Shown: positions 1 to 37,223 of the stretch, in pieces
How positions within the stretch are numbered: position 1 is the first letter of the stretch
How the letters are laid out: each line of letters starts with the position of its first letter
Source of the DNA: Lachnospiraceae bacterium
Lineage (GTDB): Bacteria; Bacillota; Clostridia; Lachnospirales; Lachnospiraceae
Assembly: GCA_029338675.1 (NCBI GenBank)
Contig: JAQYAV010000013.1
Coordinates: 1-37,223 of the forward strand
DNA length: 37,223 nt
Reading direction: 5' to 3'
Position numbers and translations under genes: made by a program
Notes under the pieces: model-generated
What the model was told of the DNA's origin: nothing
Databases searched by the model: none
What the model saw: the letters and a program-made list of their open reading frames with translations, nothing else

Positions 1-140
1 GTATGGCCACAACTCATACAATGAGATCTTTCTATGGTAACACTTTCTTTTAATGGAACCCTCAATATCAGCACGTTAACAAAGCTGCCAATTACTATTC
101 CATATAAGCCAAACAATATGCACATTATTAAAGTTTCCAT
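1..140 (-). CDS. pilD: Prepilin peptidase (type IV leader peptidase), 5' part only
   Basis: Runs off the left edge; 46 codons are visible. The translation starts METLIMCILFGLYGIVIGSF and continues with VNVLILRVP, then ERSHCMSCGH. This is the typical N-terminus of the prepilin peptidase/N-methyltransferase family: a first membrane helix with GSFxNV, then a Cys-x2-Cys pair of the cytoplasmic loop. These inner-membrane aspartyl proteases cut the leader of prepilins at the Gly-Phe bond and methylate the new N-terminus; the catalytic Asp residues would lie outside the window. The ATG at 138-140 is preceded by AAAGGTG at 151-157, 10 bases away. It is the last visible gene of the pilus cluster and lies behind a hairpin that separates it from the pilin gene, which suggests lower expression than the pilin. 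Confidence 0.88.
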   Translation of the reverse strand, partial: METLIMCILFGLYGIVIGSFVNVLILRVPLKESVTIERSHCMSCGH

Positions 141-186
141 AGCAAAAACGCACCTTTCGATAAAGATAATTCTTTATACAGTTAAA

Positions 187-210
187 TTCCACCTGGCGAC
201 TCAGGTGGAA
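187..210 (-). terminator. Hairpin terminator after the pilin gene
   Basis: Perfect 9-bp stem TTCCACCTG / CAGGTGGAA with a 6-base loop, 24 bases after the pilin stop codon. On the minus strand it is followed by only a short T stretch (ATTTAAC), so termination is probably partial and some transcription continues into the prepilin peptidase gene. Confidence 0.65.
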
Positions 211-233
211 TAAAACCTCTTCTCATTATGAAA

Positions 234-692
234 TTACTTCTGGTAATCCTCACATACTTCTGGACAAATAGCCCAATCATGAGATCCATCAGTAATGCTA
301 ACCTTAACTTCACCTGAAGTGCTAATCTCTACCTTATAAGCATTAGCTCCTTGCTTCTTATACTTAAGCTTTGGAGCCTTCTGTCCTGATAAGTTACTGA
401 AGATATCCTTACCACCGTTACCTTTTGCAATAGCTGGACTAACTGTTGTAGAAGCTTCAGTAATAGTATAAGTAGTAACACCAGTTGTTAACTCTGAGTA
501 TAAATCTTCGTTAGTAAGTGCAGTCTCGAATGCAGTCTTGATTGACTTACAAGCATTGATATCATTTGACTTTCTAGATCTGTCAATGTATCTGATAAGC
601 GCTGGAGCAATTGCACCTGCAAGGATAGCCATAATAGCTATTACGATAATAAGCTCAACTAATGAGAAACCTTTGTTATTTGTTTTTTTCAT
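234..692 (-). CDS. pilA: Type IV prepilin (major pilin-like protein)
   Basis: A 152-residue class III signal peptide protein. The leader MKKTNNKG is short and positive; cleavage is expected between Gly8 and Phe9, giving mature FSLVELIIVIAIMAILAG with the conserved Glu at +5. The hydrophobic helix (residues 9-30) is both membrane anchor and assembly spine. The globular part is small, with two Cys near the C-terminus (CPEVC) and one at about residue 48, so a disulfide loop is possible. A good AAAGGAG site precedes the ATG. It follows pilC and precedes the prepilin peptidase, with a hairpin after its stop. Whether it is the major pilin or a pseudopilin cannot be decided from sequence; the own terminator and strong ribosome-binding site favour an abundant pilin. 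Confidence 0.9.
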   Translation of the reverse strand: MKKTNNKGFSLVELIIVIAIMAILAGAIAPALIRYIDRSRKSNDINACKSIKTAFETALTNEDLYSELTTGVTTYTITEASTTVSPAIAKGNGGKDIFSNLSGQKAPKLKYKKQGANAYKVEISTSGEVKVSITDGSHDWAICPEVCEDYQK

Positions 693-721
693 GTTTTTTC
701 TCTCCTTTAATTAAATAAAAT

Positions 722-795
722 ATTATAGTTTTTTATGATAAAGCCACCGTAATCGCCCAGCGGCTTATATCCAATTAAATTATGTAGTATACTAC
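722..795 (-). promoter_or_regulatory. Pilin leader region: palindrome, imperfect hairpin and -10-like box
   Basis: The space between pilC and the pilin gene holds three elements. A perfect 12-base palindrome GTAGTATACTAC lies at 784-795. A 7-bp hairpin with one G-U pair (arms at 741-747 and 760-766, minus strand) has no T tract, so it is not a typical terminator. A TATAAT box on the minus strand lies at 722-727 but has no good -35 box at 17 bases. I infer a pilin-specific promoter or mRNA-stabilising leader but cannot show which. Confidence 0.35.
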
Positions 796-806
796 GAGTT
801 TGCAAA

Positions 807-2009
807 TTAATAATTATCAACAGCGTCGTACATACTAAGCATCGGCGAATAAATTGCTAATACAATACCACCAACTACAACTGCCATAACAACGATAATC
901 ATTGGTTCCATCATAGCAGTAAGGGCATCAGTTACATTATTAACTTCCATCTCATAATAATCTGCAACCTTATCCATCATGTCTTCAATATTACCTGTTT
1001 CCTCTCCAATTCTTGTCATCTGTGATAACATTGGTGGAAAATACTCCATATCTCTAAGTGGTTTAGAAAGGGGAACACCCTTCGCAACCTGAACCTTAGC
1101 TTCTAATAAATCATCTCTAATAATCTTATTCTTAATCATCTTAGCAACCTGCTCAATAGCATCCATAAGTGGAATACCTGACGCAAGAAGAGTTGCTAAT
1201 GTTCTTGAGAATGTTGCTGCAGCTGATTTAATAACAAGATTTCCAAAAAGAGGAAGCTTCATAGAAATCTTTGAATAAATGAGCTCACCTTGTTCTGTCT
1301 TGCCAAATCCCTTAAGTGCTACCACTATGGCAATCACAATAACCGCAACAATCCAACCCTTATGCTGCAAGAAACCACTGACATCCACTAATAACTGTGT
1401 TGCAGCAGGAAGCTCTGTTCCCATATCCGTAAACATCTCACTAAACTGTGGTATTACTTTAACTAATAATACTATTACAACCGCAATAACAACAACCAAA
1501 ATTACTATTGGATATGTCATTGCACCTTTAACCTTTGACTTGAGTTTGTTACTGTTCTCAAAATGAGTAGTAAGTCTCTCAAAAGAAGTCTCTAGGTTAC
1601 CTGATATTTCACCAGCAGCTACCATGTTAACAAGTATCTGTGGAAATACTTTAGGATTCAACTTAAAGCCCTCTGCTAAAGAGCCACCTTTTTGAACATG
1701 ATTTTGGGCATCTCTTAAAGCTTCTTTAAGTGATACATTATCAATCTGCTCTGCCATCATATCAAGAGCTGATATAACAGTAACACCTGCGTTAAGTACT
1801 GAGTTAAACTGCTTACAGAATATAGCTAAATCCTTATCTTTAACCTTCTTCTTAAACATGCTATTCCCAGCATCAGCATTCTTAATCTCCTGAACTGTTA
1901 ATCCAGATGATTTTAATTTTTCTTTTGCTTTTTCTTCACTAGGCGCATCTATTGTTCCACGCGTTCCTTTACCACTGGAATCAAGCGCCTTGAATTTATA
2001 ATTTGCCAT
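807..2009 (-). CDS. pilC: Type IV pilus inner-membrane platform protein PilC
   Basis: A 400-residue GspF/PilC family protein, which recruits the pilus motor ATPases at the inner membrane. It has two T2SSF domains (about residues 60-185 and 262-385) and three membrane segments (about 167-185, 219-233, 370-387). Motifs include the N-terminal FKALDSSGKGTRGTIDA, FPQILVNMVAAGE in the first repeat and FPPMLSQMTRIGEETGN in the second. A longer frame opens at 2141, but the family N-terminus MANYKFKALD and a GGAGG site 6 bases ahead fix the start at 2009. It has its own likely promoter in the 138-base gap after pilT. Confidence 0.93.
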   Translation of the reverse strand: MANYKFKALDSSGKGTRGTIDAPSEEKAKEKLKSSGLTVQEIKNADAGNSMFKKKVKDKDLAIFCKQFNSVLNAGVTVISALDMMAEQIDNVSLKEALRDAQNHVQKGGSLAEGFKLNPKVFPQILVNMVAAGEISGNLETSFERLTTHFENSNKLKSKVKGAMTYPIVILVVVIAVVIVLLVKVIPQFSEMFTDMGTELPAATQLLVDVSGFLQHKGWIVAVIVIAIVVALKGFGKTEQGELIYSKISMKLPLFGNLVIKSAAATFSRTLATLLASGIPLMDAIEQVAKMIKNKIIRDDLLEAKVQVAKGVPLSKPLRDMEYFPPMLSQMTRIGEETGNIEDMMDKVADYYEMEVNNVTDALTAMMEPMIIVVMAVVVGGIVLAIYSPMLSMYDAVDNY

Positions 2010-2071
2010 CTCTACCCTCCGATAACATCTTGCAAAAATGAATAATTTGTTAACATTTTGTTTCTGAATTG

Positions 2072-2100
2072 ATAATACTACATTAGTATACTTTTTGCAA
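2072..2100 (-). promoter_or_regulatory. Sigma-A type promoter upstream of pilC
   Basis: On the minus strand, TTGCAA (2095-2100) and TATTAT (2072-2077) are 17 bases apart. An ATACTA-ATG-TAGTAT inverted repeat lies in the spacer and -10 box, so a dimeric regulator could bind there. The palindrome before the pilin gene contains the same TAGTAT/ATACTA half sites. Confidence 0.5.
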
Positions 2101-2147
2101 TATGTTTTATAATATTTTATAATTTTGTACAATCTGCACAAAAAATG

Positions 2148-3200
2148 TTACATCATCTTCTTCATAGCCGCCTGGTCTTGTGCATAAGTAAGAGCATAAT
2201 CTCTAGTAATTACCCCTCGTCTATATAAGTCCATAATAAAATCATCCATTGTAATCATTCCTGTTGCTCTGTTAGTCTGAATAACTGACTGTATCTGATG
2301 TGTTTTAGCTTCACGAATCAAGCTTCGAATAGCTGGATTAGCAAGCATAACCTCGAAAGCAGCAACTCGACCTTTTCCATCTGCTGTAGGAATAAGTGAC
2401 TGTGATATAACACCCTCTAATACCATAGAAAGCTGAATACGTGTCTGTTGTTGTTGATGTGGCGGGAATACATCAACTATACGGTCGATTGTTGATGCAG
2501 CACCAATTGTATGAAGTGTTGAAAATACCAAGTGACCAGTTTCAGCAGCTGTTATAGCAGTTGATATAGTCTCAAGGTCTCTCATCTCTCCTACGAGAAT
2601 TATATCTGGATCCTCACGAAGTGCTGCACGAAGTGCATTGGCATAACTAAGTGTATCCATACCTATCTCTCTCTGGTTTACAACTGACTTCTTATGTTTA
2701 TGTACATACTCTATAGGATCCTCAAGTGTAATAATATGATCTGTTAAATTATCATTAGCTTTATTAATTATAGAAGCAAGTGTTGTTGACTTACCCGAAC
2801 CAGTAGGTCCTGTTACAAGTACTAATCCTCTCTTCTTCTTATATAATTGAACAACTGCCTCTGGTATACCAAGTTCATCTGGCTTAGGGATGATTGTATC
2901 AACCTTTCTGTATGCAGCCGCCATATTACCACGATCCATGTATACATTAACACGGAATCGACCTGTTTCTGCAGAAGCATATGAGAAATCGACTTCTCCT
3001 CTTTCTTTAAGAATCTGTTTGTGTCTCTCATGCATTGTTGATCCAATTGCATCTGTTACATCCGCTGGCATAAGTGGTGGAATCTCAACCTCGATAAGCT
3101 TACCATTAATTCTAAGCTTAGGTGGTATACCGCATGCAATATGCACATCGGAAGCATTCTGCTCTACTGCGAATGCTAATAGTTCTTTCATATCAAGCAT
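2148..3200 (-). CDS. pilT: Type IV pilus retraction ATPase PilT
   Basis: A 350-residue hexameric ATPase of the PilT family, the usual length. The N-terminal PAS-like domain contains ASDVHIACGIPPKLRINGKL. The Walker A motif is GPTGSGKST at residues 131-139, the Asp box follows as ITLEDPIEYVH, Walker B is REDPDIILVGEMRD, and the His box is TGHLVFSTLHT. PilT powers pilus disassembly and twitching, so these pili are probably retractile. The ATG has GGAG 8 bases ahead. It sits 22 bases after pilB and before pilC in the same direction. Confidence 0.95.
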   Translation of the reverse strand: MLDMKELLAFAVEQNASDVHIACGIPPKLRINGKLIEVEIPPLMPADVTDAIGSTMHERHKQILKERGEVDFSYASAETGRFRVNVYMDRGNMAAAYRKVDTIIPKPDELGIPEAVVQLYKKKRGLVLVTGPTGSGKSTTLASIINKANDNLTDHIITLEDPIEYVHKHKKSVVNQREIGMDTLSYANALRAALREDPDIILVGEMRDLETISTAITAAETGHLVFSTLHTIGAASTIDRIVDVFPPHQQQQTRIQLSMVLEGVISQSLIPTADGKGRVAAFEVMLANPAIRSLIREAKTHQIQSVIQTNRATGMITMDDFIMDLYRRGVITRDYALTYAQDQAAMKKMM

Positions 3201-3222
3201 AACCTAATCTCCTTCTCCCTAT

Positions 3223-4944
3223 TTAATATTCATCACCAGTTGTGTAAACAATCTTCTTCATTTCACTAAGTGATGTTATTCCATTAAGTACATGTTTAGC
3301 AGCGCCCATCTTAAGAGTAAGCATACCTTCTGATAAAGCCTGTTTTTCAATAACATCTGCAGTTGCGCCTTTGGAAATTACTGCCTGTAATTCTTTCGAT
3401 ATTGGCATCATCTCATATACACCAATTCGTCCTGCATACCCACAGTCACCACATAGTGGGCAACCAACTGGCTCATATATTACAACATCTTCTTCATCCT
3501 CTGGCAAACCAAGTACTTTCTTTTCCTCTGGTTCAGCCAATCTTGGTGCTTTGCAGTTATTGCAAAGTCGTCTAACAAGTCTTTGGGCAATTACACCTAC
3601 TAGGGCATCACCTGCAACATATGGCTCAATACCCATATCAATAATACGTGTAACTGTAGATGCTGCTGAGTTTGTATGTAATGTTGAAACAACAAGGTGT
3701 CCTGTTATGGCTGCCTGTACGGCAATCTTTGCTGTTTCACCATCACGAATCTCTCCTATCATTATTATATCAGGGTCCTGACGAAGAATTGATCTAAGAG
3801 CTGCTGCAAATGTAAGCTCTGCTTTAACATTAACCTGAACCTGATTAATTCCTTCTATATTAGCCTCGACAGGATCTTCTACTGTAATTATATTAACATC
3901 CTCAGTGTTAAGCTCACTAAGTGATGTATAAAGTGTAGTTGATTTACCAGAACCAGTAGGTCCAGTAACAAGAATAATACCATGTGGATTACTCAATATT
4001 CCATCGAAAACCTTTAATTCTTCTTGATCAAGACCAAGGGCACTCTTAGGTTTAGTAAGTCCGTCCTTGGATGTAAGACGCATAACGGTTTTCTCGCCAT
4101 ATACTGTTGGAAGGATAGAAACACGGACATCAAATTCTCTTCTATCTACTATGATAGTAATACGACCATCCTGTGGCTTACGTTTCTCTGCTATATCCAT
4201 TCCACCAATAATCTTAATACGTGCACTAATTGCTGAAAGCAAGCTGTAATCATAATTCATTACTTCTCTTAATGCACCATCTATTCTATATCTAACTCTT
4301 ACGCTGTTTTCAAGTGGTTCAATATGTATATCGGAAGCTCTTTGTCTTACTCCACCTTCTAGTATCTGTTTAACAATCAATACAACAGGTGAGTTCTCAA
4401 TATCTTCATTGATTGCATCTTCATCAGTGTCATAAACACCCTTTGATTCCATTTCCTTTCGGAAAAGCTCTGCCGCTTCACGTGCCTGTGAATCTCCATA
4501 ATGCTTTCCGATTACTTCTATTATATCATCCTCTAACGCAAGTAATGGTTCTACCTGTGTATTAGTTGCTATACCAATATCGTCTATTGCATCTAAATCC
4601 ATTGGATCAGCCATAGCAACCTTGAGGACATTCGGATTCATATCATCATAACAAATTGGAACTGCTTTATACTTGTTGACCATTGCTTCAGGAACAAGAT
4701 TCAAAATCTCCTTATCAAGCTTACATGCCTTAATCTCAATATAGTCAATTCCCATCTGTGTAGTAAGAACTGTAATAAGAAGTTCCTGGCTAATAAAACC
4801 AAGTTCCATAATGATATTACCTAACTTACCACCATTCTCTTTCTGATATTCAATAGCCTCACCAAGTTCCTCTGCCGTAATAGCTCCTGCTTCAACAAGC
4901 AAGTCACCTATACGTATTTTCTTACGTCCTCCGCCTACCTGCAT
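3223..4944 (-). CDS. pilB: Type IV pilus extension ATPase PilB (GspE family)
   Basis: A 573-residue assembly ATPase. Order of parts: GspE N-terminal domain (about 8-150, IGDLLVEAGAIT), then the ATPase with ASDIHIEP, Walker A GPTGSGKST at about 328-336, Walker B RQDPDIIMIGEIRD, a His box GHLVVSTLHTNSA, and a zinc-binding tetracysteine region CNNCKAP...CPLCGDCGYAGR near the C-terminus. The frame is open up to 4998, but the ATG at 4944 has GGGAG 5 bases ahead and matches the family start, while the upstream part overlaps the likely promoter. First gene of the pilus operon, divergent from the sigK-like gene. Confidence 0.94.
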   Translation of the reverse strand: MQVGGGRKKIRIGDLLVEAGAITAEELGEAIEYQKENGGKLGNIIMELGFISQELLITVLTTQMGIDYIEIKACKLDKEILNLVPEAMVNKYKAVPICYDDMNPNVLKVAMADPMDLDAIDDIGIATNTQVEPLLALEDDIIEVIGKHYGDSQAREAAELFRKEMESKGVYDTDEDAINEDIENSPVVLIVKQILEGGVRQRASDIHIEPLENSVRVRYRIDGALREVMNYDYSLLSAISARIKIIGGMDIAEKRKPQDGRITIIVDRREFDVRVSILPTVYGEKTVMRLTSKDGLTKPKSALGLDQEELKVFDGILSNPHGIILVTGPTGSGKSTTLYTSLSELNTEDVNIITVEDPVEANIEGINQVQVNVKAELTFAAALRSILRQDPDIIMIGEIRDGETAKIAVQAAITGHLVVSTLHTNSAASTVTRIIDMGIEPYVAGDALVGVIAQRLVRRLCNNCKAPRLAEPEEKKVLGLPEDEEDVVIYEPVGCPLCGDCGYAGRIGVYEMMPISKELQAVISKGATADVIEKQALSEGMLTLKMGAAKHVLNGITSLSEMKKIVYTTGDEY

Positions 4945-4979
4945 AATATCTCCCTTTCTTACATAATATTCTATTACAC

Positions 4980-4988
4980 AGTATATCA
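4980..4988 (-). promoter_or_regulatory. Extended -10 promoter for the pilus operon
   Basis: Minus strand TGATATACT: a TATACT box (4980-4985) with the extended TGn element. A weak TTTATA lies 17 bases further upstream. Predicted transcription start near 4973, about 28 bases before the pilB ATG. A second weaker candidate (TTGTTA-17-CATTAT) lies near 5045-5075. Confidence 0.45.
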
Positions 4989-5173
4989 TATATGCCAATA
5001 TTTATAAAGCAATTTAACACATTTTAACGTTTTTGTTCCAAAATAATGTCGAATACAGTAAAATATAACAAGTCATTTTCTTCATATCGTTCATTTTACC
5101 CACGACGCCCATTATCATTTGTACAACATTAACAAGAATATCATAGTCTTTTGAACATTTCAACTATTATATT

Positions 5174-5191
5174 GGTAAATCTTCATTTACC
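5174..5191. promoter_or_regulatory. Inverted repeat upstream of the sigK-like gene
   Basis: GGTAAAT / ATTTACC with a 4-base CTTC spacer, about 60-75 bases ahead of the predicted sigK start point. It could be an operator or an RNA hairpin; there is no T tract after it. Confidence 0.3.
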
Positions 5192-5217
5192 TTAATTCTC
5201 TATTATTCAAAATAGCA

Positions 5218-5244
5218 ACTTTATTGTTTTCCCATCATATTATA
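5218..5244 (+). promoter_or_regulatory. Mother-cell (SigE/SigK-type) promoter of the sigK-like gene
   Basis: CATATTATA at 5236-5244 matches the SigK -10 pattern CATA-N3-TA and resembles the SigE -10 box. An AC dinucleotide (5218-5219) lies 16 bases upstream, where SigK promoters have AC at the -35 position. Autoregulation is an inference. Confidence 0.4.
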
Positions 5245-5270
5245 TATAAACCCCATATATCGAGGTCGTT

Positions 5271-5894
5271 TTGAAAACATTTAAAAAACCATTATCCAAA
5301 GAGCAGGAATCTAGATATATCGCACTCTCTAAGCAAGGCGACATTCTCGCAAGAAATAAACTAATCGAATATAATTTAAGATTAGTTGCCCATATAATAA
5401 AAAAATATCAAGTTAACAACAAAGACACTGAGGATTATCTTTCCATAGGTACAATAGGATTAATCAAAGCAATTGACTCATATGATGAAATCAAAGGAAA
5501 CAGATTAGCCACCTACGCTTCTCGTTGCATAGAAAACGAAATTCTTATGTATCTTCGCCAAGAACGTAAAGAGCAAAGAGAAACCTCACTCTTTGACCCT
5601 ATTGGAAAAGACAAAGAAGGTAACGAGGTTTCATTAATCGACATAATAGATTCCGGTGAAAAGCCCATTATAAACAGTATTATTATTACAACAGAATTAG
5701 AGCAACTTTCCAAAATATTTCACAAGGTCTTAACCTCACGTGAGCAATTAATTCTGTCCTTACGGTACGGATTATTTAACAATAAAGCCCAGACACAAAA
5801 AAGTATCGCTTCATCCTTGAACATCTCTAGATCATATGTTTCTAGAATCGAAAAAAAAGCACTGCTTAAGCTTCGCAGTGCTTTGAACGAATAA
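5271..5894 (+). CDS. sigK: Sporulation sigma factor SigK-like (mature form, no pro-sequence)
   Basis: A 207-residue sigma-70 family protein of the late mother-cell SigK group. Visible motifs: ARNKLIEYNLRLVAHIIKKY (region 2.1), EDYLSIGTIGLIKAIDSYD, ATYASRCIENEILMYLR (2.2-2.4), DPIGKDKEGNEVSLIDI, and a region 4 helix-turn-helix SIASSLNISRSYVSRIEKKA. The start is a TTG at 5271 with GAGGT just ahead; an in-frame TAA at 5247 excludes an upstream pro-peptide. The protein therefore begins where processed SigK of Bacillus begins, as in clostridia whose SigK needs no proteolytic activation. It is the only plus-strand gene in the left 27 kb and its 3' end overlaps the U32 gene by 29 bases. Confidence 0.87.
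   Translation: MKTFKKPLSKEQESRYIALSKQGDILARNKLIEYNLRLVAHIIKKYQVNNKDTEDYLSIGTIGLIKAIDSYDEIKGNRLATYASRCIENEILMYLRQERKEQRETSLFDPIGKDKEGNEVSLIDIIDSGEKPIINSIIITTELEQLSKIFHKVLTSREQLILSLRYGLFNNKAQTQKSIASSLNISRSYVSRIEKKALLKLRSALNE
5851..5884 (-). terminator. Intrinsic terminator of the ireB-to-U32 gene set, inside sigK
   Basis: Perfect 10-bp stem AAAGCACTGC / GCAGTGCTTT (arms 5856-5865 and 5875-5884, 9-base loop). On the minus strand it runs into eight T (5851-5858). The right-hand arm is coding sequence of the U32 gene and its stop lies in the loop; the whole structure is also codons of the sigK C-terminus. Confidence 0.85.
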
Positions 5895-7128
5895 TCATAC
5901 CAACCTTACATGGTATATTATCCTTAAGTTTTATATATAGCTTCTGTTTTGGATGAGGAGCTGATTCCATAGGCATCATCTTCTCATCATAAATTGCCTC
6001 AACATTAACAAATGTATTTGTTCCATCAAAATTCATAATGCATATTTCGTCACCTACTATAAACTTGTTTTTTTGATGAATAACAAGTAATCCTTCTTCT
6101 GTAATTTCTTCTACAGTTCCAAGATATGTGTAATTCTTCACATATACATTATTATCGTATATTTGCGAAGTTTCATCTGTTTTTCCAAAATAAAAGCCTG
6201 TAGTAAACTGTCTAAATGTACATGCTGATATTTCCTCATTATAGTAATCCATTCTGCTTCTATATAATTCTTCTGAAACATAATAGTCATCAATTGCCTG
6301 TCTATATGTTCTTGTTACAGCAGCAACATATAATGCAGTTTTCATTCTTCCTTCTATCTTAAAGGAATCAATTCCTGCTCCAATCATTTCTGGAACATAA
6401 TTAATCATACATAAATCCTTTGAGTTAAATATGTATGTTCCCCTATCATCCTCTTCGATTGGTAAATACTCTCCAGGTCTTTTTTCTTCCTGTATAGTAT
6501 ATTTCCATCTACATGGATGTGTGCATGCACCTTTGTTAGCATCTCTTCCTGTAAAGTAACTACTCAAAAGACATCTTCCAGAATAGGATATACACATTGC
6601 GCCATGAATAAACGCCTCTATCTCCATATCCTCTGGAATATTTTCTCTTATTCCTTTTATTTCTTTTAGAGACAACTCTCTTGCACATACAACTCTCGTT
6701 GCACCTAATTCATGCCAAAAGTTATATGTTAAGTAGTTTGTATTATTGGCCTGAGTACTGATATGAATCTCTATCTTAGGTAATATCTTCTTAGCTAAAG
6801 TAAATATTCCCGGATCAGATATAATAAATGCATCTATTTTATCCTCAAGTCCTGCTTCTTTCATATCATTAAAATATTTTTCAACACCAACAATGTCATC
6901 ATTGTGCGCAAAAATATTAACCGTCATATACAGCTTCTTACCAGCTTTATGAACATAATCAGCAGCTTCATGCATATCTTCAAAGCTAAAGTTATCTGCC
7001 TTTGCTCTAAGTCCAAACTTCTGTCCACCAATATAAACTGCATCAGCACCGTAATCGATAGCTACTTTTAATACATCTAAATTTCCTGCTGGAATCAATA
7101 ATTCAGGTTTTGTTCTTCTGTTACTCAT
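5866..7128 (-). CDS. trhP: U32 family peptidase-like protein, tRNA U34 5-hydroxylase (TrhP/YrrO type)
   Basis: A 420-residue U32 family protein. The family signature EAFIHGAMCISYSGRCLLSS and four Cys (179, 186, 202, 206; the last two in ACTHPCRW) match the Fe-S ligand pattern of TrhP/RlhA proteins. TrhP uses prephenate-dependent chemistry to hydroxylate uridine 34 of tRNA, the step before TrmR methylation. The trmR gene is 9 bases upstream, as in the Bacillus yrrM-yrrN-yrrO cluster, but here there is only one U32 gene. The ATG has GGTGAG ahead. The C-terminal codons form part of the terminator. Substrate choice (tRNA rather than rRNA) rests on neighbourhood; protease activity is not supported. 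Confidence 0.85.
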   Translation of the reverse strand: MSNRRTKPELLIPAGNLDVLKVAIDYGADAVYIGGQKFGLRAKADNFSFEDMHEAADYVHKAGKKLYMTVNIFAHNDDIVGVEKYFNDMKEAGLEDKIDAFIISDPGIFTLAKKILPKIEIHISTQANNTNYLTYNFWHELGATRVVCARELSLKEIKGIRENIPEDMEIEAFIHGAMCISYSGRCLLSSYFTGRDANKGACTHPCRWKYTIQEEKRPGEYLPIEEDDRGTYIFNSKDLCMINYVPEMIGAGIDSFKIEGRMKTALYVAAVTRTYRQAIDDYYVSEELYRSRMDYYNEEISACTFRQFTTGFYFGKTDETSQIYDNNVYVKNYTYLGTVEEITEEGLLVIHQKNKFIVGDEICIMNFDGTNTFVNVEAIYDEKMMPMESAPHPKQKLYIKLKDNIPCKVGMIIRSKHCEA

Positions 7129-7137
7129 ATACTCACC

Positions 7138-7782
7138 TTACTTTTTTATACTAACACCTATTCCATCTCCAACAGACAAAACAGTGCTTTCCAATCTCTC
7201 ATCATTAAACAACGCATATACGTATTGTCTCATTCTATCATGTATAGTTCGATTTCTTTTTTCTACAAGAAAATGGGATTCTAGAATCTCTCCATCCTGC
7301 AATATGTTATCCGAAATAATCAAGCCGTCTTTTTTTGTGACACGAAGTACGTCTTCAAGGTAGTTAATATACTGTCCCTTAGCCGCATCCACAAAAACAA
7401 AATCATATGCATCTGACTCAAGTTTACCTAACACTTCATATGCATCACCACGTATAACAGTAATTTGATTGTCTTTTTTCATTCTTTTTATATTAGCACA
7501 AGCAATGTCTGCTCTTTCTTCATCTAATTCAATAGTTGTTATATGCGCCTCTAAAGAAATGTACTGACTAAAATATAGTGACGAATATCCGACAGCGGTT
7601 CCTATCTCCAAAATTGATATAGGCTTTTTTAGTAAAAGCTGTGTTTTAATAAACTCTTTTGTTTCAGGTCTCATAATCGGAACACCATTTGAAATAGCAT
7701 CCGAATATATCTCACCTAAAATTCCTTCATCATCTTTGATATAGGATTTAATAAACGACGATACTCTTTCTAAAGATGTCAC
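7138..7782 (-). CDS. trmR: tRNA 5-hydroxyuridine methyltransferase TrmR (YrrM, O-methyltransferase family 3)
   Basis: A 214-residue SAM-dependent methyltransferase with a class I Rossmann fold: motif I ILEIGTAVGYSSLYFS (about 57-72), an acidic TIELDEERA at the end of strand 2, and the catalytic/metal region FVFVDAAKGQY followed by SDN. TrmR methylates 5-hydroxyuridine at tRNA position 34 to 5-methoxyuridine in Gram-positive bacteria. The start is GTG (7780-7782), overlapping the TGA of the previous gene by 4 bases, with GGAGG 7 bases ahead, so translation is probably coupled. Position between the MltG-like and U32 genes matches Bacillus yrrL-yrrM-yrrN. A catechol-type O-methyltransferase is the alternative from family membership alone. 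Confidence 0.85.
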   Translation of the reverse strand: MTSLERVSSFIKSYIKDDEGILGEIYSDAISNGVPIMRPETKEFIKTQLLLKKPISILEIGTAVGYSSLYFSQYISLEAHITTIELDEERADIACANIKRMKKDNQITVIRGDAYEVLGKLESDAYDFVFVDAAKGQYINYLEDVLRVTKKDGLIISDNILQDGEILESHFLVEKRNRTIHDRMRQYVYALFNDERLESTVLSVGDGIGVSIKK

Positions 7783-8294
7783 TGATCTTCCTCCGTTGAT
7801 TTATTATTTTCACATATTTCTTCAAATATCTGATCATACGTCATAGCTCCAGATAAACCAAATTTACCATGCTTAAGCATTGGACCATATCCTTTTATCT
7901 TAACCTTTGCCCAAAAGACATGTTTGTTCTTAATTATTCCATTTTCTTCAAGGACCTCTCCTATCTGAAGAGCACTTGAATCTGCTGGTATATTAACTAC
8001 AACAACCTTATCACTTGCTGGTTTATATGCTGTGTCACTAAATACGTCATATGCAAAATTAAACGAAAGAGAAAACAATTTTATAATGAGGTATGCAATT
8101 AATAAATTAACAAACAATCCCCACATGAAACCTGACGAATCCTTTAAGCCTTTTCTAAATAATTCTAATCCGCCTTTTCCTTTTTTCTTTTGTTTAGATT
8201 TTGAATTTGATTTTTTATTTGTTCTCGAATCTACATTTGATTTTATGTTTTTTTCAGTCTTACTATTTTGACTCTTACGTTTTTCTTCACTCAT
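7779..8294 (-). CDS. MltG/YrrL-like membrane protein without the catalytic domain
   Basis: 171 residues. A Lys/Ser/Asn-rich cytoplasmic N-terminus (1-50, very polar), one membrane helix (about 57-81), and an outside domain of about 75 residues containing NIPADSSALQIGEVLEENGI and a GKFGLSGAMTYDQIFEEI end. This corresponds to the LysM-like segment of the endolytic transglycosylase MltG. The large C-terminal domain with the catalytic Glu, which should follow for more than 200 residues, is absent, and there is a proper stop with a coupled downstream gene, so it looks settled rather than freshly broken. It occupies the yrrL position next to yrrM. It may bind peptidoglycan or a partner; enzymatic activity is not expected. 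Confidence 0.7.
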   Translation of the reverse strand: MSEEKRKSQNSKTEKNIKSNVDSRTNKKSNSKSKQKKKGKGGLELFRKGLKDSSGFMWGLFVNLLIAYLIIKLFSLSFNFAYDVFSDTAYKPASDKVVVVNIPADSSALQIGEVLEENGIIKNKHVFWAKVKIKGYGPMLKHGKFGLSGAMTYDQIFEEICENNKSTEEDQ

Positions 8295-8622
8295 CTAACT
8301 CGCCAAACTCCAATCCCTCTGCAATCTTATTATATACCTCTTGCATTAATTTACATACCTTTTGTTCCGCCTGAAGATATCTACTTACAACACAATCATT
8401 AAGCACCTCTTCATACTCCTTAGCCAAAGCAATCACTTCATCTAAAGGGTTATAATCTGGGTGGCTTTGTAGTTCTTTATTTCTATTCTTAAAGCAAATT
8501 ACTTTATTGCATAAATCCTCATTGCTCTGCAATTCTTTTTTTGCTTCTAAATATTCATTATATTCTTTTGATTGTTTAATCGATATATTCAGTATTTTGC
8601 TTTTTGCTAAAGTTTCCTTCAT
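8287..8622 (-). CDS. YlbF/YmcA family protein
   Basis: A 111-residue, almost entirely helical protein: SKEYNEYLEAKKELQSNEDL, a middle Lys/Glu-rich helix, then YLQAEQKVCKLMQEVYNKI near the end. This fits the Com_YlbF family. In Bacillus, YlbF, YmcA and YaaT form a complex that modulates RNase Y-dependent mRNA processing. Here the gene lies one base after the RNase J stop (TAATATG) with GAGGT provided by the rnj 3' end, and overlaps the next gene by 8 bases. The coupling to a ribonuclease gene fits a role in RNA turnover, but a function for this member is an inference. Confidence 0.78.
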   Translation of the reverse strand: MKETLAKSKILNISIKQSKEYNEYLEAKKELQSNEDLCNKVICFKNRNKELQSHPDYNPLDEVIALAKEYEEVLNDCVVSRYLQAEQKVCKLMQEVYNKIAEGLEFGELDE

Positions 8623-8623
8623 A

Positions 8624-10288
8624 TTATACCTCAGTTATAATCGGTAAAATCATAGGACTTCTCTTAGTTCTCTTCCACAAGAACTCCCCAAGTGAATCTT
8701 TAATTCCTGATTTTATCTTAGACCAATCAGCTACTCCCTTTCTAAGACAATTATCAAGTGCCTCTTGAACAACCTCTCTGCAATCATCCATCAAGGTTTC
8801 TGATTCTCTTACATATACAAAACCTCTAGACACAATATCTGGTCCTGCAACAATCTGGTTGCTTTCCTTCTCTAAAGTAACCACTACAATAATAAGACCA
8901 TTTTGTGATAAATGCTGTCTATCTCTAAGAACTATATTACCTACATCACCTACGCCAAGTCCATCAACTAATATGCCTTGTGCAGGAACTTTTCCTGTAA
9001 CCTTAAATCTGTCTGTTCCTATTTCAAGAACATCTCCTGTAGATAAAATCTTTACATTGTCTTTAGGAATTCCCATCTCAACTGCAAGCTCTGCATGTCT
9101 TTTTAGATGTCTATACTCTCCATGAACCGGTATTGCATACTGTGGTTTAGTAAGGGCATACATAAGCTTAAGCTCTTCCTTACATGCATGTCCAGAAACA
9201 TGTGTATCCTGGAATATTACATGTGCACCCTTCATCTCTAATTCATTGATTACCTTGAATACGGCTTTTTCATTACCTGGTATAGGAGTTGATGAAAAGA
9301 TTACAACATCTCCTGGCTTAATTGCTATCTTGTTATGAATTGATGCTGCTATTCTTGATAAAGCAGCCATGTTTTCACCCTGACTTCCTGTTGTAATAAG
9401 TACTATTTGTTCATCTGGGTAATCCTTAATTCTCTCTATCTCAATCAAAGTATTATCAGGTATATTAATATAACCTAATTCTGAAGCAGTTTGAATAATA
9501 TTCACCATGCTTCGACCTTCAATCACGACTTTTCTACCATATTTGTATGCTGAATTAATAATCTGTTGAACTCTGTCAACATTTGATGCAAAGGTGGCAA
9601 TAATAATTCTGTGGTCTTTATTGTCTGCAAAAAGGTTATCAAAGGTCTTTCCAACTGTTTTTTCCGACTGAGTATAGCCAGGTCTTTCAACATTAGTTGA
9701 ATCCGCCATTAACGCCAATACGCCCTTCTTACCTAATTCACCAAATCTTGGCAAGTCAATCATTTCTCCAAAAACAGGAGTATAATCGACCTTAAAGTCT
9801 CCAGTATGAATTATTATTCCCTGTGGAGTATATATTGCTAATGCAGCTGCATCTGCAATTGAATGGTTAGTTCTTATAAATTCTATTCTAAAACAACCTA
9901 GATTAATTATCTGTCCATGCTTAACTATTTTTCTCTTAACCTTACTAAGAATGTTATGTTCTTTAAGCTTATTATCTATTAATCCCATTGTAAGCTTAGT
10001 TGCGTATATTGGCATTCCTAATTCTTTCTCAATATATGGGATAGCGCCAATATGATCCTCGTGTCCATGAGTTACAACTAATCCCTTTACTTTATCTGCA
10101 TTCTCTTTAAGATATGTTACATCTGGAATTACCAAGTCAATTCCCAACATTTCATCTTCTGGAAATGCTAATCCACAATCAACTACAATGATTGTATCTT
10201 CATATTCTATTGCTGTTATATTCATTCCAATCTGTTCAAGTCCACCTAATGGAATAATCTTAACAAGCGTTTTTGATTTTTCTTTCAA
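8624..10288 (-). CDS. rnj: Ribonuclease J
   Basis: 554 residues, the usual length. Metallo-beta-lactamase/beta-CASP fold: HGHEDH at residues 74-79 binds two zinc ions, with HTGDFKVDYTP and ADSTNVERPGYT downstream, beta-CASP motifs GRSMVNII, TTGSQGE and HVSGHA, the late metal His in VHGEYRHLKRH, and a C-terminal region VYVRESETLMDDCR. RNase J has 5'-3' exonuclease and endonuclease activity in mRNA decay and rRNA maturation. The start is TTG (10286-10288) with GGAGG 7 bases ahead, partly within the 3' end of the upstream gene. It is inserted between the yrzB- and yrrL-type genes, unlike Bacillus. J1 or J2 type cannot be told apart. Confidence 0.95.
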   Translation of the reverse strand: MKEKSKTLVKIIPLGGLEQIGMNITAIEYEDTIIVVDCGLAFPEDEMLGIDLVIPDVTYLKENADKVKGLVVTHGHEDHIGAIPYIEKELGMPIYATKLTMGLIDNKLKEHNILSKVKRKIVKHGQIINLGCFRIEFIRTNHSIADAAALAIYTPQGIIIHTGDFKVDYTPVFGEMIDLPRFGELGKKGVLALMADSTNVERPGYTQSEKTVGKTFDNLFADNKDHRIIIATFASNVDRVQQIINSAYKYGRKVVIEGRSMVNIIQTASELGYINIPDNTLIEIERIKDYPDEQIVLITTGSQGENMAALSRIAASIHNKIAIKPGDVVIFSSTPIPGNEKAVFKVINELEMKGAHVIFQDTHVSGHACKEELKLMYALTKPQYAIPVHGEYRHLKRHAELAVEMGIPKDNVKILSTGDVLEIGTDRFKVTGKVPAQGILVDGLGVGDVGNIVLRDRQHLSQNGLIIVVVTLEKESNQIVAGPDIVSRGFVYVRESETLMDDCREVVQEALDNCLRKGVADWSKIKSGIKDSLGEFLWKRTKRSPMILPIITEV

Positions 10289-10290
10289 AA

Positions 10291-10569
10291 TTATACCTCC
10301 AAATCTATATCTTCCAGTAATTCATTGAATACCATAATTACTGCTTTTAATTCATCTTCAGCTTCGACAATATCATATGAAACAAAATCCTCATCATCTT
10401 CAACTACTTCTTTAAGCACAAGAAATGAGCCATCCTCTTTGTTAATATCGTCTGTCACTAATATATAATTGTTCCCAGCTAATTTTGTTTGCTCAAGAAC
10501 AAAAAATTCTTCTTCACCATCTTCTGTTTCAAAAACAATGCTTTCTGGCATATTTTGATTGTTATCCAT
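10291..10569 (-). CDS. DUF1292 family protein (YrzB)
   Basis: A 92-residue acidic protein (many Asp/Glu, EDGEEEFFVLEQTKL, then NYILVTDD and a second beta-rich motif). This matches the DUF1292/YrzB family of Firmicutes, whose function is unknown. It lies 23 bases after ruvX and just before RNase J, as expected for the yrzL-yrrK-yrzB order. A strong AGGAGG site precedes the ATG. Confidence 0.85.
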   Translation of the reverse strand: MDNNQNMPESIVFETEDGEEEFFVLEQTKLAGNNYILVTDDINKEDGSFLVLKEVVEDDEDFVSYDIVEAEDELKAVIMVFNELLEDIDLEV

Positions 10570-10592
10570 ACTATCCTCCTGGCTAAAAAGCC

Positions 10593-11018
10593 CTATCTAT
10601 CACTATTTCTATCAAGATAACACTGTAAAATTATGGCAGCCGCCATCTTGTCAATGTGTTCTTTTCTCTCGCTTTGAACAACTCCTGTTGCAGACAAAAT
10701 TCTATCTGCTTCCATCGTTGTAAGTCTTTCATCTTCTAATACTACTTCTAAACCTGTTCTTCTCTCTAAATTATTCTTGAACTCCTTAGTAGCTTCGGCT
10801 CTCTCGCCTTCTGTATTATTCATATTCTTTGGATATCCAAGAACAATTCTGCCAACCTCATACTCATCAATAATCGATTCAATCTGTGCATATGTCTGTC
10901 TTAATTTGGCAGGATGCTTTCTCTCTATTGTAAGCAATGGCTGTGCAATAATATGGTTTTCATCACTCACTGCCACACCTACTGTTTTTGTACCATAATC
11001 TAATCCTATTATTCTCAT
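10593..11018 (-). CDS. ruvX: Holliday junction resolvase-like protein RuvX/YqgF
   Basis: 141 residues with an RNase H-like fold: MRIIGLDYGTKTVGVAVSDE at the N-terminus carries the first catalytic Asp, IVLGYPKNMNN the substrate loop, LEDERLTTMEA the catalytic Glu region, and EHIDKMAAAIILQCYLD the last Asp. Proteins of this family act in pre-16S rRNA 5'-end processing and have been linked to Holliday junction cleavage. The open frame extends to 11045, but the ATG at 11018 has AGAGG 4 bases ahead and lies just behind a good promoter. Second gene of the yrzL-yrrK-yrzB set. Confidence 0.93.
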   Translation of the reverse strand: MRIIGLDYGTKTVGVAVSDENHIIAQPLLTIERKHPAKLRQTYAQIESIIDEYEVGRIVLGYPKNMNNTEGERAEATKEFKNNLERRTGLEVVLEDERLTTMEADRILSATGVVQSERKEHIDKMAAAIILQCYLDRNSDR

Positions 11019-11035
11019 ATTACCTCTGACGAACA

Positions 11036-11064
11036 CTAATATCATTCTAAAACAAAAATATCAA
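11036..11064 (-). promoter_or_regulatory. Sigma-A promoter upstream of ruvX
   Basis: Minus strand TTGATA (11059-11064), 17-base spacer, TATTAG (11036-11041). The transcript would start near 11029, giving a leader of only about 11 bases. This excludes the longer ruvX start and lets the ruvX-to-U32 genes be transcribed separately from ireB. Confidence 0.5.
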
Positions 11065-11109
11065 ACCATAAATTAAATAACTTTAATATATTTTTCTTTG
11101 CACAGAAAT

Positions 11110-11141
11110 AAAAGCATGCCAAATTCTCTGGCATTGCTTTT
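11110..11141 (-). terminator. Terminator after ireB
   Basis: Arms AAAAGCA+TGCCA (11110-11121) and TGGCA+TGCTTTT (11129-11141) with one bulged T and a 7-base loop. On the minus strand it runs into TTTTATTT. It lies 27 bases after the ireB stop and ahead of the ruvX promoter. Confidence 0.7.
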
Positions 11142-11167
11142 ATCTTGCAAAAATCAAACTATTATCA

Positions 11168-11425
11168 CTATTTTAATCTAGTATCAATATAGTTCTCTAA
11201 CAATACTTCAATTATCTCATCACGTTCCGCCTTCATAATAAGGCTTCTAGCATTCTTATAGCTAGTAATATATGTTGGATCACCACTCATAACGTATCCA
11301 ACAATCTGACTTACAGGATTATAGCCCTTCTCAGACAATGCTTCATATACCTGTGCAAGTATATCAGGTACCTCTATTGTTGTCTCTCTAATAATGCCTA
11401 TATCCTGAGTATTTTGATTATTCAT
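11168..11425 (-). CDS. ireB: IreB family regulatory phosphoprotein (YrzL, DUF965)
   Basis: 85 residues in the chosen frame. The family core EVPDILAQVYEALSEKGYNP, QIVGYVMSGDPTYITSYKNA and ARSLIMKAERDEIIEVLLENYI is intact. IreB is a small homodimeric protein phosphorylated on N-terminal Thr by the PASTA kinase IreK/PrkC and dephosphorylated by the partner phosphatase; both partner genes are in this window at 33-36 kb. The N-terminus here has one Thr at about position 6 and a TT pair at about 15-16 as candidates. The frame opens at 11446, but GGA ahead of the ATG at 11425 supports the shorter form. It has its own promoter and terminator. Confidence 0.92.
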   Translation of the reverse strand: MNNQNTQDIGIIRETTIEVPDILAQVYEALSEKGYNPVSQIVGYVMSGDPTYITSYKNARSLIMKAERDEIIEVLLENYIDTRLK

Positions 11426-11454
11426 TTCATCACGTCCTTTAAACATATAGTCTT

Positions 11455-11483
11455 ATTCTAATATATTTATGATAAAATAGCAA
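11455..11483 (-). promoter_or_regulatory. Sigma-A promoter upstream of ireB
   Basis: Minus strand TTGCTA (11478-11483), 17-base spacer, TAGAAT (11455-11460). Predicted start near 11448, about 23 bases before the ATG. The polC stop is 61 bases upstream of the -35 box with no hairpin between, so read-through from polC is also possible. Confidence 0.5.
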
Positions 11484-11543
11484 CCATTTTACTCGTACTA
11501 ATATCATTAACAAATATATCTCCACATCCTAAAAATGTTTTTA

Positions 11544-14500
11544 TTATCCCAACATACTAAAGAAATCGTATTGATTTGTCTCTGGCAAATCGCCTAAAAT
11601 TCCTAATTTCTCCATATCATCTAGAATTGTTTTTGATACTTTTCCTCTTGTTCTAATATCATCCTTAGAAGTAAATTTGCCCTGCTTGGCAGCTTCTTGA
11701 AGAGTTTCCGCAGCCTTTGCACCCATTCCTGGAATAGAACCAAAGCTTGGCATTATTTTGCCATCTATTATCTGGAAATTCTTTGCATCTGCCTTGTATA
11801 AATCAATTGGCAAAAATTCAATTCCTCTTGCGTACATTTCCTGAACAATTTTCATGTCACGAAGGGTATCCTTTATTGTTGCAGTCATTTTATCTTTTTC
11901 TGTTTTCTGTAGCAAAAGCATATTAGCCTCTAAGGCTTCTTTTCCCTGACACATAAGCTTATAGTCAAAAGCAGAAGCTCTAATACTAAAGAAGGCTGTA
12001 TAATATGCAAGAGGATAATTAACTTTAAAATATGCAATTCTCCATGCCATCATTACATATGCAACCGCATGAGCCTTAGGGAACATATACTGAATCTTTT
12101 CACATGATTTTATATACCATTCCGGAACATTATGTTCTAGCATATCTACCTTCCACTCATTCCATTTATCCTTTACTTTGCCCTTGGCAACCATTCCCTT
12201 ACGTACTGCTTCCATTATCTTAAAGGCAGTCTCTGATTCCAGCCCCATATGAATAAGATATGTCATTATATCGTCACGCGTACATATTGCTGAAGAGAGT
12301 TCACATATTCCATCAGCAATAAGTGTTTGTGCATTACCAAGCCATACGTCTGTACCATGGGAAAGACCTGCAATTCTGGCTAAATCTGAAAATGCCTTTG
12401 GCTTAGTGTCAATTAACATCTGCATGGCAAATTCAGTTCCAAACTCTGGAATACCAAGTGTTCCAAGCTTTGTTCCACCTATATCTTCTGGCTTAATTCC
12501 AAGTACATCGAGATTATGGAATAATGACATAACATCCTGATCATCAAGTGGAATAGTCTTAGCATCAATACCAGTTAAATCCTCAAGACGTCTAATCATA
12601 GTTGGATCATCGTGTCCCAGTATATCTAACTTAAGTAAGTTGTGGTCAATAGAATGGTACTCAAAATGCGTAGTAACAATATCTGTTGTCATATCATTTG
12701 CCGGCTTTTGAATTGGGGTAAAAGAATATATTTCTTCATGGCTAGGAAGAACTATCATTCCTCCTGGATGCTGGCCTGTTGTACGTTTTACACCAGTACA
12801 ACCATTTGCCAATCTTTCCATCTCACAGTTTCTCTTAACCTGCTGCTTATCCTTGTAATAGTTGTATACATATCCATATGCTGTTTTTTCGGCAAGTGTT
12901 CCAATTGTACCAGCTCTAAAGGCTTTTCCTTTACCAAACAATTCTTCTGTGTATGCGTGTGCACGTGGCTGATATTCTCCTGAGAAATTAAGGTCTATAT
13001 CAGGCTCCTTGTCTCCCTTAAATCCAAGGAAGGTTTCGAATGGAATATCATGTCCTTCTTTTTTCATATTAGTTCCACACTTTGGACACGCCTTATCAGG
13101 CATATCACAGCCTGATTGACCACTATATTTTCTAACATCTTCCGAATCAAAATCAGTAAAGTAGCATTTTGGGCAAATATAGTGTGCCGGAAGTGGATTA
13201 ACCTCTGTAATTCCTGCCATAGTAGCAACAAAAGATGAGCCAACTGAACCTCTTGAACCTACAAGATATCCGTCATCATTTGATCTCCAAACCAGCTTTT
13301 GAGCAATAATATACATAACTGCAAAGCCATTAGATATAATAGAATGAAGTTCTTTTTCAAGTCTCTTAACTACTATATCTGGTAAATTTGGTCCATATAT
13401 TTCATGTGCCTTATCGTAACATATCTTAGTAAGTGTTTCATCTGAATTTTCAATTATTGGTGGTTGTTTATCTGGTCTTACTGGCGATATCTTGTCCACC
13501 ATATCAGCAATTTTGTTTGTGTTTGTTATTACTACTTCCTTGGCTAAATCGCTACCCAGATACTGGAATTCAGCTAACATCTCATCAGTTGTTCTATAGA
13601 ATAACGGTGGCTGATTGTCAGCATCTGCAAAGCCTTTACCTGCCATAATTATTCTTCTGTATATTTCATCCTCTGGATCTAGGAAATGTACATCACAGGT
13701 TGCTACAACTGGTTTACCAAACTGTTTACCCAGATTTACAATCTTTCTATTAACTTCTTCTAAGTCCTCTACAGTTTCAACAGGATATTTATCTGATTCA
13801 AGCATAAACATATTATTGCCTGTAGGCTGAATCTCATAATAATCATAGAAATCACACAGCTTAGTTAACTTATCATCATTTTCGCCAAATAATACTGCCT
13901 TATATAGTTCTCCTGCCTCGCAGGCTGAACCTATAATAAGTCCTTCTCTATATTTATTGATTAAGCTTTTTGGCATTCTAGGTCTTCTATTAAAATAGTT
14001 TATGTGTGACTCTGAAATAAGTCTGTATAAATTTACTCTTCCTATCTCATTTTTCGCAAGAATGATTCCATGATATGTTTTGGCTTTTTTTATCAAATCA
14101 AAGGATTTTGAACCAATTTTATTAAGCTGTGCCAAAGTAGTTACTTCTTTATCCTTGACTATCTTAAGCATCTTGATAAATATCTCTGCTGTTGCAGTAG
14201 CATCATCACATGCTCTATGATGATTTTCCAGCTTAACATTAAACTGCTTACACAATCTGTCCAATGTGTATTTTCCAAGCTCTGGTATAAGAATCTGAGC
14301 AAGTGTCATTGTATCCATAACTGTATAGTCATATGTAAGCCCCTGTCTTGAAGCAAACTCTTTAATAAAGCCTGTATCAAAGCTTGCATTATGAGCCACC
14401 AAAATAGCATCTCCTACAAATTCTAAAAATTTAGGAAGGATAATCTCTATTGTAGGTGCATCAAGAACCATTTGGTCATTTATGGATGTAAGCTTGGTTA

Positions 14501-16061
14501 TTGAATATGGAATAGGAACTTCTGGATTTACGAATTCAGAAAATGTATCTGTTATCTGTCCATTCTTTATTTTCACAGCTCCTATTTCAATTATTTTGTT
14601 ATGTTTAGGGCTCAAACCCGTTGTTTCTATGTCAAATACCACATAATTCGAATCAATAGACTGTCCCTTATCATTAAGTATTAAATCCTCAATATCATCA
14701 ACAAAATATCCTTCGACTCCATATATTATCTTGAAATCTTCTTCCATTTTAATTTGATGATTGGCAACTGGAAACGCCTGAATGCATCCATGATCTGTTA
14801 TGGCAATAGCCTTATGGCCCCATTCCTTTGCTCGCTTAATAACTTTGCCTATATCAACAACACTGTCCATTTCACTCATAACAGTATGCAGGTGAAGTTC
14901 AACTCTCTTTTCAATTGAAGTATCATTTCTCTTTACTCTAAAATCATTAGCAGCCTTTATTCCAGTAATAGAAGATACTGTAACCTCTCTGCTATAAGAA
15001 TCGTACATTGGAACACCTTTTATTATATAGAAGTCTCCAACAGACAACTCTTTATCTAAGCCCTCTTTATCTTCTGGACTAACAAATATCTTAAAGGCTA
15101 TTGAATCAGTAAAATCAGTAATTACACAAGAAATTATATATTTGCCACTTTTTAGCTCACGCTCTTCTTTTGTAAGTATTTGACCTCTAATGCACACTGG
15201 TCCAATTCCATCATATACTCCTTCAATTGCAACTATTTCGCCTTCGCAATTTCTACCAAATATCAAATCTGGATCATAGGTTTGAGCCTTCTTCTGTTTT
15301 CTAGCTCCAAATAAAGCACCCTCTCCACTAGAAAATGGTTTAGGACTTTTTTTCTCTGCTACTGAAAAATCAGACTTAGTTTTATCACTGCCTGTTTTTG
15401 TAGATTTATCCTCCTTTGAAGCTTCTTTTTTAAGCTGCTCTTGTTCCTCTTTTCCGCTTTCTTTATTTCTATGAGCGGTCTGCTCATTCAATAATTCTAT
15501 AGCCTTTAATTCTTGCATTAATCGTTGTTTATTAGCTTCACGAAGCTTTGACTTTTGTTCTTCTGTATAATTAAAGCCTATTGTAACTTCCATATCAAAA
15601 CGTTCTTTATACATATTTTCAAGAAATTCTTTTAATTTTATGGAATGACTTTTAGCCAAATTAGTATCCTCTAATGCAAGGGTTAGAATATTTCCGTTAT
15701 AAAAAAACTCTGCACGACTTAATATTCTAAAATCCACATAGCTAAATGTTTTTATTTCCTCCATAATACTATCCATGTATACTTTGGTAAGCTCTTCTAA
15801 ATTATATTGACTAGATAGCTTATATTTTTCTTTTATCTCGCATTTTATGTTGTTTTTTCCAAAAACGAACTCTGAAACAGCTTCCTCTAATTTATATATA
15901 TTTTTCTTTTCAATTATTATGTCACTCAAAATACAAATAACCATCTTCTTTTCTGACTTGAACATGGTTATTTTCTCAACATAAACATAATCTAGTAATT
16001 CATCAAGAGCCTTATTAACACTAATTCCAGGGAAAACTTCCTTAAAAAGCTTTGTTTCCAA
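11544..16061 (-). CDS. polC: DNA polymerase III PolC-type, alpha subunit
   Basis: 1505 residues, the replicative polymerase of low-GC Gram-positives. Domains in order: N-terminal domain (1-200), a Lys/Glu-rich linker, OB fold (about 270-375, EIVAIEGVYDGIGPVCIRGQ), PHP domain starting ELHLHTVMSEMD, inserted DEDD 3'-5' proofreading exonuclease (FDIETTGL, then HNASFD, HHRACDDA), PHP continuation, a zinc module CPKC...CPKCG, the palm with DIDLNFSGEYQ, and C-terminal HhH and tail. The frame opens with TTG at 16076, but the TTG at 16061 has GGAGG 7 bases ahead and gives the family start (M)ETKLFKEVF. It lies 5 bases after ispG, the last gene of the long operon. No hairpin follows. Confidence 0.97.
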   Translation of the reverse strand: METKLFKEVFPGISVNKALDELLDYVYVEKITMFKSEKKMVICILSDIIIEKKNIYKLEEAVSEFVFGKNNIKCEIKEKYKLSSQYNLEELTKVYMDSIMEEIKTFSYVDFRILSRAEFFYNGNILTLALEDTNLAKSHSIKLKEFLENMYKERFDMEVTIGFNYTEEQKSKLREANKQRLMQELKAIELLNEQTAHRNKESGKEEQEQLKKEASKEDKSTKTGSDKTKSDFSVAEKKSPKPFSSGEGALFGARKQKKAQTYDPDLIFGRNCEGEIVAIEGVYDGIGPVCIRGQILTKEERELKSGKYIISCVITDFTDSIAFKIFVSPEDKEGLDKELSVGDFYIIKGVPMYDSYSREVTVSSITGIKAANDFRVKRNDTSIEKRVELHLHTVMSEMDSVVDIGKVIKRAKEWGHKAIAITDHGCIQAFPVANHQIKMEEDFKIIYGVEGYFVDDIEDLILNDKGQSIDSNYVVFDIETTGLSPKHNKIIEIGAVKIKNGQITDTFSEFVNPEVPIPYSITKLTSINDQMVLDAPTIEIILPKFLEFVGDAILVAHNASFDTGFIKEFASRQGLTYDYTVMDTMTLAQILIPELGKYTLDRLCKQFNVKLENHHRACDDATATAEIFIKMLKIVKDKEVTTLAQLNKIGSKSFDLIKKAKTYHGIILAKNEIGRVNLYRLISESHINYFNRRPRMPKSLINKYREGLIIGSACEAGELYKAVLFGENDDKLTKLCDFYDYYEIQPTGNNMFMLESDKYPVETVEDLEEVNRKIVNLGKQFGKPVVATCDVHFLDPEDEIYRRIIMAGKGFADADNQPPLFYRTTDEMLAEFQYLGSDLAKEVVITNTNKIADMVDKISPVRPDKQPPIIENSDETLTKICYDKAHEIYGPNLPDIVVKRLEKELHSIISNGFAVMYIIAQKLVWRSNDDGYLVGSRGSVGSSFVATMAGITEVNPLPAHYICPKCYFTDFDSEDVRKYSGQSGCDMPDKACPKCGTNMKKEGHDIPFETFLGFKGDKEPDIDLNFSGEYQPRAHAYTEELFGKGKAFRAGTIGTLAEKTAYGYVYNYYKDKQQVKRNCEMERLANGCTGVKRTTGQHPGGMIVLPSHEEIYSFTPIQKPANDMTTDIVTTHFEYHSIDHNLLKLDILGHDDPTMIRRLEDLTGIDAKTIPLDDQDVMSLFHNLDVLGIKPEDIGGTKLGTLGIPEFGTEFAMQMLIDTKPKAFSDLARIAGLSHGTDVWLGNAQTLIADGICELSSAICTRDDIMTYLIHMGLESETAFKIMEAVRKGMVAKGKVKDKWNEWKVDMLEHNVPEWYIKSCEKIQYMFPKAHAVAYVMMAWRIAYFKVNYPLAYYTAFFSIRASAFDYKLMCQGKEALEANMLLLQKTEKDKMTATIKDTLRDMKIVQEMYARGIEFLPIDLYKADAKNFQIIDGKIMPSFGSIPGMGAKAAETLQEAAKQGKFTSKDDIRTRGKVSKTILDDMEKLGILGDLPETNQYDFFSMLG

Positions 16062-16066
16062 ACAAA

Positions 16067-17134
16067 TTACCTCCAATTATCTAATTCGTACTTTAACGCT
16101 CCTAGCAACTTATCTTGTGGCATTTTTCTAACAATTTGTCCGTGCTTGAATAATAATCCTTCGCCATCTCCACCTGCTATTCCTATATCAGCCTCTTTTG
16201 CTTCACCAGGGCCATTTACAGCACAGCCCATTACCGCCACCTTAATCTGCAAATCACTGTAACCCTTAATTAATTCCTCAACCTGACCTGCCAAACCTAT
16301 CATGTCAATTTTTGTTCTTCCACATGTCGGACAAGAAACCAATTCTATTCCACTTCTCTTAAGCTTTAGTGCCTGTAATATAGTCTTTGCAGACATAATT
16401 TCCTCAATAGGATCACTAGTTAACGATACTCTTATTGTATCACCTATACCTTGATTAAGAATGATTCCTAAGCCTACTGCTGACTTAATATTTCCAGCAT
16501 AAACTGTTCCTGCTTCTGTAATACCAACATGTAAAGGATAATTTGTCTGTCTTGATATAAGCTCATGTGTCTTTACACTCATCATTACATCTGAAGATTT
16601 TATACTAATTACAATGTTGTCATAGCCACAGTCTTCAATCATTTTCACTTTATCAAGAGCACTTTCAACAATACCCTCTGCTGTGACCATGCCATATTTT
16701 TCTATAATATTCTTCTCTAACGAACCTGAATTAACTCCTACCCTTATGGGAATATTTCTTTCTTTTGCAACTGCAACTACCTTTTGAAGATTTTCTTTTC
16801 CTCCAATGTTACCTGGATTAATTCTAATCTTATCAGCACCATTTTCCATTGCTAAAATAGCAAGCTTATAATCAAAATGAATATCAGCTACAATCGGAAT
16901 ATGAATTTGTTGTTTGATTTTAGAAAAAGCCATAGCTGCATCTACAGTATTTGCAGTTGTTCTAACAATATCACAGCCCGCTTTTTCCAATCTTAATATT
17001 TGAGCAACAGTAGAATCAACATCCGCTGTATCTGTGTTAGTCATGGACTGGATTGCTATTGGATTTCCTCCACCAATCAAAACATTGCCAATCTTTATCT
17101 GTTTTGTTTCATTTCTTGTATACATATTACTCAT
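16067..17134 (-). CDS. ispG: 4-hydroxy-3-methylbut-2-en-1-yl diphosphate synthase IspG
   Basis: 355 residues, bacterial two-domain form: a TIM barrel (NPIAIQSMTNTDT, ADIHFDYKLA, KIRINPGNIG) and a C-terminal 4Fe-4S domain with SCPTCGRTKID and VMGCAVNGPGEAKEADIG, whose three Cys and the conserved Glu hold the cluster. IspG makes HMBPP in the MEP isoprenoid pathway. dxr lies two genes upstream and uppS, which uses the product, four genes upstream. AGGTG stands 5 bases ahead of the ATG. A 211-base spacer with a 27-base tandem repeat separates it from rseP. Confidence 0.96.
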   Translation of the reverse strand: MSNMYTRNETKQIKIGNVLIGGGNPIAIQSMTNTDTADVDSTVAQILRLEKAGCDIVRTTANTVDAAMAFSKIKQQIHIPIVADIHFDYKLAILAMENGADKIRINPGNIGGKENLQKVVAVAKERNIPIRVGVNSGSLEKNIIEKYGMVTAEGIVESALDKVKMIEDCGYDNIVISIKSSDVMMSVKTHELISRQTNYPLHVGITEAGTVYAGNIKSAVGLGIILNQGIGDTIRVSLTSDPIEEIMSAKTILQALKLKRSGIELVSCPTCGRTKIDMIGLAGQVEELIKGYSDLQIKVAVMGCAVNGPGEAKEADIGIAGGDGEGLLFKHGQIVRKMPQDKLLGALKYELDNWR

Positions 17135-17262
17135 CTAAACACCTACTTTTCTACTATATACTCACAATACCCACAATACTCACACTATTTTTCTTAACAC
17201 ATCTAATTATCTCTTGTGAACTACATCGGCAATTGAATTACCGAGGATTCCCGCTTGTCATC

Positions 17263-17336
17263 CTAAATAATTTTAGTAGAGCAATCAGACTAAATAATTT
17301 TAGTAGAGCAATCAAACTAACTAATTTTAGTAATTA
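17263..17336. repeat. 27-base tandem repeat between rseP and ispG
   Basis: About 2.8 copies with starts at 17263, 17290 and 17317. The core of each is CTAAATAATTTTAG or CTAACTAATTTTAG, itself a small inverted repeat, followed by TAGAGCAATCA in the first two. The array begins (minus strand) about ten bases after the rseP stop. Nearby, CACAATAC-type short repeats (17160-17186) precede the ispG start. Confidence 0.8.
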
Positions 17337-17345
17337 AATGATTAT

Positions 17346-18410
17346 CTATAAAATATTTTTAATATCATTAAAGAATACAACTATCATAAGAATAATCAAT
17401 AGAACAAAGCCAATTAAATTAACAAAAGCCTCTTTATCCTGTGGAATCTTTTTACGCCTTACGCCCTCAATCAAAAGGAATAATAACCTTCCACCATCAA
17501 GTGCAGGTATTGGTAAAAGATTCATAATCCCCAAGTTGACACTAAGCAAAATACACCAATTTATCATATTAAGAATAATATTAATAACTGCCTCTGATGT
17601 AGAAGAACTTTCACGCTTAACATCTTCAATGATGTCATTCATTGTTCCGCCAACTCCAACTGGTCCCATTATCTGATCCGACTTAACCTGTCTTGTAACT
17701 ATCATCTTCAAGCCGTCTACAGTAGCCTTCACGCAATATCTACATTCTAATATTGCATACTTTATATTTGTAACAATGCTATCTGGCTTTTCATATCCAG
17801 CATAAACACCAATTTTATATTCACCTTTGTCATTTTTACGTGGTTGAACCTTAGTTACGTATTCTTCACCCTCTGGTGTAACCATTTTAAGCTCAAAGGA
17901 TTTTGATAAATCTGCTGTCTGCATGAAAAGTAATAATTCTCTGTAGTTATAAACCTTATCCCCATTTATTTCTGCAATTCTATCTCCAACCTTAAGACCA
18001 GCTTCTTCAGCAGGGCTATTTTCTATTACTTCATCAAGCGTTGTAGGATCACATCCAACAAAATGGATAAGTATAATAGAAAATACAAATGCTAAAATAA
18101 AGTTAAATATAGGACCTGCAGCAATAACAGCCATTCTTGCCAATACAGATTTGTTTGCAAAGGAATTCTCGTTATCCGAATCTTCTTCTCCACTCTCTCC
18201 ATGCATCATACAATATCCACCAATAGGAAGTAATCGTACAGAATACTTTGTTTCTTTCTTTTGCCATGAAAAAATAGCCGGACCCATGCCAATAGAAAAT
18301 TCATCAACTAAAATATGATTCATTTTAGCAACTATAAAATGTCCCAATTCATGAAAAAATACTATTATACTGAAAACTAATAGTATTAATAAAATATTTA
18401 CACCATTCAT
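17346..18410 (-). CDS. rseP: RIP metalloprotease RseP/RasP (site-2 protease, M50)
   Basis: 354 residues, inner-membrane zinc protease. HELGH in the first helix (VFFHELGHFIVAKM) is the zinc site; a PDZ domain (about 110-190, SPAEEAGLKVGDRIAEINGD) sits outside; the second catalytic motif is MNLLPIPALDGGRLLF with the third zinc ligand Asp. Family members cleave anti-sigma factors and leftover signal peptides within the membrane. Gene order cdsA-dxr-rseP is the standard bacterial one. 15 bases separate it from dxr. Confidence 0.95.
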   Translation of the reverse strand: MNGVNILLILLVFSIIVFFHELGHFIVAKMNHILVDEFSIGMGPAIFSWQKKETKYSVRLLPIGGYCMMHGESGEEDSDNENSFANKSVLARMAVIAAGPIFNFILAFVFSIILIHFVGCDPTTLDEVIENSPAEEAGLKVGDRIAEINGDKVYNYRELLLFMQTADLSKSFELKMVTPEGEEYVTKVQPRKNDKGEYKIGVYAGYEKPDSIVTNIKYAILECRYCVKATVDGLKMIVTRQVKSDQIMGPVGVGGTMNDIIEDVKRESSSTSEAVINIILNMINWCILLSVNLGIMNLLPIPALDGGRLLFLLIEGVRRKKIPQDKEAFVNLIGFVLLIILMIVVFFNDIKNIL

Positions 18411-18425
18411 AAGCTTCTCCCAATT

Positions 18426-19577
18426 TTAGCTATTACTATACTTTTTTGAAATACTTTCATATACCCATTGTTCAGTTTCAAGTATTTCCTCTAATGTTGG
18501 CACATCTATTAATTTATGGTCAGACATGCACTGTTCGATTATTTCATATATTTCCAAAAACTTAATCTTGCCCTTTAGGAAAAGCTCAACAGCCTTTTCA
18601 TTTGCAGCATTGAATACTGTTGGCATAGAACCACCAGTTTTAATTGCTGAATAAGCAAAATCAAGACCTTTAAATGTTTCCCTATCTGGTTTGTCGATTA
18701 TTATTCCTGACATTTGTGTGAAGTCCAGCTTCTTTGCATTAAGTACTTTTCTTTCAGGATAATATAACGCATACTGAATAGGAAGCTTCATATCAGGAGT
18801 ACCTAACTGAGCCATTACTGCACCATCCAAAAACTCTACCATAGAATGAATAATGCTTTGAGGCTGAACAACTACCTCGATATTGTCAGGTTCAACTCCA
18901 AATAACCATTTTGCTTCTATTACCTCTAAGCCTTTGTTTACAAGTGTAGCAGAATCGATGGTGATTTTTTTACCCATAGACCAATTAGGATGATTAAGAG
19001 CATCCTCTAATGTAACATTTTGCAATTGCTTTCTTGTATACCCTCTAAACGGTCCGCCTGAAGCAGTTATTAGCAATCTGCTTATTGTATTACGATTCTC
19101 CCCATTCAGACACTGGAATATTGCCGAATGTTCACTATCTACAGGCAAAATCTTTACACCCATATCCCTTGCAAGCTTCATAATTATATGACCTGCAGTA
19201 ACTAAAGTTTCTTTGTTTGCTAAAGCAATATCTTTCTTAGCTTTTATTGCTTCAATGGTAGGTCTAATTCCAATCATTCCCACTATTGCAGTAATCAAAA
19301 TATCACTTTCTTCACATCTGGCAACTTCAATAAGTCCATCCATTCCACTGTAAACAGCTACTTCAACGTCAGACAAGGCCATTCGTAATTGTCTGGCCTT
19401 GTCTTGGTTCCATATGCTCACAATTCTAGGTCTGAATTCTCTTACTTGCTTCTCTAATAATTCTATATTGTTTCCAGCAGCCAAAGCGACAACCTCAAGG
19501 TCATCGTTTTCTCTAACTATCTCTAAGGCCTGTGTTCCAATAGAACCAGTCGAACCTATAATTGCTATCTTTTTCAC
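18426..19577 (-). CDS. dxr: 1-deoxy-D-xylulose 5-phosphate reductoisomerase Dxr (IspC)
   Basis: 383 residues. NADPH site MKKIAIIGSTGSIGTQAL at the N-terminus, ALANKETLVTAGH, the metal-binding DSEHSAIFQCL, the flexible loop ASGGPFRGYT and NHPNWSMGKKITIDSATLVN; all are intact. It makes MEP, the committed step of the non-mevalonate pathway. The start is GTG with GGAGG 6 bases ahead, and it overlaps the cdsA TAG stop by one base, so translation is coupled. Confidence 0.97.
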   Translation of the reverse strand: MKKIAIIGSTGSIGTQALEIVRENDDLEVVALAAGNNIELLEKQVREFRPRIVSIWNQDKARQLRMALSDVEVAVYSGMDGLIEVARCEESDILITAIVGMIGIRPTIEAIKAKKDIALANKETLVTAGHIIMKLARDMGVKILPVDSEHSAIFQCLNGENRNTISRLLITASGGPFRGYTRKQLQNVTLEDALNHPNWSMGKKITIDSATLVNKGLEVIEAKWLFGVEPDNIEVVVQPQSIIHSMVEFLDGAVMAQLGTPDMKLPIQYALYYPERKVLNAKKLDFTQMSGIIIDKPDRETFKGLDFAYSAIKTGGSMPTVFNAANEKAVELFLKGKIKFLEIYEIIEQCMSDHKLIDVPTLEEILETEQWVYESISKKYSNS

Positions 19578-20395
19578 TATTTTCCTCCAATATACTCAAT
19601 CAAAAAAGTAAAACAGTAATAAACCATTGGTGCAGTGAAGATAATACTATCAAATCTGTCTAATACACCTCCATGGCCTGGTATTAACTTTCCATAGTCT
19701 TTAATATCATTGTTACGTTTAATTGCTGAAGCAGCTAAATCGCCTATTACCGCTGCCATAGCACCACATACTCCTACTATTGCAAATATTAATGGTGCAT
19801 TATTTAATTTATATACATATTTGTTAAAAAATATTCCATATGCCATTGCAAATAATGCAGAACCTAGTAATCCTCCAGCTAAACCTTCAAGGCTTTTTTT
19901 AGGACTAAGCTTCGGACACATTTTGTGTTTTCCAAGAGTAACACCTGCGCAATATGCACATGTATCATTAACCCACGAACAGACAAAAATCATTACAACT
20001 AATGCACCGCCATTATCCATTCTGCGAATCATATAAACATATGACATTAATAAAGATACGTATATAACAGACATAAATACTACCGCTATATCTTTGTCGC
20101 AATACTTAGGATATGTTAACACATATATTGCAAGCTCAATCAAAACAAATAAAATAACACATGGAAGTATGAATTGTTCTTGTCTGAAATATAACAACAA
20201 ATATCCTGCAATAGTAATTGCATATGCCATATAACCTAATAAAGACTTATTTAATTTGTATATTCTAAGTAGCTCAAATACACCACCTAGGGCAAGCAGC
20301 ATGGTTGCCACAAGGGTCACTATTCCACCATAATAAAGAACAGCTACCGCTAGGATTACAAGTACAATGCCACTTAATAATCTAGTCTTAAACAT
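19577..20395 (-). CDS. cdsA: Phosphatidate cytidylyltransferase CdsA
   Basis: 272 residues with about seven to eight hydrophobic helices. The C-terminal CDP-alcohol signature region is present: LSPKKSLEGLAGGLLGS, then KDYGKLIPGHGGVLDRFDS. It converts phosphatidic acid and CTP to CDP-diacylglycerol for phospholipid synthesis in the membrane. Its ATG overlaps the uppS stop by one base (TAATG). Confidence 0.96.
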   Translation of the reverse strand: MFKTRLLSGIVLVILAVAVLYYGGIVTLVATMLLALGGVFELLRIYKLNKSLLGYMAYAITIAGYLLLYFRQEQFILPCVILFVLIELAIYVLTYPKYCDKDIAVVFMSVIYVSLLMSYVYMIRRMDNGGALVVMIFVCSWVNDTCAYCAGVTLGKHKMCPKLSPKKSLEGLAGGLLGSALFAMAYGIFFNKYVYKLNNAPLIFAIVGVCGAMAAVIGDLAASAIKRNNDIKDYGKLIPGHGGVLDRFDSIIFTAPMVYYCFTFLIEYIGGK

Positions 20396-21123
20396 TATTT
20401 CACACCACCAAATCTTCTCTCACGACCATTGTAATATCTAATCGCAGCTTTTAGATCCTCAATTGTAAAATCTGGCCAAAGAACGTCTGTATAATAATAC
20501 TCTGCATACGCTAGCTGCCAAATAAGATAATTAGATAATCTTTGTTCTCCGCTTGTTCTTATCATAAGATCAGGATCAGGCATATCTGCTGTATCCAAAT
20601 AAGATGAAATAATGTTTTCATCAATCTCATCTTCACTAAGCTTTCCTTCCTTGACATCTCTTACCAGCTTAACAGTTGCACGTCTTATCTCGTCTCTTCC
20701 ACCATAATTAAGTGCAATAGTAAAATTAAGTCCAGTATATTGTTTTGTTTTTTCTTCAAGCTCATTGATTTTTTCGACAATATCAGTATCAAGGGCAGTT
20801 CTATCTCCAATTACCCTAACTCTCATGTCATTTTTTGATGCTCTTTCTATACAGTCTACTAAATATCTTCTAAGCAGATTCATTATACCTGTTACTTCTT
20901 CAACGGATCTCTTCCAGTTTTCTGTTGAAAAGGCATATACTGTAAGATATTTTATACCTAATTCATGCGCATCCTCACATATTTGTTCAACAACCTTAGC
21001 ACCTTCTTTATGTCCAAAATTTCTAGGCATAAGACGTTTCTTTGCCCATCTTCCATTACCGTCCATTATTATAGCAACGTGCTGAGGTATTTCGTATTCT
21101 TCACCATCAATTATCTTTCTCAA
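20395..21123 (-). CDS. uppS: Undecaprenyl diphosphate synthase UppS (cis-prenyltransferase)
   Basis: 242 residues. HVAIIMDGNGRWAKKR holds the catalytic Asp and Asn; YLTVYAFSTENWKR, NYGGRDEIRRA, MPDPDLMIRTSGEQRLSNYL and LWPDF are all family motifs. It makes the C55 lipid carrier for cell-wall synthesis from IPP, which Dxr and IspG of this same operon help to provide. The start is TTG with GGAG 6 bases ahead. A 126-base spacer with a four-copy 23-base repeat lies between frr and this gene. Confidence 0.97.
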   Translation of the reverse strand: MRKIIDGEEYEIPQHVAIIMDGNGRWAKKRLMPRNFGHKEGAKVVEQICEDAHELGIKYLTVYAFSTENWKRSVEEVTGIMNLLRRYLVDCIERASKNDMRVRVIGDRTALDTDIVEKINELEEKTKQYTGLNFTIALNYGGRDEIRRATVKLVRDVKEGKLSEDEIDENIISSYLDTADMPDPDLMIRTSGEQRLSNYLIWQLAYAEYYYTDVLWPDFTIEDLKAAIRYYNGRERRFGGVK

Positions 21124-21171
21124 AACAATCTCCTAACATTATATCTGTTTGCATTCATATCTAATATTATA

Positions 21172-21260
21172 TATCTGTTATTATACAGCCTCTTTATCTG
21201 TTATTATATAATCACTATATCTGTTATTATATAGTCACTATATCTGTTATTATACAGTCA
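21172..21260. repeat. 23-base tandem repeat, four copies, from the frr stop codon into the frr-uppS spacer
   Basis: Core TATCTGTTATTATA at 21172, 21195, 21218 and 21241, exactly 23 bases apart, separated by CAGCCTCTT or (A/T)AGTCACTA-type linkers. The fourth copy contains the frr stop codon (21250-21252) and the codons before it. So the unit seems to be a copy of the end of frr. Each unit also carries a TATAAT on the minus strand, but no matching -35 boxes. Confidence 0.9.
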
Positions 21261-21795
21261 TAATCTCTGTTGTCTTTGTCTCAATTGCCTTATCAATTTC
21301 ATTAACAAACTTATCTGTTAATTTCTGAACCTTGTCTTCATTTAACTTAAGTTCATCATCAGAAATCTCCTGAGACTTGTTCATCTTCTTAAATGCATCA
21401 TTAGCATCTCTTCTTATATTACGGATAGCAACCTTTGCTGCTTCGCCCTTTTTCTTAATATCTTTTGCAAGCTCTTTTCTTCTATCCTCTGTAAGCTCTG
21501 GGAAATTAATAATTACATTCTTTCCATCATTATTAGGATTTACACCAAGATCTGAGCACATTATTGCCTTTTCAATCTCTTTGATAAGACTAGCTTCCCA
21601 AGGCTGAATCATAATAGTTCTTGCTTCTGGAACTGTTACGTTAGCTACCTGCTGAATTGGTGTAGGTGTTCCATAATAGTCTACTCTTAACTTATCAAGA
21701 ATATGTGGGTTAGCTCTTCCTGCTCTAATGCTAGAGAACTCTGATAATAAATTTTCTAAAGTTTTGTCCATCTTTGATTCATACTGTGATAACAT
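21250..21795 (-). CDS. frr: Ribosome recycling factor
   Basis: 181 residues, slightly shorter than the usual 185. Typical three-helix bundle with beta domain: MDKTLENLLSEFSSIRAGRA near the start, DYYGTPTPIQQVANVTVPEA, MIQPWEASLIKEIEKAI, PELTEDRRKELAKDIKKKGE and the final long helix. RRF with EF-G splits the post-termination ribosome. pyrH lies 30 bases upstream, the classic pyrH-frr pair. GGAGG precedes the ATG by 8 bases. Confidence 0.97.
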   Translation of the reverse strand: MLSQYESKMDKTLENLLSEFSSIRAGRANPHILDKLRVDYYGTPTPIQQVANVTVPEARTIMIQPWEASLIKEIEKAIMCSDLGVNPNNDGKNVIINFPELTEDRRKELAKDIKKKGEAAKVAIRNIRRDANDAFKKMNKSQEISDDELKLNEDKVQKLTDKFVNEIDKAIETKTTEIMTV

Positions 21796-21825
21796 TTTAT
21801 TTTCCTCCGTTATATCTTAATTATA

Positions 21826-22530
21826 TTAATCGCATTTTACTAAAGTACCTGTAAAGCCGCCTGTAACAGCTTTAACAATACTATTTTCAGAATTTAACCC
21901 AAATAACATCATTGGCATCTTATTCTCCATAGCTAGTACTGCTGCAGCCAAATCAATTACTCCAAGCTTATTGTCAACAATATCCTTAATATTCATCTCA
22001 TCAAACTTTTTAGCATTAGGATTTACCTTTGGATCACTATCATATACTCCATCAATTGCTTTTGCTGCAAGAATAACATCTGCTGAAATCTCAATTGCCA
22101 TAATAACTGTTGCAGTATCTGTAGAAAAATATGGTTGTCCTAATCCACCTGCAAAGAAAACAATTTCTCCATTTGACAAATATTCATCTGCCTTATCCTT
22201 TGAGAAAAGCTCTGTCATGCTTCCACAGGCAAATGGAGTCATAACATGAGTCTTTAACCCTTGGTTCTTTAATGCATCAGCTGCATAAATACAGTTCATA
22301 ACAGTTGCAAGCATACCTATCTGATCTGCTTTAACTCTATCCATATTATCAGAGGTTCTTCCTCTCCAGAAGTTTCCACCACCAATTACAATACTAACCT
22401 GTATTCCAGCATCTACTACTTTTTTAATCTGCTTTGCAACATCAACTACTGTCGCTTCATCAAAGCCTGTTTTCTTATCTCCTGCTAAAGCCTCTCCTGA
22501 AAGCTTTAAGAGTATTCTTTTCATTTCCAT
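21826..22530 (-). CDS. pyrH: UMP kinase PyrH
   Basis: 234 residues, amino-acid kinase fold. MKRILLKLSGEALAG, IVIGGGNFWRGR, DQIGMLATVMNCIYAAD, and ADVILAAKAIDGVYDSDPK are all conserved. It phosphorylates UMP to UDP and is the UTP-inhibited hexameric bacterial type. An in-frame TAA blocks a longer start; AAGGAG lies 13 bases ahead, unusually far, which may lower its translation. 22 bases after the bactofilin gene. Confidence 0.96.
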   Translation of the reverse strand: MEMKRILLKLSGEALAGDKKTGFDEATVVDVAKQIKKVVDAGIQVSIVIGGGNFWRGRTSDNMDRVKADQIGMLATVMNCIYAADALKNQGLKTHVMTPFACGSMTELFSKDKADEYLSNGEIVFFAGGLGQPYFSTDTATVIMAIEISADVILAAKAIDGVYDSDPKVNPNAKKFDEMNIKDIVDNKLGVIDLAAAVLAMENKMPMMLFGLNSENSIVKAVTGGFTGTLVKCD

Positions 22531-22552
22531 TGTATATTACACACTCCTTTAT

Positions 22553-23758
22553 CTATTCAAAAAAACTCTTAACATCTATCTCCGAATAACACTGTGAGCA
22601 AAATCCTTCTATTACAGCACCATTGTTAATCTGCACTGATCTAGACTTAATATTTCCCATAATTACTGCTGTTGAATCAACAATAACTGGCCCATGCACA
22701 TCAATATCCCCATTAACAGCCCCTGCAATAACAGCAGAAGTTGCAAATACATTTCCAACTACCACAGAGCCTACGCCAATCTTAACACTTCCTTCAGTAT
22801 TAATGTCGCCTTCAAGCTTTGCAGCGTTTGCATATATCTCACCAGCTTCCACCTTTCCTGTTATGCTTCCGCCAATAATAAGCTTTCCTCCACACTTTAC
22901 ATTTCCTTCTACAGTTCCAATAACATCAATTCCGCCATCAGCCTCGATATCACCCTTAATTACTGTTCCCTTTGTAATGTATGTTGTGTCATCAGAAAGC
23001 ACACTATTTATATCATTTTCACGTTCCTTTAGCATCTCTTCACTAATTAAAGTTTCGGTCATGTCATCCTCCATATCATCTTCAACTACTTCAGCAATAC
23101 CATTTACGTTACTTTCTGTTTCATCCTCTAACTTATTAATTGCATCCTCTAATGCCTTCTTTAAGTCAAGATCCTCCAAATTCTGTTCTGTAGACAATAG
23201 GTCTTTTTGTTTTTCAGGTTCAACACTTAATGCATCCTCTGTATTCTCAAGCATATCATCATTATCTAATTCTTCAAGACTAACTAGCTCGTCCACTTCA
23301 CTATCCTGTGACATGCCATCTTCAATATCAACAATTATTGTTTCTGTATTATCCTGTTCTATATTGTCTCCAAGCACATTTTCACCAAGATGCTCTGAAG
23401 AATCTTCTATAGAGTCAAGTTTTTCAACATCTAAGCTCTCCAAATCAATCTCACTTCTTCCATTGATGATTTCCACCTCTGGAACCTCATCAATAGTTTG
23501 CTCCTCTGTGTTTTTGATTTCCACTTCTTCAGGTTCATTACTAAATGCTTCAAACTTGGAAAGGTTATCTATCTCATCATCCTCCATTCCAATTTCGTCA
23601 ACATTTTCAAAAATATCCTCTGGTGCTATCTCTATATCCTCATCAAAAGTATTGACCATATCTTCGTCATCATACTCATCTGCTAATTCATCCTTATCAG
23701 GCATAAGTTCATTAACTGCCTGTGCAAAGTCTCTCTTAAAATCCTTAAAAAATCCCAT
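22553..23758 (-). CDS. Bactofilin (polymer-forming cytoskeletal protein) with long acidic N-terminal region
   Basis: 401 residues in three parts. Residues 1-19 (MGFFKDFKRDFAQAVNELM) could form an amphipathic helix. Residues 20-255 are a low-complexity acidic region with dozens of Asp/Glu and few aromatics. Residues about 259-387 are a bactofilin/DUF583 beta-helix with repeating strands such as TVIKGDIEADGGIDVIGTVE and KLIIGGSITGKVEAGEI, ending in a short Cys-containing tail. Bactofilins polymerise without nucleotide and scaffold cell-wall enzymes; most are 120-200 residues. The head position in an operon with uppS, cdsA and polC is unusual. Role in shape or division is an inference. Confidence 0.88.
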   Translation of the reverse strand: MGFFKDFKRDFAQAVNELMPDKDELADEYDDEDMVNTFDEDIEIAPEDIFENVDEIGMEDDEIDNLSKFEAFSNEPEEVEIKNTEEQTIDEVPEVEIINGRSEIDLESLDVEKLDSIEDSSEHLGENVLGDNIEQDNTETIIVDIEDGMSQDSEVDELVSLEELDNDDMLENTEDALSVEPEKQKDLLSTEQNLEDLDLKKALEDAINKLEDETESNVNGIAEVVEDDMEDDMTETLISEEMLKERENDINSVLSDDTTYITKGTVIKGDIEADGGIDVIGTVEGNVKCGGKLIIGGSITGKVEAGEIYANAAKLEGDINTEGSVKIGVGSVVVGNVFATSAVIAGAVNGDIDVHGPVIVDSTAVIMGNIKSRSVQINNGAVIEGFCSQCYSEIDVKSFFE

Positions 23759-23792
23759 ACTATCCTCCTTTGCTAATATACGTAACTTATTT

Positions 23793-23821
23793 ATTATACA
23801 CCAAATAAAATGTGGTTACAA
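23793..23821 (-). promoter_or_regulatory. Sigma-A promoter of the bactofilin-pyrH-frr-uppS-cdsA-dxr-rseP-ispG-polC operon
   Basis: Minus strand TTGTAA (23816-23821), 17-base spacer, perfect TATAAT (23793-23798). Predicted start near 23786, about 28 bases ahead of the ATG. I found no convincing terminator between this point and the polC end, 12 kb away. Confidence 0.75.
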
Positions 23822-23852
23822 GATTTGACAATTATATATGAATATGCATTTA

Positions 23853-24398
23853 TCAAAATTCTCTGTACATTCTAATTATAACCATCAATATTGCAAATGT
23901 TATATTCATGTCCTCATTATGCTCTAAGGAATGTCCTACTTCCTCAAACTGTTTCAACGAAACCTCCTGTTCAACACAATATATCTTTAACTTTTGGGCA
24001 TCTAAAAATGTATCTTCTTTTCCTGCTACAACAATACATTTTCCTCTCTGCATATATTTCATGCCTTCAGGAACAGGAGTTAGGAAAATATGTCTTACAC
24101 GAATATGCTTTAATGTTTCATAATAGCCTGCAAGAGCTGTTCCCATACTCTTTGACACAAATACAATATCCTCATATCTAGAAAAATCAACATTTTTTAG
24201 TTGATTAACTACATATTGTTTTGCCTCTTCAATTAATCCTGCTATGTCATTTTTATTTCCCTTCAGATAGAAATTATAATTAAGGCCTATTACTTCATAA
24301 CCACGTTTTTCAAACACTTTTGCTGCATAATATAAAAGTGGCTTATCAACACTATAATTTCTTCCTGGAAATAAAACTAAAAGTTTGTTTTTTGCCAT
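23853..24398 (-). CDS. Small alpha/beta hydrolase-fold protein
   Basis: 181 residues. LLVLFPGRNYSVDKPLLYYA at the N-terminus resembles the oxyanion strand of alpha/beta hydrolases; IVFVSKSMGTALAGYY carries a nucleophile-elbow-like Ser (S-K-S-M-G, with Ser for the first Gly); VVAGKEDTF offers the acid and EEVGHSLEH the His. So the whole Ser-Asp-His triad can be placed. The substrate is unknown; such small members include carboxylesterases. It lies between the bactofilin promoter and the PEP-synthase-like gene in the same direction and has no strong link to either. Confidence 0.72.
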   Translation of the reverse strand: MAKNKLLVLFPGRNYSVDKPLLYYAAKVFEKRGYEVIGLNYNFYLKGNKNDIAGLIEEAKQYVVNQLKNVDFSRYEDIVFVSKSMGTALAGYYETLKHIRVRHIFLTPVPEGMKYMQRGKCIVVAGKEDTFLDAQKLKIYCVEQEVSLKQFEEVGHSLEHNEDMNITFAILMVIIRMYREF

Positions 24399-24472
24399 AT
24401 TGTCACCTTTTATTCATTAAACCTGTATCCATCAAAATAGTATAAAATATATAATACAAAGCCACACTCCGA

Positions 24473-26827
24473 TTATAGTACAGATACTATCATTTTGTTT
24501 TTACAATCTAATCTAATTATCTTTACTGAGCTAATTTTCTTGAAAATCATTTCTCCACAACCAAATGCTGCTGGAACACCATTTGCCTTACACCACTTTG
24601 ACATATATTCAGTGTTCTCACTATACTTTGTAATGATTCCAACTATATTTTTAGTCAAAATCCATTCGTAGCCTTGACTTGCTTTAGTAAGTACAACAAT
24701 CTTGCCATTTACATCAGCATCACATTCTTCATCTAAATTAACAATTTCAGCTTCTATACAGTTGTTTGTCATAAACTGTGGTCTTTGTTCAATAACATCA
24801 ACTACATCAATATCTCCTAAATCAAGTATAAATTCTGGAAGCATCAAATAGGAATATGCATAATACATATTTCGTCTTGCTTCTATTATCTGAATATACG
24901 AATCTCTGCTGTGATAGTCCATTAAATCCTGTATTTCAAGATAAGACATATCGTCTCTGTCAACCATTTGAAGCTCGCCTAGCTTCTTAATTATCTCTAA
25001 AAGGAAGCTTAAGCTCTTTGTAAATTCGTATTTGAAAACATCAACATTTTTATACGATTCAACAATAAAATGATATAGCACCTCAGCGCTAAAGCTATAT
25101 CCTATATCAGCTATTGCTTGTGATAATTTATCTAAATTGAGTGTTACATTTTCATCACATTCAGCAATACTATTCTCGTCATCAAGTTCAAAAAACATAT
25201 GATTATTGCTATGCAAATCAAAATATTTATTTCTGTAGCAATTAGAACGAATATCATATGCGCCTAGCCTTAAATGGCCATACTTTGTATCAAATTCTTC
25301 TCTTGTCATCTCATTTTGAGCATACTTATGGAAATCTATATTAAATGTTTTTGATATAGTTGGAATGGAATCAAAAAAGCTTTGCATTTCACTTTCGTCA
25401 AAATATCCCTTTTCAACTAATGTTCTGCAAATGTCAACCGCAACATATTTACATCTAACCTGCCTAATATATTGAGGTGTACCATTTTTCATTATGGAAT
25501 TCATTAACTCCTTAATATAATTGTAGAGCTTCATTACGTTATTTTCCTGAAGTGGAGTGTTAGCTCTACACTGTCTTCTAAAGGTTCTAAGCTCGTCTAG
25601 TGCCATTATATCAGTATTACACATTGCTTCGTAGTTATTAATCATGTTGTCAGTAACCTCAAACACAGAGTCCATTATTTCAGATATTTCATCCTTAGTA
25701 AAACCTCTTTGTTCAAGCAAAGTTCTTTTTTCTTTATGATTGAAATCATAGGATGTAATAAGGATTTCAAACTCTGTATTCTTATGTCTTTTCTTATTTT
25801 CTTTTAATGCTACCTTGTAATACTCACACAATTTATATTTAAGCTGACTGTTAACTCGTTTAGGAATTATTGCATCGAATATTCCTTCAATAGAAAGATA
25901 TGGTCTATTACCTATTCTATGCATCAAATCAGGCGCTTCATCACTATAGCCAAAGCTTGCAATAGCATCTCTCCATATTTTTGATGTAATTATCTCCTTG
26001 TATATTGAATAGTCAAGTGGTCTTGGATTAGCACCTATAACCTCTACAGGATTCCAAAATAGCTGGTCGGTAAGCATATTATTGTGATCTAGATAATTAC
26101 ATTTTGCAAATGCCTTTGTATCAATAAATTCTTTATCTCCCATTGGGCAAGGCTGACTCTTACTATTGTCTCTTTCTCCTGCATTATATATAATAACCTG
26201 CTCATTTTTGTCAATAGCAAAATCTATCCAAAGTCCTGTTTCGCTATTCCAATAGCTTTCTATTTCCCTAACAGCTAAAACAAGTGCTAAAAAATCATCA
26301 TCCAAAAATTCTCTAGATACATTTTTAGCAATCCATTTATTTTTCTTTTTATTATCATTAGCATAATCATCTGAAAAATAATTATAGCTTACCATGTAAT
26401 ATGGTCTGTTATATATTAAATCTCTTGTGTATATTGTTCCTGCAACTGTAATATTATCGTACTGTCTGTGAACAAAAATAGTATCATGTTGTAATTTTTC
26501 ATCATCTTTCTTGTATTCTATGACACTTTCAAATAATGTGATTATGCTATTAATTCCACTTTTTATTCCATCTCTGTCACAAGAATGAACAGCTACAAGA
26601 ACATCTTCATTTCCAGTTCTCGAATATAATACATTATCCTCACTAACAGCGAGACTTCGAATTATTATATCCTCCCCTGCAAACTCCCTTTCAACTTCAT
26701 TACAAACCTCTTCTATATTATTTTTTGCGTATTCTATATTCACCTCATACATGTCAGCAACTACTGACTTGGTTAATACTGTACTAAGTAAAACAGGTGA
26801 TTCTGTATTAGTTTTCAATTCTGTCAT
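24473..26827 (-). CDS. Divergent PEP-synthase/PPDK-like protein lacking the catalytic His
   Basis: 784 residues (ATG at 26827; the frame opens slightly earlier with GTG). The N-terminal third resembles the ATP-binding domain of pyruvate phosphate dikinases (DIIIRSLAVSEDNVLYSRT, then TVAGTIYTRDLIYNRPYYM), but without the usual glycine-rich loop. The middle is helical, with NPVEVIGANPRPLDYSIYKE and NRPYLSIEGIFDAIIP, as in PEP-synthase-like proteins near surface-glycan genes. The C-terminal 90 residues are the swivelling phosphohistidine domain (GKIVVLTKASQGYEWILTKN, GVPAAFGCGE). In the active-site loop, where relatives have GG..SHMA or GGRTCHAA, this protein has SENTEYMSKW, so the catalytic His aligns with Tyr (about residue 741). 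Phosphotransfer by the usual route is not possible. Function unknown. Confidence 0.65.
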   Translation of the reverse strand: MTELKTNTESPVLLSTVLTKSVVADMYEVNIEYAKNNIEEVCNEVEREFAGEDIIIRSLAVSEDNVLYSRTGNEDVLVAVHSCDRDGIKSGINSIITLFESVIEYKKDDEKLQHDTIFVHRQYDNITVAGTIYTRDLIYNRPYYMVSYNYFSDDYANDNKKKNKWIAKNVSREFLDDDFLALVLAVREIESYWNSETGLWIDFAIDKNEQVIIYNAGERDNSKSQPCPMGDKEFIDTKAFAKCNYLDHNNMLTDQLFWNPVEVIGANPRPLDYSIYKEIITSKIWRDAIASFGYSDEAPDLMHRIGNRPYLSIEGIFDAIIPKRVNSQLKYKLCEYYKVALKENKKRHKNTEFEILITSYDFNHKEKRTLLEQRGFTKDEISEIMDSVFEVTDNMINNYEAMCNTDIMALDELRTFRRQCRANTPLQENNVMKLYNYIKELMNSIMKNGTPQYIRQVRCKYVAVDICRTLVEKGYFDESEMQSFFDSIPTISKTFNIDFHKYAQNEMTREEFDTKYGHLRLGAYDIRSNCYRNKYFDLHSNNHMFFELDDENSIAECDENVTLNLDKLSQAIADIGYSFSAEVLYHFIVESYKNVDVFKYEFTKSLSFLLEIIKKLGELQMVDRDDMSYLEIQDLMDYHSRDSYIQIIEARRNMYYAYSYLMLPEFILDLGDIDVVDVIEQRPQFMTNNCIEAEIVNLDEECDADVNGKIVVLTKASQGYEWILTKNIVGIITKYSENTEYMSKWCKANGVPAAFGCGEMIFKKISSVKIIRLDCKNKMIVSVL

Positions 26828-26927
26828 TATTATCAACACCCTTCACCAAATATGCTCCCATTATGCACATTTATAAACTTAAAACCCTTTGTATATAATT
26901 TTTTCTTAGGGATAATGGTATATATCA

Positions 26928-27740
26928 TTATTTTAACACAAATTTCTCAATAACCTCAACTAGTCCATCCTCATCGCAAGAACCAGTAATATAATCTGCA
27001 CAATCCTTAACTACCTGTTGTGCATTCCCCATTGCCACTCCAACACCAGCGAATTCTACCATTGTAGCATCGTTAAATCCATCGCCACAGCAAATTGTAT
27101 TTTCTCTGGAAATATCAAGTATCTCAATAAGACTTGCAATAGTCTTTGCCTTATCTACTCCATTAGCTGTAACCTCTACAAAATATGGCTCTGATCTAAA
27201 TACATTAAGATTAGGATATAGCATATCTTTAAGCTCCTGCTCTGCCATAGCAGCATGTTCTGGCTCTGCTGTAAGCAAGCATTTTATCATATCAAAATCA
27301 ACAAAGCCTAGATAATCCTTAACGTGTCTTAACGTCATAAAATTAAGTCTTGCCTCATATTGCATATAGTTATCTATTCTAGTTCCTGCAACAATGTAAT
27401 CATCCTTGTATGTAAGAAGGCCTAATCCATTATTTACTGCGTAATCATATATGACCTTTGCATATTTGTTAGGAATAGTATTCTCATATATTATTTTTCC
27501 TGTTGCACACTCAATAATTCTTCCACCATTAAACGAAATAGCATATCCATTATTCTTTACTAAGCCTATTTGCTCTGCATATTGTTTCATTCCTGGATAT
27601 GGTCTGCCTGATGCAAGTGCCACAGCATGTCCCATTTTCTGAATCTGTTCAAGGGCATTTAGTGTTTTTTCTGTTATTTTCTTTTCTGAATTTACTAATG
27701 TTCCATCTATATCTAAAATTAATAATTTTCTGTCCTTCAT
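26928..27740 (-). CDS. Cof-type HAD family phosphatase
   Basis: 270 residues. DxD motif LLILDIDGTLVNSEK at the N-terminus (nucleophile Asp), ALASGRPYPGM as the Thr/Ser motif II, a conserved Lys in the C2 cap region, and motif III/IV ICCGDGFNDATMVEFAGVGVAMGNA. This is the IIB subfamily (YidA/Cof), which dephosphorylates sugar phosphates or cofactor-like compounds. AAAGGA stands ahead of the ATG. Divergent from the plus-strand rlmH-like gene. Confidence 0.92.
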   Translation of the reverse strand: MKDRKLLILDIDGTLVNSEKKITEKTLNALEQIQKMGHAVALASGRPYPGMKQYAEQIGLVKNNGYAISFNGGRIIECATGKIIYENTIPNKYAKVIYDYAVNNGLGLLTYKDDYIVAGTRIDNYMQYEARLNFMTLRHVKDYLGFVDFDMIKCLLTAEPEHAAMAEQELKDMLYPNLNVFRSEPYFVEVTANGVDKAKTIASLIEILDISRENTICCGDGFNDATMVEFAGVGVAMGNAQQVVKDCADYITGSCDEDGLVEVIEKFVLK

Positions 27741-27806
27741 GATTTTATCCTTTCAAAAATGAATTTGTCCTTCAAAAATAATATATTTCTAATCACACCA
27801 CTAATA

Positions 27807-27837
27807 TGGTAATATATTTTTTGTAGTTAATATTAAC
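27807..27837 (+). promoter_or_regulatory. Extended -10 promoter with overlapping palindrome before the plus-strand rlmH-like gene
   Basis: TGGTAATAT at 27807-27815 is an extended -10 element; a weak TTCTAA lies 17 bases upstream. A perfect 12-base palindrome GTTAATATTAAC at 27826-27837 sits just after the predicted start point and before the AGGAG at 27841, an operator-like position. Confidence 0.4.
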
Positions 27838-27852
27838 AAAAGGAGAATACCA

Positions 27853-28284
27853 ATGGAAATAATACTTCATCTTGACATCAAAAAAATATCTACAGATTAT
27901 TCTGATGCTTTAAAAGAATATATAAAGCGAATATCTCCTTTTGCAAAGGTAAAGGTATCAACCTACAAAAATATCAATAAGCTAACTGTAGCTTCTACTT
28001 CAAAAATATTATTAATTGAAGCAGGAGAAAATACGCTTACTTCTCCACAGCTTGCTGATTTCATTGAAAAAATATCTCTTGATGGTTTATCTGTTTTAGA
28101 AATAATAATTCCTAATCCAGATAATATCAAGCAGATAAAGGATACCCTTTCTAGCCAATGCTTTAATTATGACATTTTGAATATATCTTCCTTTAGTATG
28201 AGTGTTGAAATGACTGCTACTGTAGCTACAGAACAAATCTATAGAGCCTACACAATTCTAAACAACATCAAATACCATAAATAA
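27853..28284 (+). CDS. RlmH-like protein with intact C-terminal tail but no SAM-binding loop
   Basis: 143 residues. The end TEQIYRAYTILNNIKYHK is the RlmH C-terminal tail signature (EQxYRAxxIxxxxxYHK), and the start aligns along the whole RlmH fold (YSDALKEYIKRISPFAKVKV). However, the SAM-binding glycine motif IGGxxGL is replaced by IIIPNPDNIK, and the TFPHQ motif by SVEMT. A solo methyltransferase role is therefore unlikely. RlmH is a homodimer whose active site is built from both chains, including the tail, so this chain could serve the tail-less RlmH encoded convergently 19 bases away. The ATG has AGGAG 7 bases ahead. Not a pseudogene by appearance: the frame is open throughout. Confidence 0.78.
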   Translation: MEIILHLDIKKISTDYSDALKEYIKRISPFAKVKVSTYKNINKLTVASTSKILLIEAGENTLTSPQLADFIEKISLDGLSVLEIIIPNPDNIKQIKDTLSSQCFNYDILNISSFSMSVEMTATVATEQIYRAYTILNNIKYHK

Positions 28285-28303
28285 TTTTCTTAATGCAATA
28301 TGT

Positions 28304-28753
28304 TTACGGTAGCAAAGCTAATTGTTCCATAAGCATTACTCTCATTAACTGATGAGGAAAAGTCATATCAGAAAAGCTTAGTCTATAATCTGCTCTTTTA
28401 ACAACCTTGTCGCTAAGACCTAGTGAGCCTCCTATAACAAATATAATATTATTCACACCTCTTTGCGTAGCATGATTAATTACCTTCTTTAGCTTTTCAC
28501 TATCTGTTTTCTTTCCTTCAATGCAAAGTGCTACAACATAATCGCTAGAAGAAATATGCGCAAGGACCTTATCTCCCTCGCACTCTTTTATACTATTCAT
28601 TATGCTTTCTTTTGCATTTCTCGGAATGCTTTCATCTTTCAACTCAATTATTTCAAAGCTGTATTTTTTCTTAATCAAAGCAGAATACTCTTCAATCAAA
28701 TTTCTATAATATTTTTCTTTTATGTTTCCTAAAACGACTAATTTAATAACCAT
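28304..28753 (-). CDS. rlmH: 23S rRNA pseudouridine-1915 N3-methyltransferase RlmH, C-terminally shortened
   Basis: 149 residues. The SPOUT-type core is intact: N-terminus MVIKLVVLGNIKEKYYRNLI, SAM loop FVIGGSLGLSDKVVKRAD, and FSDMTFPHQLMRVMLMEQL. Where relatives continue with YRAFKI...EPYHK, this protein ends ALLP and stops, about 11-14 residues early. No other frame after the stop encodes the missing tail, so it is not a simple frameshift. In RlmH the tail helps form the active site of the partner subunit. The ribosome-binding site is weak. Convergent with the plus-strand rlmH-like gene that keeps this tail. Confidence 0.88.
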   Translation of the reverse strand: MVIKLVVLGNIKEKYYRNLIEEYSALIKKKYSFEIIELKDESIPRNAKESIMNSIKECEGDKVLAHISSSDYVVALCIEGKKTDSEKLKKVINHATQRGVNNIIFVIGGSLGLSDKVVKRADYRLSFSDMTFPHQLMRVMLMEQLALLP

Positions 28754-28767
28754 ATATTGTACTTTCT

Positions 28768-28791
28768 CAGTTTATTCCACAGTTTATTCCA
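28768..28791. repeat. 12-base perfect tandem duplication in the rlmH leader
   Basis: CAGTTTATTCCA occurs twice in direct succession, 15 bases upstream of the rlmH start on the minus strand. Confidence 0.9.
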
Positions 28792-28835
28792 ATTTTTTTA
28801 CATAATGTTGTTATTACGGACATAATTTATTCACA

Positions 28836-28844
28836 TTTATAGCA
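28836..28844 (-). promoter_or_regulatory. Extended -10 promoter candidate for rlmH
   Basis: Minus strand TGCTATAAA (TGn plus TATAAA). No good -35 box. It would give a leader of about 75 bases that includes the 12-base duplication. Confidence 0.3.
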
Positions 28845-28897
28845 TATAATATAAATATAGTTTTTTTATAAATTCTCTCTTTATTTTATACATTTTG

Positions 28898-28926
28898 AAA
28901 TGTCGGCATCGTAGCCGACATTTTTT
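28898..28926. terminator. Strong hairpin at the symporter stop codon; T tract points to the plus strand
   Basis: 10-bp stem AAATGTCGGC / GCCGACATTT (28898-28907, 28914-28923), 6-base loop. On the plus strand it runs into TTTTTT; on the minus strand only TTTC follows. It directly follows the symporter stop and may end that transcript too, but by shape it is a plus-strand terminator, and the nearest plus-strand gene upstream is the rlmH-like gene, 614 bases away. Confidence 0.7.
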
Positions 28927-30469
28927 ATTGGAAATTATCTTTCATAATATCCGTAAATTCTTCAATATTCTCCTTACTTAATGGTTTTGTTACAAGGGAT
29001 ACTAGTAAAATACTTACTATGCACACTATTAATCCAACATGTATTGCATTAATTCCATAATAAACCTCTGGCGAAACCATAGTGCCATTTAGCTCAAAGC
29101 ACTCTAAATGTTGCCATAAAAATACCGAAATAATGCTAAATATCATTCCTGAAATAGTTCCATACTTGTTCATTCTTTTCCAGTAAAGAGAAAGTATTAT
29201 TACTGGACCAAATATACATCCCATACAAGACCAGCAATCAACTAAAACTTCATTTACATTAATATCAAACAGCAACGCAAAAATCCCACTAAAGCCTGTA
29301 ATAATAACAACTGCTATTCTTCCAATTGTAACTTGAACCTTATCAGATACCTTCTTAAAAAACAATCCACATATTATGTCATTTGCTACTGAAGATGCAC
29401 CAGTTAGAATTTGAGAATCAAGCACCGCCATAATACCTGCAACTGCACTACACAAAAGAATCCCTGCAACAAATGGCGAATTTACATCCTTCAAAAACGC
29501 TTTTTTTGTTATCTCTAAATAAATATACTCAAAAGCATTATTATCTGTACCTAACACATTTGGATATAGATATGCTCTTCCAATAACTCCCACTACGCAA
29601 GAGCAGGTAATAACTGCCAAGCTCCAAACAATAGCAACTCTGCTAGATTTGACAAGTGTTTTTCCATCCTTAGCTCCCATAAATCTAATTGCTCCCTGTG
29701 GTAAACCACATATTCCAAAGCCAACAACAATCTGCGATATTATCTCTAATACACCTAAACGATTGCCATCCTTTTCAAAAACATTCAAAAATTGCACAGT
29801 TGATCCTTCTATGCCACTGTGATAAATATTAGGGACAATATATTCCTTTCCCATTAGCATAATTGCTACGATGGATATAGAAAAAATCCCAATAAAACAC
29901 AATAAACCCTGAATATAGTCCGTTAAGCAAACTGCATTATATCCACCAACAGCAACATATATCATAATAACTATCATGCATATAATAAGAGCACCACTAT
30001 AATCCAGATTAGTTATATATGCCAAGACTTTTCCTAAAGTAACAAATGTACAAGCAGACATTATAATTAAGAAGAACATAATAATGAATGCACACACAAA
30101 CTGGGTTACACCCTTTTTATCATCAAATCTACTATTCAAATACTCTGGTATTGTAATTGTATTATTCTTCTTAGTAGTATACTTCTTAAGTCTCTTAGGA
30201 ACTACAATCCAATTGACTACAGTTCCGAGAAATAATCCTGCAGCAATCCATGCCTTATTCGCACCAAAAGCATATATCATTCCAGGCAAAGTAAGGAAAA
30301 TATATCCCCCATAAACAGAAATCTGTGCTGATATTCCTGTTACATATTTATCACTTTTTTTATTACCCAAATAAAATTCTGAAGCATTATTGTTTTTATA
30401 CTTGGATATTCCAACAACAATAAGTGCAATCATATATACCCAAAACGAAGAAAGCATTAATAGACTCAT
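28925..30469 (-). CDS. Sodium/solute symporter family protein (SSS, PutP-like)
   Basis: 514 residues with about 13 hydrophobic segments. SSS features: an N-terminal EFYLGNKKSD after the first helix, ISAQISVYGGYIFLTLPGMI in helix 2, VAVGGYNAVCLTDYIQGLL, GICGLPQGAIRFMGAKD and AVAGIMAVLDSQILTGAS, which fits the sodium site region. The substrate cannot be told from sequence. The ATG follows the thiN stop codon with no gap (TAAATG), and the AAGGA lies in thiN, so the two are translated together; a thiamine-related substrate is an inference from this coupling only. Confidence 0.85.
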   Translation of the reverse strand: MSLLMLSSFWVYMIALIVVGISKYKNNNASEFYLGNKKSDKYVTGISAQISVYGGYIFLTLPGMIYAFGANKAWIAAGLFLGTVVNWIVVPKRLKKYTTKKNNTITIPEYLNSRFDDKKGVTQFVCAFIIMFFLIIMSACTFVTLGKVLAYITNLDYSGALIICMIVIMIYVAVGGYNAVCLTDYIQGLLCFIGIFSISIVAIMLMGKEYIVPNIYHSGIEGSTVQFLNVFEKDGNRLGVLEIISQIVVGFGICGLPQGAIRFMGAKDGKTLVKSSRVAIVWSLAVITCSCVVGVIGRAYLYPNVLGTDNNAFEYIYLEITKKAFLKDVNSPFVAGILLCSAVAGIMAVLDSQILTGASSVANDIICGLFFKKVSDKVQVTIGRIAVVIITGFSGIFALLFDINVNEVLVDCWSCMGCIFGPVIILSLYWKRMNKYGTISGMIFSIISVFLWQHLECFELNGTMVSPEVYYGINAIHVGLIVCIVSILLVSLVTKPLSKENIEEFTDIMKDNFQ

Positions 30470-31123
30470 TTAATCCTTGGTCTCAAATACCAAAAGGTAT
30501 CCCTTTTTGATAGAAATGAGGCCTTCCTCCTCTCTAAGCTCATTACTTACCCCAATAGTGTCATCATTAGTCAATGTCATATCAAAAACATCATACTTAA
30601 AGCCTTTAATTGTAAGACCTTCAACAATATCTGAAAATGCTACACAGGAAACATATTTTCCATATTGCGATTTTTTTGTAATTGTTATTTCTTTATCGAT
30701 AATTCTTATTCTGTTATTATTATCAATTACTTCTGCCTTTACCCCATTTTTCAAGCAAAATTTGAGTAAACCAATAGTACCAAGCATATGATCAATTCTA
30801 GTGCCTGTTCCACCGATTATTGTAATGTGTTCTGGATTTAGCTTAAGTACTTCCACAATTGCAGCATGTGTATCCGAATAATCTTTTTCTGTATTCAAAA
30901 CAATAGCACCAGCACTACTCGCATATATAGTTCTGATGCTATCACATGCAGAATCAAAATCACCGATTACTAAATCAGGCATAATTAAAGCCTTGTCTAA
31001 GCTTTCTAGACCTTTATCCACCCCAACAACATACAAATCATTATTTGAGTCATAATAGTCCCTTAAAAGCTTCATATCAACGCTTCCACCTGTAACAAGA
31101 AGCACATTTTTATTTCGATTCAT
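30470..31123 (-). CDS. thiN: Thiamine pyrophosphokinase
   Basis: 217 residues. Catalytic domain with VVGVDKGLESLDKALIMPDLVIGDFDS, the Mg2+-binding DYSDTHAAI region and ITIIGGTGTRIDHMLGTIGL; then a C-terminal beta-sandwich thiamine-binding domain (VSCVAFSDIVEGLTIKGFKY, TNDDTIGVSNEL). It makes thiamine diphosphate from thiamine and ATP. Usual place after rsgA-rpe in Firmicutes. 11 bases after rpe. Confidence 0.94.
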   Translation of the reverse strand: MNRNKNVLLVTGGSVDMKLLRDYYDSNNDLYVVGVDKGLESLDKALIMPDLVIGDFDSACDSIRTIYASSAGAIVLNTEKDYSDTHAAIVEVLKLNPEHITIIGGTGTRIDHMLGTIGLLKFCLKNGVKAEVIDNNNRIRIIDKEITITKKSQYGKYVSCVAFSDIVEGLTIKGFKYDVFDMTLTNDDTIGVSNELREEEGLISIKKGYLLVFETKD

Positions 31124-31134
31124 TTTAATTCAAC

Positions 31135-31788
31135 TCACTTATTCATTTTTTGTAAGAACAACTTAACATTATCCTGTTTATTACCCTTAAATACAGATGT
31201 ACCAGAAACAATAACATTAGCTCCTGCCTCAATTATCATCTCAACATTGTCTAAGTTTACACCACCATCTACTTCTATATACAAAGCCTTATTACAAGAA
31301 TTAGCCATCTGTCTTAATTTGCTTATCTTATCAAGAGATTCCATAAGGAACTTTTGACCACCAAAGCCTGGATTAACACTCATAACCAAGACCAAATCAA
31401 TATCCTGAATAATATCATCAAGAACTGATACGGGAGTTTCCGGTTTCAATGCAATTCCCACCTTCAAACCATTTTTCTTTATGTGAGCAACTGTCTCCTT
31501 GACATCACGACATGCCTCATAGTGAATAGTAAGCAAATCTGCTCCTGCATCCTTTAACACTTCTACATACCTAATCGGTTCTGTAATCATAAGGTGAACA
31601 TCAAAAAAGCAATTACTAATTTGTCTAATGCATTTTATAACAGGCGGACCAAATGAAATATTAGTAACAAAAACTCCATCCATTACATCTAAATGAAACC
31701 ATGTTGTTCCAGCTTCCTCAAGCTGTCTTGCATTAGCTTCAATGTTGTTAAAATCAATTGATAATAACGAAGGTGAAAGAATATTCAA
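31135..31788 (-). CDS. rpe: Ribulose-phosphate 3-epimerase
   Basis: 217 residues, TIM barrel. LSPSLLSIDFNNIEANARQL at the start, WFHLDVMDGVFVTNISFGPP, FDVHLMITEP, VMSVNPGFGGQKF, IEVDGGVNLDN; all metal ligands (His, Asp, His, Asp) can be placed. It interconverts ribulose 5-phosphate and xylulose 5-phosphate. TTG start, GGAG 10 bases ahead, 3 bases after rsgA. Confidence 0.96.
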   Translation of the reverse strand: MNILSPSLLSIDFNNIEANARQLEEAGTTWFHLDVMDGVFVTNISFGPPVIKCIRQISNCFFDVHLMITEPIRYVEVLKDAGADLLTIHYEACRDVKETVAHIKKNGLKVGIALKPETPVSVLDDIIQDIDLVLVMSVNPGFGGQKFLMESLDKISKLRQMANSCNKALYIEVDGGVNLDNVEMIIEAGANVIVSGTSVFKGNKQDNVKLFLQKMNK

Positions 31789-31791
31789 TGT

Positions 31792-32709
31792 TTACCATCT
31801 CCTTTTGCTCTTAAGCTCCTCATACATCTGGCAATAGTTGTTGTATCTTAGGGAACTAATCTTGCCTTGGTCAAGGGCATTTTTAACGTAGCAATCTGGC
31901 TCGTTGATGTGAATACATCCATTAAATCTACAATCCTCACTATATGAAACAAACTCATTATAGTAATCCTTCAAATTCTCTGGTTCTATATCATCAACAA
32001 TAAGAGAGCTAAATCCTGGTGTATCCATTATATATGTGTTATCTCTTATATATACTAATTCTGAATGTCTTGTAGTATGTTTTCCTCTCTTAATCTTTTC
32101 ACTAACTGCTCCCGTTTTAGCCATGGCATTGGGATTAAATACATTAAGAATTGAGGATTTTCCTACTCCCGACGGACCTGCGAACACAGTTGTCTTTCCA
32201 TCAATTACCTTGGATAAACCACTTATTCCTATATCTAATCCGTCACTATTTCTTTCGTTTTCATTAATTGATGATGTAATAAATACTTCATAATTACATC
32301 CTTCATATATTTCCTTTATCTCTTTAGCAGTCTCTGCAGAAACTAAATCAGATTTATTTAAGCATATAATGGTTTTAACATTCTGTCTGTCCATCATAAT
32401 CAAAAATCTATCCAAAAGATTATAATTAGGACTAGGATTACTTAATGCAAAAATAATCACCGCCTGATCAACATTAGCAACTGCAGGTCTAATTAAAATG
32501 TTTTTCCGTGGCAAAATCTCAACAATATTACCAATTAATTTATGGTTGTCGATTACATCAATTTGAACATTATCGCCAACTGCAGGTTTTATTTTTTGAT
32601 TTCTAAAAGAGCCTTTTGCTTTGCACTCATATATTATGCCACTATTACTTTTATCATCCACATGTACGTAGTAAAAACCACCTACACCTTTAATTATCTT
32701 ACCTTGCAT
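31792..32709 (-). CDS. rsgA: Ribosome small subunit-dependent GTPase RsgA (YloQ)
   Basis: 305 residues. OB fold (about 1-70), then a circularly permuted GTPase: G4 CLNKSDLV first, G1 GPSGVGKSSILN, G3 DTPGFSSL, then a zinc-binding CRFNGCIHINEPDC region. It acts late in 30S assembly. Order prpC-prkC-rsgA-rpe-thiN is shared with Bacillus. The ATG lies 3 bases after prkC. Confidence 0.96.
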   Translation of the reverse strand: MQGKIIKGVGGFYYVHVDDKSNSGIIYECKAKGSFRNQKIKPAVGDNVQIDVIDNHKLIGNIVEILPRKNILIRPAVANVDQAVIIFALSNPSPNYNLLDRFLIMMDRQNVKTIICLNKSDLVSAETAKEIKEIYEGCNYEVFITSSINENERNSDGLDIGISGLSKVIDGKTTVFAGPSGVGKSSILNVFNPNAMAKTGAVSEKIKRGKHTTRHSELVYIRDNTYIMDTPGFSSLIVDDIEPENLKDYYNEFVSYSEDCRFNGCIHINEPDCYVKNALDQGKISSLRYNNYCQMYEELKSKRRW

Positions 32710-32712
32710 ATA

Positions 32713-34989
32713 TTATTGTTCTTCCTCAACATAAGAGATGTTTATTGCTCCCTTGTTAAAGAAGCTTGTAATGTCATTACCTGCTGCATCAACAATAATA
32801 AAGTCTGCACTTCCCCCCTGCTCCTCTAATTCAGGAACAGAAGCTGATACGCTATATGCAGTTCCAACTGTTACAGTAATATCCATAGAATATACTACAT
32901 CTCCATTATAGCATACTTGAACAGTTACTGCAGAACCCTCTACACTTTCATCTATACAAGATATTGTTCCAGTTATATTAGCAGTATATACTTTCTTCTT
33001 TTCTTCAGGTCCATCACTAATTACAAAATCAATAGTAGTTCCCTCATCAACCTCGTTCATAGCAGGGATACTTTGACTAATAACCATTCCCTTAGGAACA
33101 GTATCATGCTTTTCATGTGTAACATTACCTGCAACTAGCTTCTTATCCTCTAAGAATCTTCTAGCCTGTTCCTCTGTAACATTATGAATATCCGGAACCT
33201 GAACCTTCTTCTTTTCAGAACCGTTGCTTATTGTAATAATAACCTTTGTTCCAGCCTTAGCCTTTGTATTTCCCTCTGGGGACTGCTTAATTACTTTATC
33301 TTTTTCTACTTCCTCATCAAATTCAAAGGCGTGACCAATTTCAAATCCAGCTTCCATTAAAATTGTACATGCCTGATCGTCCTCAAGACCTGTAACATCT
33401 GGAACATCTATCTCTTCTGCTCCTGCACTAACCTTGATTTCAATCTCATTGGCAAGCTTAACTACCTCTCCTTTTCTAAAGCTCTGATAGAATACGTAGC
33501 CCTCTGTTGCCTCCTGATTAGTTTCATGAGTAACCTTTACATTTTCAAAACCAGCCTTCTTAAGCTCACTTATTGCTGCGTCTTCCGAAAGGTTAACAAC
33601 ATCTGGCATAACTCCATCTTCTTCCACTGCCATCTCAGTAGTAGAAGCCTTTGTTGAGCCAATTCCGTTTCCACCAATCTTGAACCAACCCATTATCTTA
33701 CCAAAAATAATTACAATTATAAGGAATACAATTATTGCTGCAACTGCACCAGCAATTGTAACTGCTTTTTTAAGACTTGGATCTATTTCGTCATCGTCAT
33801 CATCGTCATCATCGTCATCGTAATCTTCATCATAGTCCTGAACTTTTTTAAGATTGCCACGTTTTGGCTGTGGTTCATATTCTTCCTCATAATCATCTTC
33901 CCATTCTTCCTCTTCAAGAAGCTGATTAATTTTTCCATTATTAACCTGTATCTGTGATGAAGGATTTTGTCTTAACTCACCCATTTCATTTTGGAATGGC
34001 TGATTGGTATTAAAGGCATTAAGCTGGCTATTAGCATACTGATTGCCATAAAATTCATCATATACGTCTTTGCTATTGCTCTGATCACGAATTGCCTTGA
34101 CATCCTCTTTTGTCCATTCTTGTGTTGGACTATTAGTAATAGATGTTGGAGCAACAACAATGTCAATATTAGGATTATTCTGCACTCTCTTTAAGTCTGC
34201 AATAAGAGCGCTAGCAGTTAAATATCTTCTCTCTGGCTTCTTCTGTGTAGCCTTTAATATAATCTTCTCTATACTTGAATAAATATCAGGATAATACTGT
34301 CTTGGTGGAATAATGTCATTTTGTATATGCATTAATGCAACTGCAACATTATTATCTCCCTCAAATGGTACTCTTCCTGTTACCATCTCATACATTGTGA
34401 TACCAAGTGAATATATATCACTTCTCTCATCGCTATATCCACCTCTTGCCTGTTCTGGTGAAATATAATGAACACTTCCCATTGCACCAGAAGTAAGGGT
34501 ATTAGATGTTGCAGCTTTGGCTATACCAAAATCTGTAACCTTCAAAATACCGTTTTTAGACACAATTATATTCTGAGGCTTAATATCTCTATGGATAATG
34601 TGATTCTCATGTGCTGCCTCAAGACCTGATGCAATCTGAATAGAAAAATCAATGGCCTTATCCATTGGAAGTCTTCCATTCTCCTGAATATATTCCTTTA
34701 AAGTTATTCCTTCAATAAGTTCCATAACAATAAAGTATATTCCATCATCATCATAAACATCATAAACATTAACAATGTTAGGATGTGTTAGTCCTGCTGA
34801 TGCTTGTGCTTCTATTCTAAACTTAGTAACAAAATTCTTATCATTACTAAACTCTGGTTTCAAAACCTTTATTGCAACATTTCTATTTAGTCTATGGCAT
34901 CTTGCCTTATAAACGATAGACATACCACCTGCACCAACTACATCTAATATCTCATATCTATCGCATAAAATCATTCCTGGTTTTAACAT
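32713..34989 (-). CDS. prkC: Serine/threonine protein kinase with PASTA repeats (PrkC/IreK type)
   Basis: 758 residues. Cytoplasmic Hanks kinase (1-270): GAGGMSIVYKA, Lys41, HRDIKPQN with Asp135, DFG 153-155, activation loop TSNTLTSGAMGS. Juxtamembrane linker (270-408) is acidic and ends in ten Asp in a row (391-400). One membrane helix (409-433). Outside: three PASTA repeats (about 461-524, 527-592, 595-661) and a final beta-rich domain (665-758) not of PASTA type. PASTA kinases sense peptidoglycan fragments and phosphorylate IreB, which is encoded at 11.3 kb. It lies 46 bases after the phosphatase gene. Confidence 0.95.
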   Translation of the reverse strand: MLKPGMILCDRYEILDVVGAGGMSIVYKARCHRLNRNVAIKVLKPEFSNDKNFVTKFRIEAQASAGLTHPNIVNVYDVYDDDGIYFIVMELIEGITLKEYIQENGRLPMDKAIDFSIQIASGLEAAHENHIIHRDIKPQNIIVSKNGILKVTDFGIAKAATSNTLTSGAMGSVHYISPEQARGGYSDERSDIYSLGITMYEMVTGRVPFEGDNNVAVALMHIQNDIIPPRQYYPDIYSSIEKIILKATQKKPERRYLTASALIADLKRVQNNPNIDIVVAPTSITNSPTQEWTKEDVKAIRDQSNSKDVYDEFYGNQYANSQLNAFNTNQPFQNEMGELRQNPSSQIQVNNGKINQLLEEEEWEDDYEEEYEPQPKRGNLKKVQDYDEDYDDDDDDDDDDEIDPSLKKAVTIAGAVAAIIVFLIIVIIFGKIMGWFKIGGNGIGSTKASTTEMAVEEDGVMPDVVNLSEDAAISELKKAGFENVKVTHETNQEATEGYVFYQSFRKGEVVKLANEIEIKVSAGAEEIDVPDVTGLEDDQACTILMEAGFEIGHAFEFDEEVEKDKVIKQSPEGNTKAKAGTKVIITISNGSEKKKVQVPDIHNVTEEQARRFLEDKKLVAGNVTHEKHDTVPKGMVISQSIPAMNEVDEGTTIDFVISDGPEEKKKVYTANITGTISCIDESVEGSAVTVQVCYNGDVVYSMDITVTVGTAYSVSASVPELEEQGGSADFIIVDAAGNDITSFFNKGAINISYVEEEQ

Positions 34990-35009
34990 AACAAATTCCT
35001 TTCTAATTC

Positions 35010-35029
35010 TTCCTAAATATTATTAGGAA
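35010..35029. promoter_or_regulatory. Inverted repeat between prpC and prkC
   Basis: TTCCTAA / TTAGGAA with a 6-base loop, in the 46-base gap, close after the prpC stop. No T tract. It may adjust the ratio of phosphatase to kinase by RNA processing or partial pausing; this is inference. Confidence 0.4.
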
Positions 35030-35035
35030 AACTCT

Positions 35036-35755
35036 TTATCTGGATATGATGACTACGGAAATATTATCCGAACCACCATAGTAGTTGGCTCTATCAACTA
35101 ACGCTCGTACCATATCTTCTAAAGAATCATTTTCTAAAACGATATCTTTGATTTCATCATCCTCAACCATGTTAGACAATCCGTCAGAACACATTAAACA
35201 AATATCATCTTCACATAAATCTATTTCAAAAAAGTCTGGAACTATCTCATCCTTTGAGCCCATAGCCCTTGTAATAATATTCTTCTCTGGATGATTCCTT
35301 CCTCTTTTTCTTTCTAATTCGCCACTTCTAATTAGTTCTTCAACTAAAGAATGGTCCATTGTAATCTGTTTTATATCATTATTAACAATGTATAATCTAC
35401 TGTCACCTACATTGGCAACAATTAACTTATCATTCAAAACAACGGCCGCCACCATAGTAGTTCCCATTCCGTTTAATTCCACATCAGAATTAGCCGCTTT
35501 ATATATCTCATTATTGGCATATACCATAGCACGTTTTAATACTGCTATTGGATTCTCAAGACTAGATTTTTTGATAAAATCAACTGTAATATCAATAGCC
35601 ATCTTCGAAGCTCTGTCTCCAGCTTTATGACCACCCATACCATCTGCAACTATATACAGATTCGGCAACGGTCCTACAGAAGTATCACTAAAAAATATAC
35701 TATCTTGATTATTGCTGCGCTTATTTCCTGTATCAGTTTTTCCACTAGACTTCAT
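35036..35755 (-). CDS. prpC: PP2C-type serine/threonine phosphatase (PrpC/Stp)
   Basis: 239 residues. PPM motifs: KTDTGNKRSNNQDS, YIVADGMGGHKAGDRAS, VANVGDSRLYIV, ICLMCSDGLSNMV, GGSDNISVVII; the metal-binding Asp residues are all present. It reverses PrkC phosphorylation. The frame opens at 35791, but GGAGG 6 bases ahead of the ATG at 35755 and the family N-terminus support the shorter form. Follows rlmN. Confidence 0.95.
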   Translation of the reverse strand: MKSSGKTDTGNKRSNNQDSIFFSDTSVGPLPNLYIVADGMGGHKAGDRASKMAIDITVDFIKKSSLENPIAVLKRAMVYANNEIYKAANSDVELNGMGTTMVAAVVLNDKLIVANVGDSRLYIVNNDIKQITMDHSLVEELIRSGELERKRGRNHPEKNIITRAMGSKDEIVPDFFEIDLCEDDICLMCSDGLSNMVEDDEIKDIVLENDSLEDMVRALVDRANYYGGSDNISVVIISR

Positions 35756-35809
35756 CAGTTTCCTCCAGAATTCGTAAAACAAATCTAACATTTCTATATC
35801 AGAATAATT

Positions 35810-36832
35810 CTAGTTATTATCTGAATATCTTCGTCTTAATTGACCGCAGGCGGCATCAATATCACTGCCCACACTCCTTCTTATAGTAACATTTATTGAA
35901 TTTTTTTCAAGTAGTAATTTGAATTTTTCCACGGAATCATTGTCACTTGTTTTGTAATTTCGCTCTGCAATAGGATTAATTGGAATGAGATTAACATGGC
36001 AATTTATTCCTTTCAAAAGCCTTGCAAGTTTTACTGCATGCTCTTTACTGTCATTTTTATCTTTTACTAAGCTATATTCAAAGGTTAATCTTCTTCCTGT
36101 TTCATTAAAGTACGCCTTGCAAGCGTTAAGAACTTCTTCAATCGAATATTTATTTGCTATTGGCATAAGCTCTTTTCTTTCCTCATCAGTTGGAGCATGA
36201 AGTGAAAGAGCAAATGTAATAGTTAAATTTTCTTTGGCTAAATCATATATTTTATCAACTAAGCCACAGCTTGAAACAGTAATGTTTCTTTGGCTTATGT
36301 TATAACCTTTTTCATCAGATAATATTTTGATAAATCTAATTAAATTGTCATAGTTATCTAGTGGCTCACCTGTTCCCATGACTACTACATTTGAGATTCT
36401 CTCTCCTGTAATTCTCATAGCCGCATATATCTGTTCTAGCATTTCTGATGCTGTAAGATTTCTAATTAGGCCACCTATTGTAGAAGCACAAAATCTGCAA
36501 CCCATTCTACAGCCCACCTGAGATGATATGCATATTGAATTTCCATAGCTGTATTTCATAAATACACTTTCTATCATCTGTCCATCATTAAGCTTAAACA
36601 AAAATTTTATTGTTCCATCCTTATTTGAGGTTTGTCTGATTTCTTCCTCAATAGTAATAAGATCCTCTCTTATGGCTTCTCTAAATGCATTAGGAAGATT
36701 AGTCATTTCATCCACAGTGGCAACATGTTTTTCATGCAACCAACTATATAACTGCTTTGCGCGAAATGCAGGTTGACCTTTTTCCTTTACATATTGCTCT
36801 AATTCATTTAGATACATTGATCTAATATCCAT
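35810..36832 (-). CDS. rlmN: Dual-specificity RNA methyltransferase RlmN
   Basis: 340 residues. Radical SAM enzyme that makes 2-methyladenosine at 23S A2503 and tRNA A37. SQVGCRMGCRFC gives the cluster ligands Cys108, Cys112, Cys115; VVVMGTGEPLDNYDN and SLHAPTDEER follow; the methyl-carrying Cys329 is in IDAACGQLRR. The N-terminal HhH-like domain is present (RAKQLYSWLH). GAGG lies 7 bases ahead of the ATG. Confidence 0.97.
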   Translation of the reverse strand: MDIRSMYLNELEQYVKEKGQPAFRAKQLYSWLHEKHVATVDEMTNLPNAFREAIREDLITIEEEIRQTSNKDGTIKFLFKLNDGQMIESVFMKYSYGNSICISSQVGCRMGCRFCASTIGGLIRNLTASEMLEQIYAAMRITGERISNVVVMGTGEPLDNYDNLIRFIKILSDEKGYNISQRNITVSSCGLVDKIYDLAKENLTITFALSLHAPTDEERKELMPIANKYSIEEVLNACKAYFNETGRRLTFEYSLVKDKNDSKEHAVKLARLLKGINCHVNLIPINPIAERNYKTSDNDSVEKFKLLLEKNSINVTIRRSVGSDIDAACGQLRRRYSDNN

Positions 36833-36872
36833 ACCAAAACCTCATCCATAATTCTTGTAAATATTATCTTCA

Positions 36873-37169
36873 TTGATATTTTTATATTGCTGTTTCTTTA
36901 TTGTTGTTTCTTTATATCGATGTTTTTTATTGATGTTTCTTATTGATGTTTTTATATCGATGTTTCTTTATATCGATGTTTCTTATTGATGTTTTTATAT
37001 CGATGTTTCTTTATTGTTGTTTCTTTATTAATGTTTTTATATCGATGTTTTTTATTGATGTTTTTTATCGATGTTTTTTATTGATGTTTTTTATCGATGT
37101 TTTTTATTGATGTTTTTTATCGATGTTTTTTATTGATGTTTTTTATCGATGTTTTTTATTGATGTTTTA
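36873..37169. repeat. Minisatellite of about 22 units between rsmB and rlmN
   Basis: Units of 13-16 bases with the pattern T(T/C)GATGTTT(T/C)TTA on the plus strand. The right half (about 37040-37169) is ten nearly perfect units that alternate TCGATGTTTTTTA and TTGATGTTTTTTA, making a 26-base higher-order repeat. The left half is degenerate, with TTTATA spacers and TTGTTG or TTAATG variants. The outermost unit is the end of the rsmB coding sequence, including its stop codon. The space from 36833 to 36872 holds only the rlmN ribosome-binding site. Confidence 0.95.
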
Positions 37170-37223
37170 TTACTGCGTAATAAAATCCATCACATTTATC
37201 AACACCCTGTAAAAATAATCGTT
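37156..37223 (-). CDS. rsmB: 16S rRNA cytosine-967 C5-methyltransferase RsmB, C-terminal end only
   Basis: The last 21 codons of a gene entering from the right edge. The peptide RLFLQGVDKCDGFYYAVIKHQ fits the C-terminus of RsmB/Sun family proteins (CDGFFxA motif). RsmB preceding rlmN is the usual order in this gene cluster. The final codons (AAA CAT CAA TAA) are also the first unit of the minisatellite. Confidence 0.8.
   Translation of the reverse strand, partial: RLFLQGVDKCDGFYYAVIKHQ

Follow-up and report, generated by a model that had tools for sequence, protein, structure and literature searches.

RlmH (also YbeA or OrfX; PF02590), the methyltransferase responsible for m3-psi-1915 in 23S rRNA, has been described as the smallest of the SPOUT methyltransferases; it acts as a homodimer whose active site is composite (PMC5430550, available text). 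The two monomers of the E. coli enzyme have separate roles, one supplying the SAM pocket and the other R25, R26, E138, R142, Y152, H153 and R154; activity was undetectable in the mutants Y152F, H153F and R154A and in both E138 mutants (same text). The enzyme is present in most bacterial species with few exceptions, and the accessible part of PMC4119055 makes no mention of a split form. At the locus described here there are two genes, A and B, whose products share with RlmH the fold, the family and, as predicted, a composite dimeric active site; in terms of the E. coli residue roles, A corresponds to the SAM side and B to the tail side (PMC5430550, available text). Whereas known RlmH is encoded by one gene and forms a homodimer with both halves of the site in each chain, here the halves lie on two genes.

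A search of the literature, with subscription papers mostly outside its reach, found no RlmH heterodimer, no split RlmH and no bacterial SPOUT case with such a division. Trm6–Trm61 is made of paralogous catalytic and non-catalytic chains, with a Rossmann rather than a SPOUT fold. Like the proposed A–B enzyme it is a two-subunit RNA methyltransferase, but it is eukaryotic and acts on tRNA, forming m1A58 (PMC5007650, available text). In the Trypanosoma brucei mitoribosome, mt-LAF5/6 resembles the proposed A–B pair in placing two different SPOUT chains on the ribosomal large subunit; unlike A and B these proteins are mitochondrial, are located at the A-loop and are discussed with 2'-O-methyltransferases, and the available text says nothing of pocket and tail being lost in complementary fashion (PMC12123411). 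The yeast proteins Ymr310c and Ygr283c have likewise been proposed as a SPOUT heterodimer with one degenerate subunit, but they are eukaryotic members of COG2106, and the pairing was suggested from sequence only (PMC1829167, in the part accessible). SPOUT heterodimers therefore have precedent in mt-LAF5/6 and the suggested yeast pair; for RlmH the search found none.

The window, by which is meant the whole 37,223-nucleotide stretch of Lachnospiraceae DNA analysed, carries A and B as convergent open reading frames 19 bp apart (Table 1). Chain A matches PF02590 with 149.7 bits over profile positions 1–141 of 154 (Pfam cut-off 27 bits), and it just passes the NCBIfam model NF000985 (173 bits, cut-off 172) while falling below TIGR00246 (132.2 bits, cut-off 149.7). 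Its AlphaFold model has a mean pLDDT of 94.3, the best Foldseek matches are RlmH structures (1vh0 at E 1.3e-16), and A has the RlmH fold. An earlier note on this DNA had described A as an RlmH with the SAM loop and TFPHQ and without the C-terminal tail, and the sequence and profile coverage bear this out. The protein ends in ...TFPHQLMRVMLMEQLALLP; a frameshift is ruled out, as none of the three frames over the following 120 nt contains a remnant of the tail. The losses exceed the tail, as the K-R pair of EYxKR in helix 1 is mostly gone too. The C-termini of all 30 A proteins of the genus were read, and they consist of short lineage-specific residues.

Table 1. Features of the A–B locus, in positions of the window
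Feature	Positions	Strand	Remark
Gene B: RlmH paralogue without SAM pocket, predicted tail-donating chain, 143 aa	27853..28284	+	
Gene A: tail-less RlmH, predicted SAM-binding chain, 149 aa	28304..28753	-	
Gap between the two convergent stop codons, 19 bp	28285..28303	.	
AGGAG, probable ribosome-binding site of B	27841..27845	+	read from sequence
SAM bight 2 of A, IGGSLGL, residues 107-113	28415..28435	-	columns G103/P105/G107
SAM bight 3 of A, TFPHQ, residues 131-135	28349..28363	-	H129 column
Helix-1 EYIKR of B (E. coli R25/R26 region)	27916..27930	+	columns 25/26
Helix 5 and catalytic tail of B, EQIYRAYTILNNIKYHK (E. coli E138, R142, Y152, H153, R154)	28231..28281	+	columns 142/152/153/154

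Chain B matches PF02590 with 53.5 bits over profile positions 10–154 (same cut-off), and its best score against the NCBIfam RlmH equivalogs is 39.2 bits, far from the cut-off of 207. As the earlier note had it, B keeps the tail and lacks both the GG-type SAM loop and the FPH motif. SAM pocket and catalytic tail occur together in neither chain; only the two jointly supply both. A composite site to which both chains contribute, and a split of the SAM-side and tail-side roles between A and B as predicted from their residues, both agree with the chain roles in the E. coli dimer (PMC5430550, available text). A second full-length rlmH elsewhere, which the same note had named as evidence against its reading, was looked for and not found: a search at E <= 1 of this genome (99.97% complete) returned A and B as the sole RlmH-family matches, with no third member. 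Promoter-like sites in a scan were about as frequent as expected from shuffled sequence (10 against 7.2, sd 2.6), the one terminator-like site lies within A, and no Rfam match in the window reached the gathering threshold.

The division between the chains is best seen column by column. The extended alignment contains 66 rows for A, 67 for B and 68 for full-length RlmH, and 33 of its columns reach 90% conservation or more in full-length RlmH. Counting a column as A-only when it is kept in at least 80% of A and under 50% of B, 13 are A-only, 11 B-only, two are kept in both, seven are mixed and none falls below 50% in both. A smaller table (57 A, 58 B and 63 full-length rows; 35 columns) gives 15, 12, two and six for the first four classes. 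The full-length majority residues at G103, P105 and G107 (E. coli numbering) are invariant in A (66/66 each) and occur in 19, 13 and none of the 67 B rows; the H129 column gives 66/66 for A and 1/67 for B. Conversely, K in column 25 and R in column 26 are present in every B row (67/67 each) and in 25 and 10 of the 66 A rows, and R, Y, H and K in columns 142, 152, 153 and 154 are again invariant in B (67/67 each) and kept in only 13, 0, 1 and 1 A rows. The helix-5 glutamate E138, a tail-side residue, is common to both chains (A 60/66, B 66/67); its presence in A, even though it belongs to the tail-side triad, counts against a heterodimer. K11, K42 and R43, contributed by the SAM-side chain in E. 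coli, are poorly alignable with the A and B sequences.

A single gene from G218 accounts for three of the A rows, through three loci, four of the B rows (L068, L186, L190 and L348) come from outside the listed pairs, and the table leaves out B of G1060 and both genes of G538. Among distant full-length rows, 38 of 101 were dropped before trees and tables were made, and four sequences that the motif rule assigned to B (L113, L129, L152 and L177) were relabelled full-length by hand because of their variant loops.

These patterns support the interpretation of the earlier note and make it very probable that A and B are the two chains of an obligate heterodimeric RlmH that complete one active site at pseudouridine 1915. 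A, with its RlmH fold, would bind S-adenosylmethionine in an intact three-bight knot pocket; B, with the same fold but no pocket, would give the helix-1 K/R and the tail (E-R-Y-H-K). Only the A–B dimer would then hold a complete, single active site over pseudouridine 1915 of 23S rRNA, and the methyl group would go onto N3 of that residue. That the chains dimerise, that the dimer is catalytic, that pseudouridine 1915 is its target and that neither chain works alone, we infer from the sequences. The homodimer is already asymmetric, combining one SAM pocket with the tail of the other chain, so that after a duplication each copy could have lost the half unused in its position, leaving the two mutually dependent by complementary degeneration. 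Only one cofactor site per RlmH dimer seems to be used in catalysis (PMC9508554, available text), and a one-site heterodimer need therefore lose nothing.

The pair is widespread. Among 37 genomes of the genus, searched at E <= 1, 30 carry tail-less A together with B and five have a single full-length RlmH without B (G015, G024, G027, G028 and G033; in G033, a draft 71% complete, the contig with the gene is only 3 kb long and may be of foreign origin), and no RlmH-family match was found in the incomplete genomes G031 (79% complete) and G034 (64% complete). The search of relatives for joint presence and identical paired losses that the earlier note had proposed thus finds them recurring in 29 of the 36 other genus genomes, and neither chance nor sequencing error accounts for this. 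In the family, 363 of 397 genomes have a match at E <= 1e-5 and 12, the genome of the window included, have the pair; the tail was in most cases assessed from a single match at E <= 2e-52, among the matches listed. On opening, the other five family genomes that gave a weak match or two matches proved to contain a divergent full-length gene or pieces at contig edges. In the order (392 genomes), 18 candidates among the matches listed were opened and yielded 11 pairs, two cases of B only and five full-length genes, the count of B, taken from the best matches, being a lower bound. Six of these eighteen came from short matches: G538 has the pair, and G574, G544, G484, G566 and G463 have full-length genes. 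The pair is likewise present in Eubacterium sp. An11, Youngiibacter fragilis (Clostridiaceae), Bacillota bacterium CSSed162cmA_249 and Lachnospiraceae bacterium RGIG4480.

At class level a match at E <= 1e-5 was obtained in 343 of 391 genomes. Opening 23 of these gave nine further pairs, one B without A (G918) and three genomes (G890, G925 and G971) with full-length RlmH plus a broken or short 3' piece; the remainder are full-length, frame-shifted, divergent or cut by contig ends, with one broken gene (G1053). The total is at least 65 genomes with the pair, spread over several families of the class (genus 30, family 11, order at least 11, titled contigs four, class nine), and A is tail-less in 65 of 65. 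G750, one of five named genomes with B, is the same genome as G485 and was counted once; another duplicate may remain.

No genome opened has B beside a full-length RlmH, and none has an intact tail-less A without B, a statement that at class level covers the 23 opened. Full-length genes in the surveys were mostly called by profile match. A weak or split B may score below the family and class threshold of E <= 1e-5 (the best B piece in G013 reaches 2.2e-4 in the genus search at E <= 1), so that the absence of B beside full-length RlmH is firm for the genus and the genomes opened. Where two matches occur without a pair, they are contig-edge or broken pieces or duplicate full-length copies. Thirteen candidate counterexamples were opened. 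G622, G645, G347, G721, G743 and G525 have one full-length RlmH each, G302 has one divergent full-length RlmH, and G456 has one full-length gene and one with an in-frame stop; G571 has two full-length genes and an N-terminal piece, G131 has, beside a full-length gene, a 3' piece of 41 residues lying at the start of a contig, G290 has one gene cut by a contig end, and G099 and G390 have contig-edge pieces. Relatives with only one of the shortened genes had been put forward as a way to refute the pairing. Both genes occur in at least 65 genomes; B was found without A in G497, G524 and G918, all multi-contig drafts, which counts against a heterodimer.

Several additional copies were seen in these surveys. 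G005 has a second B-type gene (L068, 1039–1464) on a 4.4-kb draft contig (C48), either a duplicate or a foreign contig. The full-length-like second rlmH of G456 (L255) lies ~2.6 kb from the intact copy. Extra 3'-only copies occur at L363 1009–1113 (G971), L364 1–93 (G925), L369 2–127 (G131) and L365 872–943 (G890), in genomes that also hold a whole gene; two of these pieces are at contig starts. The rlmH gene (orfX) is the integration site of staphylococcal cassettes, and the extra 3' pieces may be traces of integrated elements.

It might be supposed that A is a self-sufficient RlmH homodimer which tolerates loss of the tail, and that B is a spin-off with another role. A does keep the full SAM pocket, the RlmH fold and, for the most part, E138, and altered tails occur elsewhere: G1038 (L343) and G1122 (L342), of one genus, have a single divergent RlmH ending in Tyr-Asn-Lys or Tyr-Asp-Lys and no B, so the tail is not wholly invariant outside the set analysed, which counts against the heterodimer. 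So does G1053 (L340), 99% complete, whose only RlmH match stops before the FPH motif and in which B was not found; the methylation may be lost there, and its loss may be tolerated. A self-sufficient A is nevertheless highly improbable. Intact A was always accompanied by B among the genomes opened, and the residues that A has lost are retained in B. Since each of the E. coli tail substitutions Y152F, H153F and R154A abolishes detectable activity (PMC5430550, available text), an A homodimer should be inactive.

Decay of one gene as a duplicate, or truncation through misassembly, would fit the short lineage-specific ends of A and the draft state of most of the genomes. Both genes are, however, under purifying selection: in 16 close genome pairs dN/dS is 0.05–0.17 for A and 0.06–0.26 for B, thus below 0.3 wherever computable, two comparisons for A and two for B being saturated. 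Tail-less A and B also occur together in the many genomes counted above, among them the single-contig G019, G354, G452, G467, G552 and G976, and decay or artefact is scarcely credible.

The histories of A and B are correlated. Their distance matrices correlate at 0.84 over 49 genomes, against 0.77 for A with RlmN and 0.73 for B with RlmN; the partial correlation of A and B given RlmN is 0.63, and none of 2000 permutations was as high. The RlmN tree, from 67 hand-chosen genomes (49 with the pair, 16 with full-length RlmH and two without a match), is a weak species tree, being that of a single gene. On it the state changes between pair and full-length RlmH six times in the best tree and five to seven times over bootstraps, with at least four changes forced by starred branches. 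The two states are thus exchanged for one another, which is what functional equivalence would predict. This bears on the possibility that A and B do form a heterodimer in which B is a scaffold or regulator, or whose target is something other than pseudouridine 1915. Outside its invariant residues B is strongly variable (mean column identity 35%), which speaks for such a role. Its catalytic residues, however, are among the invariant ones, and from lineage to lineage the pair stands in for full-length RlmH or the reverse, the two never occurring together in the genomes opened, so that a scaffolding role or another target is improbable.

The number of state changes between A and full-length RlmH is one in the first tree (SH-aLRT 79), three in a tree that includes B and omits the pocket and tail columns, and eight, one of them forced, once class-level rows are added; between B and full-length RlmH one change is needed (support 81 to 90), or two, both forced, with class-level rows. 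A single origin of tail loss may not hold, the change counts for A (1, 3, 8) differing by tree. An apparent intermediate occurs in G834: its A runs unbroken up to and including EQIYRAFKILNNEP, after which only the final YHK is missing, and the helix-1 K-R is still present; YHK is absent from the frames read after the stop, and the B of G834, 13.6 kb from A, ends in YHK. Class-level A proteins of G862, G1060 and G896 keep parts of helix 5, and A of the window's genus is eroded in helix 1 and helix 5 as well as in the tail. Together these sequences suggest that A may have lost its last three residues first, with the other tail-side features eroding later. It is conceivable, if somewhat doubtful, that obligate heterodimeric RlmH arose more than once in Clostridia, by independent losses of tail and pocket whose stages are still visible and with repeated replacement between full-length and split forms.

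The arrangement of the two genes varies. In a hand count of 65 pairs, convergent genes that adjoin or overlap account for 43. Both genes share a strand within 9 kb in 10 pairs and at distances of 13.6 and 46 kb in two; one pair is convergent at 2.5 kb, and nine are far apart or on different contigs. In G452, a single contig of ~3.2 Mb, A is at 0.27 Mb and B at 2.60 Mb, ~0.9 Mb by the short way if the contig is circular; in G467, also one contig, A is at 2.11 Mb and B at 1.70 Mb. The persistence of such distant pairs shows that pairing does not depend on the convergent arrangement. In L016, L019 and L030 A and B overlap at their 3' ends by 17–29 bp, and the new C-terminus of A is there partly encoded opposite the last codons of B. 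Overlap of convergent genes was considered and rejected as a general cause of tail loss, as same-strand and far-apart pairs have the same losses.

In the window, G019 and G022 the pair has the same position in a conserved neighbourhood, with the shared order rlmN, PP2C phosphatase, PASTA kinase, rsgA, rpe, thiamine pyrophosphokinase, sodium:solute symporter, A, B and HAD hydrolase; the full-length rlmH genes of G015, G024 and G027 have other neighbourhoods. The same region of the window encodes a 788-aa protein (24473–26839, minus strand) without a Pfam match at E <= 1e-5, which is fast-changing (44% and 35% identity to its G019 and G022 counterparts). At 22553–24398 on the minus strand lie genes for a bactofilin-like protein (401 aa) and for one of 181 aa with no Pfam match; the compared stretches of G019 and G022 have no counterpart of either, and another gene sits there.

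For annotation, A passes one NCBIfam RlmH cut-off and B none, which suggests that RlmH models may label one half of the pair as a normal RlmH and overlook the other. As a natural split, with most conserved residues sorted to the SAM or the tail side, the pair would allow the roles of the two chains to be tested without engineering. It offers a clean case of complementary degeneration, in which a homodimer has given way to what looks like an obligate heterodimer.
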